This document shows, piece by piece, positions 1-64,000 of a stretch of 64,000 nucleotides of DNA. Location: positions 1-64,000 of the forward strand of contig CALUWE010000007.1 in NCBI GenBank assembly GCA_944324425.1, written 5' to 3'. The DNA comes from Candidatus Gastranaerophilales bacterium (GTDB taxonomy: Bacteria; Cyanobacteriota; Vampirovibrionia; Gastranaerophilales; Gastranaerophilaceae). Positions within the stretch are counted from its first letter, which is position 1, and each line of letters opens with the position of its first letter. Both the position numbers and the translations under genes were made by a program. Below the pieces are notes generated by a model. That model searched no databases, was not told the origin of the DNA, and was given only the letters and a program-made list of their open reading frames with translations.

Positions 1-66
1 GATAGGACGCAGATAGAAGTTTGGCAACAAATGCAGTCGAGCGTTACTAATCGGACGAGGGCTTTT
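1..66 (+). rRNA. rrl: 23S rRNA, 3' end (partial)
   Basis: The window opens inside 23S rRNA. The GATAGG start and the block GTTACTAATCGGACGAGGGC match the conserved last ~70 bases of bacterial 23S. The AGGGCTT ending resembles cyanobacterial 23S more than proteobacterial 23S. The exact 3' end cannot be fixed without the 5' strand of the terminal helix, which lies outside the window. The 5S gene follows in the same direction. Confidence 0.85.
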
Positions 67-297
67 CCTGAATCTTAACGAAGAAAATTTCATACAAAAT
101 TTGTTTTTTGTTGAAATTTTTAAGTGAGCCTTAGGATGTGAGCTCGTGATGGCGAAGCGTTGAGCTTCGGCAGACAGAGCGAAACTGGACTAAGGTAAAA
201 GAAAAGGAATATATTGGTTCAAAATATTATCTGTATGTAACTTTCAGCGTGTCGGCTGTGAGTTCAATCTCAAAACAGTCGAACACTAACCAGATTT
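67..297 (+). other. 23S-5S internal transcribed spacer
   Basis: This 231-base spacer has no tRNA and no ORF but is rich in inverted repeats. AAAATTTCA pairs with TGAAATTTT around 85-120. CCTTAG (127-132) pairs with CTAAGG (191-196), enclosing a CGAAGC/GCTTCG hairpin. TCGGCTGT pairs with ACAGTCGA near 252-284, just before 5S. These look like RNase III and 5S maturation structures; that role is inferred. Confidence 0.6.
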
Positions 298-413
298 TCT
301 GGTGGCCAGGCGGCAGGATCCCACCCGTTCCCATCCCGAACACGGTCGTAAAGACTGCTTGCGCTGACAATACTTGGAGGGTAGCCTCCTGGGAAGATAA
401 GTAGCTGCCAGAT
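298..413 (+). rRNA. rrf: 5S rRNA
   Basis: About 116 bases with the 5S signature CCCATCCCGAACACGG in loop C and a terminal helix formed by TCTGG at the 5' end and CCAGA at the 3' end. It lies downstream of 23S in the standard rRNA operon order. The ends are set by the terminal helix and could shift by 1-3 bases. Confidence 0.93.
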
Positions 414-425
414 TCTATATTTAAA

Positions 426-461
426 AAAATAACCTTTAAGAAACATCTTAGAGGTTATTTT
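426..461 (+). terminator. rRNA operon terminator, probably bidirectional
   Basis: AAAATAACCT (426-435) pairs with AGGTTATTTT (452-461) around a 16-base loop, followed by a T-rich run. On the opposite strand the stem is also followed by T residues, so it can also end the convergent gene at 481-930. Confidence 0.8.
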
Positions 462-480
462 TTATTTTATCTTGTTTTTA

Positions 481-930
481 TTAAGCAAGAAGAGTGCTGA
501 ATCTGCTGTTTATTGCAGAGCCGCCCATTTCTTCTTCAATGTTCATATTGCCTGAAATTAAGCTTAATATGCCGCCTGCTATATTTGTTGTTCTTTGTTC
601 AAATTGCATATAAGGTGAATCTTCACCAAGAATTTCTTCTTTGACGTCTTGAATTATGCCGCCTGCCAGTCTGCCTATAATTCTGCCGATAAATCCGCCT
701 GCAACTCCGCCGTATGCATAGCCTGCCATTTGTCCGACTGCGCCGTATATATCTTCTGCTTCATATTCTTGATCAAATAACCCGAGAATATTTTCATTTT
801 CGTTATTGTTTTGGGCGCCTATATTATTATTGTTTTCTTCTCCTGTAAGGCCTTCAATACCACCATTTTGTACCATTTGTCCAATTAAGTTTAGCGCAAT
901 ATTGCTAATCATAGAATTGCTTAGTTCCAT
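481..930 (-). CDS. hypothetical glycine-zipper protein
   Basis: 149 residues, family not recognised. The first third has a hydrophobic helix (ISNIALNLIGQMVQ) followed by an N/E-rich stretch. Around residues 64-92 lies a Gly-rich segment (GQMAGYAYGGVAGGFIGRIIG) with GxxxG spacing, typical of glycine-zipper proteins that pack helices or associate with membranes. There is no obvious signal peptide. The start has a GAGGA ribosome site about 10 bases upstream. The gene converges on the rRNA operon and shares its terminator. A membrane or surface role is a guess from composition. Confidence 0.6.
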   Translation of the reverse strand: MELSNSMISNIALNLIGQMVQNGGIEGLTGEENNNNIGAQNNNENENILGLFDQEYEAEDIYGAVGQMAGYAYGGVAGGFIGRIIGRLAGGIIQDVKEEILGEDSPYMQFEQRTTNIAGGILSLISGNMNIEEEMGGSAINSRFSTLLA

Positions 931-1044
931 TATTATATCCTCAATATATAGTTCTTATATATCATTTAAAAAATATTTCATTCCGCAATTTTAAATTTTA
1001 TATTTTTTGTTACATTAATTAATATTATAATTTTAATGTTTTGC

Positions 1045-1056
1045 TATAATAATCCC
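1045..1056 (+). promoter_or_regulatory. extended -10 promoter, probably leaderless
   Basis: TGCTATAAT is a consensus extended -10 (TATAAT at 1045-1050). Only six bases separate it from the ATG at 1057, so the expected transcription start is the ATG itself. No Shine-Dalgarno sequence precedes the gene. Confidence 0.65.
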
Positions 1057-1386
1057 ATGAATAAGGACGAATTAATCAAATTTTGCCTTCTAAACAGCGA
1101 CTCTATTCTAACCTATCCTTTTTCAGATAAAAAATATGACAATTTGCCTGTTATTAGGCATAAATCAAACAATAAATGGTTTGCTCTTATTTTTCTTCAA
1201 GACAATATTTTATATGTTAATTTAAAGTGTAACCCCATTGATGCTGAAATTTTAAGAGATAATCACCCCTATATAACTCCTGCGTGGCATATGAACAAAT
1301 CTCACTGGAATAAAGTTGATGTGAATAGAGCCCCGAAAAAGCTGCTTAAAAATTTAATACAAGAAAGTTTTAATCTCACCAAATAG
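1057..1386 (+). CDS. MmcQ/YjbR family protein
   Basis: 109 residues from the ATG at 1057. An upstream in-frame ATG at 1036 lies before the -10 box and is unlikely to be used. The layout matches the MmcQ/YjbR (DUF419, CyaY-like fold) family: an N-terminal helix, a FPFS-like segment (YPFSDKKYDNLPVIRH), a KWFAL strand, VNLKCNP, and a late WHMNKSHWNKV block. Family members may bind DNA but their cellular role is unsettled. The gene is monocistronic with a leaderless-type promoter. Confidence 0.8.
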   Translation: MNKDELIKFCLLNSDSILTYPFSDKKYDNLPVIRHKSNNKWFALIFLQDNILYVNLKCNPIDAEILRDNHPYITPAWHMNKSHWNKVDVNRAPKKLLKNLIQESFNLTK

Positions 1387-1453
1387 TCTTAATAATTAAT
1401 TATTTGTTAAAAATATCTGCTTTTTTAAAATCAAGAGTTAATATATATGTATT

Positions 1454-2518
1454 ATGAAATATAAAGATTATTATGAAATTTTGGGCGTAAAAAAAGATGC
1501 AACGGAAGCTGAAATAAAATCGGCTTACCGTAAACTTGCGCGCAAATACCACCCTGATGTCAACAAAGAAAAAGGGGCGGAAGAAAAATTTAAAGATATA
1601 AATGAAGCCTACGAAGTTTTAGGTGATAAAGAAAAACGTCAAAGATACGATAGCCTCGGCTCTGCTTGGCAAGGCGGCGCCGATTTTACGCCGCCCCCGA
1701 ATTTTGGCGATTTTGATTTTTCGCAATTTTCAAGTGGCGCACAAGGCGGCAATATGGGCGGCTTTTCTGATTTCTTTTCCGCAATTTTTGGCGATTTAAT
1801 GTCAAAAGGCGCAGGTAATGCTTATCAAAGAAGCTATTCAACGGGCGGTAACTTTGGCGGCTTTAGCGGATTCAACAATATGGGCGGTTTTTCAAATGCA
1901 GGCGGTTATAGTGAGCAAAGAAAACAAAAACCCTCTGAAAACTTAGATATAACTCAAAACATTATTTTAAATGTTAATGATATATTTTTAGCAGGCTCAA
2001 AAAGTATAACAATCAATGATTTTAGAAAATGCCCCTACTGCGGCGATTCCAAAAAAGGCTTTTGCTCGCATTGCGCAGGCTCCGGCATTGAAAAAATTTC
2101 AAAACATTTAACGGTCAACATTCCGAAATTCTGCAAAGAAAACCAAAAAATAAGGCTTAAAGGCGAAGGCAGGCAAGATCCTTACGGTAACAAAGGCGAC
2201 CTTTATTTGGTTGTAAAAATTCAAGATTCAAATTATACGGTAGACGGAGCCGATTTAACAAAAGAAGTTGAAATAAGCCCTGCGATGGCAGCTTTGGGGG
2301 TTAAAAAAGAAATTGTAACCCCCCATGGAAATTTCAGTATAACCATTCCCTCAAAATCAAGTTCAGGCTTAATGCTTAGAATGAAGGGTTTAGGGTTACC
2401 CAAAAAAGAAGGCGGCTTTGGCAATTTGAATGTTAAAGTGAAAATTGTTTTATCCAAAAATATGACCGATGAAGAAATTAAACTGTATAAAAAACTTCTT
2501 GAAATTGAAAAAAATTAA
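1454..2518 (+). CDS. DnaJ/CbpA-type J-domain co-chaperone with reduced zinc region
   Basis: 354 residues. The N-terminal J domain carries the HPD triad at residues 33-35, which stimulates the Hsp70 (DnaK) ATPase. A Gly/Phe-rich linker follows (about 70-155). The cysteine-rich region is reduced to one pair, CPYC and CSHC, near residues 192-208, where canonical DnaJ has four CxxCxGxG motifs. The C-terminal substrate-binding beta domains follow (from about 215), including GKGD-like [10 protein letters not shown]. It therefore sits between DnaJ and zinc-free CbpA. No dnaK or grpE is in the window. The start is set by the J-domain beginning; no clear ribosome site is visible. Confidence 0.85.
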
Positions 2519-2637
2519 TATTTTTTCAATTTTACCCTTTAAAAAGCAAATTAAATTGTGTATAATTAAAAGATGAAGTTTGAAATATCGTTCAAGAAGG
2601 AAGTTATACATTCAGTTTAGAAACGGAGAAAATTCTT

Positions 2638-2994
2638 ATGCACATTCATGTTAACGGCCGCAATGTCGAAATTACTGATGCAATCAAGGCTTATGCAAAA
2701 GAAAAGCTTGGCAAGGTTGCAGCGCATTATGATCAAATTCAAGCAATTGACATCATTTTAACCGTAATTAAAAATCCTTCGGTTGCAGATTCTCATGTTG
2801 CGGAGGTGAACTGCAAAGTTTCAGGCGACCTCATCAGAGTCGAAGAAAAAGCGGAATCAATGTATGCAAGTATTGACCTTATTTCAGACAAATTGGAAAG
2901 ACAGGTTAGAAAATATAAAGAAAAGAACCTGAAAGCAAAAAGCAATATGGAATCAATAAGAACTTCAGCTAAAGAAGAAGTTGTCGAAGAATAA
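2638..2994 (+). CDS. hpf: ribosome hibernation promoting factor
   Basis: 118 residues of the HPF/RaiA (S30AE) family, starting MHIHVNGRNVEITDAIKAYA as family members do. The basic helix around residues 78-100 (SDKLERQVRKYKEK) is the ribosome-contacting part. It would bind the decoding site of 30S and hold inactive ribosomes in stationary phase. It lacks the ~60-residue C-terminal dimerisation domain of long HPF, so it is the short form with a modest charged tail. A GGAG-like site precedes the ATG. A good terminator follows. Confidence 0.9.
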   Translation: MHIHVNGRNVEITDAIKAYAKEKLGKVAAHYDQIQAIDIILTVIKNPSVADSHVAEVNCKVSGDLIRVEEKAESMYASIDLISDKLERQVRKYKEKNLKAKSNMESIRTSAKEEVVEE

Positions 2995-3012
2995 AAAATT
3001 GAATAATATTTT

Positions 3013-3042
3013 AAAAAGCTCCTAATTTTAGGGGCTTTTTTT
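3013..3042 (+). terminator. rho-independent terminator after hpf
   Basis: AAAAAGCTCCT (3013-3023) pairs with AGGGGCTTTTT (3030-3040), one G-T wobble, loop AATTTT, then T residues. Confidence 0.88.
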
Positions 3043-3043
3043 A

Positions 3044-3070
3044 TTGTAACAATAAAATTTATGTTAAAAT
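3044..3070 (+). promoter_or_regulatory. putative tRNA-Arg promoter
   Basis: TTGTAA (3044-3049) and TAAAAT (3065-3070) are separated by 15 bases, slightly short. The predicted transcription start falls about 7 bases before the tRNA. Confidence 0.4.
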
Positions 3071-3083
3071 AATTTTGTTCTTT

Positions 3084-3157
3084 GTGCCTGTAGCTTAGCT
3101 GGATAAAGCGTTGGTCTCCGAAGCCAAAGAGCGTGCGTTCGAATCGCATCAGGCACG
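3084..3157 (+). tRNA. tRNA-Arg (anticodon CCG)
   Basis: A 74-base cloverleaf. The acceptor stem GTGCCTG pairs with CAGGCAC, with G as discriminator. The D arm is TAGCTTAGCTGGATAAAG, the anticodon stem TTGGT/GCCAA encloses the loop CTCCGAA with anticodon CCG, and the T arm carries GTTCGAATC. The 3' CCA is not encoded. Confidence 0.95.
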
Positions 3158-3178
3158 AAAATTAAATAAGGTGAAATT

Positions 3179-3520
3179 ATGATAAGACAATTTATTCCGA
3201 TAATTTTTCTGACAATTTCAAACATCTTTATGACATTTGCTTGGTATGGACACTTAAGGTTTAAAAACACGGCTCTTTGGGTTGTAATTATTGTAAGCTG
3301 GCTTATTGCGTTTTTGGAATATTGTTTTCAAGTGCCAGCCAATAGAATCGGTCATGAATTTTTTACTGCAGCTCAATTAAAAACAATGCAAGAAGTTATA
3401 ACTCTGGTTGTATTCAGCATTTTTTCCGTTCTTTATTTAAAAGAAGAATTTAAGTGGAACTATCTTGTAGGTTTCATTTTTATAATATTTGCAGTCTTTT
3501 TTATATTCAAAAAATGGTAA
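3179..3520 (+). CDS. DUF486 / DMT-like small membrane protein
   Basis: 113 residues, almost entirely hydrophobic, with four predicted membrane helices (about 5-24, 33-50, 70-88, 92-110). Recognisable family features are FMTFAWYGHL near the N-terminus, the central FEYCFQVPANRIG-like stretch (here LEYCFQVPANRIGHE), and the QLKTMQEVITL segment of DUF486. The family resembles small multidrug-resistance transporters in topology; its substrate is unknown. The start follows an AAGGTG site 7 bases upstream. The gene lies alone between the tRNA and the rpmF operon. Confidence 0.85.
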   Translation: MIRQFIPIIFLTISNIFMTFAWYGHLRFKNTALWVVIIVSWLIAFLEYCFQVPANRIGHEFFTAAQLKTMQEVITLVVFSIFSVLYLKEEFKWNYLVGFIFIIFAVFFIFKKW

Positions 3521-3566
3521 AAAATGCATAAAACTTAACATTTTTTACCCAAAAAAGCTAACATTG

Positions 3567-3595
3567 TTGACATTAAACACTTTTTTTTAGAGAAT
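3567..3595 (+). promoter_or_regulatory. putative promoter of the rpmF-plsX-fab operon
   Basis: Consensus -35 TTGACA (3567-3572), 17-base spacer, and a weaker -10 GAGAAT (3590-3595), followed by a leader of about 80 bases before rpmF. Confidence 0.5.
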
Positions 3596-3680
3596 GTTTT
3601 ATGTGGCAAAATTTGCATTTGCGAATTTTTTCATGGTTAAATATTAAATACAAAACAAAAAATATAAAGGAAAACTAAAA

Positions 3681-4010
3681 ATGGCAGTACCAAAAAAGAG
3701 AACGGGTAAATCAGCACAAGCTAAAAGAAGAGCTAACTGGAAAGCAACAGTTCCCGCTACAACAAAATGCTCAAAATGCGGCGCAGTTGTTTTAACTCAC
3801 ACTGTTTGCCCTGAATGCGGTTCATATAAAGGTAAAGTTGTTTCAATTAAAGACCCTAACTATGTAAATGAAGCAGAAGTTAAGGAAACAAAGAAAACAG
3901 CAAAAAGAACAACAAAAAAAGCAAAAACTGAAGCAGTTGAAACTAAAGTTGAAGAAAAAGCAGAAGTTGCAACTGAAGAAGTTAAAGCTGAAGAAAATAA
4001 AGCAGAATAA
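3681..4010 (+). CDS. rpmF: 50S ribosomal protein L32 with long charged tail
   Basis: The first ~57 residues are a standard bL32: AVPKKRTGKSAQAKRRANW, then a zinc ribbon with CSKC and CPEC. The protein is 109 residues because of an added tail of about 50 residues made almost only of Lys, Ala, Glu, Thr and Val, which most L32 proteins lack. rpmF directly before plsX is a common bacterial arrangement linking ribosome and lipid synthesis. A GGAAAAC site precedes the ATG. Confidence 0.95.
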   Translation: MAVPKKRTGKSAQAKRRANWKATVPATTKCSKCGAVVLTHTVCPECGSYKGKVVSIKDPNYVNEAEVKETKKTAKRTTKKAKTEAVETKVEEKAEVATEEVKAEENKAE

Positions 4011-4050
4011 TTAAGAAAAAGATCAACAACAGTTTATTGGGGAATTTAGT

Positions 4051-5100
4051 ATGACGAGAATAGCAATAGACGCTATGGGTGGAGATTACGCCCCCGCCGC
4101 AATAGTAGATGGGGCAGTATGGGCAGCGTTAGATTACAATGTGCCAATCGAACTTGTCGGCAAAGAAGATGCCATCAAAGCAGAGCTTGAAAGAATTTCT
4201 AAAAAAGGGATAAATTCAAACAGAGGCGGTTATTATACCCACAGACTGAAGGTTGATCTTAATTCTCTTGATATTAAAATAACAGACGCTCAAGAAGTTA
4301 TTGAAATGGGCGAAGCAGTCGGGCAAGCAATCAGAAAAAAAAGAAAATCATCTATTGTGCTTGCCGTTGACGCTGTTGCAAAAGGTTCATCAGATGCTGT
4401 TGTTGCGGCAGGTTCAACAGGCGCTGCTATGGCATCAAGCCTTTTTGGCTTGGGAAGACTCCCCGGCATTGAACGCCCTGCAATTGCCCTAACTTTGCCT
4501 ACAATTAAAAAACCTTTTATGCTTTTAGATGCAGGTGCAAACAGTTCTTGTACTCCTGAAATGCTTTATCAATTTGCGCTTATGGGCGCAACATTTGTAA
4601 AAAATGTTTACGGTTATGAAAACCCAAGAGTCGGTGTTTTAAACATAGGCGAAGAAGCAGGAAAAGGCAACGAACTTGTTCAAAAAACTTATAAAATGCT
4701 TGAAGAAAACCAAGACGGCTTGAATTTTATAGGTAACGTTGAAGGTAAAGAAATTTTTAAAGGCGCATGCGATGTTATTGTATGCGACGGTTTTGTCGGC
4801 AATGTTGCTCTTAAAACCGTTGAAGGTTCATCTTCCATGCTTTTTGAAATGATTAAGCAAGAATTTAAAGCAAACATTTTGTCAAAAATCATAGGACTTT
4901 TGGCAAAACCCTTTATGAAAAGAATTTACAAAAGAATTAACTACGAAGAATTCGGCGGCGCCTTACTTTTGGGGGTTAAGGGAATAACCGTTATTGCCCA
5001 TGGCAGAAGCACATCTTATGCTATTAAAAATGCCGTCAGAGTTGCAAAAGAAGCTGTTGAATCAGGCGTAAATAAAAAGATTATGGAATTTTTTCAATAG
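4051..5100 (+). CDS. plsX: phosphate acyltransferase PlsX
   Basis: 349 residues beginning TRIAIDAMGGDYAP, the PlsX signature. It converts acyl-ACP to acyl-phosphate, the first committed step of phospholipid synthesis through PlsY. The GSTGAAMASS and DAGANSSCTPEML segments and the closing GLLLGVKG-like block (ALLLGVKGITVIAHG) are family landmarks. The length is normal for the family. It lies 40 bases after rpmF and 23 bases before fabH, as one operon. Confidence 0.96.
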   Translation: MTRIAIDAMGGDYAPAAIVDGAVWAALDYNVPIELVGKEDAIKAELERISKKGINSNRGGYYTHRLKVDLNSLDIKITDAQEVIEMGEAVGQAIRKKRKSSIVLAVDAVAKGSSDAVVAAGSTGAAMASSLFGLGRLPGIERPAIALTLPTIKKPFMLLDAGANSSCTPEMLYQFALMGATFVKNVYGYENPRVGVLNIGEEAGKGNELVQKTYKMLEENQDGLNFIGNVEGKEIFKGACDVIVCDGFVGNVALKTVEGSSSMLFEMIKQEFKANILSKIIGLLAKPFMKRIYKRINYEEFGGALLLGVKGITVIAHGRSTSYAIKNAVRVAKEAVESGVNKKIMEFFQ

Positions 5101-5123
5101 ATAATTTTAAGGAATAATAAACA

Positions 5124-6125
5124 ATGAATTTTAAACCCGTACAAATACTTTCAGTAGGAAAATCCGTTCCAAAAACGGTTATTACAAACGATGACCTTAC
5201 AAAAATTTTAGATACCTCAGACGAATGGATTTCAACAAGAACGGGTATAAAACAAAGACACATAGCATCAGGCGATGAAAATTCGACAACATTCGGTGTT
5301 AATGCCGCAAAAGACGCCTTAAATAAATCTGGATTATCCGGTGAAGACATTGATTTAATTGTTGTTGCAACTTCAAATCCTTATAACATTTATCCTTCAA
5401 CGGGTTGCGCCATTCAAGACGCCATTGGTGCTAAAAATGCAATAGCGTTTGATATAACGGTAGCTTGCACCGGCATGCTTTATGCCCTTGAAATTGGCCG
5501 CCATTTTATTAATTCTGGCAAATATAAAAATGTTTTATTGGTTGCAACAGATACCAATTCAAAATTTTTAGATTGGACAGACAGAGCCTCTTGCGTTTTA
5601 TTCGGTGACGGCGCAGGCGCTATGATAATAACAGAATCCAAAGACGGCGTTGATGATATTGTAGCCTTGAATGTTAATGCGGATGGTTCAAAAGGTTGTT
5701 TCATTACAATGAACTTAGTTGGCGAAAATTGCCCGCTTGTTGAACCCGCTGTTTCAGGGCAGCGCAAAATCGGCATGGTCGGAAAAGAAGTTTATAAATT
5801 TGTTGTTCAAACAATGCCTGAATCAATTATGAAATGTTTGGAAGACGCTGAAATGGAGCCCAAAGATATTGATTATTTGGTTCCTCACCAAGCTAATTTA
5901 AGAATAATTGAAGGCCTTCAAAACCGTTTGGAATTCACAAACGACCAAGTTATTGTAGACATTGATAAATACGGCAACACATCCGCTGCCTCTGTTCCTA
6001 TCGCATTAGCGGATGCTTTGGAACAGGGCAAAATCAAAACCCCTTCAACCGCAATTTTATGTGCGTTTGGTGCAGGCATGGCTTGGGGCTCAGCCGTTGT
6101 AAGGCTTAGAGAAGGCTTAAAATAA
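5124..6125 (+). CDS. fabH: beta-ketoacyl-ACP synthase III
   Basis: 333 residues. The enzyme condenses acetyl-CoA with malonyl-ACP to start fatty acid synthesis. The catalytic triad is visible: Cys about 115 in VACTGM, His about 255 in PHQAN, and Asn about 285 in GNTSAAS. The substrate Trp/Arg region (DEWISTRTGIKQR) is also present. It is full length and starts after an AAGGAAT site. It lies in the plsX-fabH-fabD-fabG operon with short gaps. Confidence 0.97.
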   Translation: MNFKPVQILSVGKSVPKTVITNDDLTKILDTSDEWISTRTGIKQRHIASGDENSTTFGVNAAKDALNKSGLSGEDIDLIVVATSNPYNIYPSTGCAIQDAIGAKNAIAFDITVACTGMLYALEIGRHFINSGKYKNVLLVATDTNSKFLDWTDRASCVLFGDGAGAMIITESKDGVDDIVALNVNADGSKGCFITMNLVGENCPLVEPAVSGQRKIGMVGKEVYKFVVQTMPESIMKCLEDAEMEPKDIDYLVPHQANLRIIEGLQNRLEFTNDQVIVDIDKYGNTSAASVPIALADALEQGKIKTPSTAILCAFGAGMAWGSAVVRLREGLK

Positions 6126-6146
6126 GAATTTTTGGGAGTTAAGTAA

Positions 6147-7106
6147 ATGAAAAAAATTGCTTTTATGTTTCCGGGACAAGGCGCACAGGCTGTATCCATG
6201 GGGCTTAGTTTGTATGAAAACTTTGAATCTGCAAGAAAAGTTTTTGATACTGCAAATAAAGTTTTAAATAAAGATATTAAAAAATTGTGTTTTGAAGGGC
6301 CGGAAGATGCCTTAAAACAAACAATAAACACTCAAAGCTGCCTTTTAACGGTTTCAATTGCGGCTTACGAAGCATTTGTTGAACAAACAAAAGGTGCAAT
6401 TAAACCTGATTTTGCTCTGGGGCATTCATTGGGTGAATATTCAGCTATGTATGTTGCAGGGGTTATGGATTTAGAAAATGTTCTTCTTGCAATTCAAAAA
6501 AGGTCTGATGTTATGCAAAAAGCTTGTGAAATTTCAAAACAAGGGGGCATGGCAGCAATTTTGGGTTCAAGTGAAGATACAATTAAAGAATGCTTAGAAA
6601 TAGCTTCATCTAAAGGGCTTGTAAGCGTTGCAAACTATAATGAACCAAACCAAATAGTAATAACAGGCGAATTAGATGCCGTTAATTATGCATCTGAATT
6701 AATTAAAGAAAAAGGCGCAAAAAGAGTTGTTCCTTTGGCTGTTTCAGGCGGTTTCCATTCAAAATTAATGCAAAGCGCAACAGATTCTTTTGTTGATTTT
6801 GTTAAAACCTTAAAAATAAATGATGCAACCATTCCCGTTGTTACAAACGTTGATGCTGATTTAACGGTTAAAAAAGAAGAATTCATTGAAAAAATGCCGA
6901 TTCAAATTTCAAACAGCGTTTATTGGACTCAATCAATTCAAAAATTGTTATTGGAAGGCGTTGATACATTTATTGAATTTGGTTCAGGCAAAGTTTTAAC
7001 TGGCTTAAACAGAAAAATTTGCCCAATAGATGTTAAAACTTATAATGTTGGTGATATGGAATCACTTAATATAACAAAAGATGCACTTGATTTAGTAAAC
7101 ATTTAA
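6147..7106 (+). CDS. fabD: malonyl-CoA:ACP transacylase
   Basis: 319 residues. FPGQGAQ opens the protein and GHSLGEYSA (Ser about 93) holds the nucleophile. The His in GGFHS near residue 205 completes the active site. It loads malonyl groups onto acyl carrier protein for the neighbouring FabH. A GGGAG ribosome site precedes the start. Confidence 0.97.
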   Translation: MKKIAFMFPGQGAQAVSMGLSLYENFESARKVFDTANKVLNKDIKKLCFEGPEDALKQTINTQSCLLTVSIAAYEAFVEQTKGAIKPDFALGHSLGEYSAMYVAGVMDLENVLLAIQKRSDVMQKACEISKQGGMAAILGSSEDTIKECLEIASSKGLVSVANYNEPNQIVITGELDAVNYASELIKEKGAKRVVPLAVSGGFHSKLMQSATDSFVDFVKTLKINDATIPVVTNVDADLTVKKEEFIEKMPIQISNSVYWTQSIQKLLLEGVDTFIEFGSGKVLTGLNRKICPIDVKTYNVGDMESLNITKDALDLVNI

Positions 7107-7121
7107 TATAAGGGGAAGATT

Positions 7122-7850
7122 ATGTCAGAAAATAAAGTGGCACTTGTAACAGGCGGCTCAAGAGGTATAGGCAGAGCTTGCGCCTTAAAATTAGCTGAAG
7201 CAGGTGTTAATGTTGTTATAAACTATGCAGGAAATGACGAAGCTGCAGAAAAAACGGTTAAAGATATTGAAGCTTTTGGTGTTAAGGCCGCTAAAAAGAA
7301 ATTCAATGTTGCAGATAAAGAAGCTGTTGATAATGCAATTAAAGAAATAGTGGATGAATTCGGTAAAATTGATATTCTTGTAAATAATGCAGGTATAACA
7401 AGAGACGGCCTTTTTATGAGAATGTCTGATACTCAATGGTTAGATGTTATTAACACTAACTTAAATTCAGCTTATTTTGTAACAAACCCTGTTTCAAAAT
7501 TAATGATTAAACAAAGGTCGGGCGCTATTATTAATATGGCAAGCATTTCAGGCATTTACGGCAACGCAGGCCAAGCAAACTATTCAACCGCAAAAGCAGG
7601 CTTAATTGGTTTTACAAAAGCATTAGCTAAAGAACTTGCCTCAAGAAATATCAGAGTAAATGCAGTTGCCCCCGGGTTCATTCAAACTGATATGACAAAA
7701 GATTTACCTATGGATGCCATTGTTGAAAGAATTCCTTTGAAAAAATTGGGCAACCCTGAAGATGTTGCAGCTGCTGTTAAATTCTTGGCACTTGACACGG
7801 ATTATATTACAGGTCAGGTATTATCGGTTGATGGCGGGCTTGTTATTTAA
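7122..7850 (+). CDS. fabG: 3-oxoacyl-ACP reductase
   Basis: 242-residue short-chain dehydrogenase/reductase. It has the NADPH-binding TGGSRGIGRA, the NNAG motif, and catalytic Ser, Tyr and Lys (MASISG and YSTAK). The C-terminal GGLVI replaces the usual GGMYM-like end. It reduces 3-ketoacyl-ACP. A GGGGAAG ribosome site is present. acpP and fabF, the usual next genes, are not in this window. Confidence 0.96.
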   Translation: MSENKVALVTGGSRGIGRACALKLAEAGVNVVINYAGNDEAAEKTVKDIEAFGVKAAKKKFNVADKEAVDNAIKEIVDEFGKIDILVNNAGITRDGLFMRMSDTQWLDVINTNLNSAYFVTNPVSKLMIKQRSGAIINMASISGIYGNAGQANYSTAKAGLIGFTKALAKELASRNIRVNAVAPGFIQTDMTKDLPMDAIVERIPLKKLGNPEDVAAAVKFLALDTDYITGQVLSVDGGLVI

Positions 7851-8487
7851 TAAAAAACTTTTATTTGCTGTTTGCGCTCTATTGTTTTTTACAATGGGCG
7901 CAAACGCTTATGAATCTTCATTCCCCTTTCCCTTTGAATTTGGGCATTCAAGCGATATATATTTGAATGTAAAGAAGCCCGAAACTAAAGAAATGCGCCA
8001 AGAAAGGCAAGCTGCAATTGACCTTATAAATGAACAGGGCATATCAAGAGACCCTATGAAATTTATAAAGTATATTAAAAAAAATGACCTAAGGGCAATT
8101 AAACTATTGTTAGACGCCGGTTTTAACCCCAATGCGGCAATTAATGCAAATTACCCCGTTTATTATGCCGCCAAATATGATAAAAGGCAGGTTATGTATC
8201 TTCTTTTAAAAGCAGGTGCAGACCCTAACAAAGATTTATCATCCCCTTTAAGATTTGCCATTTTAAACAAAGATTATGATATGGCAAACTTGTTAATTGA
8301 TTATGGCGCCGATATAAATTACGAAGATAATTGGAGCGGCGAAACCCTTTTATATACCGCCTTAAAAAAGAAACAATATGATATTGCGGCACTTTTGATT
8401 AAAAAGGGCGTAAGAGTAGATATAAAATCATTCAATTATATTAAAAAGAAAAAGCTTGAAGAAAGGTTGATGACCGTTTTAAATTAA
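7831..8487 (+). CDS. secreted ankyrin-repeat protein
   Basis: 218 residues from the ATG at 7831, which overlaps the end of fabG by 20 bases. An in-frame ATG at 7762 lies deep inside fabG and would put extra residues before the signal peptide. The N-terminus is a signal peptide (LLFAVCALLFFTMGANA). Three to four ankyrin repeats follow, with typical motifs such as IKLLLDAGFNPNAA, MYLLLKAGADPNKD and ANLLIDYGADINYED. Ankyrin repeats bind proteins; export suggests a periplasmic or secreted partner. It occupies the place where acpP often sits. No strong ribosome site is visible, so coupling to fabG is likely. Confidence 0.75.
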   Translation: MAGLLFNKKLLFAVCALLFFTMGANAYESSFPFPFEFGHSSDIYLNVKKPETKEMRQERQAAIDLINEQGISRDPMKFIKYIKKNDLRAIKLLLDAGFNPNAAINANYPVYYAAKYDKRQVMYLLLKAGADPNKDLSSPLRFAILNKDYDMANLLIDYGADINYEDNWSGETLLYTALKKKQYDIAALLIKKGVRVDIKSFNYIKKKKLEERLMTVLN

Positions 8488-8488
8488 T

Positions 8489-9325
8489 TTAATCTTTTTT
8501 GCAAAAGTCTTCTTTTGTGCTTGTTCCGGCTTCATATCCGGTTTTTGCATATAAGAAGGGAAGAACTTTATCCATTTGAACTTTATTTGCAACGGCATTT
8601 AAGGCAGGGCTTTTAGACAAAACGAATAACCCTATAAGATCGTCCAAGTGAACAAAACAGTCGCTTATTTTAAATTCCCTTTTCTTTTCGTTTTCTTCTT
8701 TTTTAAAGCATTCTTCGTTAATTTTGTTTGAAGTTTTATTTGCAACAAACATACCGCCTGCAACTGCCCCGATAATTAACCCTGCGCGCATTAATTTAAT
8801 TTTATTGTTGTCTGAATCTTTTAATTTGCCTGCGGCTGCTTTTAATTTATCTTCATGCTTTCCTATTAAACTTTCCCCTAATGCAACTAAAACTGTTGGC
8901 GTCATTGTGTTTAAAAATTCAAAAACCCCTTCTTTATATTTTGCATTTTTATTTTCAGGGTTTTTATCCGTCTTAACACCCGCAGCCACGCTTGCTAAAA
9001 TGCCCCCTGTGGTGGACATTAAAATTTGGGAAAAATTCTTAACTTCAAAAATGTTACCTATTGATTTTGCCTTTTCTTTTATTGAGGAAGAATTTTTAAA
9101 CGTATCAATAAGTTCCGCCCCTCTTCCCTTCATCACATTTGAAACAACAACAGGCGCAATTGCACCGATTAAAGATGCTGCTAAAACGGCTTTTTTAACA
9201 TTATTTTCATTTTCTTTTCTTTTTTTATTGTTAATGTCGGCGGATAGTTGAACTTTTTTTTCAAGCTGTTCTCTTTTTGAATAAAAACTTTTGAATGCAC
9301 CGCCTGAAATTGGGTTTATCTTCAT
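8489..9325 (-). CDS. hypothetical membrane-associated protein
   Basis: 278 residues, not recognised. It starts MKINPISGGAFKSFY and then has a Lys-rich stretch. Several Gly/Ala-rich hydrophobic segments follow: AVLAASLIGAIAPVVVSNV (about 47-65), ILMSTTGGILASVAAGV, TMTPTVLVALGESLIG and LIIGAVAGGMFVAN. The C-terminus is soluble and ends in a charged CKKD. There is no cleavable signal. The stop codon abuts that of the ankyrin gene on the other strand. The INPIS...FK start resembles a motif I recall from lineage-specific Gastranaerophilales proteins (low certainty). Confidence 0.6.
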   Translation of the reverse strand: MKINPISGGAFKSFYSKREQLEKKVQLSADINNKKRKENENNVKKAVLAASLIGAIAPVVVSNVMKGRGAELIDTFKNSSSIKEKAKSIGNIFEVKNFSQILMSTTGGILASVAAGVKTDKNPENKNAKYKEGVFEFLNTMTPTVLVALGESLIGKHEDKLKAAAGKLKDSDNNKIKLMRAGLIIGAVAGGMFVANKTSNKINEECFKKEENEKKREFKISDCFVHLDDLIGLFVLSKSPALNAVANKVQMDKVLPFLYAKTGYEAGTSTKEDFCKKD

Positions 9326-9441
9326 TATTTCAGGTATTCTCTTTTATAAATGTTAGTTACACCTTACATTATATACCAATAAAATTATTTTTGCAATTAT
9401 TAATTTTTTGTTAATTATCATAATATTTTGGAAATTTGATT

Positions 9442-9456
9442 ATAAGATTGTCTTAT
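9442..9456 (+). promoter_or_regulatory. inverted repeat upstream of groES
   Basis: Perfect 6-base inverted repeat ATAAGA-TTG-TCTTAT, 40 bases before the groES start. The classical CIRCE element (TTAGCACTC-N9-GAGTGCTAA) is absent from this promoter. It could be an operator for another heat-shock regulator, or chance in AT-rich DNA. Confidence 0.35.
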
Positions 9457-9495
9457 TGAAAAAGAATTTTTTGTAATTATTTAAGGAGGATATTT

Positions 9496-9783
9496 ATGAC
9501 AATTAAACCATTGGGCGACAGAATCGTTCTTAAAGTTATTGATGATGTTCAACAAACACAAGGCGGAATCTTTATTCCCGATTCTGCTAAAGAAAAACCC
9601 CAAAAAGGTGAAGTTGTAGCTGTTGGCCCCGGCAAAACAATGGATAGCGGCGAAAGAGAACCGTTAGATGTTAAAGTGGGCGATAAAGTTTTATATGCAA
9701 AATATTCAGGCACAGACGTTAAAATGGACGGCGTTGAATATAAAATTTTATCAGTTAAAGATGTACTTGCAATTATTGAATAA
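9496..9783 (+). CDS. groES: co-chaperonin GroES
   Basis: 95 residues: [12 protein letters not shown] at the start, the mobile loop with [16 protein letters not shown], and [14 protein letters not shown] near the end. It forms the heptameric lid of the GroEL folding chamber. A strong AAGGAGGA ribosome site precedes it. groEL follows 23 bases later, the usual pair. Confidence 0.97.
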
Positions 9784-9800
9784 TTTTTGATAGGAGATAA

Positions 9801-11453
<1,653 letters not shown>

Positions 11454-11490
11454 TTGTTGCTCAAACAGTAAAAACTGAACAATTAATATA

Positions 11491-11523
11491 AATTAGACCC
11501 TCCTTATTTGGGAGGGTCTAATT
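11491..11523 (+). terminator. 13-base-pair hairpin after groEL
   Basis: AATTAGACCCTCC (11491-11503) pairs perfectly with GGAGGGTCTAATT (11511-11523), loop TTATTTG. It lacks a clean T run, so it may protect the mRNA 3' end or pause RNA polymerase before the next terminator. Confidence 0.65.
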
Positions 11524-11529
11524 GTATAA

Positions 11530-11560
11530 AAAAAATCAGGCTTTATTTGCCTGATTTTTT
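11530..11560 (+). terminator. bidirectional terminator between groEL and the minus-strand gene
   Basis: AAAAAATCAGGC (11530-11541) pairs with GCCTGATTTTTT (11549-11560), loop TTTATTT. T tracts exist on both strands, so it serves groEL and the convergent gene that ends at 11566. Confidence 0.9.
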
Positions 11561-11565
11561 ATTTA

Positions 11566-11913
11566 TTAAAACGGTTTTGTTTGGGATAATCTGTTTCTTA
11601 ATTCCCTGAACCTTAAAATGTCTTCTTGGGCTTTTGAAGTTTCTTTGAATAAAACTTGTGTTGCGGGGTGAACAATAATAATTGCATCAATATGAACCTC
11701 TAAAAAGTCATATTTTCTTGGTGCCGTTGACCCGTTTTTGCCCATCAATTCTGCGTTTGTAACGGCCAAAAACCTTTTTTCACGGTCATTTAAAAGGTCT
11801 GTCAGTTCGCGGTTTGTATTTGTATATTTTGAAACGTGCACCGTTCCTTTAATGTCGTGGTCTTTTGTTAATATATAAACCTCTATTGGTATTGTATCTT
11901 GGTTTTTTGCCAT
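11566..11913 (-). CDS. conserved hypothetical protein
   Basis: 115 residues from the ATG at 11913, chosen because GGAG lies about 9 bases upstream. A longer in-frame start at 11943 has no ribosome site. Predicted mostly beta (PIEVYILTKDHDIKGTVHV, FLAVTNAEL, DFLEVHIDAIIIVHP) with a C-terminal helix (TSKAQEDILRFRELRNRL). This looks like a small beta-barrel or Sm/PilZ-like adaptor followed by a helix; I do not recognise a family with confidence. Confidence 0.65.
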   Translation of the reverse strand: MAKNQDTIPIEVYILTKDHDIKGTVHVSKYTNTNRELTDLLNDREKRFLAVTNAELMGKNGSTAPRKYDFLEVHIDAIIIVHPATQVLFKETSKAQEDILRFRELRNRLSQTKPF

Positions 11914-11967
11914 AAAAATTTGTTCTCCTTTAATAAAAACCATTATATTACATTTTTTGAAATATGG

Positions 11968-13017
11968 CTATTTATTTTTGTATTTATCAAACCGATGTTC
12001 ATATTCTTCAGATGCCATTGCAGCCTCTTCCATTGTGTATTTGTAATTTGAAAGGCTTACCATAATTCTTCCTTCGGATTCTTTCATTAATTTTTCTTTT
12101 ATTTTATAGGGGTAGGTTTCATTACCCTTTAGGCCGCCATTGTGAATTTCATTGATAATGTCTTCTATATACATTTGCATATAGTTTGGAATTTTTGGGA
12201 ACCTTTTTATATATTCGGTTAAGGGCATATTTTCTCTGTTTCTGTTGCCTGCTGCCGTTGTTAAAAGAAAATTGCCGATTGTATTTAACCCCCCCATGGA
12301 AGCAGGCGTTATATGTTCAATAGAGCCTGTTGATGCTATAAAAATTCTTCTTACAATTTCAACCTGTTTTCTTTTTGAATATTTAACAACAAATGCGTTT
12401 ATACTGCTTTCTGATGTCGGCAAAAAAAGAGCCTTATTTTTAATATTGTTAAAAATTTCTCTTTCATTTTTATTCGGCACAATTTCTTCCAAAGAATCCA
12501 AAAAAGTTTTTCTTTTAAACGTGTCTCTTCTTGAATCGCTTATAATAATTTGTCTGCATTTTGTTGTTTTTGCCCTTAATTTAAGGGCAGTTTGGGTGGA
12601 TAATTTTCTTGACAGAGTATCAACATTATCTAAAACTTCAAATTCTTCCAATTTTAATTTATTGAGGCAATTTTCCCTCATCATCTGAAGACAGTTTTGA
12701 AGGTTGTCATCGGGGTTTAATTTTGAAAAGTCCTTAAAAACCGCAAATAAAGATTTTTCTGTTGGCAGCATATGTTTTATATAGTTTGAAAGCAAAATAA
12801 CGGAATCTTCTGCCGTTTTGCATTTTAAAAGCTGTTTTTCAAACCCTCGAAGAGCGTCTGCCGGAATTATTTTAATACCCCTATACGGGCATGTTATATT
12901 CTTTAATTTTCTTAAAGGTTTTCCTTGCGAAGTTGTGCCTTCGTATGGAATATCATAGTAATATTTAAGGTAATTAGTTAATGTAAGCCTTTTTGGCTTA
13001 TTCCCCGAAGTTGGCAC
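11968..13017 (-). CDS. HNH-nuclease-like protein
   Basis: 349 residues with a GTG start. The C-terminal third contains IEHITPASMGGLNTIGNFLLT, then AGNRNRENMPLTEYI. This fits the HNH layout: [E/D]H-I-x-P, a downstream Gly-Gly, a conserved Asn-Phe-Leu-Leu, and N-R-x-R/K-x-x-x-P-L-x-E-Y. The N-terminal two thirds (helical, with CPYRGIKIIP and several Lys-rich helices) is unfamiliar. Zinc CxxC pairs seen in some HNH proteins are missing. It could be a restriction-type, phage-defence or housekeeping nuclease; no methylase or toxin partner is adjacent. Confidence 0.55.
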   Translation of the reverse strand: MPTSGNKPKRLTLTNYLKYYYDIPYEGTTSQGKPLRKLKNITCPYRGIKIIPADALRGFEKQLLKCKTAEDSVILLSNYIKHMLPTEKSLFAVFKDFSKLNPDDNLQNCLQMMRENCLNKLKLEEFEVLDNVDTLSRKLSTQTALKLRAKTTKCRQIIISDSRRDTFKRKTFLDSLEEIVPNKNEREIFNNIKNKALFLPTSESSINAFVVKYSKRKQVEIVRRIFIASTGSIEHITPASMGGLNTIGNFLLTTAAGNRNRENMPLTEYIKRFPKIPNYMQMYIEDIINEIHNGGLKGNETYPYKIKEKLMKESEGRIMVSLSNYKYTMEEAAMASEEYEHRFDKYKNK

Positions 13018-13080
13018 TATAACCCCCGATAATTCTACTAACCAATGATAACAAATTGAGCTTTTTGGGGCAATAATTTT

Positions 13081-13833
13081 TTAATAGTCTCCTCTGCCGC
13101 TGTACATTGCCTTTTGGGCTGCCGTGCCATAAGGTATTGCTTGCTTATCGGTTATCATTATTGTAAACATATCGGTTAGCCTTGAGCCGTCAGGCGAAGA
13201 AAATTTATATGGAGAAGAGCATTGCGCCTTAAGACACTTTGCATTGGCGGGGTTTGGTTTTCTGTCTCCGTTTACATCAACCATAATAAGGCAAGGCGGC
13301 TTTGTTGTGTTATCCGAATTGGTTAAAAGCCCCATAGAGCCGCATCCGCCGCATGAACCGCCCGGGGATTCACCCCCGTATTGGTTGTAATCTCCGCTTG
13401 TAGCAAGCGTGCAAACATTAATTGAAGGCTCTTCATATAAGGGGAAATTGGCTTGGGTTCTCCCTCTTCTGAATTCAAATTTCATGCCGTCTGTTGTGTA
13501 AAATGCAGTGTTTCTCCACGGGCTTCCGTCGCCCGGATATATAACATAATAATCAAATTCGGCTCTTGTTGTGCTTCTTAAAATAGACATATGTCTTGCC
13601 ATATAGCCGAATAAATTTGCGTTATCATAAGGGCTTTCGCCGTCTATTGCCATGTTCATTGTAATTGCCGAATTTAAAACGCCGACAGCCTTTTTCAAAC
13701 CGGTTTTAAATTCTTGCTGTTGAGAATTACTTATAACGCTTGGAATTGCAACCGCCGCAATAATCCCTATAATCGCTAAAGTAATTAAAACTTCTGCCAA
13801 TGTAAACGCATTTTTTTGCAAACGTACCCCCAA
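13081..13833 (-). CDS. type IV pilin / type II pseudopilin-like protein
   Basis: 250 residues with a TTG start (GVRLQKNA leader). The class III signal has cleavage expected after Ala before FTLAEVLITLAIIGIIAAVA; the Glu at mature position 5 and the hydrophobic helix are the hallmark. The rest is a globular head of the H-x9-DG-like type seen in many uncharacterised pseudopilins. Cys residues form a GGSCGGCG cluster near residue 162, and a DVNGDRKPN segment looks like a calcium-binding loop. It would be a minor pilin or pseudopilin; no assembly ATPase or prepilin peptidase is in the window. Confidence 0.85.
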   Translation of the reverse strand: MGVRLQKNAFTLAEVLITLAIIGIIAAVAIPSVISNSQQQEFKTGLKKAVGVLNSAITMNMAIDGESPYDNANLFGYMARHMSILRSTTRAEFDYYVIYPGDGSPWRNTAFYTTDGMKFEFRRGRTQANFPLYEEPSINVCTLATSGDYNQYGGESPGGSCGGCGSMGLLTNSDNTTKPPCLIMVDVNGDRKPNPANAKCLKAQCSSPYKFSSPDGSRLTDMFTIMITDKQAIPYGTAAQKAMYSGRGDY

Positions 13834-13861
13834 ACAAAGTTTTTGCGAAAAGACTATTTAG

Positions 13862-13890
13862 ATTATAGACTATATTTAATTTGATTTGAA
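13862..13890 (-). promoter_or_regulatory. promoter of the pilin-like gene
   Basis: On the minus strand, TTCAAA (13890-13885), 17-base spacer, TATAAT (13867-13862), about 30 bases before the TTG start. Confidence 0.55.
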
Positions 13891-13980
13891 GCTTTTTTAA
13901 TTTTGCCGTAAGTTACTAGCCATATCTTCGCTTTTAAAAATTAACCCGAATGTTAACATTTAAAAAAGGAGACAAATTTT

Positions 13981-14322
13981 ATGATGATGTTATTAAAATG
14001 GGTTTTGTTTGCCCTTGCAATTATGTTGACCGCTTGGATAATCCCGGGGATTTCCGTGGAAAGTTTTCCTGTTGCATTATTGGCTGCCTTTGTTATGGCA
14101 ATTATAAACATTTTTATAAAACCGTTTTTACTTATAATAACTTTGCCTGTAAACATTTTAACTTTGGGGCTTTTTACTTTTATTTTAAATACGCTTTTAT
14201 TTATGCTTATGGGCTACTTTGTTTCAGGCGTTGAAATAGACGGCTTTTTATCGGCACTTTTAGGGTCTTTAATGCTTGCGTTTTTAGGGGGAATTATTTT
14301 CCAAATACCTGATACAAAATAA
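13981..14322 (+). CDS. YvlD / phage-holin-4-like membrane protein
   Basis: 113 residues with four membrane helices. The family signature is AWIIPGISVESFPVALLAAFVMAIIN, then IKPFLLIITLPVNILTLGLF. These are chromosomal envelope proteins (YvlD, DUF360) of unknown function despite the holin superfamily name, and this copy is far from the phage region. AAAAAAGGAGAC forms a good ribosome site before the ATG. Confidence 0.85.
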   Translation: MMMLLKWVLFALAIMLTAWIIPGISVESFPVALLAAFVMAIINIFIKPFLLIITLPVNILTLGLFTFILNTLLFMLMGYFVSGVEIDGFLSALLGSLMLAFLGGIIFQIPDTK

Positions 14323-14356
14323 TTGCCTAAATTAAAACAGATTGTATAATTAAATT
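14323..14356 (+). promoter_or_regulatory. promoter, probably leaderless, for the FixC-like gene
   Basis: TTGCCT (14323-14328), 16-base spacer, TATAAT (14345-14350), then six bases to the ATG at 14357. The predicted RNA start coincides with the start codon, and no Shine-Dalgarno sequence is present. Confidence 0.65.
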
Positions 14357-15670
14357 ATGGAAAATAACCCAAAAATTGATGTCATTGTGGTTGGTGCGGG
14401 CCCGTCGGGCGTCGCCTGTGCTGCTGTTGCCGCTCGTCAGGGCTTAAAGGTTTTGGTTATTGAAAAATCTTCTGATTTTGGAGTCAAAAATGTTTACGGG
14501 GGTGCCGTTTATCTTGAATCAATTAAAGAATTATTTCCAAAAACTTATCAAAACTGCCCCTGCGAACGATTTTTAAAAAAGCATAACTATGTAATTTTAA
14601 ACAATAATAATTCAATTTCTGTTTCTTATGAAAATAATGAAACCGAAAAAACATCGGCCACAATAACCCGTTTTGCTTTTGATACGTTTTTAGCCGAAGA
14701 AGTAAGAAAAGAAGGTGTTTATTTTGCGCCTGATACCCTTGTAACCTCTTTAATTAAAAAAGGCGGCAAAATAACAGGTGTTAAAACCGAAACGGAAGAA
14801 ATTTATGCACCTGTAACCGTTATTGCGGAAGGATTTAATTCAATTCTTGCAAATGAAGCGGGACTAAAGAAAAAAACTTTACCAAAAAGCGCTATATTGG
14901 GTGTTAAAGAAACAATACGCCTAGGCGAAGAAACAATCAAACAAAGGTTTCAATTGAAAGAAAATGAAGGCTCAATGTATGAATTTTTTGGCGGGCTAAA
15001 TAAAGAAGGGGAAGATATTCCTTTTGCAATGGGTTTTTTATACACCTTTAAAAACACAATTTCAATAGGTGTCGGGGTTTCAATGGAAACTTTGCAAAAA
15101 AATAAAGTTAAACCTTATGAATATTTAAACAGACTAAAAAACAATGAATTTGTGAAAAATTTAATTGAAGGGGGCGAACTTGTTGAATATTCGGCTCATT
15201 CAATTCCTGAAGGCGGTTATAATGAATTGCCGGAGTTGTACGGCAATGGCTATTTAATTGTGGGCGACGCTGCCAATTTGGTGGATTCAATTCATTTTGA
15301 AGGAACAAATCTTGCAATAAAAAGCGGAATTATTGCAGCAGAAACCATAATTGAAGCGCATAAAAAGAAAAATTTCACAAAAAAAATTCTTAAAAATTAC
15401 AAAAAGAAATTAAGTGAAACTTTTGTTATAAAAGACCTAAAAACTTATAAAAATGTTATTCCGACTTTGTTAAAAAGAAAAGATTCAATTTTTTCTTATT
15501 ACCCTAAAAAAATTGATGAATTTTTCAGACTTTGGACAGCTGCCGATAATAAAGGCAAAAAACAAGGTTACAGAAAATTTTTCTTATCTTTTTTCAAAGA
15601 AAGAAACTTAAAGGAATTGTTTTCAGATGTTATAAGTTTTGTAAAATGCGCCATAGAGGCTATAATATAA
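14357..15670 (+). CDS. FixC-like FAD-dependent oxidoreductase (geranylgeranyl reductase family)
   Basis: 437 residues. The N-terminal Rossmann motif VVGAGPSGVACAAVAARQG and the acidic strand end VIEKS bind FAD. The YLIVGDAANLVDSIHFEGTNLA block near residue 300 is the second FAD motif, with NLVDSIHFEG typical of FixC/electron-transfer-flavoprotein quinone oxidoreductases. The ferredoxin-like gene follows immediately, as FixX follows FixC, so electron transfer to quinone is the likely role. fixA and fixB are not adjacent. A geranylgeranyl reductase function is the alternative. Confidence 0.85.
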   Translation: MENNPKIDVIVVGAGPSGVACAAVAARQGLKVLVIEKSSDFGVKNVYGGAVYLESIKELFPKTYQNCPCERFLKKHNYVILNNNNSISVSYENNETEKTSATITRFAFDTFLAEEVRKEGVYFAPDTLVTSLIKKGGKITGVKTETEEIYAPVTVIAEGFNSILANEAGLKKKTLPKSAILGVKETIRLGEETIKQRFQLKENEGSMYEFFGGLNKEGEDIPFAMGFLYTFKNTISIGVGVSMETLQKNKVKPYEYLNRLKNNEFVKNLIEGGELVEYSAHSIPEGGYNELPELYGNGYLIVGDAANLVDSIHFEGTNLAIKSGIIAAETIIEAHKKKNFTKKILKNYKKKLSETFVIKDLKTYKNVIPTLLKRKDSIFSYYPKKIDEFFRLWTAADNKGKKQGYRKFFLSFFKERNLKELFSDVISFVKCAIEAII

Positions 15671-15675
15671 GTATA

Positions 15676-15975
15676 ATGAGCGAAAATGATATATTAAATT
15701 TGAATACGGATGAAAGACTTGCAACATTAAGGTTTATTTGCAATAATAAAAGCCATATCAGCGTGGACATTGAAAAGTGCAAAAATTGTAAAAATAAAGA
15801 GTGTACATTTTTTTGCCCTGCCGATGTTTATACGTATGATGAAAATGCAAATTCAATTAATGCAGATTTTGAAAATTGTTTGGAATGCGGAACTTGCAGG
15901 CTGTCTTGCCCCAATAACGCAATAGATTGGGAATATCCGAAGAACTCTGCAGGCCCGACATTCAGATTCGGATAA
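15676..15975 (+). CDS. FixX-like ferredoxin
   Basis: 99 residues from the ATG at 15676; an in-frame ATG at 15646 lies inside the FixC-like gene. Cysteine motifs CKNCKNKECTFFCP and CLECGTCRLSCP resemble a two-cluster ferredoxin, but the spacing with N-terminal insertions fits FixX. It ends in the FixX-like NAIDWEYP...G segment (PKNSAGPTFRFG). It probably forms a complex with the upstream flavoprotein and passes electrons to quinone. Confidence 0.85.
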   Translation: MSENDILNLNTDERLATLRFICNNKSHISVDIEKCKNCKNKECTFFCPADVYTYDENANSINADFENCLECGTCRLSCPNNAIDWEYPKNSAGPTFRFG

Positions 15976-15995
15976 ATGAGGTACAAAGAGGCAAA

Positions 15996-16439
15996 ATGAA
16001 AGAATTTTATTCAAGATGGTATGATAAAGATCCTGTTCTTTCTATGTCCATGCGCACGCTTGCAAATTCTGACGATGCAACGCAAATTCAGGTTGCCTTA
16101 AACCTTATTAAAGTTATTATAGAACACAACATTAAGTCAAATGAATTTAAAAATGTCGAAGACATTATGATGGCGGTTGAAGAAGGCGTTATTCAAAGGG
16201 GTGTTAACCGTTGGTATGACTTGGAAAAGACAGTCAGAACCGCTATTCAAATGTTGGAAAGATGTTCCCCTGAAACAAGACAAAGAGTTGCTCTTGATAT
16301 GGCGCAAATTGTAATTGAAAATATCGTTATGGATAAAGACGGTGAGGATGAACTTGATGATGATCAAGTGAATGTTATAGATTTATCAGGTGAAACAACG
16401 GTTTTAGACTTAGATAAATTAAACGAAGATAATGAATGA
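15996..16439 (+). CDS. conserved hypothetical helical protein
   Basis: 147 residues from the ATG at 15996, preceded by AGAGG; an upstream in-frame ATG at 15927 overlaps the ferredoxin gene. Almost all alpha-helical: FYSRWYDKDPVLSMSMRTLA, then a repeating amphipathic pattern, with an acidic C-terminal tail (DKDGEDELDDDQ, then a DLDK stretch). I do not recognise the family. The 8-base overlap with the TPR gene suggests translational coupling and a shared function. Confidence 0.65.
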   Translation: MKEFYSRWYDKDPVLSMSMRTLANSDDATQIQVALNLIKVIIEHNIKSNEFKNVEDIMMAVEEGVIQRGVNRWYDLEKTVRTAIQMLERCSPETRQRVALDMAQIVIENIVMDKDGEDELDDDQVNVIDLSGETTVLDLDKLNEDNE

Positions 16440-17364
16440 TCTGCAGCGATTTGAGCAATTAAAAAAAAATATTGAAGCCGACCCGACAAATTTTCAATCA
16501 CGGCGTGAATTTGCGATGCTTTTATCAGACATGGGTTTTATTGAAGCTTCAATAAAACACTTGAATTATCTTGTAAATATTTTCAATGACGATGCAAACC
16601 TTTATTTTAATTTGGGCATCTGTTTTGAAAAATTAAAAGAATTTAAAATGGCGCTTCATTATTATAAAAAAGCCGTTGAATTAAAGCCTGATGAGGGCGA
16701 TTTTATTTATAATCTTGCATTGTGCTATGATGCTCTCGGAAAAGATGATGAGGCCATTAAAGAGTTTAAAAAAGTAATTTGTCTTGAAAATAATGACTCA
16801 AATTCATTTTTCTGTCTCGGGTGTCTTTATTTTAAAAAAAATAATATTGAACTTGCGGAAAAATGCTTCAGAAGAGCAATAAAGCTGAATAATGATGATT
16901 ATTTTGCACACTTTCACCTTGCAAACTGTTACCATAAAAAAAATCTTTTAGATGAAGCAATAAAAGAATATCGAACGGTAATTGAATTGTCGCCTGATTA
17001 TTCTTGGGCATATTTTAACTTAGCGCAAATTTATTATTCAAGGGAAGATTTTGAAAATGCAATAATAATGCTCAATATGACGGTTCAAAAAAACAAAAAG
17101 GACAAAGAAGCTTATAAACTGTTGTGCCAGTTGTATTTAAAATTAAATGATATTGATATGGCATATGATGTTATGGATGAAATGAAAGAAGAAGCCGGCA
17201 CAAACGGAGATTATTTTTATTTAATGGCTGAAATTTCAAAAATAAAAAATGACCTTGTAAAATATAAAGATTACTTGGAATCTGCCGTTGCAAACGAAGA
17301 AACTTTAACATTTAATAAAAAATCCGTTTTAGGAGAATTTAAGGAAGTAAACGGTGCAAAATAA
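16432..17364 (+). CDS. TPR-repeat protein
   Basis: 310 residues made of about seven tetratricopeptide repeats, for example LYFNLGICFEKLKEFKMALH, FIYNLALCYDALGKDDEAIK and AHFHLANCYHKKNLLDEAIK. These form a superhelix that binds partner proteins. There is no signal peptide, so it is probably cytoplasmic. It overlaps the preceding helical gene and the following dprA, so it belongs to one transcription unit. The partner is unknown. Confidence 0.88.
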   Translation: MNDLQRFEQLKKNIEADPTNFQSRREFAMLLSDMGFIEASIKHLNYLVNIFNDDANLYFNLGICFEKLKEFKMALHYYKKAVELKPDEGDFIYNLALCYDALGKDDEAIKEFKKVICLENNDSNSFFCLGCLYFKKNNIELAEKCFRRAIKLNNDDYFAHFHLANCYHKKNLLDEAIKEYRTVIELSPDYSWAYFNLAQIYYSREDFENAIIMLNMTVQKNKKDKEAYKLLCQLYLKLNDIDMAYDVMDEMKEEAGTNGDYFYLMAEISKIKNDLVKYKDYLESAVANEETLTFNKKSVLGEFKEVNGAK

Positions 17365-18466
17365 ACTTTCTTTTTCAAAAAACAAAAATAAATTCTATAT
17401 TGCATTGAGCAACATTTTAATAAACAATCCGATGTTTAAAGCTAAACTTTTTGAGTTTTTTGATTACGATATTGAAAAAATTTTTTATACAACTGAAAAT
17501 GACCTTAAGGAATTTTCTGAAATTTATGAAAATGTTTCCTTTCCAAGGAATTTTTTATCTTTAATAAATGGTTTAAAAGTTGATGAAATTTTTGAAAAAA
17601 CAAAACAAGAAAACCAAAATTTTATAACTTATGAAGATGAAGCCTACCCCAAAAGCCTTAAAAATTTGGAAGATTTTCCCCTAATGCTATATTTTAAAGG
17701 GAATTTTGAAAATATAAATTTTGATAAAACCATTGCGATTGTAGGTTCAAGAAATGCAAGCGAATCTGCCAAGTTGAATGTTAAAAACATAATCCAAGGC
17801 TTTGTAAATACGGATGTTGTTATAATTTCAGGGTTAGCTTCAGGAATTGATGCAGCTGCACACCAAAATGCTCTTTTAAATAATTTAAAAACCGTTGCCG
17901 TTATTGGTTCGGGGCTAAAATATAAATATCCTTCTCAAAATAAAATTTTATACGATGAAATAGAAGAAAAAGGGCTTATATTTTCTGAATATCCTTATGA
18001 ATTTCAGCCTATGCCTCAAAACTTCCCTCAAAGAAACAGAATTGTTACAGGCTTATCTAAAGGGGTTATTATAGCGGAAGCCAAAATGAAATCCGGTGCT
18101 ATGATATCAGCTAAATTTGCACTTGAACAAGGAAGGGAATTAATGTGCATCCCGGGTAACATTTCAAACCCGAATACGGAAGGAATTTATCATTTAATCA
18201 AAAACGGTGCGTCAATAATTACCGAAACAAACGATATTTTAAATACAATGAACTGGGAAATAAAAACTTCAAAAAAAACAAAAATTTCCTTAAATGATAA
18301 TGAAAAAAAGATTTATGAACTGATTTCAATTGAAGAAATTTCATTTGAGGGGTTGAAACAAAAACTTGATGTTGGTATAAATGAGCTTATGATGATATTA
18401 ACCGAGATGGAATTAAAAGGTTTAATCATTCAAAAAAACGGACTTTATTATATTTTAGGAAATTAA
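17354..18466 (+). CDS. dprA: DNA processing protein DprA
   Basis: 370 residues with a GTG start overlapping the TPR gene. The Rossmann core is clear: IAIVGSRNASESA, ISGLASGIDAAAHQNAL, AVIGSGL and PGNISNPNTEG. A C-terminal winged-helix-like domain follows (EISFEGLKQKL). DprA loads RecA on incoming single-stranded DNA during transformation. The order dprA-topA is widespread. Together with the pilin-like gene this hints at, but does not prove, competence. Confidence 0.94.
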   Translation: MQNKLSFSKNKNKFYIALSNILINNPMFKAKLFEFFDYDIEKIFYTTENDLKEFSEIYENVSFPRNFLSLINGLKVDEIFEKTKQENQNFITYEDEAYPKSLKNLEDFPLMLYFKGNFENINFDKTIAIVGSRNASESAKLNVKNIIQGFVNTDVVIISGLASGIDAAAHQNALLNNLKTVAVIGSGLKYKYPSQNKILYDEIEEKGLIFSEYPYEFQPMPQNFPQRNRIVTGLSKGVIIAEAKMKSGAMISAKFALEQGRELMCIPGNISNPNTEGIYHLIKNGASIITETNDILNTMNWEIKTSKKTKISLNDNEKKIYELISIEEISFEGLKQKLDVGINELMMILTEMELKGLIIQKNGLYYILGN

Positions 18467-18467
18467 A

Positions 18468-20723
18468 ATGGCAGCAAAAACCTCAAGCAAAGCTAAAACC
18501 CTTGTGATAGTGGAATCTCCCGCAAAATCAAAAACCATTAAAAAAATCTTAGGGGATAACTATCTTATAGAAGCAAGCTACGGGCATATCAGAGACCTTC
18601 CCCCAAAAGGGCTTGGGTTTGATGTTGATAATGATTTTAAGCCCACATTTTCAATAATTCCTGAAAAACAAAAAGTGGTCGATACCCTAAATAAACTTGC
18701 AAAATCGGCAGATAAAATTTATCTTGCATCCGACCCTGATAGGGAAGGGGAAGCCATCGCATGGCATGTTAAAGAAGTTTTAAAGGTTCCAGAAAGTAAA
18801 ATTTTTAGAATTGAATTTAATGAAATTACACCCCATGCAATAAAAGACGCCGTTCAAAACGTTCGCCAAATTGATATGTTAAAAGTGAAAGCCCAACAAA
18901 CAAGGCAAATTTTAGATAGGTTAGTCGGTTTTAAAATAAGCCCCATTTTGTGGGAAAAATTAAGAAACTATCACTTATCGGCAGGTAGAGTTCAATCTGT
19001 TGCGCTTAGAATGATAGTTGAACGTGAAGAAGAAATTGAAGCTTTTGTTCCTGTTGAATATTGGACAATAGGCGCAATGCTATCCAAAAACGGATATGAT
19101 TTTGAAGCTGAATTAACCAAATATAAAGATAAAAAAATTGAAATAAAAGATAAAAAAGAAGCAGATAAAATCTTAAAAGATTTGGAAGGTGCAAAATATA
19201 TTGTATCAAATATAACATCCCGTGATACAAAAAGAAATCCTCAAGCACCTTTTATAACATCCACCCTCCAAAGAGAAGCAAGTTCAAAACTGGGTTACGG
19301 CGTTTCAAAAACAATGCAGATAGCACAAAAACTTTATGAAGGAATTGAGCTTGGCGCTGATGGCGCAGTCGGCCTTATAACTTATATGAGAACAGATTCA
19401 GTCAGAATATCGGATGATGCTAAAGAAGCAGCAAAAGAATTCATCACATATAATTATGGCGATAAATATTACCCGAAAGCCCCGAATGATTACAACAAAG
19501 GTAAAAAGAAAAATGTTCAAGACGCCCATGAAGCCATTCGCCCCTCTTACGTTTCAAAAACACCCGAATCAATTAAAAAATATTTAACAAGCGAACAATA
19601 CAGGCTCTATAAATTAATTTGGACAAGGTTTGTTGCCTCTCAAATGGAAGCGGCCAAAATTAAAAATTTAGGCGTTGAAATTGACGCAAACGGCTACACA
19701 TTTAGAGTAGGCTCATCTAAAGTTGAATTTGACGGCTTTTTAAAAGTTTATGAGGATGATAAAGAAGAAGCCATTCAAAAAATTCCCGAACTAAAAGAAG
19801 GCGAAACTTTAGAATTTAAAAAGTTAATTTCAGAACAACATTTCACGCAACCCCCCGCAAGGTTTTCTGAAGCAAGCCTTGTAAAACAGTTAGAAGAATA
19901 CGGTATTGGCCGCCCTTCAACTTATGCTCCCATTATCACAAAAATTCAACAAAGAGGTTATGTTGAAAAACTTGATAAAGCATTGAAACCAACATTACTT
20001 GGAAGAACCGTTTCAAAACAGTTGTGTGAATATTTTAAAGACATAATGGATTATAAATTCACAGCCGGCATGGAATTAAAACTTGATGAAATTGCGGAAG
20101 ATAAGGCAGATTCAATTAAAGTTTTAAAAGATTTCTATTCCCCCTTTGAAAAAACGGTGGAAGACGCTAAAACCAATATGGGAAGAGTTGTTATAGAATC
20201 AGATAAAATATGCCCCAATTGCGGAAGGAAAATGGTGGTTAAAACTTCCCGTTTCGGAAAGCAATTTTTAGGCTGCTCGGGGTATCCTGAATGCAAAACA
20301 ATGATGAGCTTAGATGGCGAAGCCCCAAAAACACCTGCAGAAGATGAAAAAACGGATGTAAAATGCGAAAAATGCGGCTCTGAAACCGTTATAAAAACAG
20401 GGCCATACGGCAAATATTACCAATGTTTAAATGAAAAGTGCAAAGCAAGAAAAGGGATTGTTGTTTCATCAGGCGTAAAATGCCCGAAATGCGAAAAAGA
20501 AGGAAGAGACGGCGAACTTATTCAAAGAAGGTCAAGATACGGTAAAACTTTCTACGGTTGTTCGAAATACCCTGATTGCGATTATGCGATTTGGAACGAA
20601 CCGACAGGCGAAAAATGCCCTGAATGCGGCGAGTTATTGGTTAAAAAATTCTTAAAAACAGGAAATAAAATTGCCTGCTCATCTAAAACTTGTAAATTCC
20701 ATAAACCCATGGAGGAAGAATAA
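18468..20723 (+). CDS. topA: DNA topoisomerase I
   Basis: 751 residues. The Toprim domain starts LVIVESPAKSKTIKKILG; the acidic metal site is in SDPDREGEAIAWH (about 85-97). The catalytic Tyr is in TYMRTDSVRIS, about residue 305. Four C-terminal zinc ribbons are visible (CPNCGRKM, CEKCGSE, CPKCEKEG, CPECGEL). It relaxes negative supercoils. It starts one base after dprA stops and shares one base with aroE. Confidence 0.97.
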   Translation: MAAKTSSKAKTLVIVESPAKSKTIKKILGDNYLIEASYGHIRDLPPKGLGFDVDNDFKPTFSIIPEKQKVVDTLNKLAKSADKIYLASDPDREGEAIAWHVKEVLKVPESKIFRIEFNEITPHAIKDAVQNVRQIDMLKVKAQQTRQILDRLVGFKISPILWEKLRNYHLSAGRVQSVALRMIVEREEEIEAFVPVEYWTIGAMLSKNGYDFEAELTKYKDKKIEIKDKKEADKILKDLEGAKYIVSNITSRDTKRNPQAPFITSTLQREASSKLGYGVSKTMQIAQKLYEGIELGADGAVGLITYMRTDSVRISDDAKEAAKEFITYNYGDKYYPKAPNDYNKGKKKNVQDAHEAIRPSYVSKTPESIKKYLTSEQYRLYKLIWTRFVASQMEAAKIKNLGVEIDANGYTFRVGSSKVEFDGFLKVYEDDKEEAIQKIPELKEGETLEFKKLISEQHFTQPPARFSEASLVKQLEEYGIGRPSTYAPIITKIQQRGYVEKLDKALKPTLLGRTVSKQLCEYFKDIMDYKFTAGMELKLDEIAEDKADSIKVLKDFYSPFEKTVEDAKTNMGRVVIESDKICPNCGRKMVVKTSRFGKQFLGCSGYPECKTMMSLDGEAPKTPAEDEKTDVKCEKCGSETVIKTGPYGKYYQCLNEKCKARKGIVVSSGVKCPKCEKEGRDGELIQRRSRYGKTFYGCSKYPDCDYAIWNEPTGEKCPECGELLVKKFLKTGNKIACSSKTCKFHKPMEEE

Positions 20724-21574
20724 TGGATGAAAAAGTTTATAAATTGGGAATAATAGGCTGCCCCCTTTCTCATTCTCTAAGTAAATTTATGCAAGAAGCC
20801 GCCCTTAAAGATTCGGGGCTAAACGGCAGCTACGATACTTTAGAAACCCAAAGCGAAGATTTAATTCAAAGAATAAAATATCTTAAAACCAACGGTTATC
20901 TTGGTTTTAATGTTACAATACCCCATAAAATTCCAATAAGCCTGTTTTTGTCTGATGTTGATGAATTTGCAAACAGGGTGGGTTCTGTTAATACCGTTGT
21001 AATTGATGAAAATAAAAACCTAAAAGGCTATAACACGGATGTTTTTGGTTTTATGGAACCTATTAAAGATGTTGACCTGAATAACAAAAAGGCTGCGGTT
21101 TTAGGAACAGGCGGTGCCTCAAGAGCAGTTGTTGCAGGGCTTTATAACAAAGGCATTAAAAAAATTGATATGTATACAAGAAATGTCATTAATTCAACAG
21201 AAGCCGTTAACGTATTAAGACAAAGGTTTGAAGACATTGAGATAAAACTTTTGCAATATGAAGTTATGGAAAATTTATCCGACATTTCAATTGTTGTAAA
21301 CACAACTCCATTAGGGATGAAAAACTTCAGGCAGGGCGTTTCACCTTTGTCTGATGAAATGATTAAAACGTTATCGGATGATGCCATAGTTTATGATATA
21401 GTGTATAATCCGATTAAAACGGAACTTATAAATAAAGCCGTAAAATACAACAAAAAATACGTTTCAGGGCTTGATATGCTTGTTTTTCAGGGTGCAAAAG
21501 CTTTTGAAATATGGACAGGAATATACCCTAATACGGATAAAATGAAAATTGCGGCTTTAATGGAATTGGTATAA
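20723..21574 (+). CDS. aroE: shikimate dehydrogenase
   Basis: 283 residues. The substrate-binding N-terminus has GCPLSHSLS and NVTIPHK; the nucleotide site is GTGGASRAV. It reduces 3-dehydroshikimate to shikimate with NADPH in the aromatic amino acid pathway. GAKAFEIWTG near the end is the usual closing motif. It is the only shikimate-pathway gene in the window. Confidence 0.96.
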   Translation: MDEKVYKLGIIGCPLSHSLSKFMQEAALKDSGLNGSYDTLETQSEDLIQRIKYLKTNGYLGFNVTIPHKIPISLFLSDVDEFANRVGSVNTVVIDENKNLKGYNTDVFGFMEPIKDVDLNNKKAAVLGTGGASRAVVAGLYNKGIKKIDMYTRNVINSTEAVNVLRQRFEDIEIKLLQYEVMENLSDISIVVNTTPLGMKNFRQGVSPLSDEMIKTLSDDAIVYDIVYNPIKTELINKAVKYNKKYVSGLDMLVFQGAKAFEIWTGIYPNTDKMKIAALMELV

Positions 21575-21580
21575 GCTGAA

Positions 21581-22312
21581 ATGAAAAAAACTATAATAGC
21601 TTTGTTATTGTCAGCAGGGCTTTTTTGCCTCCAAAATTCGGCATATTCTATTGATGATTCATCATATATGTCGATAGATGAGTACAGCCAATTTTTTGAA
21701 CTCGGGTTTTTTGATGAGGCCCCTCAAACAAATGAAGCCTTTGAAGAACAGGAAGAAACTTTTACCCCCAAATTAAAAGAAAAAGTGGATTTAGAAAGTG
21801 ATGTTATAACTTTAGATAAAGAGCCTATTAAATTGCAAGTCGGAAAAACTGAATTTTTAGAAAGCTATAAAGAAGCTTTCAGGAAAGAAGAAAGCAAGAA
21901 TGAACTTTTAAAATCAGGTTCTTTAAGCATTTTCTCGGATACCACGGAAGAGCAGAGCAGTTATATGACAAACAACTATAAGTCTTCAATGAATTTAAGA
22001 TATGACCTTAACAAAAATATGGCGGTTCAAGCAGGGCAGGAAATCTGGTATGTTAACCCTGATGCGTCTTTAGGGTCTAAAAAGTTTTATATAAATCCTT
22101 CGGTAAATATCGGCAAAGGGGTTTCCCTGAACTATACCGGCCGCTATAACCAAACAAGCAGAAATATCGAACAGGAGCTGGGTGTTAATTATAAGCCCTC
22201 GGTCTTTAAAGATGCAGCTTCATTTGGAGTTAGTGCAAGCACCATCATGAACACCGATAAGGAGGTTCAATCGGGAAGGCTTAAATTTTCAACCGACTTG
22301 TATATCTATTGA
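21581..22312 (+). CDS. putative outer-membrane beta-barrel protein
   Basis: 243 residues with a clear signal peptide (TIIALLLSAGLFCLQNSAYS). An acidic linker follows (about 30-75). From about 135 to the end the sequence alternates like beta strands: SMNLRYDLNKNMAVQAGQE, KKFYINPSVNIGKGVSLNYTG, NIEQELGVNYKPS, LKFSTDLYIY. The last residue is aromatic, as the outer-membrane assembly machinery prefers. Only about 8 strands fit, so it may be half a barrel or an oligomeric one. Family not identified. It starts 7 bases after aroE, probably the operon's last gene. Confidence 0.65.
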   Translation: MKKTIIALLLSAGLFCLQNSAYSIDDSSYMSIDEYSQFFELGFFDEAPQTNEAFEEQEETFTPKLKEKVDLESDVITLDKEPIKLQVGKTEFLESYKEAFRKEESKNELLKSGSLSIFSDTTEEQSSYMTNNYKSSMNLRYDLNKNMAVQAGQEIWYVNPDASLGSKKFYINPSVNIGKGVSLNYTGRYNQTSRNIEQELGVNYKPSVFKDAASFGVSASTIMNTDKEVQSGRLKFSTDLYIY

Positions 22313-22313
22313 T

Positions 22314-23168
22314 TTATACTGAAGTGTCAGCTCCGAAAAGGTCTGCTGCGTTTGTGTATCTGGTTTGGAAATCATCGCCTGTTAAATCAGTGTTTATCAT
22401 GGCTCCGATTTGAATTTTACCGTCAACATACCCTTTTGTAGAGTCGGAAGCGTCCATTGCCAAATAATATGCGGCAAGTTCATCTTGTTCTAATGAACCG
22501 CTTTTATCAAGGTCTAATGCGCTGAAGTTTTCCTGCATAAATTGGTTTGTATAGTCATCTATTTTATATTCACCGGCTTCAAAATCTTGTGTCATTAATT
22601 TTCCGGTTTCATCATCAAATTTATATGCATCATTTGGGAATAATTCGTTATATTGGCTTGCTTCCTGATGTAAGTATTCATCATAGCTCATAGCGCCGTC
22701 TTGGTCTGTGTCTGCTGCTGCAAGATTAGATGCTGCAATATTGTTTGCGCCTTCAAGCAAGGGTTCTTTGAATGCTGCATCTTCGTGTGAAATGTCTGTA
22801 TCTACATAATCATACATTTCAAGTTCATCTCTTTTGCCGTTCATCAATTTGTCGTAGCTGTCTTTAATCCAGTTTGAAAAATCTTCGTATAATGAAGCGG
22901 AAGCGGCTTTTTCTTCATCTTCATTTGCAGGCTCTAATGAAGCGTCATCCGGTAAGTCGGATGCAACGGCTTCAGGGCCGAAGATAGACTCATAAGAAGG
23001 AATATTCAGCGTATTTCCCGTATATATTAAATTAGGATCCGCAATATTATTAATTTCGGCTAATTTGTTTACTGCTTTTAAAATGTCTGCATTGGATTTA
23101 ACTTTATCGCCATACTGTGCTTTTACGATGTTCCACATGCAATCGCCTTTGTTAATTGTGTATTCCAT
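22314..23168 (-). CDS. LysM-domain protein with EF-hand-like loops
   Basis: 284 residues. The N-terminus is a LysM module (YTINKGDCMWNIVKAQYG through IYTGNTLNIPS, residues about 2-56), which binds peptidoglycan or related glycans. An acidic linker follows. Two EF-hand-like calcium loops are visible: DTDQDGAMSYDEY (about 154) and DLDKSGSLEQDE (about 227). There is no signal peptide, so export, if any, uses another route. It sits convergent to the beta-barrel gene, with stops one base apart. The LysM plus EF-hand pairing suggests an envelope protein whose shape depends on calcium. Confidence 0.75.
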   Translation of the reverse strand: MEYTINKGDCMWNIVKAQYGDKVKSNADILKAVNKLAEINNIADPNLIYTGNTLNIPSYESIFGPEAVASDLPDDASLEPANEDEEKAASASLYEDFSNWIKDSYDKLMNGKRDELEMYDYVDTDISHEDAAFKEPLLEGANNIAASNLAAADTDQDGAMSYDEYLHQEASQYNELFPNDAYKFDDETGKLMTQDFEAGEYKIDDYTNQFMQENFSALDLDKSGSLEQDELAAYYLAMDASDSTKGYVDGKIQIGAMINTDLTGDDFQTRYTNAADLFGADTSV

Positions 23169-23313
23169 CTCTAAAAATCCTCTTAATTTTTTTCTCTCGT
23201 TATTTTAATAAAGTTTTTTTTAATAAATAAAATGCTAATTCTTTAAAAAAAATATTAAGTTTTGTAAAATTAAATTTGAATAAAAAAGATAATGCAAAAT
23301 GCTAATAGTTCTG

Positions 23314-23326
23314 TATAATAAAAACT
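23314..23326 (+). promoter_or_regulatory. -10 box, probably leaderless
   Basis: TATAAT (23314-23319) lies seven bases before the ATG at 23327. No convincing -35 is seen at 16-18 bases, and no ribosome site is present. Confidence 0.5.
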
Positions 23327-24025
23327 ATGTTGAAAAATCTGATTTTGAAATTAATAAATTTTATTTTTGATATTCAGGAAAAAATGCTCTCAAAGAAATA
23401 TAATTTAAAATCGGCTAATTCCAATATGTCAAAAAACCATATAGCATCGGGCGCAAGTTTAACGCTTGACTCGGAGTTAAGCAAAAACAAGCAAAAAGTA
23501 TACGATGAAGTATATGAGCTTGCGAAAAAAAACATTGATAATTTTTTGAATATTTTTGAATTTTCAAAAGAAAAGGGTGCTAATTGTTATATTTTTAAAA
23601 ATGCGGAAAAATTATTAAAATTCATTGGCGAAGACACAGGGCTTATGTTTCAGCAAAAGGGCTTCAAAGCCTTATATTTAAATCTTATAATATCGAAAAA
23701 ACCTTCATTTTCAACGCCTGCTATGTTTGTATTTGATGAAGAAAAAATAAGCCCGTACAGCATTTTGTATAATTTCTATAAATGGTATGCCTATGATTCA
23801 AACTTGCCGGGGTTTGATAAAGAAACGCTTTCCGAATTTAAAAATATTTATGAATATGAAACAAACCTTGATAAGTTAACTTATGAACAAATAATTAATT
23901 TAAAACACGCAATCCAAAGGGATAAAGAAGCGATGGATTTTGTTTTGAAATTTATGAAGGAGCTTGAAGGCTCTAAAAAAGCCTTTGATATAATAAAAAA
24001 TGAAAACGGCGGCGCAAACGTTTAA
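23327..24025 (+). CDS. hypothetical protein
   Basis: 232 residues, not recognised. The N-terminus is an amphipathic helix (LKNLILKLINFIFDIQ) that could associate with a membrane. The body is mixed alpha/beta: a helical pair (QKVYDEVYELAKKNIDNFLNIF), a strand-rich middle (GFKALYLNLIISKKPSF), and Lys/Glu helices at the end. It overlaps the convergent gene at 24022 by 4 bases at the stop codons. The leaderless-type promoter suggests independent expression. Confidence 0.6.
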   Translation: MLKNLILKLINFIFDIQEKMLSKKYNLKSANSNMSKNHIASGASLTLDSELSKNKQKVYDEVYELAKKNIDNFLNIFEFSKEKGANCYIFKNAEKLLKFIGEDTGLMFQQKGFKALYLNLIISKKPSFSTPAMFVFDEEKISPYSILYNFYKWYAYDSNLPGFDKETLSEFKNIYEYETNLDKLTYEQIINLKHAIQRDKEAMDFVLKFMKELEGSKKAFDIIKNENGGANV

Positions 24026-24639
24026 ACTTTGTTTAACACCTTAATGCCGAAGTAGTTTGAAATTTCTTTTGTCTGAACCCTGTTTTCCTTGATGTCATAT
24101 GCGAATAAGGCACACAAAATGGCTTCCAAATTGGCGGCCGGCAAAAGATTATCAGACATTAAGTCGAATCCGTATTTAATTTTTAAGCCGGATTGAAAAC
24201 TTTTACAATCAAGCGAGGTTTTTTCAAGGTAGTCTGGGTTTAAACCGTAACTTTGTCTTAATAAATTAACATTGCACCTAAAAACCCTGCATTTTTTTTC
24301 ATTCAAAGAAAGCAATAAGTCTTTTAATCTGTCGTTTAGTCTGTTTGTCCAATTGTTTTTGTTCACCTTAAAAAGTTCGCCTATTGCCTTATAATTTTTT
24401 GAATGTATTCTCCATTTGCCATCCAACAATTGTTCATCAACCGCTAAAGATACCATTAAAATTGAATTTTTAACGTAAGGAGAGTTTTCAAAAAAAAGTT
24501 TAATGTCATCTGTGAAAAACAATTTATCCAATAAAACAATTTGTCTGTTGTTGTCTAAGACGCAAACAGCGCTGTTATGGTTTGAATTTGGGGCTAAAGA
24601 AAGCCCTATGGAGTGAAAATTGTTTTGCATATTATCCAT
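24022..24639 (-). CDS. hypothetical protein, possible RNase H-like fold
   Basis: 205 residues. The opening IGLSLAPNSNHNSAVCVLDNNRQIVLLDKL resembles the first beta-hairpin of RNase H/actin-like folds (a strand, then a turn, then a second strand), as in DUF429-type predicted nucleases; later LMVSLAVDEQLLDG would be another core strand. The usual acidic catalytic residue at the end of strand 1 is Ser or Ala here, so catalysis is doubtful. It ends with a helical DNLLPAANLEAILCALFAYD block like DUF429 C-termini. The assignment is tentative. Confidence 0.55.
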   Translation of the reverse strand: MDNMQNNFHSIGLSLAPNSNHNSAVCVLDNNRQIVLLDKLFFTDDIKLFFENSPYVKNSILMVSLAVDEQLLDGKWRIHSKNYKAIGELFKVNKNNWTNRLNDRLKDLLLSLNEKKCRVFRCNVNLLRQSYGLNPDYLEKTSLDCKSFQSGLKIKYGFDLMSDNLLPAANLEAILCALFAYDIKENRVQTKEISNYFGIKVLNKV

Positions 24640-24675
24640 AATTATGAGTATAATTAGGATAATTCATATTTGCAA
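24625..24675. promoter_or_regulatory. interlocked divergent promoters
   Basis: Plus strand: TTGCAT (24625-24630), 18 bases, TATAAT (24649-24654), driving the ABC transporter. Minus strand: TTGCAA (24675-24670), 17 bases, TATACT (24652-24647), then seven bases to the ATG at 24639. The two -10 boxes overlap, so polymerase can occupy only one promoter at a time. Confidence 0.7.
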
Positions 24676-24689
24676 GAGTTGGAGTTATT

Positions 24690-26450
24690 TTGTTTTTAAA
24701 ATATTTTTTCATTTTTGTTAAAAAATTCGGGAATGGCTTTAAAAGGCAGATGACGGGTTTATTTTTAATGTCTGTAATTGGCGGTTTTTTAGAATTATTG
24801 GGCATTGCAATGATTTTCCCCGTTATGCTTATTTTAACTTCCTCTGATTCAATTGGCGGCAAAACCGTTCTTGAATTTTGTTCAAAATTTTTGCCAAATT
24901 ACCCGTATTTAAAAATAGCTTTCATTCTTTCTTTAATAATGATTTTTGTATTCTTGTTCAAAAACCTTTTTATGATGTACTACATAAAAAAACAAAACGA
25001 TTTTGTGAAAATTTGGTCGGATCATATTAATGAAAATGTTATTAAAAAAATTTTATACGCCCCTTATAAACAAGTAAAAACGCTAAGCTACGGCGATGAA
25101 AATACTCTTTTATTTTCTTCTGTCAGAGACATTTCTCTTGAATTTGTCTTAAGAACAATAATTTTACTTGCAAACGGTGTTGTTGCACTTTGCATTTTGG
25201 CGCTTTTATTTTACAAATTCACTATCCCTGCTTTTTTATCAACCGCTTTTATCGTAATTTTTGCATTTTTTGAAAACCTTTATTTTAAGAAAAAAGCGTC
25301 ATATTTAGGCGAAGTTGGCGTTAAAATGCTGAATGATTTTGCCTATGACGTTAATTTTATAATCAATTCTCAAAAAGAAATAATAATTTCAAATAAACAG
25401 GAATATTTTGCAAACTATTTAATGAAAAGCTCAAAAAATATTTCAGATAACTTTTCAAAAAGAATTTCATTCGGCAATTATCCTTTATATGTAACTGAAA
25501 TCGGCGTTATTATTTCATTTTTAATTATGATAATATCAATTGTCTTTTTAAGTGATATTTCAAAAGCCGCAATAATCTCGTCTCTGGCTGTTATTGCTTT
25601 AATTGTTTTAAGGCTTGTTCCTCAATTGAATAAAGTTTTAATTTCAATGTATGCAATTAATGTTTCAATGCCAAAGGCAAAATGGTTTATTGAAAAATAT
25701 GATGAAATTTCAAAATTTAATTTTGAAGAATATAAAAATCTTCCCCCTCTAAAATTTGAAAATGAAATTGAACTTAAAAACCTTTCTTTTGAATATGAAG
25801 AAAACAAAGGTTTATTTGATATTAATTTAAAAATTAAAAAAGGCGAATTTATTGGCATAATTGGTGTTTCAGGTGCAGGCAAAACAACATTGGCCGATAT
25901 TATTGCAGGTGTATATGAACCTGATGAAGGAAACATTTTTGTAGATAATATTGAGCTTACAAAAGATAAAATTAAAGGGTGGCAAAAAAACATTTCCTTT
26001 TTGCCGCAAGAATCTTCATTTTTAAATGCCTCTGTTTTAAAAAATGTGGCATTCGGCGTTGATGACAATAAAATTAACTTGAAAAAAGCAGAAGATGCTC
26101 TTATAAAAGCAGGGTTAAATATTCCGCTAAATTCAACAATGGATTTATCCATCGGGCAAAAAAAGAGAGTTGCCCTTGCAAGAGCTTATTATAACGATTT
26201 TAAACTTTTGATTTTAGATGAAGCAACATCATCATTAGATATTGAAACAGAAAATTTTGTATCTGAAAATGTTGCAAGCCTGAAGGGTGAAAAAACAATT
26301 ATAGCAATAGCTCACAGATTATCAACTTTAAAAAAATGCGACAGAATAATATATTTGGAGGAAGGCAAAATCAAAGATATCGGCAATTTTGAAGAGTTGA
26401 AAACAAGACACAAAGAAATTGAAAACATTCTTAAACTTTCTTCCTTTTAA
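24690..26450 (+). CDS. ABC exporter (fused membrane and ATPase domains)
   Basis: 586 residues, TTG start preceded by GGAG. Six membrane helices occupy about residues 1-310 (for example GLFLMSVIGGFLELLGIAMIF). The ATPase has Walker A GVSGAGKTT (about 394), a Q loop, the signature LSIGQKKR (about 485; the first Gly of LSGGQ is Ile) and Walker B LLILDEATSSLD (about 505), with the switch His in AHRLS. The layout fits lipid-linked oligosaccharide or lipid flippases (PglK/MsbA type); the substrate cannot be told. The downstream acyltransferase gives weak support for a lipid role. Confidence 0.88.
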   Translation: MFLKYFFIFVKKFGNGFKRQMTGLFLMSVIGGFLELLGIAMIFPVMLILTSSDSIGGKTVLEFCSKFLPNYPYLKIAFILSLIMIFVFLFKNLFMMYYIKKQNDFVKIWSDHINENVIKKILYAPYKQVKTLSYGDENTLLFSSVRDISLEFVLRTIILLANGVVALCILALLFYKFTIPAFLSTAFIVIFAFFENLYFKKKASYLGEVGVKMLNDFAYDVNFIINSQKEIIISNKQEYFANYLMKSSKNISDNFSKRISFGNYPLYVTEIGVIISFLIMIISIVFLSDISKAAIISSLAVIALIVLRLVPQLNKVLISMYAINVSMPKAKWFIEKYDEISKFNFEEYKNLPPLKFENEIELKNLSFEYEENKGLFDINLKIKKGEFIGIIGVSGAGKTTLADIIAGVYEPDEGNIFVDNIELTKDKIKGWQKNISFLPQESSFLNASVLKNVAFGVDDNKINLKKAEDALIKAGLNIPLNSTMDLSIGQKKRVALARAYYNDFKLLILDEATSSLDIETENFVSENVASLKGEKTIIAIAHRLSTLKKCDRIIYLEEGKIKDIGNFEELKTRHKEIENILKLSSF

Positions 26451-26465
26451 TTTGAGTATGATAGA

Positions 26466-26750
26466 ATGACAACTATGAAAGCAGACAAAGACAGACTTTT
26501 ATTTTACATAGGAACGGGACTTTTAATTGTTGCCATACTTGAGGTTACAATTCTGCCCTATCTTTTAAATCTTTATTTTCCGACGCTTTTTATTACCCAA
26601 GGGGGGCACAAAACAGCTGTCGGCTATATTTACTTGCTTGCTTTTGTCTCATATTTTTTCAGTTTGGGATATTTTAAAAAACAAATAGCTGCAATTGCCT
26701 TTATTTTGGCGTATTACATTTTGTTTCAGTATTATGTAAGCCTAATTTAG
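26466..26750 (+). CDS. small membrane protein, unknown
   Basis: 94 residues with three predicted helices: LLFYIGTGLLIVAILEVTILPYL, VGYIYLLAFVSYFFSLGYF and IAAIAFILAYYILFQYYV. The ATG at 26466 lies 16 bases after the ABC gene ends; a second in-frame ATG follows at codon 4. A TATGAT just upstream could be its own -10. No family recognised. It may be an accessory to the exporter. Confidence 0.6.
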   Translation: MTTMKADKDRLLFYIGTGLLIVAILEVTILPYLLNLYFPTLFITQGGHKTAVGYIYLLAFVSYFFSLGYFKKQIAAIAFILAYYILFQYYVSLI

Positions 26751-26784
26751 CTATATCAAGGCTTTTTGGAACTTTTTAATCCGT

Positions 26785-26819
26785 TTGACAGGAATCGGGT
26801 TTTTAACTAAAATCAAGAT
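26785..26819 (+). promoter_or_regulatory. strong promoter with leaderless start
   Basis: Perfect -35 TTGACA (26785-26790), 17-base spacer, -10 TAAAAT (26808-26813), then six bases to the ATG at 26820. The RNA is expected to begin at the start codon. Confidence 0.75.
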
Positions 26820-27641
26820 ATGAACGATACTCCACTTCATATGTACCCAAAAGTTCCTCCGACAAAACAAAGGAACAGGGAAGAAAAATTCAGAGTTGCA
26901 AAAAATGTTCCTTTTTGGCACTTTATTGCAAATTTTGTTTTCCCCATAATGCTTAAAAGCCGCTTTTATGCTGCAATGTATAAGGGAAAAGAAAATTTAG
27001 AAAAGTGTGATAAAAGGTTTGCAACCATTTTATATGCCAACCACAACAATTGGTGGGACGGCATTTGGGGTTATTATCTTGTTCATATGATAATTAAAAA
27101 TAAGCGCTTCAGATTTATGATTGAAGAAATGAACAGGTTTCCATTGTTTCAATACATTGGCTGTTTTCCAATCAATAAAAAATCTGCTCAAAGTGCAATA
27201 AAAGCACTTAATTATGCAGTAACCACACTTGATACACCGGATACTGCATTTTTGTTGTTCCCTCAAGGAATTATAAGGCCGCCACATTTTAGACCCGAAA
27301 TTTTTCAATCAGGCCTTGCGTTTGTGGCGGAAAAAGCTGTTGAAAAATATGGCGGAATTAATTTGGTGCCAATTGCAAACAGCTTTATGTTTTTAAGACA
27401 AGATAGGCCCGAAGTTGTTTCTGAAATTGGCGAACCGATTGTTTTAACAACAAAAAGAACGGACAGAAAAGAATTTACACAAGAACTTCAGGAAAAATTT
27501 GAAAAATTCTTGGATAACCACGATAAACAAATAAGTTTAGGCAACTTTGAAGGCTACCACTACGCTTATAAACAAAAGCTTCATTGGTGGAGAGCAATTG
27601 AACAAAAATTAAAAAGTATCGGAATAAAAGAAGAAGAATGA
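26820..27641 (+). CDS. 1-acyl-glycerol-phosphate acyltransferase (PlsC-like)
   Basis: 273 residues. Motif I is NHNNWWDG (H-x4-D), the catalytic pair of glycerolipid acyltransferases; motif III is LFPQGIIRPP, the counterpart of FPEGTR. The FVFPIMLKSRF segment at about 38 may dip into the membrane. It would acylate a lysophospholipid or related acceptor. The WWDG and FPQG variants are typical of a non-canonical branch found in cyanobacteria-related genomes (from memory). It overlaps the ROK kinase gene by 4 bases, so the two are coupled. Confidence 0.85.
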   Translation: MNDTPLHMYPKVPPTKQRNREEKFRVAKNVPFWHFIANFVFPIMLKSRFYAAMYKGKENLEKCDKRFATILYANHNNWWDGIWGYYLVHMIIKNKRFRFMIEEMNRFPLFQYIGCFPINKKSAQSAIKALNYAVTTLDTPDTAFLLFPQGIIRPPHFRPEIFQSGLAFVAEKAVEKYGGINLVPIANSFMFLRQDRPEVVSEIGEPIVLTTKRTDRKEFTQELQEKFEKFLDNHDKQISLGNFEGYHYAYKQKLHWWRAIEQKLKSIGIKEEE

Positions 27642-28588
27642 AAGACTATTCAATAGGTATAGATTTAGGCGGAACAAAGATTTTGGCAGGGCTTGTCGAC
27701 ATTAAAACAGGCGAAGTCATTGAGGAAGTTAAAAATAAAACCAAAAAAATCCGCGGCAATAACCAAATTTTAGAAATTACAAAAGAGACAATATCAACTC
27801 TTCTTGAAAAAACAAGCATAAAAAAAGAAAATATAGAATCAATCGGTTTAGGGTTAGCAGGGCAAACGGACAGAAAAAACGGAATTTTAATTAATGCCGT
27901 TAATCTTGAATGTAAAAACTTGGATTTTAAAACCCCCTTGGAAGAAGAATTTAAGCTCCCCATATTTACGGGAAATGATGTTGAAGTTGCAACAATCGGC
28001 GAATTAAATTTTGGTGCAGGCAAAGGTTATCGTGATATTGTCTGCATTTTTATTGGAACCGGAATAGGTTCAGGCATTGTTAAAGACGGTAAAATGCACC
28101 TTGGGGCATCAGAAACGGCAGGTGAAATCGGCCATATTATTGTTGATTTAAACGGCAGAAGCTGTTCTTGCGGTGCAAACGGATGTTTGGAAGCCTATGC
28201 CTCAAGAACTGCAATTGAATCAAGAATTTTAGGCGCCGTTAAGAAAGGCAGAACATCCATTATAACAGACCTTGCAAAACAAGGCTCAATAAGCTCTAAA
28301 CACATTAAAAAAGCATTAGATGCCCATGATGAAGTTGTTACTCAATATGTTGTTGAAGCGATTGAATATTTATCAGGCGGCATTGCAAGTGTTATGAATT
28401 TTTATAACCCCGAATTAATAATTTTAGGCGGCGGACTTATTCAATCTGTTGATGAATTTTACTTAAATACAATTAAAAAGGCAAGAATGAAAGCACTTCC
28501 GATTCCATCCAAAAAAACGGAATTTAAAAAAGCGCTTTTAGGCGATTATTCAGGCGTTGTCGGCGCTTCGCTTTTATGTTTAAATTAA
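27638..28588 (+). CDS. ROK-family sugar kinase (probable glucokinase)
   Basis: 316 residues. The phosphate loop is DLGGTKILAGLVD. The ROK zinc motif C-x-C-G-x-x-G-C-x-E is intact (CSCGANGCLEAYAS), preceded by EIGHI with the zinc-binding His. No helix-turn-helix is present, so it is a kinase, not a NagC/Mlc-type repressor. Glucose or N-acetylhexosamine is the likely substrate. ATGA overlap with the acyltransferase and close spacing to mfd indicate an operon. Confidence 0.9.
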   Translation: MKDYSIGIDLGGTKILAGLVDIKTGEVIEEVKNKTKKIRGNNQILEITKETISTLLEKTSIKKENIESIGLGLAGQTDRKNGILINAVNLECKNLDFKTPLEEEFKLPIFTGNDVEVATIGELNFGAGKGYRDIVCIFIGTGIGSGIVKDGKMHLGASETAGEIGHIIVDLNGRSCSCGANGCLEAYASRTAIESRILGAVKKGRTSIITDLAKQGSISSKHIKKALDAHDEVVTQYVVEAIEYLSGGIASVMNFYNPELIILGGGLIQSVDEFYLNTIKKARMKALPIPSKKTEFKKALLGDYSGVVGASLLCLN

Positions 28589-28591
28589 AAA

Positions 28592-31500
28592 ATGGTTCAA
28601 AATATTTTTAATTTTAATATTCCGGATGTTGACCGCTTTATAAATTCAAAGTTTAAAGGGGCATTTTGTCTTTCGGGGCTTAATTCGCCTTTAAAATTGA
28701 TTTTATTAAACTATATTTTGAACGGAAATAAAAAAGTTCTTTTAATTACACCCGATGAGCAAGCAGCCCTTAAATATCAAAAAGATTACGAGAGTTTATT
28801 TAACAAAAAAGATTTTGTAAAAATTCTTCCCTATCAAGAAATAAGCCCATATTCGGTTTTAGATAAAAATTTTTACATCTATAAAGAGCAGTATGAAATT
28901 TTATCTAAAAAACCAAGCTTTGTAATTGCGCCTATAAAAGCGGTTTTGGAAAAGTTCCCTGAAAATAAATTTTATTTGGAAAATAAAATAATTTTAGAAA
29001 AAGACAAAGATTTTGATTATTCAAAATTAATTCAAACGCTTGTGGATTTTGGCTATAAAAGAACTTCAATGGCGCTTGATATCGGTGAATTTGCAGCAAG
29101 GGGCGATATTGTTGATATTTATACATTTTATAATCACCCTCTAAGAATTGAATTTTTCGGCGACACAATTGAAGATATAAGGTTTTTTAACCCCAATACC
29201 CAAAAAAGTTTTTCAAAAACGGAAGTAATTGAAATTCCGCCTTTGTATAAATTTATTTCAAACAAAAAAACAAATGAAACCTTTAAAAAGGAACTCATTC
29301 AAACAATAGAGCCTTTCAAAGATAACGAAACAATTCAAACTTTATTAAATGAAACAACGGAAAAAATTGACACAATGCCTTATTTTGAAGGGGTTGAATA
29401 TTACCTTAATTTTATTAATAAAAACCTTGTTTCAATTTTGGATTATTTTAAAGACTATATCTTAATTTTTGATGAATCAGCCCTGATTAATTCAAAAATT
29501 GTAAATTTAGACAGAGAATACAATGAAGAATATAAAAATAACCTTGAAAATTCGCTTTCCCTGCCCATTCAAGGCAAAAACCACATAGTTTCAAGCGACC
29601 TTAAAAAAGAAATTAAAAAGTTTAAAAAAATCGGCTTTGATAATTTTATAGAAGATGATTTTTTTGAAGATGAAGAAACTTTTTCAGATAAAGTTTTTGA
29701 TTTTAATTCTTCAATTCCTCCTTCATTTTCATCAAACGGCGAAAAATTTGCCCAATATCTTGAGCAAAACAAAGATAAAAAAATTATAATTTCAACAAAC
29801 TATAAAAACAGAATTGAAGAAATTTTATCCGAATTTGAAATTTTTAATGAAAACATTTCAATTTTGCCGCCCGTTTCTCATTCGGGGGGCGAGTTTGAAT
29901 TAAACGGAATAAAATATATCTTTCTAACCGATAAAGAGCTTTTTAACAAGCATTCAAAAGATATTACATCAAGAAAATATACCTATAACAAAGAATCCCC
30001 TGATTATATAGATTCCGTTAACGATATTCAAAACGGTGAATTTGTCGTTCATTATATCCATGGTATTGGCATATTCAGAGACTTAATTAAAAAAGATTTC
30101 TACGGCACAAAAAAAGATTATCTTGAAATTGAATTTGCATCTAAAGATAAACTTTTTATGCCGGCTGAACAAATTAACCTTTTAAAAAGGTACAGAGGAA
30201 CCGGTGTTAATCCAAAACTTTCCAAAATGGGGGGCGCTGCTTGGGAAAATATTAAATCAAAAGCTAAAAAAGAAGTTAAAGAAATTGCCTACGACCTGTT
30301 AAGACTTTATGCAAAAAGAAAACTTTCAAAAGGCATTGCGTTTGACCCCGATACAACTTGGCAATATGAAATGGAAGAAGCTTTTGAATTTACGGAAACA
30401 AAAGACCAAATGCAAGCAATTATTGATACCAAAACCGATATGGAAGAATTAAAGCCGATGGATAGGTTAATTTGCGCTGATGTCGGTTTTGGTAAAACAG
30501 AAGTTGCAACAAGGGCCATTTTTAAAGCCGTTATGTCAGGTTATCAAGCGGCAATGATAGCACCAACAACAATTTTAGCCCTTCAACACTACCAAACAAT
30601 AAAAGAAAGGTTTAAGCCTTTTTCTGTTAATGTTCAATTAATTTCAAGGTTTAAAACCTTAAAAGAAAGAAAAGAAACAAAAAAAGGCTTAAAAGAAGGA
30701 ACCGTAGATGTTGTAATCGGCACTCACGGGCTTTTATCGGATATTGAATATAAAAATTTGGGGCTTCTTGTAATAGATGAAGAACATAAATTCGGCGTAG
30801 CTCATAAAGAAAAATTTAAACAATACAAAGAAAACATTGATATTTTATCAATGTCTGCAACCCCCATTCCAAGAACCTTAAATATGGCGCTATCAGGGCT
30901 CAAGGATTTATCTTTAATTAATACTCCCCCCAAAAACAGGCTGCCTGTAAAAACATATGTCGGGAATTTTAACGAAGGCTACTTAAAAAATGCCATAAAC
31001 CATGAACTTCAAAGAGACGGGCAAGTATATTTCATTCATAACAGAGTAGAAGACATTGCACGCTTTGCAAAATATGTTCAAGACCTTGCCCCAAATGCAA
31101 GAGTTGCAATTGCCCATGGGAAAATGCAGGAAAAAGAGTTGGAAAAAATCATGTTCGATTTTTTAAATAAAGAATATGACATTTTAGTTTGCACAACCAT
31201 AGTAGAATCAGGGCTCGATATTCCAAACGTTAACACAATTATAATTAATGATTCAGATAGGTTCGGTTTAGCGCAACTTTACCAATTAAGAGGAAGAGTT
31301 GGAAGATCAGATAGGCAAGCTTATTGCTATTGTTTTTATAAAGAATCAAAAGAACTTAAAGAAGACGCCATAAAAAGGCTAAAAGCAATTAAAGATTTTA
31401 CATCCCTAGGCTCCGGCTATCAAATAGCAATGCGAGATATTGAAATAAGAGGGGTTGGAAATATATTTGGCGCTAAACAACACGGGCATATGGTAAATGT

Positions 31501-32077
31501 CGGGTTTGATACGTATTGTTCTTTGTTGGAAGAATCAATTGAAGAAATTAAACAAGAAAAAACCCCTGAAATAAAAAAAGAAAAATTTGAACCCTGTTTG
31601 GTTGATATTAAAACAAATGCGTATATTCCTGATGATTGGGTGGGTTCTGTTGAACAAAAAATGATTGAATATAAAAAACTGGCTGAAATTAAAACGTTAG
31701 ATGAGCTTGAAATTTCAATCGCAAGCTTTAAAGACAGGTTCTCTAAAATCCCCGAGCCTGTCAACAACCTATTCAAATTAATTAGATTAAGGCTTCTTGC
31801 AACGTCAATTCATATAACTCAAATTCAAGAAACAGAAAGCAATATCAGGCTATATACCCCATTTACAATACAAGAATGGAACATTTTAAGGTTAAAAACG
31901 GGGCTTAATATTACAAAATATTTTAGATGGACAAAACCCCAAAAAGCAGACGATAAGCTAAAAGGAATACTTTTAATGAAAACGGATTACCTTACGTTTG
32001 ATGAAATATTTAACATATTGGCGGATTTGTTTTATCATATCTCTAAGATAGTATTAGAATTTAAGAGAACAAATTAA
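28592..32077 (+). CDS. mfd: transcription-repair coupling factor Mfd
   Basis: 1161 residues, the expected length. The UvrB-like N-terminal part is followed by a CarD-like RNA-polymerase-interacting domain (about 470-540, GEFVVHYIHGIGIF), then the RecG-like helicase: Walker A DVGFGKTEVATRA (about 628), DEEH (about 728), and the TRG region GLAQLYQLRGRVGRS. It removes RNA polymerase stalled at DNA damage and recruits UvrA. No ribosome site is obvious; it begins 3 bases after the ROK gene. Confidence 0.97.
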   Translation: MVQNIFNFNIPDVDRFINSKFKGAFCLSGLNSPLKLILLNYILNGNKKVLLITPDEQAALKYQKDYESLFNKKDFVKILPYQEISPYSVLDKNFYIYKEQYEILSKKPSFVIAPIKAVLEKFPENKFYLENKIILEKDKDFDYSKLIQTLVDFGYKRTSMALDIGEFAARGDIVDIYTFYNHPLRIEFFGDTIEDIRFFNPNTQKSFSKTEVIEIPPLYKFISNKKTNETFKKELIQTIEPFKDNETIQTLLNETTEKIDTMPYFEGVEYYLNFINKNLVSILDYFKDYILIFDESALINSKIVNLDREYNEEYKNNLENSLSLPIQGKNHIVSSDLKKEIKKFKKIGFDNFIEDDFFEDEETFSDKVFDFNSSIPPSFSSNGEKFAQYLEQNKDKKIIISTNYKNRIEEILSEFEIFNENISILPPVSHSGGEFELNGIKYIFLTDKELFNKHSKDITSRKYTYNKESPDYIDSVNDIQNGEFVVHYIHGIGIFRDLIKKDFYGTKKDYLEIEFASKDKLFMPAEQINLLKRYRGTGVNPKLSKMGGAAWENIKSKAKKEVKEIAYDLLRLYAKRKLSKGIAFDPDTTWQYEMEEAFEFTETKDQMQAIIDTKTDMEELKPMDRLICADVGFGKTEVATRAIFKAVMSGYQAAMIAPTTILALQHYQTIKERFKPFSVNVQLISRFKTLKERKETKKGLKEGTVDVVIGTHGLLSDIEYKNLGLLVIDEEHKFGVAHKEKFKQYKENIDILSMSATPIPRTLNMALSGLKDLSLINTPPKNRLPVKTYVGNFNEGYLKNAINHELQRDGQVYFIHNRVEDIARFAKYVQDLAPNARVAIAHGKMQEKELEKIMFDFLNKEYDILVCTTIVESGLDIPNVNTIIINDSDRFGLAQLYQLRGRVGRSDRQAYCYCFYKESKELKEDAIKRLKAIKDFTSLGSGYQIAMRDIEIRGVGNIFGAKQHGHMVNVGFDTYCSLLEESIEEIKQEKTPEIKKEKFEPCLVDIKTNAYIPDDWVGSVEQKMIEYKKLAEIKTLDELEISIASFKDRFSKIPEPVNNLFKLIRLRLLATSIHITQIQETESNIRLYTPFTIQEWNILRLKTGLNITKYFRWTKPQKADDKLKGILLMKTDYLTFDEIFNILADLFYHISKIVLEFKRTN

Positions 32078-32089
32078 AAGGGGATAAAA

Positions 32090-33223
32090 ATGAAATTATC
32101 AAAAATTTTACTTGCATCGGCCCTTGTTGTGTTTGGTCTGACAGGCTGCGGACAAGACAAAACGGCAATTATTAAAGTAAATGATGAAGCTATTACAAAA
32201 GGCCAATATGAAGAAGCTTACAATCTTGAAACTTCTTCCCCCCAATATCAACAAGTTGCAAACTTTTTAGCCGATGAAAATTCAGTTATGAGTTTAATGC
32301 TCAAAGACAGAATTGTAAATGAACTTGTTTTAAAAACAATTATTAATCAGGAAGTTAAAAAGCGTGAAATTTCAGTTACAAAAGAAGAACTTGCGGCAAG
32401 AAAAGCTGAAATTATCGACAAATTGGGTTCAGAAGAAAAATTAAACGAACTTTTGAAAAGAAACGGCGTTTCCAACAAACAATTTGAAGAAGACCTTCAA
32501 AATGAAATCAAAATTGATAAGTTAATCGATTCAACGGGTTCAACAAAAGTATCTGATAATGAAGTCAAAGATTTCTATAACAAAAATAAACTTGCTTTTA
32601 ATTACCCTGAAAGAGTAAGGGCATCACATATTTTGATTGAAGTTAATCCCGCTCAAATTAAACAGGAAATTATAAGCCAAGATAAAAAAGGCGAATTAAC
32701 AAGCGAAGAAATTAACAAAAAAACGCAAGAAGTAATTGATTCAAAAATGAATTTTGCAAAAGAAGTAAGGGCAAAAGCGGCAAACAACCCCGAAAATTTT
32801 GCATCGCTTGCAAAACAATATTCAGACGATAAAGTTTCAGCCGAAAGAGGCGGAGATTTGGGCTTTTTTGCAAAAGAACAAATGGTTAAACCCTTCTCTG
32901 ATGCTGCATTTAAACTTAAACCGGGGACTGTTTCAGAAGTTGTTGTAACGGATTTCGGCAACCACATTATTTATGTAACGGATAAAGCGCAAGCAGGCGT
33001 TCAACCGTATGAAAAAATGAAAGACGAAATAAAAGCCTACTTAGAACAAAAGAAAAAAATTGATGTCTTGAAAAACCTTTTAGACGGTCTAAAAGCTTCT
33101 GCTAAAGTTGAATATGTAGATTCAAGCTTTGATCTCAACAATATTCAAAAACAAATTAAAGAAAAAGCAAAAGAACAACAGAAACTTGAAAGCAAAGCAA
33201 AAACCGAAGGAGCTAAAAAATAA
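32090..33223 (+). CDS. SurA/PrsA-type peptidyl-prolyl isomerase lipoprotein
   Basis: 377 residues. The signal ends in LTGCGQ, a lipobox, so the mature protein is lipid-anchored. A SurA-like N-terminal chaperone domain (about 25-175) is followed by one parvulin domain, RASHILIEV through HIIYVTDK (about 180-302), with an insert after the first strand, and a Lys/Glu-rich C-terminal helix. It would help fold exported or outer-membrane proteins. GGGGA precedes the ATG and a terminator follows. Confidence 0.9.
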   Translation: MKLSKILLASALVVFGLTGCGQDKTAIIKVNDEAITKGQYEEAYNLETSSPQYQQVANFLADENSVMSLMLKDRIVNELVLKTIINQEVKKREISVTKEELAARKAEIIDKLGSEEKLNELLKRNGVSNKQFEEDLQNEIKIDKLIDSTGSTKVSDNEVKDFYNKNKLAFNYPERVRASHILIEVNPAQIKQEIISQDKKGELTSEEINKKTQEVIDSKMNFAKEVRAKAANNPENFASLAKQYSDDKVSAERGGDLGFFAKEQMVKPFSDAAFKLKPGTVSEVVVTDFGNHIIYVTDKAQAGVQPYEKMKDEIKAYLEQKKKIDVLKNLLDGLKASAKVEYVDSSFDLNNIQKQIKEKAKEQQKLESKAKTEGAKK

Positions 33224-33244
33224 ACGGGCTTTAATTAAATTTTG

Positions 33245-33276
33245 AAAAGCCGCCTTGATTTTCGGGCGGCTTTTTT
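33245..33276 (+). terminator. rho-independent terminator after the isomerase gene
   Basis: AAAAGCCGCC (33245-33254) pairs with GGCGGCTTTT (33265-33274), loop of 10, then T residues. Confidence 0.9.
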
Positions 33277-33299
33277 AAGCCAAAAAGGAAACAAGAAAA

Positions 33300-33764
33300 A
33301 TGGAAAAATTTATCGAAAAAGAAAACCTTGAAAATTTTATTAAAAAAATAAAATCAGACAATAAGAAAATAGTTTTTACAAACGGCTGTTTTGATATTTT
33401 GCATGCGGGCCACGTCAGATATTTAAAAGAAAGCAAAAAATTCGGCGATATTTTAATTGTGGGTTTAAATTCAGATATTTCGGTCAAAAAATTAAAGGGT
33501 GAATCTCGCCCCATAAACCCCGAAATGGATAGAATTGAAGTTTTAGCGGGCTTAGAAGCCGTTAATTACATTGTTTTATTTGATGAAATTTCCCCTGTTT
33601 TGCTGTTAGAAAAAATACAGCCGGATATTTATACAAAAGGCGCAGATTATACGGTTGAAACATTGCCTGAGGCAAAAACCGTTTTAAGCTATGGCGGCAA
33701 AATTGAATTTATAAAACTTGTTGAAGGCAGGTCAACAACTAAAATTATCGACAAAATCAAATAA
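33300..33764 (+). CDS. rfaE2: heptose-1-phosphate adenylyltransferase (RfaE2/HldE C-terminal type)
   Basis: 154 residues, a stand-alone nucleotidyltransferase. TNGCFDILHAGHVRYL carries the HxGH motif, and KGADYTVETLPEA is typical of the heptose enzymes. It would make ADP-heptose for lipopolysaccharide inner core, fitting the lipid A genes downstream. The kinase half (RfaE1) is not fused and not nearby. AGGAAACAAG serves as ribosome site. Confidence 0.92.
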   Translation: MEKFIEKENLENFIKKIKSDNKKIVFTNGCFDILHAGHVRYLKESKKFGDILIVGLNSDISVKKLKGESRPINPEMDRIEVLAGLEAVNYIVLFDEISPVLLLEKIQPDIYTKGADYTVETLPEAKTVLSYGGKIEFIKLVEGRSTTKIIDKIK

Positions 33765-33776
33765 ATGTACTACAAT
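33748..33776 (+). promoter_or_regulatory. promoter of the lipid A operon
   Basis: TCGACA (33748-33753), 17 bases, TACAAT (33771-33776), about 40 bases before the lpxD start and overlapping the end of rfaE2. Confidence 0.55.
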
Positions 33777-33817
33777 AGATATACTAAAAAGATACACTGT
33801 GCAGGGAGGAAATAAAA

Positions 33818-34927
33818 GTGAGCAATAAGCAATTCAAACTTGAAGAATTGTCGGAGCTTGTTAAGGGTATTTTAACAAAAGTATCTGACGCTACAATAAA
33901 CAAAGTGGCGCCGCCTGTTTTGGCCGATGAAAATACGCTTGCATTGGCACTTGGCGAAAAAGAAATTGAAGATTTGGCAACAACAAAAGCAAAATGCGCG
34001 CTTGTTCCTTTGGGTGTTAATGTTCCGAATATTTCAACAATTGAAGTTGAAAGGCCGAGGTTAGCAATGATGACATTATTAAATGTTTTCTACGAAGCGC
34101 CGGATTCAACCGTTGGAATTCACCCCACAGCTGTTGTTCACCCTGAAGCAAAACTGGGTAAAAATGTTTGCATAGGCCCAAATGTTGTAATTTCAAGAGG
34201 AGCCGAAGTTGGCGACAATACAAAAATTTTAGCAAATGCTTACCTTGGAAAATTTGCAAAACTTGGCGCTGATTGCTTAATTCACCCCGGTGTTAATATT
34301 GGTGATTTTGTTGTTATTAAAAATAGATGTATATTACACCATGGCGCAAGCATTGGTGCAGACGGGTTCAGTTTTGTAACGGAAACTCCGGATAACATTG
34401 AAACCGCAAGAAAAGAAGGTGAAGTTAAAGGCGGTAAAGAAAACCAAAAAGTCTTTAAAATTCCATCGTTGGGTTCGGTTGTTATTGAAGATGATGTTGA
34501 AATTGGCGCAAATACGGCAATAGACAGGGGTACTATTGAAAATACAACAATAGGCGCTCAAACAAAAATAGATGACCTTGTTATGATTGGCCACAACTGC
34601 AGAATTGGAAAAGCCTGCATGATAGTTTCTCAAGTTGGTATCGCAGGCAGCTGCAATATAGGCGACAGAGTGGTTATTGCAGGTCAAGCAGGCTTAAAAG
34701 ATCATACTGATATTGGCGACGATTCAATTGTTTTGGCTCAAGCAGGCGTTACAAAATCATACCCTGCAAAAAGCGTTATTATGGGCGCACCTGCAGTTCC
34801 GAGAAAAGATTTCATCAAACGCATGAAATACTTGGCAGAAGCTGAGGTTATGGTTCAAAAATATAAAAAATACCAACACTTATTAGAAGACTATGAGAAA
34901 TTTTTAAATGAAGACGCTAAAATCTAA
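33818..34927 (+). CDS. lpxD: UDP-3-O-acyl-glucosamine N-acyltransferase
   Basis: 369 residues with a GTG start after GGGAGGA. An N-terminal uridine-binding region is followed by a left-handed beta helix of hexapeptide repeats (IGPNVVI, IGDFVVI and so on, about 100-325). The catalytic His lies in MIGHNCRIG (about 250). A C-terminal helix closes the trimer. It adds the second acyl chain in lipid A synthesis. It leads the lpxD-lpxC-fabZ-lpxA operon. Confidence 0.96.
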
Positions 34928-35720
34928 AATAAAATTATCAGGCAACGGGTTGATGTCTAATATCCCGTCAACCTTTGAAATCCACCCTTCCGATAAAAAA
35001 GGGATAAGATTTCATATAAAAGACGGCATTATTGAAGCTAAAACGGAAAATGTTGTATCAACAGACCACTGCGTTGTTCTTGCAAACCTTCAAACGGGCG
35101 CAAAAATTGCTTTAGTTGAACATTTCATGGCAGCTTGTGCGATAACGGGAATTGATGCTTTGGATATTTTTGTTGAATCCGAAGGTTTCGAAACCCCGAT
35201 TTTTGACGGAAGTGCCAAAAAATGGGCGGAAGAATTCAATAAGGTTGGTTTTGTTGGCGAATCTGATGAAACTAAACCGCTTGAGGCCCCCGTTATTTTT
35301 CAGGCGGGAAAAAGCAGCATTGTTTTAATTCCAAGCGATAAAACAACAATAACATATTCTGTTAACTTTAATCATCCTGAATTAAAAAATAGGTGGGTAA
35401 CTTTAGACCCTGATAAAAACTTAACCGAAATTACGGAAGCAAGAACGTTTGGTTATCTTAAAGACCTTGAAACCTTCCAAAAAATGGGCTTTTCAAAAGG
35501 CGTTACAATTGAAAACACTGTCGGTTTAACAGATGATGGGTATACAACTGAATTAAGGTCTGAATTTGAACCCGTTAAGCATAAAATCCTTGATATTTTG
35601 GGGGATATTTATTTAACAGGGTTGAACCCGTTTAAATTAAAAGCCAACATTCTTGTAAAAGAGGCAGGCCATGGCTATCACGTTGAAATGGCAAAAATTC
35701 TTGAAAAACAGTATAAATAA
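34908..35720 (+). CDS. lpxC: UDP-3-O-acyl-N-acetylglucosamine deacetylase
   Basis: 270 residues, shorter than the usual ~300. Zinc-site motifs: VEHFMAA (His about 71), then [10 protein letters not shown] (His about 225, Asp about 229), and the catalytic His in EAGHGYH (about 257). The usual SGIGLHSG start is replaced by LSGNGLMSN, so the first loop is divergent. It catalyses the committed step of lipid A synthesis. It overlaps lpxD by 20 bases. Confidence 0.93.
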
Positions 35721-35735
35721 TTAGAGGAGATAAAA

Positions 35736-36185
35736 ATGACCGAGGTTGCAGAAAAACCAATTTCGCTTGATATAATGAAAATTATGAACCTTATACCGCA
35801 CAGGTACCCTTTTTTGTTGGTTGATAGAATAGTTGAATGCATCCCAAACAAATATTCTAAAGGCTATAAAAATTTAACGGCAAATGAAATGTTTTTTAAC
35901 GGACATTTTCCGAATAACCCAATAATGCCGGGCGTCCTTCAAATTGAAGCGCTAGCCCAAACGGCAGCTCCAATTTTACTTACAATGGAACAATACAAAG
36001 GAAAACTTGCTTTATTTGCAGGGGTTGATAATGTAAGATTTAAAAATATCGTCCGCCCCGGAGATAGGTTTGATATGGAAGTTGAGTTGATTAAAGTTAA
36101 AGGGCCGATTGCAAAATGCCAAGGAAAAGGATATGTTGACGGCAAACTTTGTGTAGAAGCAGAAATCACGATAGCATTAAAATAG
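35736..36185 (+). CDS. fabZ: 3-hydroxyacyl-ACP dehydratase FabZ
   Basis: 149 residues, hot-dog fold. LIPHRYPFLLVDRI carries the catalytic His; GHFPNNPIMPGVLQIEALAQ the catalytic Glu. It dehydrates 3-hydroxyacyl-ACP and so controls how much of that precursor goes to lipid A or to fatty acids. It is a separate gene, not fused with lpxC as in some phyla. TAGAGGAGA precedes the start. Confidence 0.97.
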   Translation: MTEVAEKPISLDIMKIMNLIPHRYPFLLVDRIVECIPNKYSKGYKNLTANEMFFNGHFPNNPIMPGVLQIEALAQTAAPILLTMEQYKGKLALFAGVDNVRFKNIVRPGDRFDMEVELIKVKGPIAKCQGKGYVDGKLCVEAEITIALK

Positions 36186-36198
36186 GAAGAAGAAAATT

Positions 36199-37011
36199 AT
36201 GGCAATCCATAAAACAGCAATTATTGATGAAAGCGCAAAAATACCAGAAAGCGCTGTAATTGGCGCAAATGTTATAATCGGAAAAGATGTTGAAATTGGC
36301 GAAAATGTTATAATAGGCGATAATGCCCACATAGAATACGCTAAAATCGGTGATAATACAAAAATTTCACCGTTTGCATCAATTGGCGGCGAACCGCAAG
36401 ATTTAGGATATAAAGGCGAAAAAACAGGCGTTATAATCGGTAAGAATTGCTGGATTAGAGAATTTGCCACGGTAAATAGAGCTTCAGGCGAAGGTACATA
36501 TACAAAAATCGGCGATAAATGCTTAATTATGGCATATGCTCACGTTGCCCATAATTGCGTTTTAGAAAATGAAGTTATTATGGCAAACGCTGCAACAATA
36601 GGCGGCCATACCCATGTTGGTTTTGGTGCATGGCTTGGCGGTATGAGTGTTTATCATCAAAACGTTAGAGTTGGTGAAATGGCAATTGTATCCGGCGCTT
36701 CTGCCACAAGAATGGATATTCTCCCCTATTCAAAATCAGAAGGGCTTCCCGCAGTTGTTATGGGCGTGAACGCTATCGGCTTAAAAAGAAAAGGCGTTGA
36801 TAAAATTGCAAGAGATGCAATTCATAAGGCAATCAGAATTTTAAAAAGCCCTGAATATAACACAACTCAAGCACTTGATATTATTGAAAAAGAAGTTGAA
36901 AAAAATGAATATGTTAATAAATTAATCGAATTCATTAAAACTTCAAAAAGAGGTGTTTGCATTAAATCAAATAAAGAATTTCAGCATACAGAGGATAATT
37001 TTGAAGAATAA
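36199..37011 (+). CDS. lpxA: UDP-N-acetylglucosamine acyltransferase
   Basis: 270 residues. Hexapeptide repeats from residue 8; the catalytic His is in YAHVAHNCVLENEVIMAN (about 120). GGHTHVGFGAWLGG follows, and the C-terminal helical domain begins after GVNAIGLKRKG. It performs the first acylation of lipid A synthesis. GGAAGAAG ribosome site. It overlaps the aminopeptidase gene by 11 bases. Confidence 0.96.
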   Translation: MAIHKTAIIDESAKIPESAVIGANVIIGKDVEIGENVIIGDNAHIEYAKIGDNTKISPFASIGGEPQDLGYKGEKTGVIIGKNCWIREFATVNRASGEGTYTKIGDKCLIMAYAHVAHNCVLENEVIMANAATIGGHTHVGFGAWLGGMSVYHQNVRVGEMAIVSGASATRMDILPYSKSEGLPAVVMGVNAIGLKRKGVDKIARDAIHKAIRILKSPEYNTTQALDIIEKEVEKNEYVNKLIEFIKTSKRGVCIKSNKEFQHTEDNFEE

Positions 37012-38107
37012 TTTTTTTGAAAAATATGCATCCGTTCTTGTTAACTATTCGACAAAAGTTAAAGAGAATGATTTGGTTTTAATAAAGGCAGAAAGCCATT
37101 TGGCAGAACCCTTGATCAAAGAAATTTACAGGGCTGTTATTAAAAACGGTGCTCATCCTATCGTAAGGTGCGCAATAGACGGCTTAAATGAAATTTTTCT
37201 AAAAAATGCAAGCGATAACCAATTAAACTACATTGATCCGATTTCAAAGTTGGAATTTGATACTGTTGATGCAATTATTTCAATCGGGGCGCCATTGAAT
37301 GTAAAATCTTTGTCAAATGTTGATTCATCAAAAATGGCAAAAAGGTCTAGTGCTACAAGAGAACTTTCCCAAACAATGCTAAAAAGAGCGGAGAAAGGTG
37401 AATTAAACTGGGTTATAGCAGATTTCCCAACCCAAGCTTTAGCACAAGAAGCAAAAATGAGTTTGGATGAATATTTCGAATTTGTTGAAAAAGCTTGCTA
37501 CCTTGATTTAGATGATCCTGTTTCAAAGTGGCTTGAGATTGGCAAGGAACAAAAAAGAATTGCAGAAATTTTATGCCATACCAAAAAATTGCATATAGTT
37601 GGCGATAGAACAGATATTACTTTTAATGTTGAAAACAGAAAATGGATATCATGTGATGGGTTAAATAATTTCCCTGACGGCGAAATTTTCACATCTCCCG
37701 TTGAAGATGATATAAACGGAACCATTTATTTTGACTTTCCTGCAATTTATAGGGGAAATTCCGCAAATAAAATTCAATTAAAAATTGAAAAAGGAAAAGT
37801 AATTGAAGCAGACGCCGAAATTGGCAAAGATTTCTTAATTTCAATGCTTGATATGGACGAAGGTTCAAGGTATATAGGCGAAATTGCAATCGGCACAAAT
37901 GAAAGAGTTCAAAATGTTACGGGGAACATTTTATTTGATGAAAAAATCGGCGGGTCGATTCATATGGCACTAGGTGCATCATATCCTGAAACGGGCGGCA
38001 AAAATGTTTCCGGGCTTCATTGGGATATAATTAAAAATATGAAAGAAAATTCTTTCATCTATGCTGATGAAAAATTAATTTATAAAGACGGCAAATTTGT
38101 AATTTAA
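37001..38107 (+). CDS. M29-family aminopeptidase (AmpS/PepS type)
   Basis: 368 residues from a TTG at 37001 with AGAGG about 8 bases upstream. An in-frame ATG at 36953 would add 16 residues inside lpxA that lack family resemblance. The start NNFFEKYASVLVNYSTKVKENDLVLI is typical. C-terminal metal and catalytic motifs are visible: IGEIAIGTNERV, GNILFDEKIGGSIHMALG and SGLHWDII. It removes N-terminal residues from peptides using two metals. It rides in the lipid A operon, a link that is probably only transcriptional. Confidence 0.9.
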   Translation: MKNNFFEKYASVLVNYSTKVKENDLVLIKAESHLAEPLIKEIYRAVIKNGAHPIVRCAIDGLNEIFLKNASDNQLNYIDPISKLEFDTVDAIISIGAPLNVKSLSNVDSSKMAKRSSATRELSQTMLKRAEKGELNWVIADFPTQALAQEAKMSLDEYFEFVEKACYLDLDDPVSKWLEIGKEQKRIAEILCHTKKLHIVGDRTDITFNVENRKWISCDGLNNFPDGEIFTSPVEDDINGTIYFDFPAIYRGNSANKIQLKIEKGKVIEADAEIGKDFLISMLDMDEGSRYIGEIAIGTNERVQNVTGNILFDEKIGGSIHMALGASYPETGGKNVSGLHWDIIKNMKENSFIYADEKLIYKDGKFVI

Positions 38108-38108
38108 A

Positions 38109-38969
38109 ATGAATGAAATTTTTAATACCCTTAAAAATGCCCAATATCAACACATTAAAACCGTTGAAGAAAAAATTCGAAATGCCATAAAAATAAAGAA
38201 ATCTCTTTTTTATGATTATTTTGAAACTTTTCTTTTTGATGGTGCAAAAAGGCTAAGGCCTTTATTCATTTTTCTTATATCAAACTTAGAAGAATTTGAA
38301 ATTGATGAAGATGTTTATAATTTGGCTGCAAGCGTTGAACTTTTGCATTCTGCAAGCTTAATCCATGATGATATTTTAGATGATGCCGAAATTAGAAGAA
38401 ACCACCCTGTTATTCATATTGAAAAATCAACAAAAGAAGCGGTTCTTGCGGGCGATTACCTTTTAAGTTTGTCTATGGATTTTATTTCCAAAATAAAAAA
38501 CAATAATGTTTTTTCAATTTTGGCAAATGCAAGTTATAAAATGGTTGAATCTGAAATATATTCATTATCTAAAAGGTTTCAAAAAATAAATGAAGAAGAA
38601 TATTTTAAAATTTTGGAAAATAAAACATCATCCCTTTTTTTAGCTTCAATAGAAGCTTTATATGAAATAAAAAATAAACAAATAAACCCTGATATTTTAA
38701 ATTTTACAAAAGAATTTTCAATTATTTTTCAATTAAAAGATGATATTAATAACTTTTTAAATTGCGACGAAAAAAAATCATCAAATGATTTCACTTCGGG
38801 AATTGCCACTCTTCCTTCCATATTGGGGGCAAAAAATAACAAAGATTATGCTATAATAAGCGAAGTTGAAAACTTTTTAAATAAAAAAATTGAAATTACG
38901 GAAAACATTTTAAAGAATTATAAAAATAATGAAAATTTAATTCTTTTGTTGAATTTATTCAGAGGATAA
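38109..38969 (+). CDS. polyprenyl diphosphate synthase with altered second Asp motif
   Basis: 286 residues, trans-isoprenyl synthase fold. The first Asp-rich motif HDDILDDAEIRR (about 85-96) is intact. The second, normally DDxxD, reads KDDINNFL near 210, with Asn at the last position. The sequence before it (FTKEFSIIFQL) and the later GIATLPSI keep family spacing. It would make a long-chain prenyl diphosphate for quinones or cell-wall carrier. Shorter than the usual ~320. It starts 1 base after the aminopeptidase stop. Confidence 0.87.
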   Translation: MNEIFNTLKNAQYQHIKTVEEKIRNAIKIKKSLFYDYFETFLFDGAKRLRPLFIFLISNLEEFEIDEDVYNLAASVELLHSASLIHDDILDDAEIRRNHPVIHIEKSTKEAVLAGDYLLSLSMDFISKIKNNNVFSILANASYKMVESEIYSLSKRFQKINEEEYFKILENKTSSLFLASIEALYEIKNKQINPDILNFTKEFSIIFQLKDDINNFLNCDEKKSSNDFTSGIATLPSILGAKNNKDYAIISEVENFLNKKIEITENILKNYKNNENLILLLNLFRG

Positions 38970-38970
38970 A

Positions 38971-39615
38971 ATGTCAAACGAACAAAAAAATAAAGATGAA
39001 ATTATTGAAAAATCAACAAAATCTGCCTTAAGGGAAATCTTTGAAACGGTTGTCTTTGTTCTTGTCGCAGTTATTTTAATTCGCTTTTTTATAGGCGAAT
39101 TAAGGTGGATTCCGTCATCTTCTATGTATCCAACCTTAATTGAAGGCGACAGAATTTTTGTTGAAAAGGTAACAAAACCTTTTAGGGCACCCAAAAGGGG
39201 CGATGTCGTTGTTTTTTATCCGCCTGATGAAACCTTGAAAACAGATTTTTTATCAGTTACGGCAAGGCTCACGGGCATTTTTTGCAAAGATATAGCCTAT
39301 ATTAAAAGAATTATAGGTCTTCCGAACGATAAACTTGAAATTAAAAAAGAAAACGACAATTTCTATGTTTATATAAACGGCACAAAAGAAAATGAACCCT
39401 ACATTTTAAGCGAAACCGACTGGATAGATTGCAGAGATGATATGTATTGCGGCCCTTTTCAAATTCCTGATGGGCAATATTTCATGATGGGAGACAACAG
39501 AGGAAACAGCCAAGACAGCCGTTTTTGGGGCTTTTTGCCTGAAAAAAATATAATTGGCCGTGCCGTTTTTAAATTTTGGCCAATTCCAAGAATGGGATTA
39601 ATTAAATACAAATAA
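38971..39615 (+). CDS. lepB: signal peptidase I
   Basis: 214 residues. One membrane helix (VVFVLVAVILIRFFIG) is followed by the catalytic Ser in IPSSSMYPTL and the general-base Lys in YIKRIIGLPNDKL; GDNRGNSQDSR is box E. It cleaves signal peptides of exported proteins, such as the ankyrin and transglycosylase proteins in this window. It ends the lpx operon, 1 base after the prenyl synthase. Confidence 0.96.
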   Translation: MSNEQKNKDEIIEKSTKSALREIFETVVFVLVAVILIRFFIGELRWIPSSSMYPTLIEGDRIFVEKVTKPFRAPKRGDVVVFYPPDETLKTDFLSVTARLTGIFCKDIAYIKRIIGLPNDKLEIKKENDNFYVYINGTKENEPYILSETDWIDCRDDMYCGPFQIPDGQYFMMGDNRGNSQDSRFWGFLPEKNIIGRAVFKFWPIPRMGLIKYK

Positions 39616-39623
39616 AAACCGAT

Positions 39624-39653
39624 TTGCAACCAAACCTTTTTTTGTACTACAAT
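39624..39653 (+). promoter_or_regulatory. pheT promoter
   Basis: TTGCAA (39624-39629), 18 bases, TACAAT (39648-39653). The leader is about 30 bases, with GAGG before the ATG. Confidence 0.6.
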
Positions 39654-39688
39654 AAACTGGTAAATGTAGAATAAAAAAGAGGAATAAA

Positions 39689-42145
39689 ATGCAGGTTTCA
39701 TACGAGTGGTTAAATGAATATGTTGATTTATCTGGGATTACCCCTGAAGAAATTTCTCACGCCCTTACTATGAGCGGTTTAGAGGTTGAAGAAATTGAAG
39801 ATGTTAAGCCGAAATTTACTAATATAATAACGGCAAAAATAGAAAAAATAGATAACCACCCAAATGCCGATAAATTGCATTTAGTAACCGTAAATATAGG
39901 TTCAACTACAAAAACCGTTGTTTGCGGTGCACAAAATATTGAAGTCGGACAAGTTATTCCTTATGCTTCGGTTGGAAGCAAAGTTTTAGACAGAAAAACA
40001 GGCGAACAATTTGAGCTAACCCCTGCTGTTATAAGGGGTGTTGAATCTCAAGGGATGCTCTGCAGCCAAGATGAATTAGGGCTGGATGGTTTGCAGGAAG
40101 AAGACGGCATTTTAATTTTGAACCGCATTTTAAAAGATATAAAACTAGGTGAACCCTTAGAAAAAGTTTTAAATATTAATGATGAAATCATTTTCCACAC
40201 GGCACCCACAGCAAACAGAGGCGATCAAATGTCTGTTATAGGCATTGCAAGGGAAATTTCAGCACTCTTTAACAGAAAAATGAAACTTTCTTTAATGACA
40301 CCTCAAGAAGAAAAGAAAGCTGATTTTAAAGTTGAAATCAAAGATGATGAAATCTGCAAATATTATTCAATTGCAGTTTTAAAAGATATTACAATTAAAC
40401 CGGCACCCGAATTTATTCAAAGAAGAGTTATAGCAGGCGGCATGCGCCCTATTAATAACGTTGTCGATATTACAAACTACGTTATGCTTGAATACGGCAC
40501 ACCTTTGCATGCTTTTGACTTTGATAAATTAAACAAATATTTATGTGTCAGATATGCTAAAAATGGCGAAAAATTAACCACATTGGATGAAGTTGAAAGA
40601 ACAATGACAGATAAAACCGTTGTAATTTCAAAAGAAAATGAAGCGGTTTGTTTGGCGGGTGTTTTTGGCGGAAATAATTCTGAAATTGATGATAATTCAA
40701 AGAATTTAGCCTTAGAAGCCGCATATTTTACGCCTCACACAAACAGAAAATCAGCCCGTTCTGTCGGTTACAGATCGGAAGCTTCAGCAAGGTTTGAAAG
40801 AGGCGTTGACATTGGCCTTGTAAAACAAGGTTTGTATCAGGCAGTAAACCTTTTAATTAAATACGCAGATGCAAAATTCGAAGGCTTATCCGAAGCCGGC
40901 AAAGACCAATTGGAACCCGTTGAAATTACATTAAGAGATTCTGAAATAAGAAGAATTTTGGGCGTTTCAATTGAGCAGGATAAATGTATTGAAATTTTGG
41001 AAAATTTGGGCTTTGAACTTTTGGGCAAAAATCAAATGGCGGCAAAATTTAAGGTTCCAAGCTACAGACAAAATGATGTTTATCGTGAAATAGATTTAAT
41101 TGAAGAAGTTTCAAGAATTGCAGGATATGAAAATATCCCCCCAACCCTTCCAAACATTAACGAAGGCGCCACAATTTCAGATGAAACAAGAACAATTAAA
41201 TTAATAAACGAACTTTTCTTAGGGCAGGGATACTCAGAAATAATTTCAACATCTCTAACTGGGGATACATTTTTGAAAAACTATATGACATCATTGGATG
41301 ATAAAACAAGAGTAGATGTTATAAACCCCCAAAGCGAAGATGCAACATCTTTAAGACAAGAATTAATGCCGAATTTATTGAACATTGTTAAAACTAATTT
41401 CGATAACGGCAATAAAAATTTGAAACTCTATGAAATCGGAAAAACTTTTAAGGCTAAAGATGAACCAAATGAAGATTTTTCAGGCGTTTTAGAAGAAAGA
41501 AAAATTTCAGGCTGTATTTTTGGGCATACCAATAATGAATATTGGAATAAAAAAGAAAATGCCGATTTTTATACAATAAAAGGAATTTTAGAAAACTTAT
41601 TCGAAATTTTAGGTTTAACCAAAAGAATTGTTTTCTCGCCATTAAAAGAAGACAAAAAATTTATGCACCCGTATCAAACGGCAACAATTGAACTTTTGGG
41701 TAAAAATCCTATTAATATCGGTTATGTTGGTAAAATTCACCCTGTTTTATCTGATAAATTGAAATTTAACCAAGATTTATTTGTTTTTGAAATAAATTTG
41801 GAAATTTTGCTTAAAAATATTAACTTCAATAACGTTGTTAAATATAAAAAACTTCCAATCTCAACCCCTGTTTTAAGGGATATTGCCTTTGTTGTTGAAA
41901 ATAAAACAACCGATATGGACATTATGAAAACAATTAAAAAAATAAGCGATAAAAATATATTCAAAGGCGCTAAACTTTTTGACATATATAGAGGCGAAAA
42001 TATCGGAGCTGATAAAAAATCTATGGCATATAGAATTATTCTGCAAGATGATAAGAAAACCCTTACAGACAGCGAAATTGAAGCCGAAGTAAATAAAATA
42101 AAAGACGGCCTTGTAAAAAATATTCAAGGGCTAATGTTAAGATAA
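39689..42145 (+). CDS. pheT: phenylalanyl-tRNA synthetase beta subunit
   Basis: 818 residues. Domains in order: tRNA-binding OB fold (about 40-150, KIDNHPNADKLHLVTVN), B3/4 editing (about 205-390), B5 (about 400-470), the synthetase-like core, and the anticodon-binding FDX-ACB domain at the end (STPVLRDIAFVVENK). It charges tRNA-Phe together with PheS. pheS is not in the window, although pheST usually forms one operon, and pheT has its own promoter here. Confidence 0.97.
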   Translation: MQVSYEWLNEYVDLSGITPEEISHALTMSGLEVEEIEDVKPKFTNIITAKIEKIDNHPNADKLHLVTVNIGSTTKTVVCGAQNIEVGQVIPYASVGSKVLDRKTGEQFELTPAVIRGVESQGMLCSQDELGLDGLQEEDGILILNRILKDIKLGEPLEKVLNINDEIIFHTAPTANRGDQMSVIGIAREISALFNRKMKLSLMTPQEEKKADFKVEIKDDEICKYYSIAVLKDITIKPAPEFIQRRVIAGGMRPINNVVDITNYVMLEYGTPLHAFDFDKLNKYLCVRYAKNGEKLTTLDEVERTMTDKTVVISKENEAVCLAGVFGGNNSEIDDNSKNLALEAAYFTPHTNRKSARSVGYRSEASARFERGVDIGLVKQGLYQAVNLLIKYADAKFEGLSEAGKDQLEPVEITLRDSEIRRILGVSIEQDKCIEILENLGFELLGKNQMAAKFKVPSYRQNDVYREIDLIEEVSRIAGYENIPPTLPNINEGATISDETRTIKLINELFLGQGYSEIISTSLTGDTFLKNYMTSLDDKTRVDVINPQSEDATSLRQELMPNLLNIVKTNFDNGNKNLKLYEIGKTFKAKDEPNEDFSGVLEERKISGCIFGHTNNEYWNKKENADFYTIKGILENLFEILGLTKRIVFSPLKEDKKFMHPYQTATIELLGKNPINIGYVGKIHPVLSDKLKFNQDLFVFEINLEILLKNINFNNVVKYKKLPISTPVLRDIAFVVENKTTDMDIMKTIKKISDKNIFKGAKLFDIYRGENIGADKKSMAYRIILQDDKKTLTDSEIEAEVNKIKDGLVKNIQGLMLR

Positions 42146-42198
42146 AAACCATTTTTACTATAAATGTAACATGCCCTTAAAAACCTTGATACAACTTG

Positions 42199-42236
42199 TT
42201 TGCAACCCTTTTTTAACTATGTTAAAGGGTTGCAAA
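42199..42236 (+). terminator. pheT terminator
   Basis: TTTGCAACCCTTT (42199-42211) pairs perfectly with AAAGGGTTGCAAA (42224-42236), then ATTTATTTTTT. Its right arm contains the TTGCAA used as -35 by the next promoter. Confidence 0.85.
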
Positions 42237-42257
42237 ATTTATTTTTTGTAGTATATT
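42230..42257 (+). promoter_or_regulatory. promoter of the lytic transglycosylase
   Basis: TTGCAA (42230-42235), 16 bases, TATATT (42252-42257). The -35 lies inside the pheT terminator stem. Confidence 0.55.
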
Positions 42258-42263
42258 TGTATT

Positions 42264-42362
42264 GGAACTGAGGTTTGTCCGATGCATAACAATTAAGTGT
42301 AGGATAGTAAATGCATTTGGGTTTTTACCCCGTTTCAAAAAAAGTTAATATGAGGATTTTTT
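42264..42362 (+). ncRNA. structured 5' leader of the transglycosylase gene
   Basis: The predicted leader is about 100 bases. ATGCAT (42282-42287) can pair with ATGCAT (42311-42316) around a loop holding GGATAGTA (42302-42309). A GGGT-TTTT-ACCC hairpin follows (42319-42330), then TGAGGA as ribosome site. A related element lies at 55315-55365. It may be a riboswitch or mRNA-stability structure; I do not recognise the class. Confidence 0.4.
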
Positions 42363-42905
42363 ATGACTAGAAAGCTAACCCTAACTTTATTAGCCTGTTT
42401 GACAATTCTATTTTCAGGGCTAACAAGCGAAGCTAAAGCTGCAACATCACATGAAATCAAGGATATTATCGTTAAAACTGCCGTATCTATGGGCGTTGAT
42501 CCTTGCGTAGCATTAAGCATTGCAAAACAGGAATCTAATTTCCAGAATCACAGGCAAAACCCGTCGGGCGCAGTCGGCGTTTTCCAATTAATGCCTTCAA
42601 CTGCAAGAAGAATGGGCATTAACCCTTACAATTTGAATGACAACATTAAGGGCGGAATTATGTACTATCAAATGATGTACAAAAAATTCGGCTCAATGGA
42701 TTTAGCATTAGCTGCCTATAATGCAGGCCCGGGTAATGTTGCAAAATATAAAGGAGTACCTCCTTTTAGAGAAACACAAAGGTTCGTAAACACAATCAAA
42801 ACAAATGCTAAAGCCTATGAAAATGACCCGTTGGTTATAAAACATACTAAAAATAAATTCAGCGATGATGATAACGCAATAGTGGTACCGGATGGTACGT
42901 TATAA
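42363..42905 (+). CDS. secreted lytic transglycosylase (SLT domain)
   Basis: 180 residues. Signal peptide (LTLTLLACLTILFSGLTSEAKA). The goose-type lysozyme-like SLT core is complete: catalytic Glu in AIAKQESNF, then NPSGAVGVFQLMPSTARRMG, and LALAAYNAGPGNVAKY. It cleaves peptidoglycan between MurNAc and GlcNAc. It is transcribed toward the phage-like operon and meets it at a shared terminator, so it is probably a host gene but could have a lysis role. Confidence 0.92.
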   Translation: MTRKLTLTLLACLTILFSGLTSEAKAATSHEIKDIIVKTAVSMGVDPCVALSIAKQESNFQNHRQNPSGAVGVFQLMPSTARRMGINPYNLNDNIKGGIMYYQMMYKKFGSMDLALAAYNAGPGNVAKYKGVPPFRETQRFVNTIKTNAKAYENDPLVIKHTKNKFSDDDNAIVVPDGTL

Positions 42906-42912
42906 AAAATTA

Positions 42913-42940
42913 AAAGCCGAAGGAAAAGACCTTCGGCTTT
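42913..42940. terminator. bidirectional terminator between the transglycosylase and the phage-like operon
   Basis: AAAGCCGAAGG (42913-42923) pairs perfectly with CCTTCGGCTTT (42930-42940), loop AAAAGA. The minus-strand side has the better T run. The stem overlaps the stop codon of the peptidase at 42939. Confidence 0.88.
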
Positions 42941-43331
42941 AATATTTTAATACCCGTTTTCTGTTCTTGCCTTTATTATAGCTTATGTGAACCCATTTGT
43001 CATATTCATTTATTAATTGGTCAAATTCAATTTTGGATGTTTTTATAATTGATATTATTTGGTTTGGCGTTATTCCTAAAACCGTAAAATCAACTGCTTG
43101 ACCTTTTGTATGCTGGCTTGAATTAACACCGCCAACTAAACGGTTTACAAGAGGGTTTCTATATCCTGAAGTTATAATCATAGGCGCACCTAAAAGTTCT
43201 CTTACAGGCTGCAGGCAATAATAAATCAAATTCAGCATATTATCCATTGAATTTATATCAGGCATATTGTTTATGTTGTTTTTAATTGCGGTTTCAGAAT
43301 AAATTAATTCTGACATTTTGAAATTTAACAT
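42939..43331 (-). CDS. endolysin, peptidase M15-type
   Basis: 130 residues. The zinc peptidase motifs of the D-Ala-D-Ala carboxypeptidase/endolysin family are present: ITSGYRNPLVNRLVGG, then SSQHTKGQAVDF (H-x6-D) and WVHISY (second His). It would cut peptide cross-links of peptidoglycan, either to release particles or to aid injection. No signal peptide, so release needs a holin. It overlaps the upstream gene by 7 bases and is the last gene of the operon. Confidence 0.88.
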   Translation of the reverse strand: MLNFKMSELIYSETAIKNNINNMPDINSMDNMLNLIYYCLQPVRELLGAPMIITSGYRNPLVNRLVGGVNSSQHTKGQAVDFTVLGITPNQIISIIKTSKIEFDQLINEYDKWVHISYNKGKNRKRVLKY

Positions 43332-43594
43332 TTATTTTTAATCTCCGTAACTGCTGTAATTAAAAGGCTTTTTACATCCGAAATATCATGCTGTAATTGA
43401 AGCATTTGTTCTTGAAGGGCTTTGTGGTTATCTGCGTATGTATCTTTTGAAAGATAATTTTTGGCTAAAGTCTCCATAATTTTTGCCTCCAGCGATTTAA
43501 TCTCGCTGTTTCTTGCAAAAATGTTAAGCCCCATTATTATGTGCAAAACAGCAAGTGCTGTTGTTCCGTATAAAATAATATGGTTTATATCCAT
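43325..43594 (-). CDS. holin-like single-span membrane protein
   Basis: 89 residues. One N-terminal membrane helix (IILYGTTALAVLHIIMGLNIF) is followed by a coiled-coil of about 60 residues ending in Cys. Position just before the endolysin suits a holin or spanin-like partner. The topology with a single helix is also seen in tail-anchor proteins, so the role is inferred from place. GAGG ribosome site upstream. Confidence 0.6.
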   Translation of the reverse strand: MDINHIILYGTTALAVLHIIMGLNIFARNSEIKSLEAKIMETLAKNYLSKDTYADNHKALQEQMLQLQHDISDVKSLLITAVTEIKNKC

Positions 43595-44023
43595 TTATAT
43601 CCAACCTCTTATAAACTTTTGCCAAATTTCTACGCCCAAATACATAATTTGAGCTTTTATTGAACTTGCCCCTTCTTGTAATAGGGCTTGTTTAAAAATT
43701 CTGCTTGATAAAATTCTGCAATTTCTTACAATAGCTTTATTTGTAAGAATGTAATCATGGATTATTGAGGCAGGCAAATATTCACCCTTATGACTGCACC
43801 CTAAAAACCATCTGAAGGCTCTTGGTATTGTGCAGCCGTCCGATTTAAAGCCCCTTTTAATCACAAAATGGCGGTTAAATCTTTTTGAAATTATATTTAC
43901 ATAAATATTTTGAATGATGTAAAAAGGCTTGTCTGATTTGTGATTGTAGCCAATACTTTCACTAAAATCAGAATAAGTTAATTTGATTTCAGTTATATTT
44001 TCTAAATTTTTTGATAAGTCCAT
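43595..44023 (-). CDS. DUF1353 phage protein
   Basis: 142 residues. The diagnostic stretch is FVIKRGFKSDGCTIPRAFRWFLG followed by PASIIHDYIL, as in the DUF1353 family found near phage lysis genes, whose function is unknown. The stop abuts the holin-like gene and its start lies inside the preceding small gene (35-base overlap). Confidence 0.8.
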   Translation of the reverse strand: MDLSKNLENITEIKLTYSDFSESIGYNHKSDKPFYIIQNIYVNIISKRFNRHFVIKRGFKSDGCTIPRAFRWFLGCSHKGEYLPASIIHDYILTNKAIVRNCRILSSRIFKQALLQEGASSIKAQIMYLGVEIWQKFIRGWI

Positions 44024-44228
44024 TTATTTTTTCTATATCATCTTCCGTTAGTAAGGGTAAGTATTTGTAAATAATTTCAATAATTTCTTCTGATATATCA
44101 ACCGCTTTTTGCAAGTTTTTTCTGTCTTTTAATATTGCGGTTTCAGATTGTTTCTTTTTAAAAGTGGTGAAGCTATCGAAAACGCTTTTAACAGCGTTTC
44201 CGACTGCTTCGATTGCACTTGTTAGCAT
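43989..44228 (-). CDS. small phage-region protein
   Basis: 79 residues, helical: an amphipathic start (LTSAIEAVGNAVKSVFDSFTTF), then a helix pair with EEIIEIIYKYLPLLTEDDIEKI. No family recognised. It overlaps neighbours on both sides, which suggests translational coupling. Confidence 0.6.
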   Translation of the reverse strand: MLTSAIEAVGNAVKSVFDSFTTFKKKQSETAILKDRKNLQKAVDISEEIIEIIYKYLPLLTEDDIEKINGLIKKFRKYN

Positions 44229-44461
44229 TAATTAACACCTTCTATATTGCCTTCAATCCCGTCGATTTTATCAATAATTTCATAAAGTTTAGGCAATAAG
44301 GTTACTTGAACAAATTCATATGCCGCATCATCTATTGTGTTTTTTGTATCTTCAACAACAGCTTCAATAAGTTTAATTGCAGTATCTACACCCAATTTTG
44401 TTGCTTTTTCACCGCCTGTTAAGGCAATTTGTTTTAAGTTTGTTTTTAGTTCTTCATTCAT
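44228..44461 (-). CDS. small phage-region protein
   Basis: 77 residues, helical and acidic (KLGVDTAIKLIEAVVEDTKNT, then LLPKLYEIIDKIDG). Not recognised; it resembles the small helical proteins between fibre and lysis genes of many phages. GGAGTT ribosome site. Its stop overlaps the next start by one base. Confidence 0.6.
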   Translation of the reverse strand: MNEELKTNLKQIALTGGEKATKLGVDTAIKLIEAVVEDTKNTIDDAAYEFVQVTLLPKLYEIIDKIDGIEGNIEGVN

Positions 44462-44473
44462 AATCTAAACTCC

Positions 44474-45163
44474 TTATTCACTTAATAATTTTGTGTAATC
44501 ATTTGTTTCAAAAAAATCATCAAGCTGTTTGCTTGAAAAGCCCAAAAGTGTGCCAACTTGGTTGATATAAGGGTTTCCACGATAAAAATTGTTTGCTTTT
44601 AATTCAATTTTTAAGGCTTTTATATCAATTAAAGGCTCGCCCGTTTCTGTTAACGGTTGTGCTTGAATTAGCGTTATAACATCGTCAAAATCAAGCCCTT
44701 TGGCTTTATATATTGCTCTTTCAACATCGGCAGCGGTTAAATTGAGCATTGCAATTCTTTCTGCTTCTTCTTGCGCTTTTTCTTCTTTAATTTCGGTTTC
44801 TGTTTTTTGAACAATTTCATTGTTTTGAATTTTAAAATTATTAGGGTTTTCTTTAATTAATTCTGCCATTTCGGTTGTTATAAGATAATTTTCTTCAATT
44901 TCGCCAATTTCTGTTATATCTTTAATATTAAAATTTTCATCACAAATTTTATGGCTTACCCTAAAATCTTTTTTTATTTCCCAAGACTCACCGTTAAAAA
45001 TTGCAACTTCACCTTCACCTGTTTTTGGCGGTTCTACAAGTGTTGCATAAGCCGGAACCAAAGGAATAAATTCACCTTTTATTTTAGTTTCCATAGGGTC
45101 TGCACTTGCTATTGTTGTCATTAAATATTCTTTTGTATTTGGGTCAAAATTATACAAGTTCAT
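44474..45163 (-). CDS. tail-fibre assembly-like protein
   Basis: 229 residues. The N-terminus (FDPNTKEYLMTTIAS, then PLVPAYATLVEPP and EVAIFNGESWEIKKDFR) matches the tail-fibre-assembly/adaptor repeat that ends with GxxWxxxxDxR. The middle is Glu/Lys coiled-coil (about 120-150). The C-terminus is helical and unfamiliar. It lies directly after the fibre gene, as chaperones for fibres do. Confidence 0.7.
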   Translation of the reverse strand: MNLYNFDPNTKEYLMTTIASADPMETKIKGEFIPLVPAYATLVEPPKTGEGEVAIFNGESWEIKKDFRVSHKICDENFNIKDITEIGEIEENYLITTEMAELIKENPNNFKIQNNEIVQKTETEIKEEKAQEEAERIAMLNLTAADVERAIYKAKGLDFDDVITLIQAQPLTETGEPLIDIKALKIELKANNFYRGNPYINQVGTLLGFSSKQLDDFFETNDYTKLLSE

Positions 45164-45182
45164 TTTCTATTTTCCTTTCTTT

Positions 45183-45836
45183 TTAAGCAAATCTGGTTTT
45201 AACTCTCACTTTAACTGATGGCGGCTGAACGGTCGTTGAGTTGCCGTAAATTGAATTTGAATAAGAAGCATTAAAGCTCAGGGTATCATATCCGCTTCCG
45301 CTGCCGTTTGCTATGCCGCTTTTGCTAAGGGAATTTGCTATTCTTAAAGCACCGTCCATGGCGCTATTTCCGTGGAATACAGCTGAAATGCCGCCATAGA
45401 TATTTGGCAAACCCGCTTCAACATAGCCAAAAGTATTGTCATTGCTGCCCCAAATGGCTCTGTTTCTAAAATCTGGCAAGTTAAACGTGGTTTCTCCATC
45501 GCCTTCACCGTATGTTGTACCGTAAATTTCAAATAATTGAGCGTACGTTTCTCTTGAAACTTCAGCACCTTCAAGCCAAATTTCATTTTCACCCAATGTA
45601 TTTGACAATGTAGGAATGGGATTGCCGATACCTTCCAATAAGGCAATTCTCGTTTCGTGATCTTCAATTCCGTTTTCGATATTGTTAAGATTTTGTGCAT
45701 TAACAGGTGTTCCAAAGGTTAAAATATTGTCCGGAATATCTTGAATTGTTGTTGTGCCGTCTGAATTATTAATTAATTCATAGGTTCTTTCTTTTTCAAC
45801 CTCTTGATCAACCCAAACTGTTTTATTGTAGGTCAT
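45183..45836 (-). CDS. tail fibre with phage collar domain
   Basis: 217 residues. The N-terminal part (KTVWVDQEVEKERTYELIN through TPVNAQNLNNIENGI) is a trimerising attachment domain. The tail collar domain follows: EIWLEGAEVSRETYAQLFEIYG and TTFNLPDFRNRAIWGS. The Gly/Ser-rich tip ends VKVRVKTRFA. It is short for a fibre, so the particle has short receptor-binding tips. It sets host specificity. Confidence 0.85.
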   Translation of the reverse strand: MTYNKTVWVDQEVEKERTYELINNSDGTTTIQDIPDNILTFGTPVNAQNLNNIENGIEDHETRIALLEGIGNPIPTLSNTLGENEIWLEGAEVSRETYAQLFEIYGTTYGEGDGETTFNLPDFRNRAIWGSNDNTFGYVEAGLPNIYGGISAVFHGNSAMDGALRIANSLSKSGIANGSGSGYDTLSFNASYSNSIYGNSTTVQPPSVKVRVKTRFA

Positions 45837-45848
45837 TTTATTCTCCTT

Positions 45849-46340
45849 TTATATAGTTAATTCATTACATCTAAAGGTGTTGCACCTTTTTTCGTAGCTT
45901 GTAAGCTTAATATTAAAAATGAGGTGAGCCGGTCTTGAATTGAAAAGTGCCTGATAAAGCTTTTCTTTGTAATTTTCATCAATTAAATAGACCGTAAATT
46001 GGTATTTTTCAGCTTCATTTGAAATATAAAATTGGCTGCCGTCAATATTCCTTTTGATAAAATTAATCAGCTCTTCTTTGGTTAGTCTTTTTTTAGCAAG
46101 CATTTTGTTTATAACATTTTTTCTTCTCGTATCGAGGCTTAAACTTGGATTATATGGTATGCCATAATCTTCTTCAAACCTTTTTACCCCGTCAACCGAA
46201 CAAGTGCTGATTGAACATTCAAGCAAAATTTGAGAAAGTTTTAGCTTTATTCCTTCTATTTCGGGTTCAATTGCATCTAAAATTTCACTTGTATATTTTT
46301 CTTCCGCAATAAATTTGGGAAGATTGTCTTTTAATGTCAT
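45849..46340 (-). CDS. baseplate protein, XkdU/YmfQ (DUF2313) type
   Basis: 163 residues. Position after the baseplate J gene and the layout LDAIEPEIEGIKLKLSQILLE, then FEEDYGIPYNPSLSLDTRRKNVINKMLAKK match the DUF2313 family, equivalent to phage gpI wedge proteins that link the baseplate to the fibre. Confidence 0.8.
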   Translation of the reverse strand: MTLKDNLPKFIAEEKYTSEILDAIEPEIEGIKLKLSQILLECSISTCSVDGVKRFEEDYGIPYNPSLSLDTRRKNVINKMLAKKRLTKEELINFIKRNIDGSQFYISNEAEKYQFTVYLIDENYKEKLYQALFNSRPAHLIFNIKLTSYEKRCNTFRCNELTI

Positions 46341-46351
46341 CTATCCTCCTT

Positions 46352-47407
46352 CTATTCGTCTGTATTTAAAGTAATTTCTCCTATTATGGGAATTTGCAGG
46401 TTGTTTACCTCAATGCTTTCTGTTCCTGAATTTAAAAGATAGTTTGAAGCATCTTCGATACCTTCAACTGCAAAAAATAAGTTTGAAATATAAAGATAAG
46501 AAACAAGATGGGGCAATTTCGAAAGATAGTTTTCAATGAGATTTGAAAATTCGCTCAAAACGGATGAAATTTCATAGCCTTCTTTTAGCTTAATGTCTGC
46601 CTCTATATTGATTTCAAAATATTCTAACGGCAAGACATTCAAGTTTGCATTTATAATTTGCTCGCTTTGGATTTTGGTTTTAACTTCTTGAATAAGTTTG
46701 TCTGAAACCTCGGCATTATCGTTTGCCGATATATAAACATTTACATTGCCTGCGCCGGCTATGCTTGCATCTTGTACGACCACATTATTAACACCGTTGA
46801 TTTCTTTTGCCCACATTGTATAATCGGCAATATTTGAATTTGCAGTGTTATTTCTTAAATATTCAAGAATTCTTTCCCTGAATTCTTCGGTTGTTTCTTC
46901 TTCAAATCCGTCGTAGCCTTCGCTTTCGTTTGTAATTTTTGCATTTTCAAAGCCATCATAGCTTTCGCAAAATTCAATTAAAGCTCCTTTTTTGATATTT
47001 CCTATAATTCCTTTTGATAAACATTCCATCCTGATTTCTAAGGTGCCGTTTACATCTGCGTTTTTTTCTTCTGTTGAGGCAAATATAATCTCATCTTTTG
47101 TTTGCGCCGTAGAATTTGCCTGTAATTTTGCATATGGGCTTGCATTTGTAATTTTTGCAATAACAATTGCGTTTGTTGCTTCTTTTTTATATATTCCAAG
47201 CTCTTGTCCTTTAATTTTTAAATGTTCTTCATCGGCAGTTAAAACAAAGGCGTTATCCAAAATCACGTCAATTCTTGTATCAATTATATTTGCAAGTTCA
47301 TAACTCACGCTTCCGATTATATCTTGGGTTAATCCGCCTTCTATGGTTGTTGCGGACGTATTTAATCTTGAATTTATTCTTTGCCTGACGTCTTCTTTTG
47401 TTGTCAT
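46352..47407 (-). CDS. baseplate J-like wedge protein (XkdT)
   Basis: 351 residues. TAPTxxG-like GGLTQDIIGSVSYELANIID at the N-terminus, the GIIGNIKKGALIEF beta segment, EEFRERILEYLRNNTANSNIADYTMWAKEI, and VNVYISANDN are hallmarks of the Baseplate_J family. It is the main wedge component that triggers sheath contraction. ATG start at 47407; the next gene starts 11 bases after its stop. Confidence 0.92.
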   Translation of the reverse strand: MTTKEDVRQRINSRLNTSATTIEGGLTQDIIGSVSYELANIIDTRIDVILDNAFVLTADEEHLKIKGQELGIYKKEATNAIVIAKITNASPYAKLQANSTAQTKDEIIFASTEEKNADVNGTLEIRMECLSKGIIGNIKKGALIEFCESYDGFENAKITNESEGYDGFEEETTEEFRERILEYLRNNTANSNIADYTMWAKEINGVNNVVVQDASIAGAGNVNVYISANDNAEVSDKLIQEVKTKIQSEQIINANLNVLPLEYFEINIEADIKLKEGYEISSVLSEFSNLIENYLSKLPHLVSYLYISNLFFAVEGIEDASNYLLNSGTESIEVNNLQIPIIGEITLNTDE

Positions 47408-47409
47408 GT

Positions 47410-47850
47410 TTACTCCTTCCCGTATTCTATATTTTGTTCAAACGCTCCGTAAATTGTGCTAACCGTGAATGATGCACTTACAAGCGCATTGGTTTTGTTA
47501 AAGCTAAAGTTGCTGATTTCTTTGATATAAGGGTTTACAAGCAGGGCTTCTTCAATATATCTTTTGAGCTCGGATTTCAAAAGAGAATCCTTTAGATGGC
47601 GTCCGAAAAGTTTTGTTATCTCGTTTCCGTAATTATTTGAATATGCTCTGTGAGAATATCTTGAAGTTTCTCTGTTCAATGCTTTTAAAATCCAAATTTT
47701 CAGAGCTTCGTTTTTTGAAACCAAATAAAATTGACCGTCTTCGGTTAACAGTTCAAGTGTTTCTAAATTTCTTGCAGGCTCATAAATAATTGGCAGTGCT
47801 TCCGTTTTTGTTTCATCATTCAGTGTAACGGGTATAAAATTAAAGCTCAT
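47410..47850 (-). CDS. baseplate protein, XkdS (DUF2634/gpW-like)
   Basis: 146 residues from the ATG at 47850 with AAGG 5 bases upstream; a GTG two codons earlier is less likely. ILKALNRETSRYSHRAYSNNYGNEITKLFG is characteristic of DUF2634/GPW_gp25 proteins, the lysozyme-like wedge fold of contractile baseplates. Confidence 0.85.
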   Translation of the reverse strand: MSFNFIPVTLNDETKTEALPIIYEPARNLETLELLTEDGQFYLVSKNEALKIWILKALNRETSRYSHRAYSNNYGNEITKLFGRHLKDSLLKSELKRYIEEALLVNPYIKEISNFSFNKTNALVSASFTVSTIYGAFEQNIEYGKE

Positions 47851-48295
47851 CTTCACCTTCCATTTCTTTTAAAATATCAATGGCAACTTTGCACAGCACC
47901 AAATAACAGTTGTTTCCGAGTTCATACACGGCAATTAAATCGTTTGGGTTTAAAATGTATACAGATTGCCAATTTTTATAAAATTCGTAAAATGCAGTCA
48001 AAAAATCAGGCAAGCTGCCCTCAATGGCGCCTGTAAACTGCGGCGAATTATATGCGGTAGTGTTTACAAAATTTTGTTCTTCTTTAATTGTTTCCTTGTC
48101 CAGTTGAATTAAAGAAGATGTTAAAAGCGGGTGTATATATATTTTATCCTCAAGTTTTGTGCCTATTTCAATGTTTTCGTATACAAAAATAAAAGGATTT
48201 ATACTTTTAACGGTGCAAATTTTTACTCCCTTAAAATTTAATTTGTCCGAATATTCGCTAAATGTATCTAAAATTTCTCCTGCCCAATTTTGCAT
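47840..48295 (-). CDS. XkdR-like (DUF2577) protein
   Basis: 151 residues. It lies between the hub and the W-like gene, the place of XkdR. The beginning resembles DUF2577: a helix, then GVKICTVKSINPFIFVYENIEIGTKLEDKIYIHPLL. Some homologues are spike-associated proteins. No other candidate for a spike (gpV) is present, so this may carry that function. Confidence 0.65.
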   Translation of the reverse strand: MQNWAGEILDTFSEYSDKLNFKGVKICTVKSINPFIFVYENIEIGTKLEDKIYIHPLLTSSLIQLDKETIKEEQNFVNTTAYNSPQFTGAIEGSLPDFLTAFYEFYKNWQSVYILNPNDLIAVYELGNNCYLVLCKVAIDILKEMEGEDEL

Positions 48296-48298
48296 ATA

Positions 48299-49069
48299 TT
48301 AAATTCTTTCCTTTAGTTCAAGTTCCATTGTGTGAGTATTGCCGTAAGTGTGAACATCGCTTTTTACGGTAAAATACCCCTTTTTATTGTTAATTTTGTC
48401 TATAAGACGAATAACGCATCCCGATACAATATTGTCATCGCCAATAGCCACAATAAAAGCGTTATTTAGTGAATCATCTTTGCTGAAAAATGCAGATATA
48501 ACATTTTCGCCCAATATAAAGTCGCCTCTTGAATTGTCTCTGAAAGGCAGTAAAACATTTAAGGAAGAGTCGCCGTCTATATAAAGTTTAAATTCTTCCG
48601 TGGCATAAAGGTTTTTTATAAAAATTTCCAAAATATCATAGCGGCTTAAATTGCCCAAGCTTACAACATTCAATTTGTTTTCAACGGCGGTTTTTATATT
48701 TTGCAAATTTGAGTATATTTTTAGGCCGCTCAGCAAATTGTTAACGGCATTGAAAATTTTACCGGCAAATCTTCCTGTTACTTTTTCGTTTAAAAGAATC
48801 GTAAAATAATCATTCGCTTCTATTTCGACAAGTTTTTTGTCGGCCATGTAATTAATTCGTGTTATAAAGCCGCTAAAAATGCTTTTGTTATTGTCATTTT
48901 TAATTTTGACGGTTGAATTTATTTTTGCTTTATATTTTATAAAGTTGGAATCATTTTCATTATAAACAAATGAAAACTTTGCACTCCTTGAAATAAGACT
49001 GAGGCAGCCCCTTATTGTTGCATTGGTATTTACGGTTTTTATCTCATTGTCATCTATATAGAATTTCAT
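48299..49069 (-). CDS. baseplate hub protein, XkdQ / late control D type
   Basis: 256 residues from the ATG at 49069, 1 base after the previous stop. A longer in-frame start at 49132 overlaps the LysM gene by 62 bases and gives residues without resemblance. The beta-rich start KFYIDDNEIKTV and the KLVEIEANDYFTILLNEKV middle fit the gpD/XkdQ hub that forms the trimer under the tail tube. It is shorter than the ~325-residue relatives. Confidence 0.75.
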   Translation of the reverse strand: MKFYIDDNEIKTVNTNATIRGCLSLISRSAKFSFVYNENDSNFIKYKAKINSTVKIKNDNNKSIFSGFITRINYMADKKLVEIEANDYFTILLNEKVTGRFAGKIFNAVNNLLSGLKIYSNLQNIKTAVENKLNVVSLGNLSRYDILEIFIKNLYATEEFKLYIDGDSSLNVLLPFRDNSRGDFILGENVISAFFSKDDSLNNAFIVAIGDDNIVSGCVIRLIDKINNKKGYFTVKSDVHTYGNTHTMELELKERI

Positions 49070-49070
49070 T

Positions 49071-49736
49071 TCAGCTTTTGCCCCCTTGAGTCTGAAGTTT
49101 GACACCTTCAATATTGGCATTTGGGTCATCAATGCCGTTATTTTTGGCTAAAGTTTTATAATCAAGGCCGTATTTGTCCGCAATTGAATAAACAGTGTCT
49201 TTTGAGGTCATTAAAATGAAGCTTGGCAGATTAAGCGAGTTATTTCTTGTTATAAGTCCGTTGCTGGAAATTATTTTATATGTGGGGTTTCTGTACTCAA
49301 GAAGTTCCAAAATATACGGTTTTGAAGAAATACTTTCTCTTATTGTTTGGCTGAATGATGCAACCATACAGTCAATGCTGATTTCATCATCAATAACAAG
49401 CCTGATTTTTGTCTGCCCTTGTGTCCATTTTGTCAGGATGGATACCGCTTTTTCCAAGGAAAACTCATCTTCTATGTATGTTGAATTTTTATTTGAATAA
49501 TAGGTTATACCTGAATATGTTTTAAAAACACTGTTATCTTCGGGTAAAAAATGCGAAAGGGTAATTTTTAACGGTTTTTGGTATGCCATAATATTTACTT
49601 CGCCAAATCCTATGATTTCATAGCTGTTAAAACTTTTTTCATATTTTATTTCAATGCTTTTGGGGTTTATCGGCAGAACAATTTGTTCTCCGGTTGTTTC
49701 CGAATAAAGCATTATATTGAGTCTTTTGGTTGCCAT
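49071..49736 (-). CDS. LysM-containing tail protein (XkdP)
   Basis: 221 residues. The C-terminal LysM module includes MTSKDTVYSIADKYGLDYKTLAKNNGI (about 172-200). The N-terminal beta region (ETTGEQIVLPINPKSIEIKYEKSF) is the XkdP/gp53-like tail-tube-initiator part. It sits between tape measure and hub, as in PBSX. Similar LysM tube-initiator proteins occur in extracellular injection systems. Confidence 0.88.
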   Translation of the reverse strand: MATKRLNIMLYSETTGEQIVLPINPKSIEIKYEKSFNSYEIIGFGEVNIMAYQKPLKITLSHFLPEDNSVFKTYSGITYYSNKNSTYIEDEFSLEKAVSILTKWTQGQTKIRLVIDDEISIDCMVASFSQTIRESISSKPYILELLEYRNPTYKIISSNGLITRNNSLNLPSFILMTSKDTVYSIADKYGLDYKTLAKNNGIDDPNANIEGVKLQTQGGKS

Positions 49737-49751
49737 TTTGCCATTCCTTAA

Positions 49752-50387
49752 TTAATACTTGTTGGAAATACTTTTATTTCTAGCTGCAATTTTTAATGCT
49801 TCAGCAAGCATTTTTCCGAATTCGTTAAAATTGTTATTCTCTTCTTTAGCTGAAAAATTGGAAATATTCAGGCTTGTTTTATTTAAAATGCTCTTTGATT
49901 CATTAATTTTGTTGGTAATTTTTGTTATGTTTTGATCAGATGATGTTTTATTGTTAATTTTGGTCTTGCCTGTGTCTTCTTTGTTGTCCGGCAAGGTGTA
50001 AGAAAAGTTTGTGTGTTTTGTGTTGAAGTTAAAAAAATCGTTTTTGACGGTATAAAAATTTTTGATATTTTCCAAAAAATTGTTCAAAACATTGCCGTTT
50101 TCAGTTGTTTTATATTCATTGTTTTTTGAACCTTTATTTTGGTCTGCTTTCTCCTTTATTTTTTGCTTTTTTTGTTTTGGTTCATTGCTTTCGGCATTTT
50201 TTTTATTAGAGGCTTTTTCCCCTTTGTTTTGATTATTGGTTTTGTCTGTATTATTTTTCTTTTTTTCCTTGGCGGCAGAGAATAAGCCTCTGTCGCCAAT
50301 TTTAACTGCGAGATTTTCTTGAATTTTTTTGTACGGTTCAATTAATTCAATAATTTTTTTTATTTTGCTGTAAATATCAACTATCAA
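49752..50387 (-). CDS. short low-complexity protein in the tape-measure slot
   Basis: 211 residues with a TTG start that overlaps the stop of the frameshift product. It sits between the tail chaperone and the LysM protein, where the tape measure gene always lies. Yet it is short and dominated by Lys, Asn and Glu (residues about 35-100), with little of the long hydrophobic helix content of tape measures. Tape-measure length sets tail length, so the tail would be very short if this is the functional protein. No membrane segment or lytic domain is seen. Confidence 0.6.
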   Translation of the reverse strand: MIVDIYSKIKKIIELIEPYKKIQENLAVKIGDRGLFSAAKEKKKNNTDKTNNQNKGEKASNKKNAESNEPKQKKQKIKEKADQNKGSKNNEYKTTENGNVLNNFLENIKNFYTVKNDFFNFNTKHTNFSYTLPDNKEDTGKTKINNKTSSDQNITKITNKINESKSILNKTSLNISNFSAKEENNNFNEFGKMLAEALKIAARNKSISNKY

Positions 50388-50922
50388 TTTATATCCTCTG
50401 TGCTTATTAAGTATTTTGCATATAGAAATATCTTTTCAAATTCGCTTAACTTGAGGATTTTATCGGGCAAAATGCCATATTGCAAATAGTAGGCACAAAG
50501 CCCGAGCTCAAAATCCTCTTTTATGGCTTTTTTTGAAATTCAACTTCCTCCTGAAAGATACTTTTGGGGTTTAAATTATTTTGCTCAATAATAAATTCAA
50601 TGATTTTTAAAATATCATCAGGTTCAAAAAGCATTTCTATAACTTCGTAATATGTTTTGATATAGCCGTTTTCTTTGGCTTTCAGCGCTACATTTTTCAG
50701 GTTTAGCGCTTTATAAATTACAGGTTTCATCCATTCGTAAATTTCGCCAAAACTGTTTCTTTCAACGGCTTTAAGGGAAAACATCAAATCAAGTTTTTCG
50801 CTTCTTGTAAGTCCTTCGACTTCAAAAATGCTGTCTTTAATTTTCAGTGTTGTTTTTTCTTTTTTATTTCTGTTTTGATAATTTTCTTCTATTTTTTTTA
50901 ATAAAATTTCAATATTTTCCAT
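50384..50922 (-). CDS. -1 frameshift product of the tail assembly chaperone
   Basis: Shifting -1 at the slippery heptamer (50533-50527) skips the stop of the shorter protein and adds 46 residues: AIKEDFELGLCAYYLQYG..., ending KYLISTEDIN at 50384. The total is about 178 residues. The extension is open and its stop overlaps the next gene start, as in the G/G-T tail chaperone pair of phage lambda and related pairs in contractile phages. Confidence 0.75.
50521..50922 (-). CDS. tail assembly chaperone, XkdN-like
   Basis: 133 residues. The core EVEGLTRSEKLDLMFSLKAVERNSFGEIYEWMKPVIYKAL fits the XkdN family of contractile-tail chaperones, which escort the tape measure before tube assembly. It ends KKP-stop right after the AAAAAAG slippery site. 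Spacing of 3 bases from the tube gene. Confidence 0.8.
   Translation of the reverse strand: MENIEILLKKIEENYQNRNKKEKTTLKIKDSIFEVEGLTRSEKLDLMFSLKAVERNSFGEIYEWMKPVIYKALNLKNVALKAKENGYIKTYYEVIEMLFEPDDILKIIEFIIEQNNLNPKSIFQEEVEFQKKP
50527..50533 (-). promoter_or_regulatory. programmed -1 ribosomal frameshift site
   Basis: On the minus strand the mRNA reads C-AAA-AAA-G as codons CAA AAA AAG, that is A AAA AAG in the X XXY YYZ form, the most efficient bacterial -1 slippery heptamer. The 0-frame stop follows two codons later. The -1 frame stays open to 50384. Confidence 0.8.
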
Positions 50923-50925
50923 TTA

Positions 50926-51354
50926 TCAGTTTTTCCCGTTAATTAAATCGACAACTACAATGTCAGAAGCTCTGAACCTGAATGTTTTTTCAATCAGAGC
51001 GCCCTTTTGCCAATTTGCAAGCGGAAATTCATCAAACGTTACACCGTTTATTGTGTATCCTTCTTCTTCGCCGTTTGCAGCAGGGTCTGCCAAGTTGCAT
51101 TCTATTGTGAATCTTGTATTTGTGTTTTGAAGATATTTGTTGCAAAGCTCCGCAGAAATTGAATTAACGGATTCAAACGCAAGATCGCCCGCATATTGAA
51201 CAGAAACCGCTTGTCTGTCAATGGTAAAGCCGACAATAACATCTTCATATGTTGGAATTACTTTTAAATTTATATATTTCAAAATGCCTATTTCTTCGCC
51301 ATCGAGCCATACTCTTCCGTATGTGCCTCTGAGTGCTGCTTCAACGGTTGTCAT
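50926..51354 (-). CDS. tail tube protein (XkdM)
   Basis: 142 residues. GTYGRVWLDGEEIGILKYINLKV near the start and IECNLADPAANGEE later match the XkdM/phage tail tube family that polymerises inside the sheath. The gene lies 2 bases after the sheath gene. Confidence 0.92.
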   Translation of the reverse strand: MTTVEAALRGTYGRVWLDGEEIGILKYINLKVIPTYEDVIVGFTIDRQAVSVQYAGDLAFESVNSISAELCNKYLQNTNTRFTIECNLADPAANGEEEGYTINGVTFDEFPLANWQKGALIEKTFRFRASDIVVVDLINGKN

Positions 51355-51355
51355 A

Positions 51356-52441
51356 TTATTCTTCCTCGCTTTCTAATGATTGAAAAAGATAAAAACCAAG
51401 ATCTAAATCTTCCATACAATCTGTCGGTGAACAAACGCCGTCCAATATAACGTAAGATCCGGTGTTATATTGAATGACATCCTGATAGCTCATATTTTCG
51501 GTGCTGACGCCTTTGCCTTCTATGTAGGCTTTGGTTTTTTCGTAGCTTAAATAAACCTTGTTTTCGTTTGCTTCATCCAAAAGTCCTTCCGATGCGAGGC
51601 TTTTCAGATAGGTGTTAATCGCGCCGATAAAACGTTTCTTGTTTGCATAATTATTTATGTATTTGCCTACATAATTTTGTCTGAATGTTGAAACTATATC
51701 GCCTGCAATCATATCCATAATGTTTACCACTCTTATTTTTTGGAATGCTTCCGTCAAGCCGTCCGTCAAAGTTACAAGGGAATTAACGGCTCTGCCGAAT
51801 TTAAAGCTTCCGTCCTGATATATTATGACCAAATTGCCTTCTTTAACCGCTTTATCAGCATCTTGCGAAACATTGGCGTCAACTATTTCGCTCAATTCAA
51901 AATAGGTTAACGATCTGCTGTTTGATAATCCCGCTAAAGCTCCGGCAATTCTTGCCGTATACCTTGCAGCCGTTACGGTTTTTACTTCGTTATTGTGAGA
52001 AATTTTAATGTCATCAGATTGAAAATTGATAATATATGTTGAATCCATTCCTTCTGCATTGGCAAAAATTGCAATTGAATAGTTATTTTTCTCCCTTTTT
52101 TTATTAAGGTAGTTTTTAATTGCAACCATGTCGCTTTCGGATGCGTCAGGGTATACGAGAGTATAATTGTTGTATTTATCCAGCTTGTTTGTTAAGTCGG
52201 AAATTTCTTCTTCCTTTTTTAAAACGGTAACTTTTTTAGGGTTTCCTTTAAAGCAAAGTTCAATATTAAGGTAATTTTCGGGGGTTAGGCTGTCAGATTT
52301 CACTTCATTCAAGCCGCTATATGATATTTGGTCTGCTTCGGAATCCAAAACCATAATAATATGCCCCCTTGTTTGTCTTTTAATTGCTGCAACCGCAAGC
52401 TCTTTAAAAGTTACGGTAAAGCTTGGTTGTTTATCGGGCAT
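51356..52441 (-). CDS. contractile tail sheath protein (XkdK)
   Basis: 361 residues. FKELAVAAIKRQTRGHIIMVL, YVGKYINNYANKKRFIGAINTYLKSLASEGLLDE and the closing VCSPTDCMEDLDLGF mark the phage tail sheath family. Sheath contraction drives the tube through the target envelope. Length is slightly below the family's ~440, lacking the insertion domains of larger sheaths. Starts inside the end of the previous gene. Confidence 0.93.
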   Translation of the reverse strand: MPDKQPSFTVTFKELAVAAIKRQTRGHIIMVLDSEADQISYSGLNEVKSDSLTPENYLNIELCFKGNPKKVTVLKKEEEISDLTNKLDKYNNYTLVYPDASESDMVAIKNYLNKKREKNNYSIAIFANAEGMDSTYIINFQSDDIKISHNNEVKTVTAARYTARIAGALAGLSNSRSLTYFELSEIVDANVSQDADKAVKEGNLVIIYQDGSFKFGRAVNSLVTLTDGLTEAFQKIRVVNIMDMIAGDIVSTFRQNYVGKYINNYANKKRFIGAINTYLKSLASEGLLDEANENKVYLSYEKTKAYIEGKGVSTENMSYQDVIQYNTGSYVILDGVCSPTDCMEDLDLGFYLFQSLESEEE

Positions 52442-52868
52442 TTTTATTCTCCTTTATACTAAAATCAAGTTTTTGCATAAGTTCATACTCTGTTTCTTCT
52501 TTATTGGTGTAAAAGTTCAAACCAAAGGTCATAATAAGAGTTTTATTGTTAACCATAAAAACGACATTATCTAAAGCTATTTTTTTGTTTCCGAATTCAA
52601 TGACAGGCAAAAGTGCGGAAGATAATAATTCTTGCATTTGAAAAAGTTCAACGGGCTTATTTTCGCTGTTTTTCATACAAGTGAGTTCAAAAACAAGGCT
52701 GCAAAATTTTTTATTCAAATTATCTGCCGCTTGAACCTTAAAATCTTTCAAGTCAACAAAAATAAAAGGGAATTTTGTGTGCTTTATTTCGTCAAAATGA
52801 AAAATTATACTGTTATCAACTTTTGCGATGGCATTTTTTATTGAATTTTTAATCTCATCTATTAACAT
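52431..52868 (-). CDS. tail terminator/completion protein (XkdJ-like)
   Basis: 145 residues from the ATG at 52868; a GTG three codons earlier is possible. It lies right before the sheath, the place of XkdJ/DUF6838-type proteins. KNSIKNAIAKVDNSIIFHF then KFPFIFVDLKDFKV resembles such tail terminators. Overlaps on both sides. Confidence 0.65.
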   Translation of the reverse strand: MLIDEIKNSIKNAIAKVDNSIIFHFDEIKHTKFPFIFVDLKDFKVQAADNLNKKFCSLVFELTCMKNSENKPVELFQMQELLSSALLPVIEFGNKKIALDNVVFMVNNKTLIMTFGLNFYTNKEETEYELMQKLDFSIKENKNAR

Positions 52869-53205
52869 CAAAATCACTTTCTATAATTTTTTCTTGTCTG
52901 CATTTGATTTGAATTGAAAAGTTATAAATTTTAACTCCGCCTGCATATAGCGTGTAAATTTCACCCTTGGAAGTTACAACGCAAAGCTTGTCGTTTTCTT
53001 TGATTTGAATTTTTTCATCAAAATTGAGATAAATTGTAAATTCCGAGTTGAGAAGAGGTACATTTTGGCTGTATGAGGTATTGTTTAAATTTATTGCAAG
53101 ATGGCAGGGGATATTTTCATAAACGGTTTCATATTTTTTAGTTGCCAAGTTGTTTATAACTTCGTAATTTTCCCTTTTAACGGTTAAAATATCATTTTTG
53201 AACAT
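52855..53205 (-). CDS. head-tail joining (head closure) protein, XkdI-like
   Basis: 116 residues, mostly beta (LTVKRENYEVINNLATKKYETVYENIPCHLAI; KIQENDKLCVVTSKGEIYTLYAGG-like). The small beta barrel and position after the connector fit head-closure proteins such as XkdI/YqbH. Assigned mainly by position. Confidence 0.65.
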   Translation of the reverse strand: MFKNDILTVKRENYEVINNLATKKYETVYENIPCHLAINLNNTSYSQNVPLLNSEFTIYLNFDEKIQIKENDKLCVVTSKGEIYTLYAGGVKIYNFSIQIKCRQEKIIESDFDVNR

Positions 53206-53512
53206 CGTTTATTCCCCTTATTATTTTGTAGGAATCAAGTCTTCCGAAGAAGGGCGACAAGTTTGAAAAGGAAACGGAAAGGTCGCCCTCTGAGTAGGAT
53301 TGAACTTTTGCACCATTAAAAATATCACTTTTTAAGCAGTCTGATATAACGGAAACAACCGAAGCAAACATAAAATCTTCAATTTCGTTTCTGTTTAAAT
53401 AGAAGAGAATTTCATTAATTAAAGCTTCTATTTTGAGCTTTATGGTTTCATTTTCTTCCTTATCACTCATTTTTAAAACCGCTTCTATTATTTGTTCGTT
53501 TTGCATATTCAA
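53192..53512 (-). CDS. head-tail connector protein, XkdH/gp6-like
   Basis: 106 residues, helical: LKIEALINEILFYLNRNEIEDFMFASVVSVISDCL, then SEGDLSVSFSN. Helical adaptor proteins of this size follow the major capsid gene in siphoviruses and myoviruses and ring the portal. A connector without a portal in the same operon is puzzling. Confidence 0.65.
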   Translation of the reverse strand: MNMQNEQIIEAVLKMSDKEENETIKLKIEALINEILFYLNRNEIEDFMFASVVSVISDCLKSDIFNGAKVQSYSEGDLSVSFSNLSPFFGRLDSYKIIRGINDVQK

Positions 53513-53540
53513 TTCCTTTTTTCTTCGGTAACAGACTTAA

Positions 53541-54368
53541 TTATTGTTGTTGAGCAATTTTATGAACATAAATTGCCGATGCTTTGTTTGTTAGTACAAA
53601 CGCATCATGGATGATTCTTCCTTCGACAAGCGAACCTGAAACTCCGGGCGGATTTGTATGAATTTTGTATTCATTCAATTTAACGGGCGCACAAAGTGCT
53701 GACGGGTGAGTTACAACAAAATTAACATTTGCGCTAAAATAACTTGTCGGAGCAACTATAACGGGCACTCCGTCAATTTTTCCCACTTGGCCGTTTAAAA
53801 CAATTTGTTGGCCGAGGTCTGAATTTTTTATAAATGTTTCATCCAGCTTTAAAAATTTATAAAAAGAAGGTGTAACAAGTGCAACCCTGCCTACAATGGG
53901 CACTTTGTAATCTGATAATTTTTCCATGGCGGTTAAAAATTGCTCATAGGCGTTAGATTTCGTTGTAGCCGATGTTTCTGTTGTTTTGGCGCCTGCAATA
54001 AGTTTTGAAATGCGGTAAATATCAATTGCAGGTATAACAACTTCGTCAAGCTGGCGTCTTAAGGCTGCACCTGCTGATTTCACACCCTCTTGGCCAAGTT
54101 CATAGGCTTTATCAATTGTAAATGTGAAAGCTTTATCTTGAGATAAGGTTAAAGACTGTACGCTGTCTGATAATTCATCGGGTGTGCCGTATCTTTGCGA
54201 ACCTGTTTTTGTATAATCTGATAATTCGCTTGTTTCAATTGAATAAATTTTTACCGTGTCAACTCCCGTCCAGTCATAATCAAAGTTAATAATTGAATCT
54301 GTTAAAGAGCCTAACTTGAATCTTTCGTCAACTTTTGAAGAATACTTTTGTGCTAAATTTACTGTCAT
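53541..54368 (-). CDS. major capsid protein (HK97-fold)
   Basis: 275 residues. VNLAQKYSSKVDERFKLGSLT, YDWTGVDTVKIYSIETSELSDY, and ALRRQLDEVVIPAIDIYRIS closely resemble the capsid proteins of Firmicutes phages and prophages. PVIVAPTSYF and GVSGSLVEGRIIHDAFVLTNKASAIYVH close the fold. It would build an icosahedral head. No protease gene accompanies it, so it may not need maturation cleavage. Confidence 0.9.
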   Translation of the reverse strand: MTVNLAQKYSSKVDERFKLGSLTDSIINFDYDWTGVDTVKIYSIETSELSDYTKTGSQRYGTPDELSDSVQSLTLSQDKAFTFTIDKAYELGQEGVKSAGAALRRQLDEVVIPAIDIYRISKLIAGAKTTETSATTKSNAYEQFLTAMEKLSDYKVPIVGRVALVTPSFYKFLKLDETFIKNSDLGQQIVLNGQVGKIDGVPVIVAPTSYFSANVNFVVTHPSALCAPVKLNEYKIHTNPPGVSGSLVEGRIIHDAFVLTNKASAIYVHKIAQQQ

Positions 54369-54385
54369 TTTTATTCCTTTCTTTC

Positions 54386-54850
54386 TTATAATTTATTTGT
54401 GTCAAAACCTTCGATAAACGGGTCATACTCTTTATTTTTGGATGTTTGCGGCAATGGCGCATTTGAATAATCCTGAAAGATGCTTTTTTTAATTTTTTCA
54501 ATATAGGTTTTTAAAATTTCAATTTTTTCTTTTGTTTTTTCCATATTTAAAGGAACATATACTAGCTCTAAGGCATCTTTTTCAAGTCCCGCATCGTTTA
54601 ACAAACTGTAAACTTCTTCTTTTTGTTTTGCGGTCATGCATTCATTTTCTTTTTCCTGATACTTCGATCTCAATTTTTCTAACTCGGCTTTAGCTGTCTC
54701 TAATTCGTCTGCATCATCATTTTGGCTTTCTTTTTGATTTGAACCTTTTTTTTCGAGAAATTCTTTTTCGAGCTTTTCTCTAAATTCTTTCAAATCTTTT
54801 TCCGAATAAAGTTTTTCTTCTTCAGGTTTTTTGTTTTTGTTTTCTTCCAT
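54386..54850 (-). CDS. capsid scaffold-like protein
   Basis: 154 residues, almost fully charged coiled coil: an acidic-basic start, then AELEKLRSKYQEKENECMTAKQKEEVYSLL and a conserved-looking end (YDPFIEGFDTNKL). Position directly before the capsid and the composition fit DUF4355-like scaffolds. The scaffold is normally needed only to assemble closed heads. Confidence 0.75.
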   Translation of the reverse strand: MEENKNKKPEEEKLYSEKDLKEFREKLEKEFLEKKGSNQKESQNDDADELETAKAELEKLRSKYQEKENECMTAKQKEEVYSLLNDAGLEKDALELVYVPLNMEKTKEKIEILKTYIEKIKKSIFQDYSNAPLPQTSKNKEYDPFIEGFDTNKL

Positions 54851-54893
54851 TTACCTTTCCTTTCTTTTTGAAGTGCTCCACAACCTTCATAAT

Positions 54894-55076
54894 TCAATTA
54901 TAGGTGTTTGAAAAACGGGCATTTTTTGTGGGGTTCAAATGCTTGTTGCTATTGAGATACAGCTTAATTGCTTTGTTTATTATTTCATTCTTTGTAAGCT
55001 TTGTATTTTTTGAGGAATTTTCAAGCTCTGAATACGAAAAAGCAGGCAAAGAAACGTAAAAATTTACATATTCCAT
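54894..55076 (-). CDS. ribbon-helix-helix protein, possible operon regulator
   Basis: 60 residues. VNFYVSLPAFSYSELENSSKNTKLTKNEIINKAIKLYL has the strand-helix-helix layout of CopG/MetJ-type DNA-binding proteins. A strong GGAG site lies upstream. It is the first gene of the operon, and a 20-base inverted repeat lies just beyond its promoter. It could bind that repeat and control the particle genes; this is inference. Confidence 0.65.
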   Translation of the reverse strand: MEYVNFYVSLPAFSYSELENSSKNTKLTKNEIINKAIKLYLNSNKHLNPTKNARFSNTYN

Positions 55077-55110
55077 GCTCCATACTCCTTAGAAAGTCTA
55101 ACTCTGTTAA

Positions 55111-55138
55111 GCTATAATCTTATCTGACAATACTACAA
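55111..55138 (-). promoter_or_regulatory. promoter of the phage-like operon
   Basis: On the minus strand, TTGTAG (55138-55133), 16 bases, TATAGC (55116-55111), about 35 bases before the ribbon-helix-helix gene. The -10 is weak, suggesting activation or tight control. Confidence 0.45.
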
Positions 55139-55158
55139 CCGAATATTAACCAATTCGG
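55139..55158. promoter_or_regulatory. inverted-repeat operator candidate
   Basis: CCGAAT (55139-55144), ATTAACCA spacer, ATTCGG (55153-55158): a perfect 6-base palindrome with 8-base spacer immediately upstream of the operon's -35. Typical geometry for a dimeric regulator; the ribbon-helix-helix protein or a host factor could bind it. Confidence 0.5.
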
Positions 55159-55279
55159 TAATATAACAAAATGTCTTCTTTTTTGATTTTCAAAAAAAGC
55201 GCTAAAAATAAAGGAATTTGCTTTAGTTATCTCGGTTATTTGCACTACATTTTTTATATTAACAATTTGTAATAAAAGT

Positions 55280-55365
55280 TTGCAAAAAAAGCGAAATTGA
55301 TGTATATTATTATTGTTGTTAATGCTTCGGATAGTATGCGAATGGGTAGAAATACCCTTTTTTTT
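55280..55365 (+). ncRNA. candidate small RNA unit with own promoter and terminator
   Basis: TTGCAA (55280-55285), 17 bases, TATATT (55303-55308), then about 50 transcribed bases with GGATAGTA (55329-55336), and a GGGTA-GAAA-TACCC hairpin (55344-55357) followed by eight T. No ORF with a ribosome site. It resembles the leader at 42264-42362 in promoter, GGATAGTA and GGGT...ACCC hairpin. The stretch 55159-55279 holds nothing I recognise. Confidence 0.5.
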
Positions 55366-55395
55366 CCCTCGTTTTCGGATATATTTCTAGAAGCA

Positions 55396-55426
55396 ATAAA
55401 AAACCCGTGTATTTCTTATACACAGG
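55396..55426 (-). terminator. terminator of the RipA-like gene's stop side
   Basis: On the minus strand, CC-x-GTGTAT and its complement (55404-55412 with 55418-55426, one mismatch, loop TTCTT region) followed by TTTTTTATT. It ends the minus-strand gene 55453-55920. Confidence 0.75.
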
Positions 55427-55452
55427 CATTTTAAATTTTTATGCAGCCCTTT

Positions 55453-55920
55453 TTAAACTAAAGGAGCTGTTTTATAATTCATTGCAACATTTACGCATGA
55501 GCATATGAAAATTATTGTAAACACAATAAAAACAAGCCCTGCAAACCCTTTTTGAACATCGGCAAACATAATGTTTTTAGATTTTTTTAAGGCTTGAGTT
55601 TCTTTAAATTCTTTGTTATATGGTGCTTCGGGCAGCTTGGTTTCAAGATATTCCAAAACTTTTGAATATTTTACCTTAATTAAAAGCTGATATGAATCAA
55701 TATTGAGCCACCATAAAACAGAAACCGCAATGCCGAATGCGGCCGTTATTATAAGTTGAATTATGCCGGGGGAAAGGGCATAAAAAACATATGTCATTGC
55801 AAGTAAAACAAATGAAAATACAAAATAAAACCTATTGGTTGCAAAATGCCTGTTTATAAATTGTTCTTTGGCATCCGAATAAACTTTGTATTGTCCTAGT
55901 ATTATCTCTTTATCGTCCAT
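55453..55920 (-). CDS. RipA-like integral membrane protein
   Basis: 155 residues, three membrane segments: FYFVFSFVLLAMTYVFYAL, IIQLIITAAFGIAVSVLWWL and GLVFIVFTIIFICSCVNVAM. The stretch WLNIDSYQLLIKVKYSKVLEYLETKLP resembles the RipA family of octameric membrane proteins. Role unknown. It is a host-type gene and marks the upstream border of the phage-like region. AGGAGG-like GGAGGA site upstream. Confidence 0.7.
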   Translation of the reverse strand: MDDKEIILGQYKVYSDAKEQFINRHFATNRFYFVFSFVLLAMTYVFYALSPGIIQLIITAAFGIAVSVLWWLNIDSYQLLIKVKYSKVLEYLETKLPEAPYNKEFKETQALKKSKNIMFADVQKGFAGLVFIVFTIIFICSCVNVAMNYKTAPLV

Positions 55921-55993
55921 AAAATCCTCCGACTTTTTAGTAAACCATGGTTATGAAGGGCTTTTTTGCAAGCATTTTGCAAAAGCTCTTACC

Positions 55994-57595
55994 TTACACT
56001 TCAAATTTATCAACCATTGTGAAGTTTTCATTTTCACCGTAAATTGAAACAACATTTTTACCGTTTCTTTTTGAAAAATATAAAGCTTTATCTGCCGCAT
56101 CTATCATATCTTGAGCGGTAATTGCATCGTTCGGGAATTGACTTATACCCATTGAAACAGTTGTTGTAACAACCTTATCATCATTTGTATTAACTCTTAA
56201 ATTTGCAATGTTTTTTCTTAATCTTTCAGCTATTATGCTTGCACCTTGTTTTGTTGTTTCGGGAAGCAAAATTACAAACTCTTCGCCGCCGTATCTTGCG
56301 GCAACATCTATCTTTCTCACCGTTGTTAAAATTTGGTTGGAAACTTCTCTTAAAATTTGGTCTCCGACCAAGTGCCCGCAAGAGTCGTTAATTAATTTAA
56401 AATCGTCAATATCGAGCATAATAACGGACATATTATGCTTATATCTTGTGCAACGTCTTACTTCGTTTTCCAATAAGGTCATAAAATGCCTGTTTATATA
56501 AAGCTTTGTAAGACCGTCTTTTGTTGCAAGCTCATATAATTTTGCGTTGTCTATTGCAATGGCCGCTTGGTTTGCAAGGCTTGTCATAAATTCCAAATCT
56601 TTTTGGTTGAATAATAAATCGTGTTTTTTGTTCGAAATGTTAATAACACCGATTGCTTCGCCTTTTGTAATCAAAGGAACGCAAAGAAGCGATTGAACAT
56701 TGGCAGGAGAGCCTTTCGATACAAATCTTGGGTCATTTACGCCCAAATTCGTTATAATTGCTTTTCTTTCCAAAAATACGGTACCTGCAATGCCTTCGCC
56801 CACTTTAATTTTGGTACACTGAATAGTGCCGTTGTTTATGTTATCCTCAACCCTTTTATCGTTTAAGCCGTACACAACTTTAACCTGAAGGGTATTGGTT
56901 GAGTAATCATAAAGCATTAATGAACCTTTTTCGGCATTCAAAATGTCAATTGCTTTGGATAAGATAACCTGCAAAAGCCTTTTAAGGTCATCAATAAAGT
57001 TAACGGCCTGTGAAATGTTATAGAGAATTGAAACATTGTATAAAGATTGTTGAAGGTCTTCAATTTTTTTATTCTGCTCTTTTTGAAGCATTAATTTAAT
57101 CAGCATCGGCTCAATATATTCAAAAACCCTGTTTAAAAATCTTTCACATTCTTTAATTCTGTCATCTTGACTTTCGTTTCCCATAAAACAAAAGCAAACG
57201 GGGCAGTTATCATCGCGGTTAAAAAATGCTCTCATATACTGAATGTTAAGGTCGCTTAATCCGGTTTGGTCCCAAAAGCCGCCGTACATTTTTTTGTTTT
57301 CTTCTGTTTGAATTTTTACAAGTTTGTTGTCCGTCAAAATAGAAAACAAAGCTTCGTTTTCATACTCAAAATATTTGTCGCTAAAGGGCAATTGGTTTGT
57401 CGGAATATTTCTGAAAACATTTTTTTCCAGTGCGAAAAAGTAAATATGCTTGGTTCTCAAATAATCTGATAAAAAATTTGAAAGTTTGGACACCAAATCC
57501 TCAATGCTAATAGCGTTGCTTGCGATGGCGCTTATTTCAAACATTCGGTTTAATTCAACCAATGAATTTTCAATTGAGGATATCTTATCAGTCAT
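55994..57595 (-). CDS. GAF-domain diguanylate cyclase
   Basis: 533 residues. A degenerate GAF-like N-terminal region (about 15-170), a coiled-coil, then a clear GAF domain (about 190-345, GEGIAGTVFLERKAIITNLGVNDPRF and SLLCVPLITKGEAIGVINISNK). The GGDEF domain follows (about 365-520) with RYGGEEFVILLPET. The inhibitory I-site R-x-x-D (RKID) lies five residues before GGEEF, so product inhibition is likely. It makes cyclic di-GMP in response to a small ligand. No membrane helix, so cytoplasmic. Confidence 0.95.
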   Translation of the reverse strand: MTDKISSIENSLVELNRMFEISAIASNAISIEDLVSKLSNFLSDYLRTKHIYFFALEKNVFRNIPTNQLPFSDKYFEYENEALFSILTDNKLVKIQTEENKKMYGGFWDQTGLSDLNIQYMRAFFNRDDNCPVCFCFMGNESQDDRIKECERFLNRVFEYIEPMLIKLMLQKEQNKKIEDLQQSLYNVSILYNISQAVNFIDDLKRLLQVILSKAIDILNAEKGSLMLYDYSTNTLQVKVVYGLNDKRVEDNINNGTIQCTKIKVGEGIAGTVFLERKAIITNLGVNDPRFVSKGSPANVQSLLCVPLITKGEAIGVINISNKKHDLLFNQKDLEFMTSLANQAAIAIDNAKLYELATKDGLTKLYINRHFMTLLENEVRRCTRYKHNMSVIMLDIDDFKLINDSCGHLVGDQILREVSNQILTTVRKIDVAARYGGEEFVILLPETTKQGASIIAERLRKNIANLRVNTNDDKVVTTTVSMGISQFPNDAITAQDMIDAADKALYFSKRNGKNVVSIYGENENFTMVDKFEV

Positions 57596-57683
57596 TTGAA
57601 AAAAAATTTCCTAATTTTGCATTCTAAGTGTTATTATAAAGTAAGAATTAAATAATGACAACAAAATAAGCTACGCAATCTAT

Positions 57684-57950
57684 ATGAAAAAAAATATTTT
57701 AAGACAGTGCAGAGGGTGCAAAAATATTAAAAACAGAGAGGAAATGATAAAAATTACCCTTTTTGACAACTCTCTTTTTATAAACCCAAATTCAAAAACC
57801 ACGGGCAGAAGCGTTTATGTCTGCAAAAATGCTGCTTGTATAAACAACTTCATTAAAAACAAAGGAATAAAAAGGGGTCTAAAATTCAATAACGGCGAAA
57901 TTATAAAGGAAACCGAAGAAAACCTTAAAAAAATTTTAAATTCGCCCTAA
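57684..57950 (+). CDS. YlxR-family RNA-binding protein
   Basis: 88 residues. RQCRGCKNIKNREEMIKI and GRSVYVCKNAACINNFIKNKGIKRGLK are the DUF448/YlxR signature with its CxGC and Cys pairs. YlxR usually sits between nusA and infB; here it precedes glyS. It may bind RNA or affect RNase P. The start follows no strong ribosome site. Confidence 0.88.
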   Translation: MKKNILRQCRGCKNIKNREEMIKITLFDNSLFINPNSKTTGRSVYVCKNAACINNFIKNKGIKRGLKFNNGEIIKETEENLKKILNSP

Positions 57951-57997
57951 AATAACCTTTTTTTGTTACAATAAATTTGTAATAGAATGGAAATAAT

Positions 57998-60067
57998 ATG
58001 GAAAACAATTTTTTACTGGAAATTTTAGTTCAAGAGCTGCCTTATCAGTTCATACCGAATGCAGAAAATCAGCTTGTTGATATTTTTACAAAACTTTTAA
58101 ATGAAAATAAGTTAAATTTTAACAATATAAAAACTTATGCCACGCCAAGAAGGCTTGCGCTTTTAATTGAAGGGCTTCAATTAAACCAAGAAGATATTGT
58201 AAAAGATGTTAAAGGCCCTATTTTAAATATTGCACTTGATGAAAGCGGCAATTTTTCACCTGCTGCCTTAGGGTTTGCCAAGAAAAACGGCGTGGCTTCA
58301 GACGCACTGTATAAAAAAGATAATTACATTTGGGCTAAAGTTGAACAAAAAGGAAAAACAGCAAAAGAAATTTTGGAAGAAAATATTGCGCCGTCTATTA
58401 TGAAGCTTCAAGGTGCACATTTTATGAGATGGGGTTATTTTGAAGCCAAATTTTCAAGACCGATTGAAAACATTGTTGCAATTTTGAATAACGAAGTTTT
58501 AAATGTTGAAATTTTTGATAAAAAAGCAACAAATAAAACAAAAGGCCATAGGTTCTCTAAAGTTCAAGAAGTTGAGATAACAAGCCCTAAAAGTTACGTT
58601 GAAATTTTAAAAACGGCAAACGTATATGCAGACCCGATTGAAAGAAAACAGCTTATTGTTGATTTGGCAACAAAAAAAGCCGAAGAAGTTAATTGCACAA
58701 TTGATTTTTCAAAATTGGATGATTTGTTGGATGAAGTTACTTATATAACAGAATACCCGATTCCTGTTGTTTGTACATTTAAAGAAGAATATCTTCAAAT
58801 TCCGGATATTGTAACCGTTACCGTTATGTCAAAACATCAAAGATATTTTCCTTTGTACGAAAAAACGGGAAAACTTTCAAACAAATTTATTACAATGGCA
58901 AATTTTGTGGGGGTTGATGAAGAATCCTTTGATAACATTAAAAAAGGCAATCAAAGGGTAATTTCCGCCCGTCTTGAAGATGGTAAATTCTTCTATGATG
59001 AAGATATAAAAACCCCTTTAATTGAAAAGCTGCCGGCTCTTAAAGGGATGACCTTCCAAAGAGGGCTTGGAACATTATTTGACAAAACCGAAAGAATTGA
59101 AAAACTTTCTTCTTTTATAGCGGATGAACTTAATATAGCTGATAAAACAGATATTTTAAGAGCGGCAAAACTTTCAAAAGCAGACCTTTCAACCAAACTT
59201 GTTTTTGAATTTACCGAGCTACAAGGTTTTATCGGTGAAAATTATGCTCTTAAATCAAATGAAAAAGAAAATGTTGCACTTGCAATTAAGGAACACTATT
59301 TCCCCCTGAGTTCAAATTCAGAACTTCCCTCAAAAATTGAAGGTCAAATTGTTTCAATAGCAGATAAAATTGATACAGTTGTTGCCGTGTTTTTATCAAC
59401 ACAGGGCGACAAGAAGAAAAAACGCCCGACAGGCTCAAATGACCCGCTTGCAGTAAGGCGCGCAATTATCGGCGTTTTAAAAACAGTTATCAATTTTAAT
59501 TTAAAACTCGATTTAGAAAAAGTTATCCAATATTCAACAGATTTAATTTCAAAAGAATTCGACATAAAAGTTGACGATGTTACATTTGATGAAATTCTAA
59601 CTTTTATGTACGGCAGGCTTGATGTTTTATATGAAAAGGCATTCAGCTATGATGCTCTCGCATCTTGCGAAAAAATGCAGCCGTTTAAAGATTTGAATGA
59701 GTGGTTAAAAAGGGTTGAAGCGGTTAATAATTTTGTTAACTCAAAAGACTCGGTTAAAATTTTTGAAACAATAAACAGAGTTTTAAAAATTACTTCAGGC
59801 AACAAAATTGAAGGCAAGGTTGATGAGAGCCTGTTTGTTTTGCCTGAGGAGAAAGCTTTGTATAACGTAATTTCAACTTCGCCCGAAATAACTTATCAAA
59901 GTATAGGTGAAATTGAAAGGTTTATTGAACCTTTGAATAAATTCTTTGACAAAGTTCTTGTAATGGACAAAGATGAAAAAATTAAAAACAACAGATTGAA
60001 TTTATTAAATATTTTGGCTGAAAAATTCAATTCCGTTTGTGATTTTTCAAAAATTTCAACAAAATAA
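57998..60067 (+). CDS. glyS: glycyl-tRNA synthetase beta subunit
   Basis: 689 residues. LLEILVQELPYQFIPNAENQL is the GlyS start, YATPRRLALLIEGL and GDKKKKRPTGSNDPLAVRR are landmark motifs; the C-terminal DALR anticodon domain ends the protein. It binds tRNA-Gly for the alpha subunit (glyQ), which is not in the window. GGAA lies before the ATG. Confidence 0.96.
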   Translation: MENNFLLEILVQELPYQFIPNAENQLVDIFTKLLNENKLNFNNIKTYATPRRLALLIEGLQLNQEDIVKDVKGPILNIALDESGNFSPAALGFAKKNGVASDALYKKDNYIWAKVEQKGKTAKEILEENIAPSIMKLQGAHFMRWGYFEAKFSRPIENIVAILNNEVLNVEIFDKKATNKTKGHRFSKVQEVEITSPKSYVEILKTANVYADPIERKQLIVDLATKKAEEVNCTIDFSKLDDLLDEVTYITEYPIPVVCTFKEEYLQIPDIVTVTVMSKHQRYFPLYEKTGKLSNKFITMANFVGVDEESFDNIKKGNQRVISARLEDGKFFYDEDIKTPLIEKLPALKGMTFQRGLGTLFDKTERIEKLSSFIADELNIADKTDILRAAKLSKADLSTKLVFEFTELQGFIGENYALKSNEKENVALAIKEHYFPLSSNSELPSKIEGQIVSIADKIDTVVAVFLSTQGDKKKKRPTGSNDPLAVRRAIIGVLKTVINFNLKLDLEKVIQYSTDLISKEFDIKVDDVTFDEILTFMYGRLDVLYEKAFSYDALASCEKMQPFKDLNEWLKRVEAVNNFVNSKDSVKIFETINRVLKITSGNKIEGKVDESLFVLPEEKALYNVISTSPEITYQSIGEIERFIEPLNKFFDKVLVMDKDEKIKNNRLNLLNILAEKFNSVCDFSKISTK

Positions 60068-60078
60068 GGGGCCGATTA

Positions 60079-61200
60079 ATGAACATTCTTTTTGTTACCG
60101 ATTTGTGTCCGATAACTGAAAAAGAATGCGGGCTTCCCTTAACTTTGCTGAATTTTATTCTTGATTTTAAAGCCTTGGGGCACAATGTTACCCTATTAAG
60201 GCCAAATGTTATTCCCAATATTCTAATCAGAAAAAGAAAAATTTTACCCGATGGCGAATATGAATTTCAAGGAGTAAAATGTATTAACAAAAATTTTTTT
60301 ACTCCGTTTTTTAGCCAAAATCAATTTAAATTTTTAAAAAACAAGGATTTTGATGTAATTTTATCTCATATGCCATCAGGAATTTTAGCTGCAAGAAAAA
60401 TTTCAAAACTTTTAAAAATTCCGTATTTTGCATCGGTTCATTCAAGTGACATTGAAGTTTTAAAAAACCCTGTTTATTCTTTTTTATGGTATAGCATAAA
60501 AAAGGCATACAATGAGGCAAAATTGGTTTTGCCAAGGTCATATTGGCTAAAAGATGAAATAGAAAAAATAATCCCTGAAATAAAAAATAAAACCTATATA
60601 ATTCCATCCGGCATTGAAGAACAATTTTATATAGAAAGAGAAAAAATTTTTGAAAAATCTCAAGGAATTTTATTTCCGCCCCTAAAAATTTTTGCCGCAG
60701 GCAGTTTTATTAAAAGAAAAAATTTTAAAAATTTAATACAGGCAATTTCAAATTTTGACGATGTTGAATTAATTATTGCAGGCGACGGCAAAGAAAAAAA
60801 TCATCTTTTAAACCTGACAAAAAAATTTAAGCTTCAAAAAAGGATATTTTTTACGGGGAAAAGAAAAAGAAAAGATATTTTGGAACTTATGGAAAAAAAC
60901 CCTGTTTTTATTTTGCCTTCAATAAAAGAAACATTCGGTATGGTTTATCTTGAGGCTATGGCAAAAGGATGTATTGTTGTTTGTTCGAAAAATTCAGGCA
61001 TGGCCGGGTTTATTGAAGATTCCGTTAACGGCTTTTTGATTGAACCTTCTGTTAGTGGCATAACAGCGGTTATAGAAAAAATAAAAAACTTTAAAAACCC
61101 TGAATGCCTTATGAACAAAGCGCTTGATACCGCATTTTCCATGGAAAGAATAAAAATGTCAGAAAATTATATTAACATAATTCAAAATATTCTTGTTTAA
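60079..61200 (+). CDS. glycosyltransferase family 4 protein
   Basis: 373 residues, GT-B fold. An N-terminal acceptor domain starts NILFVTDLCPITEKECGLP. The donor domain carries IFAAGSFIKRKNFKNLIQAI, ELIIAGDGKEKNHL and the E-x7-E motif ETFGMVYLEAMAKGCIVV. It would add a sugar from a nucleotide donor to a glycolipid or polysaccharide; the substrate is unknown. It starts 12 bases after glyS with GGGGCCG upstream. Confidence 0.92.
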   Translation: MNILFVTDLCPITEKECGLPLTLLNFILDFKALGHNVTLLRPNVIPNILIRKRKILPDGEYEFQGVKCINKNFFTPFFSQNQFKFLKNKDFDVILSHMPSGILAARKISKLLKIPYFASVHSSDIEVLKNPVYSFLWYSIKKAYNEAKLVLPRSYWLKDEIEKIIPEIKNKTYIIPSGIEEQFYIEREKIFEKSQGILFPPLKIFAAGSFIKRKNFKNLIQAISNFDDVELIIAGDGKEKNHLLNLTKKFKLQKRIFFTGKRKRKDILELMEKNPVFILPSIKETFGMVYLEAMAKGCIVVCSKNSGMAGFIEDSVNGFLIEPSVSGITAVIEKIKNFKNPECLMNKALDTAFSMERIKMSENYINIIQNILV

Positions 61201-61208
61201 GATATAAT
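61181..61208 (+). promoter_or_regulatory. nusB promoter
   Basis: TTCAAA (61181-61186), 16 bases, TATAAT (61203-61208), about 34 bases before the nusB ATG, overlapping the end of the glycosyltransferase gene. Confidence 0.5.
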
Positions 61209-61241
61209 CAAATAAAAACGAAAATTATAAGGAATAAAAAA

Positions 61242-61895
61242 ATGCAAGCAAGACGTGCTTCAAGAGAATTGGCTTTAATATTGTTTTCTCAACTGGGAAA
61301 AGACTTACATAAATACAATAACGGCGATTTTAAAGATATTGTGTTAAATTCGGTAAGAACTTTGATTGGCAACTCTCAGGATGAATTGCAAGTTGTAACA
61401 AGCGAGTTGACAGAAATTAAAGCTTATATAGAAGAATATGAAAATAATCATAAAGATAATCTTGAAAGGCCATTAGATGCGGTTAATATACCGGTTAAAC
61501 TGCCTATGACGGATGATATGATGAATAAAATCGATACACTTTTGTCATCTGCCGAAAAAACAATATCAGCACTTGAAGTTGCAGAATTAAGTATCCTATC
61601 CGACAGAAATGAAGTAAAAAGATACGTTGAGCAAATTTTTAAAGTTTATAAAGAAAAGAATGAAGAAATTGATGAAATTATTAAAAATAATGCAATAGGT
61701 TGGGATATAAACAGATTATTTAAAATTGATAAAGATATTCTGAGAATTGCAATAGCAGAACTTGTTTACATTAAAGACGCACCCGTCAAAGTCGTTATAG
61801 ATGAAGCATTGGAGCTTGCTAAAAAATATTCCACCGATGATTCGCCTTCATTTATAAACGGAATTTTGGCAAAAGTAGTTGAATCTTATGTTTAA
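61242..61895 (+). CDS. nusB: transcription antitermination factor NusB
   Basis: 217 residues. The NusB start is RRASRELALILFSQLGKDL and the C-terminal core reads NRLFKIDKDILRIAIAELVYIKDAPVKVVIDEALELAKKYSTDDSPSFINGIL (shown here in parts: DKDILRIAIAEL, INGILAKV). It is longer than the ~140-residue family average, owing to an insert of about 70 residues in the first half, as in some cyanobacteria. With NusE it supports rRNA antitermination. TAAGGAAT ribosome site. Confidence 0.93.
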   Translation: MQARRASRELALILFSQLGKDLHKYNNGDFKDIVLNSVRTLIGNSQDELQVVTSELTEIKAYIEEYENNHKDNLERPLDAVNIPVKLPMTDDMMNKIDTLLSSAEKTISALEVAELSILSDRNEVKRYVEQIFKVYKEKNEEIDEIIKNNAIGWDINRLFKIDKDILRIAIAELVYIKDAPVKVVIDEALELAKKYSTDDSPSFINGILAKVVESYV

Positions 61896-62838
61896 TTTTT
61901 TCAAGAAAAATGAGCCTGTGCAAAACAAAGAAGCGGAAAATAAAACCGCTTTTCAAACATTTAAAGACGCAGTTTCAAAAACATCTGACGCCCTTGTTTC
62001 GAACATTTTAAACATAGTTTCAAACAATGAAAAACTTGACGAATTTGCGCTTGATGATATTGAAACTCAGCTTATAAAAGCAGATTTGGGCGTCGATTTA
62101 GCAGTTTCGATTGTCGAAAAAATCAAAGAAAATGATATTAAATCAAACAATATAAAAGAATTCTTAAAATCTGAATTTGAAAATATTCTGAATTCGGCAG
62201 GTTCAAACGTTCTTAATTTTTTGCCCGATAAATTAAACATTTATTTTGTGGCAGGTGTGAACGGGGCAGGTAAAACAACCTTGATCGGAAAACTTGCCCG
62301 CAAATTTAAAATTGAAGGAAACAAAGTTTTATTGGCTGCAGGCGATACATTCAGAGCGGCTGCGGAAGAACAGCTTGACATTTGGTCAAAAAGAGCGGAT
62401 GTCGACATTGTGAGAGAAGATAAAGCGGATTCTGCATCCGTTGTTTACAGAGCAATAGAAAAAGCTCAAAATGAAGGCTACAACGTTCTTATAATAGATA
62501 CTGCGGGCAGACTGCAAAATAAATTCAATTTAATTGAAGAACTCAAAAAAATCAAAAACGTAATTGTTAAAAAGGCGCCGGATGCCGTTTTAGAAAGCAT
62601 TTTGGTATTGGATGCCAATTTGGGGCAAAACGGTTTAAGCCAAGCAAAAGTTTTTAAAGAAGCAATAGAATTAACTGCATGTGCGCTTACAAAGCTTGAC
62701 GGTTCATCTAAAGGCGGAGTCATTTTTTCCATAGCAAAGGAATATAGTATTCCTGTTAAATTGGTTGGCATAGGTGAAAAAATAGAAGATCTTAAAGATT
62801 TTAATAAAGACGAATTTATAAAAGCAATTTTTAATTAA
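61888..62838 (+). CDS. ftsY: signal recognition particle receptor FtsY
   Basis: 316 residues from the ATG at 61888, which overlaps nusB by 8 bases; a TTG three codons earlier is less likely. MFNFFKK forms a membrane-targeting start, with almost no acidic A domain. The NG GTPase shows GVNGAGKTTLIGKLA, DTFRAAAEEQL, DTAGR and TKLDGSSKGG. It docks ribosome-SRP complexes at the membrane. Confidence 0.96.
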   Translation: MFNFFKKNEPVQNKEAENKTAFQTFKDAVSKTSDALVSNILNIVSNNEKLDEFALDDIETQLIKADLGVDLAVSIVEKIKENDIKSNNIKEFLKSEFENILNSAGSNVLNFLPDKLNIYFVAGVNGAGKTTLIGKLARKFKIEGNKVLLAAGDTFRAAAEEQLDIWSKRADVDIVREDKADSASVVYRAIEKAQNEGYNVLIIDTAGRLQNKFNLIEELKKIKNVIVKKAPDAVLESILVLDANLGQNGLSQAKVFKEAIELTACALTKLDGSSKGGVIFSIAKEYSIPVKLVGIGEKIEDLKDFNKDEFIKAIFN

Positions 62839-62840
62839 AA

Positions 62841-63869
62841 CTATATATTTCCGTCATATCTTGGATCGTTCGGGTCAAGATAACAGCCTCCTGGGAATGA
62901 ATACATATCATCCCAAGGAGCTACCGGTCTTTCCCTGTAATCGCGAATTTCGGGTTCTTCTTCTTTTATTTTTGGTCTTCTGTCTATATGATAATTTCTG
63001 TTTCTTTGTCTTCCCCAAAGGTTTTGATACTTAACGCCTTGGCCTTTATCTTTGCTTTTGCCGATACTAAAATGTTCTTTTATATATGGTGTGCCGTATT
63101 CGTTAATTTCATTTTTTTCTCTCGACATACTGCATCTTGGTGCGCCCGATATATCTGCCATTTTTGGAATTTGGCCTTCTCTCATAAGCTTAATTACATC
63201 ATCCGTGCATTCAACACCTTCTTTTCTGTCCTCTCTGATTAAAGGCAAGTTGTCTGCAAAGTACAGATACTTTATGCCGTCTTCAATGGGGCTTTCCGTT
63301 TTGGGGTTGGCTGCTTTTCCGAATTCTTCAAGCTTGCTTCTTACTTTGAAATAAAGCTTTGCCATATTTCCTGTTCCTTTTTCTTTATCAAGCTTGCTGC
63401 ATGTTTTTGGAAATGCTCTTGCAATGGAATCGTGGAATTCCGGAAACGTGGTGTTTGTTTGCGGGTAGCAGGCAAGCATTGAAATGCAAACGGGAACCAT
63501 TGCGTTAACGGCTTTTTCCGTTGCTCTTCCGGTATCGTACGAAAATGCTTCTATGTCTCTGGGATTATTTTTTGTTAAACATTCTGCAATTGGTTCTAAT
63601 AATTCATACGTTAAAGAATCGTTGTCGTCCAAATCATCCTGCGTTAAGTCGTATGGGCCGTATAAGCGAGCAGGTTCAGGCACTAAAGTAGGTTTTTTTG
63701 GTGCCTTATTGAAAAGAAAACCTTTAAAACAAATGTTGTCAGGGTTGTTGTTCAAATTTATTTCTTTGTCTGTTGTACAGTCCGAAACAGAAACTGTTTT
63801 GTTTAAATAATGTGCTTTTTGAATGTTCGGAGTGCAAAAAAGCCCCACTTTTTCAACGGATAATCCCAT
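62841..63869 (-). CDS. hypothetical protein with F-K-G motif
   Basis: 342 residues, not recognised. It contains NICFKGFLFNKAPKK near residue 45, an F-K-G motif I associate with Gastranaerophilales-specific proteins. Several Cys residues are scattered; the last 100 residues are rich in Arg, Pro, Asp and Glu (RPKIKEEEPEIRDYRERP) and end with CYLDPNDPRYDGNI. No signal peptide or membrane helix. The stop lies 2 bases from the ftsY stop on the other strand. Confidence 0.6.
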   Translation of the reverse strand: MGLSVEKVGLFCTPNIQKAHYLNKTVSVSDCTTDKEINLNNNPDNICFKGFLFNKAPKKPTLVPEPARLYGPYDLTQDDLDDNDSLTYELLEPIAECLTKNNPRDIEAFSYDTGRATEKAVNAMVPVCISMLACYPQTNTTFPEFHDSIARAFPKTCSKLDKEKGTGNMAKLYFKVRSKLEEFGKAANPKTESPIEDGIKYLYFADNLPLIREDRKEGVECTDDVIKLMREGQIPKMADISGAPRCSMSREKNEINEYGTPYIKEHFSIGKSKDKGQGVKYQNLWGRQRNRNYHIDRRPKIKEEEPEIRDYRERPVAPWDDMYSFPGGCYLDPNDPRYDGNI

Positions 63870-64000
63870 AAATATTTACACCTTCTTTAGTATGTGGCAA
63901 CAACTTACATTTAAGTAAATTAATTCTATCAAATCAATATTTTCTTTGCAAGAAAGTGATACTAAAAACGGTTAATATTTATTAATAATTTTTTCCCCAA
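63870..64000. other. intergenic, nothing recognised
   Basis: 131 AT-rich bases upstream of the minus-strand hypothetical gene, presumably with its promoter. No ORF, repeat or RNA structure stands out before the window ends. Confidence 0.4.

Follow-up and report, generated by a model that had tools for sequence, protein, structure and literature searches.

We examined a 64,000-nucleotide window from a Gastranaerophilales genome (1.84 Mb, 97.9% complete), in which a 12-kb gene cluster (42939-55076) is flanked by host genes. The comparison covers nine genomes of one Gastranaerophilales genus (G000-G008); all are drafts, and at least some are metagenome-assembled. Within the cluster, a 211-codon open reading frame with a TTG start, hereafter the slot gene, is the sole full gene between an XkdN-type tail assembly chaperone and a LysM gene. 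The cluster and its upstream border are laid out as follows:

42939-43594, minus strand: lysis genes, comprising a holin-like protein of 89 aa (a holin by sequence appearance only) and an M15 endolysin (PF08291)
43595-44461, minus strand: two small proteins (77 and 79 aa) and a DUF1353 protein (PF07087), in an order that matches Dulem virus 31
44474-45163, minus strand: fibre assembly protein (phrog_105)
45183-45836, minus strand: collar-domain fibre (PF07484)
45849-46340, minus strand: Gp48-like tail protein (PF10076)
46352-47407, minus strand: baseplate J (PF04865)
47410-47856, minus strand: sheath initiator or baseplate wedge (PF10934)
47840-48295, minus strand: conserved 151-aa baseplate-region protein (by position; orthologues in 9/9 genomes)
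48299-49132, minus strand: YqbQ-like hub (PF24032, phrog_400)
49071-49736, minus strand: XkdP-like LysM tail protein (PF01476, phrog_380)
49752-50387, minus strand: slot gene, 211 aa, presumed reduced tape measure (ORF, orthologues, dN/dS)
50384-50533, minus strand: -1 frameshift site and T-like extension (conserved in 7 species; lost in G003)
50521-50922, minus strand: XkdN-like tail assembly chaperone (phrog_4976, E 5e-9; missing in G002)
50926-51354, minus strand: tail tube (PF09393, phrog_365)
51356-52441, minus strand: tail sheath (phrog_1480, E 5e-91; single strong copy in 9/9 genus genomes)
52431-53512, minus strand: tail terminator and two head-tail connectors (PF20765, phrog_615, phrog_132)
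53541-54368, minus strand: major capsid protein, MCP (phrog_422, E 1e-63; dN/dS 0.03-0.06)
54386-54850, minus strand: scaffold (phrog_172)
54894-55076, minus strand: ribbon-helix-helix protein, possible regulator (phrog_3180, E 4e-5)
55302-55365, minus strand: near-invariant non-coding block, possible control site (8-genome alignment)

The hub gene probably starts about 65 bases further in, given orthologues of about 253 aa. Within the 12-kb cluster we recognised no portal, terminase, integrase or replication gene, and Rfam returned no known RNA family there. A defence-system reading was rejected, as PADLOC gave no match for the five proteins scanned. The upstream non-coding block, which is about 64 bases long and likewise free of Rfam matches, is almost invariant in eight genomes, in contrast to the near-saturated synonymous sites of the coding regions. 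Beyond it, an 8xMP-family membrane protein gene (PF24838; 55453-55920, minus strand) flanks the cluster in each of the eight genomes with a contig reaching this position, and may be a host neighbour or a part of the element.

The slot ORF is a real gene, because it has orthologues with the same boundaries in related species, a dN/dS of 0.26-0.51, and a conserved C-terminal segment. Identity is 39-49% among close relatives, placing the gene among the fastest evolvers of the element; it is still constrained, most visibly at the C-terminus. Lys makes up 19% and Asn 17.5% of the protein, and their sum of 36.5% is the highest of the 27 proteins taken from the cluster and its vicinity for comparison.

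The chaperone and the slot gene are linked by a putative programmed frameshift. A slippery heptamer, A AAA AAG (50527-50533), lies within the last codons of the chaperone, and a -1 shift there leads into a 47-aa T-like extension that fills the gap before the slot gene. The extension ends at a TGA (50384-50386) overlapping the TTG start, and its protein sequence is conserved in 7 species at 45-79% identity. A chaperone, a frameshift and the next gene form the classical layout of a tape-measure slot, as in lambda (G-GT-H) and in XkdN-XkdO. We assign 49752-50387 to this slot because the conserved chaperone extension overlaps its start. The preliminary description had placed a Lys/Asn-rich protein of 211 residues in the tape-measure slot as the only gene between the chaperone and the LysM gene; both points hold, with the -1 extension accounting for the gap.

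We compared the slot across the genus and in free relatives. Seven species carry slot proteins of 275, 232, 211, 210, 208, 204 and 197 aa, about one third to two thirds of the usual tape-measure length. G003 has a 55-aa stub retaining the conserved C-terminal segment only, and the frameshift site has gone from its chaperone. In G002 both the slot gene and the chaperone are absent, and 57 bases separate the last matched base of the tube gene from the LysM start; relocation of the two genes was rejected, as the chaperone search gave only an E 0.09 match with internal stops and the slot search gave none. The G002 element does not resemble a copy in decay, because constraint on the genes it still has equals that in its sisters (pN/pS 0.25-0.27 for MCP, 0.33-0.34 for sheath and 0.18-0.22 for tube) and the amidase-like and holin-like genes downstream are kept.

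Dulem virus 31 (PP511318) and its IMG/VR relatives share the structural gene order and families of the genus element, with identities of 60% for sheath, 63% for capsid, 54-58% for portal and 59-61% for terminase. In the same slot, Dulem virus 31 encodes a 482-aa protein of the TMP_3 family, and nine complete viral-contig cases (ten with Dulem virus 31) encode proteins of 418-598 aa; in more distant phages that share the sheath type, 569-1105 aa are encoded at the slot position. None of the free relatives examined has a slot gene as short as those of the genus. TMP_3 found no match elsewhere in the nine genomes, and the Dulem virus 31 tape measure as query gave a single 69-aa chance-level match there, so relocation of a long tape measure was rejected. 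A deletion or assembly glitch limited to the window's genome was also rejected, as the shortening is genus-wide. The comparison of lengths proposed in the preliminary description thus separates 0-275 aa in the genus from 418-598 aa in free relatives. The long tape measure it had allowed for in homologous loci does exist in those relatives, but not as the sign of a deletion in this one genome, and no separate tape-measure gene turned up. It had also posed a choice between a short tail and missing length control; both seem to occur, as seven species carry a short tape and the other two a stub or nothing.

The preliminary description had singled out the helical and coiled-coil content of the slot protein for checking. 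The AlphaFold model has a mean pLDDT of 51.7 (low confidence) and a disordered middle, with helices at 3-30, 100-113, 150-172 and 187-210 only, of which the C-terminal one alone is predicted with confidence (block mean reaching 88); as modelled, the protein is not a long coiled coil. No transmembrane-like segment was found. The protein has no detectable homology to ten free tape measures (hhalign probability 0.1%), no notable match to known tape-measure families (none to TMP_3) and only chance-level matches to solved structures (E 0.1, 0.27). By sequence similarity it falls outside the tape-measure families; by position, directly after a chaperone with a programmed frameshift, it stands where a tape measure is encoded.

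Could the slot protein have another role? An ancestral tape measure may have been lost on domestication and a new accessory factor, acting in tube initiation or as a hub plug, may occupy its place, with tail length set otherwise, for instance through early capping by the tail terminator. Such a factor would suit the absent homology to free tape measures, the disorder and lack of a long helix, and the situation in G003 and G002, where only the C-terminal segment or no gene is left. We consider it unlikely, because the slot directly follows the GT frameshift, the frameshift vanished along with the long form, as would follow if the slot protein is served by GT, and the seven long forms span a narrow range of 197-275 aa. 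On balance, the best reading is that the slot protein is a drastically reduced or replaced tape measure, and we argue that it does the tape-measure job, or a remnant of it. With homology undetectable, this assignment is based on position, coupling to the chaperone and co-loss: the frameshift disappeared with the stub in G003 and the chaperone with the slot gene in G002, which supports a tape-measure role. Weighing against it are the mostly disordered protein (in a low-confidence model) and the fact that G002 seems to manage without the gene. Relaxed length control would produce such a loss pattern, in which the frameshift is gone with the long form and both genes go together, and length control may be in the process of being lost in some species of the genus.

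The element is distributed over three separate loci: the structural and lysis cluster, a lone portal beside ftsY, and a lone terminase. Searching 116 relatives with the sheath revealed a single strong copy per genome in the other eight members of the genus (66-88%) and at most 28% identity outside the genus, and the capsid search agrees. Using the Dulem virus 31 portal as query, we found a single-copy portal in 9/9 genus genomes; in the window's genome it lies directly beyond the window end (C7:64084-65358). It adjoins ftsY in 8 genomes, at a syntenic locus beside nusB-ftsY; the G007 contig begins at the portal. The terminase is single-copy in 8/9 genomes, always adjoining a small gene of about 121 aa, and was not found in G001 (genome 89% complete). 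It sits beside trpBA in G000, G004 and G008, and contig coordinates place it close to the structural cluster in G002, G003 and G005. In G003 and G005 a single contig carries the loci over about 52-57 kb, which exceeds the 35.8 kb of the related phage genome; in G000 they lie on different contigs. Dulem virus 31 is a free phage with contiguous terminase, portal and MuF genes, replication genes and the 482-aa tape measure, whereas the genus element has three loci, no MuF and a slot gene of 0-275 aa. The public record of PP511318 (L031) assigns it to Microviridae, in contradiction to the gene content of this sheathed-tail phage of 35.8 kb.

Several candidate readings fit this gene content and distribution poorly. 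A capsid without portal or terminase, our first reading of the cluster, was dropped when both were found at other loci. An R-type tailocin or extracellular contractile injection system does not agree with a capsid and scaffold in the cluster and a portal and terminase elsewhere. The three loci differ from a single-locus PBSX-like element, and a PICI-like phage satellite is at odds with the cluster lacking an integrase and being genus-wide rather than sporadic. A search for a relocated Mu-F minor capsid gene gave nothing but one weak 121-aa match in G007. The preliminary description was right about the slot, its shortness and the dilemma this poses; beyond its view lay the portal and terminase at other loci, which point to a capsid-bearing GTA-like element with packaging genes of its own instead of a lone sheathed particle. 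In the genomes read, a conserved palindrome-like sequence, TTTCTAATAGATATATCTAATAGAAA, and its variants occur upstream of the 121-aa gene and TerL (L052, 7707-7760). An operator shared by the loci was rejected: this palindrome is absent from the window, and the 27-base core of the cluster's invariant block is found a single time in each of the five genomes searched and not at all in the viral contigs. G007 also carries a second, distantly related contractile element (L026, G007:C84; sheath 24-26% identical), probably an ordinary prophage.

All three loci are under purifying selection (for the terminase, in eight genomes). With synonymous sites near saturation between deep clades, dN/dS is 0.03-0.06 for MCP, 0.04-0.06 for TerL, 0.07-0.10 for portal and 0.09-0.15 for sheath. 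Sheath and portal contain no internal stop codons. Trees of MCP, sheath, portal, TerL, baseplate J and LysM all recover the deep split of host nusB/ftsY with 98-100% support, their shallower branches being unresolved. A decaying prophage remnant, in which the short or missing slot gene is simply part of the decay, would explain the missing Mu-F-like minor capsid gene and the loss of all integration and replication genes, as well as the slot, chaperone and fibre genes being the most variable. We regard decay as very improbable given intact ORFs under purifying selection at three loci in nine species, despite near-saturated synonymous sites, and the stop-free sheath and portal.

Gene transfer agents (GTAs) are particles derived from tailed phages, endogenized, often at several loci, and vertically inherited; they do not fully package their own genome but mostly random host DNA, which they deliver to other cells (PMC9662315). 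The genus element encodes tailed-phage-derived capsid, portal, terminase, sheath, tube and baseplate families, is endogenized at three loci between host genes with no integrase in the cluster, and has been inherited vertically, as indicated by its presence in 9/9 genomes, the synteny of the portal and the shared deep split. At the level of genes, these are genomic hallmarks of a GTA under the published definition (PMC9662315), and the element looks like a contractile GTA derived from a Dulem-virus-31-like phage. Considering the observed gene order, genus-wide single copy, purifying selection, separate portal and terminase and shortened slot gene, we think it likely that 49752-50387 occupies the tape-measure slot in a contractile phage that has been domesticated and is now a GTA-like element at three loci with a very short sheathed tail.

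We propose that the particle would assemble with capsid and portal, package mostly host DNA and be released by the lysis genes, and that its tail would be sheathed and very short. In well-studied phages, the C-termini of tape measures anchor at the hub end. As a minimal tape measure, the slot protein may dock at the LysM/hub end through its conserved C-terminal helix, while the chaperone frameshift product (GT) would coat or escort the rest. The tube would then grow until the slot protein is covered, when the terminator would cap it. Its variable middle may set or loosely limit the length: 211 residues, helical throughout, compute to about 32 nm, or roughly 30 nm, and a disordered chain would loosen the relation between residues and length. 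With a 55-aa or absent slot protein, the tube might consist of a few rings or a minimal stub, or be capped by the terminator at random without a ruler. It is conceivable, though rather doubtful, that the G002-type particle assembles a sheathed tail without tape measure or chaperone, its length being set otherwise or reduced to a minimal stub.

PBSX of Bacillus subtilis resembles the genus element in its Xkd-type contractile tail, and it packages host DNA; it differs in occupying one 33-kb locus and in killing rather than transferring. The genus element could similarly act as a bacteriocin that packages host DNA or none, delivers nothing and kills related strains, for which a short tail would be suitable. 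The shared Xkd-type tail families and the precedent of PBSX, a tailocin in action that packages host DNA fragments, speak for this. We judge it improbable since portal and terminase are strongly constrained at separate loci, as opposed to the single region of PBSX, and particles of the PBSX family have long tails (227 nm in PBSX-like particles of B. pumilus).

GTAs and contractile particles that package host DNA (PBSX) are already known; what would be new is a contractile candidate spread over three loci, present throughout a Gastranaerophilales genus and carrying a shrinking tape measure. If this is true, it would represent a contractile multi-locus GTA candidate in Melainabacteria/Gastranaerophilales, of which our literature search, with many subscription papers outside its reach, found no report. 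The genus would also offer a natural series of tape-measure lengths (275 to 55 to 0 aa) against a sheath, tube and baseplate that hardly vary, making length determination of a contractile tail with a shrunken or absent ruler directly testable.

Elsewhere in the family there is a separate element, podovirus-like and about 9.8 kb long (L090, 6464-16223 in G127; also L089 in G021). It encodes a LuxR-type HTH protein, an amidase, a 508-aa virion protein, a capsid, TerS, a 551-aa portal/adaptor, TerL and a holin-like protein, with no integrase seen. About 50 other Gastranaerophilaceae genomes carry it, usually as a single copy (capsid 63-100%); it occurs more distantly in other families and is absent from the window's genus. 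It recalls the GTA of Faecalibacterium, FpGTA, and is possibly an older GTA lineage that was replaced in the window's genus.

RcGTA of Rhodobacter capsulatus is, like the genus element, multi-locus and vertically inherited with a short tape measure: about 216 residues for a 49-nm tail of five tube hexamers, and aberrant particles without tape measure occur. Unlike the genus element, it is of a non-contractile siphovirus type, of independent origin, and its function has been demonstrated by experiment. FpGTA likewise belongs to a gut anaerobe and has GTA-like genes over two operons and a tail that is very short or not visible, but it is podovirus-like, lacks a sheath and has experimentally demonstrated packaging. 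A short slot gene would fit the short or invisible tails of these two GTAs.
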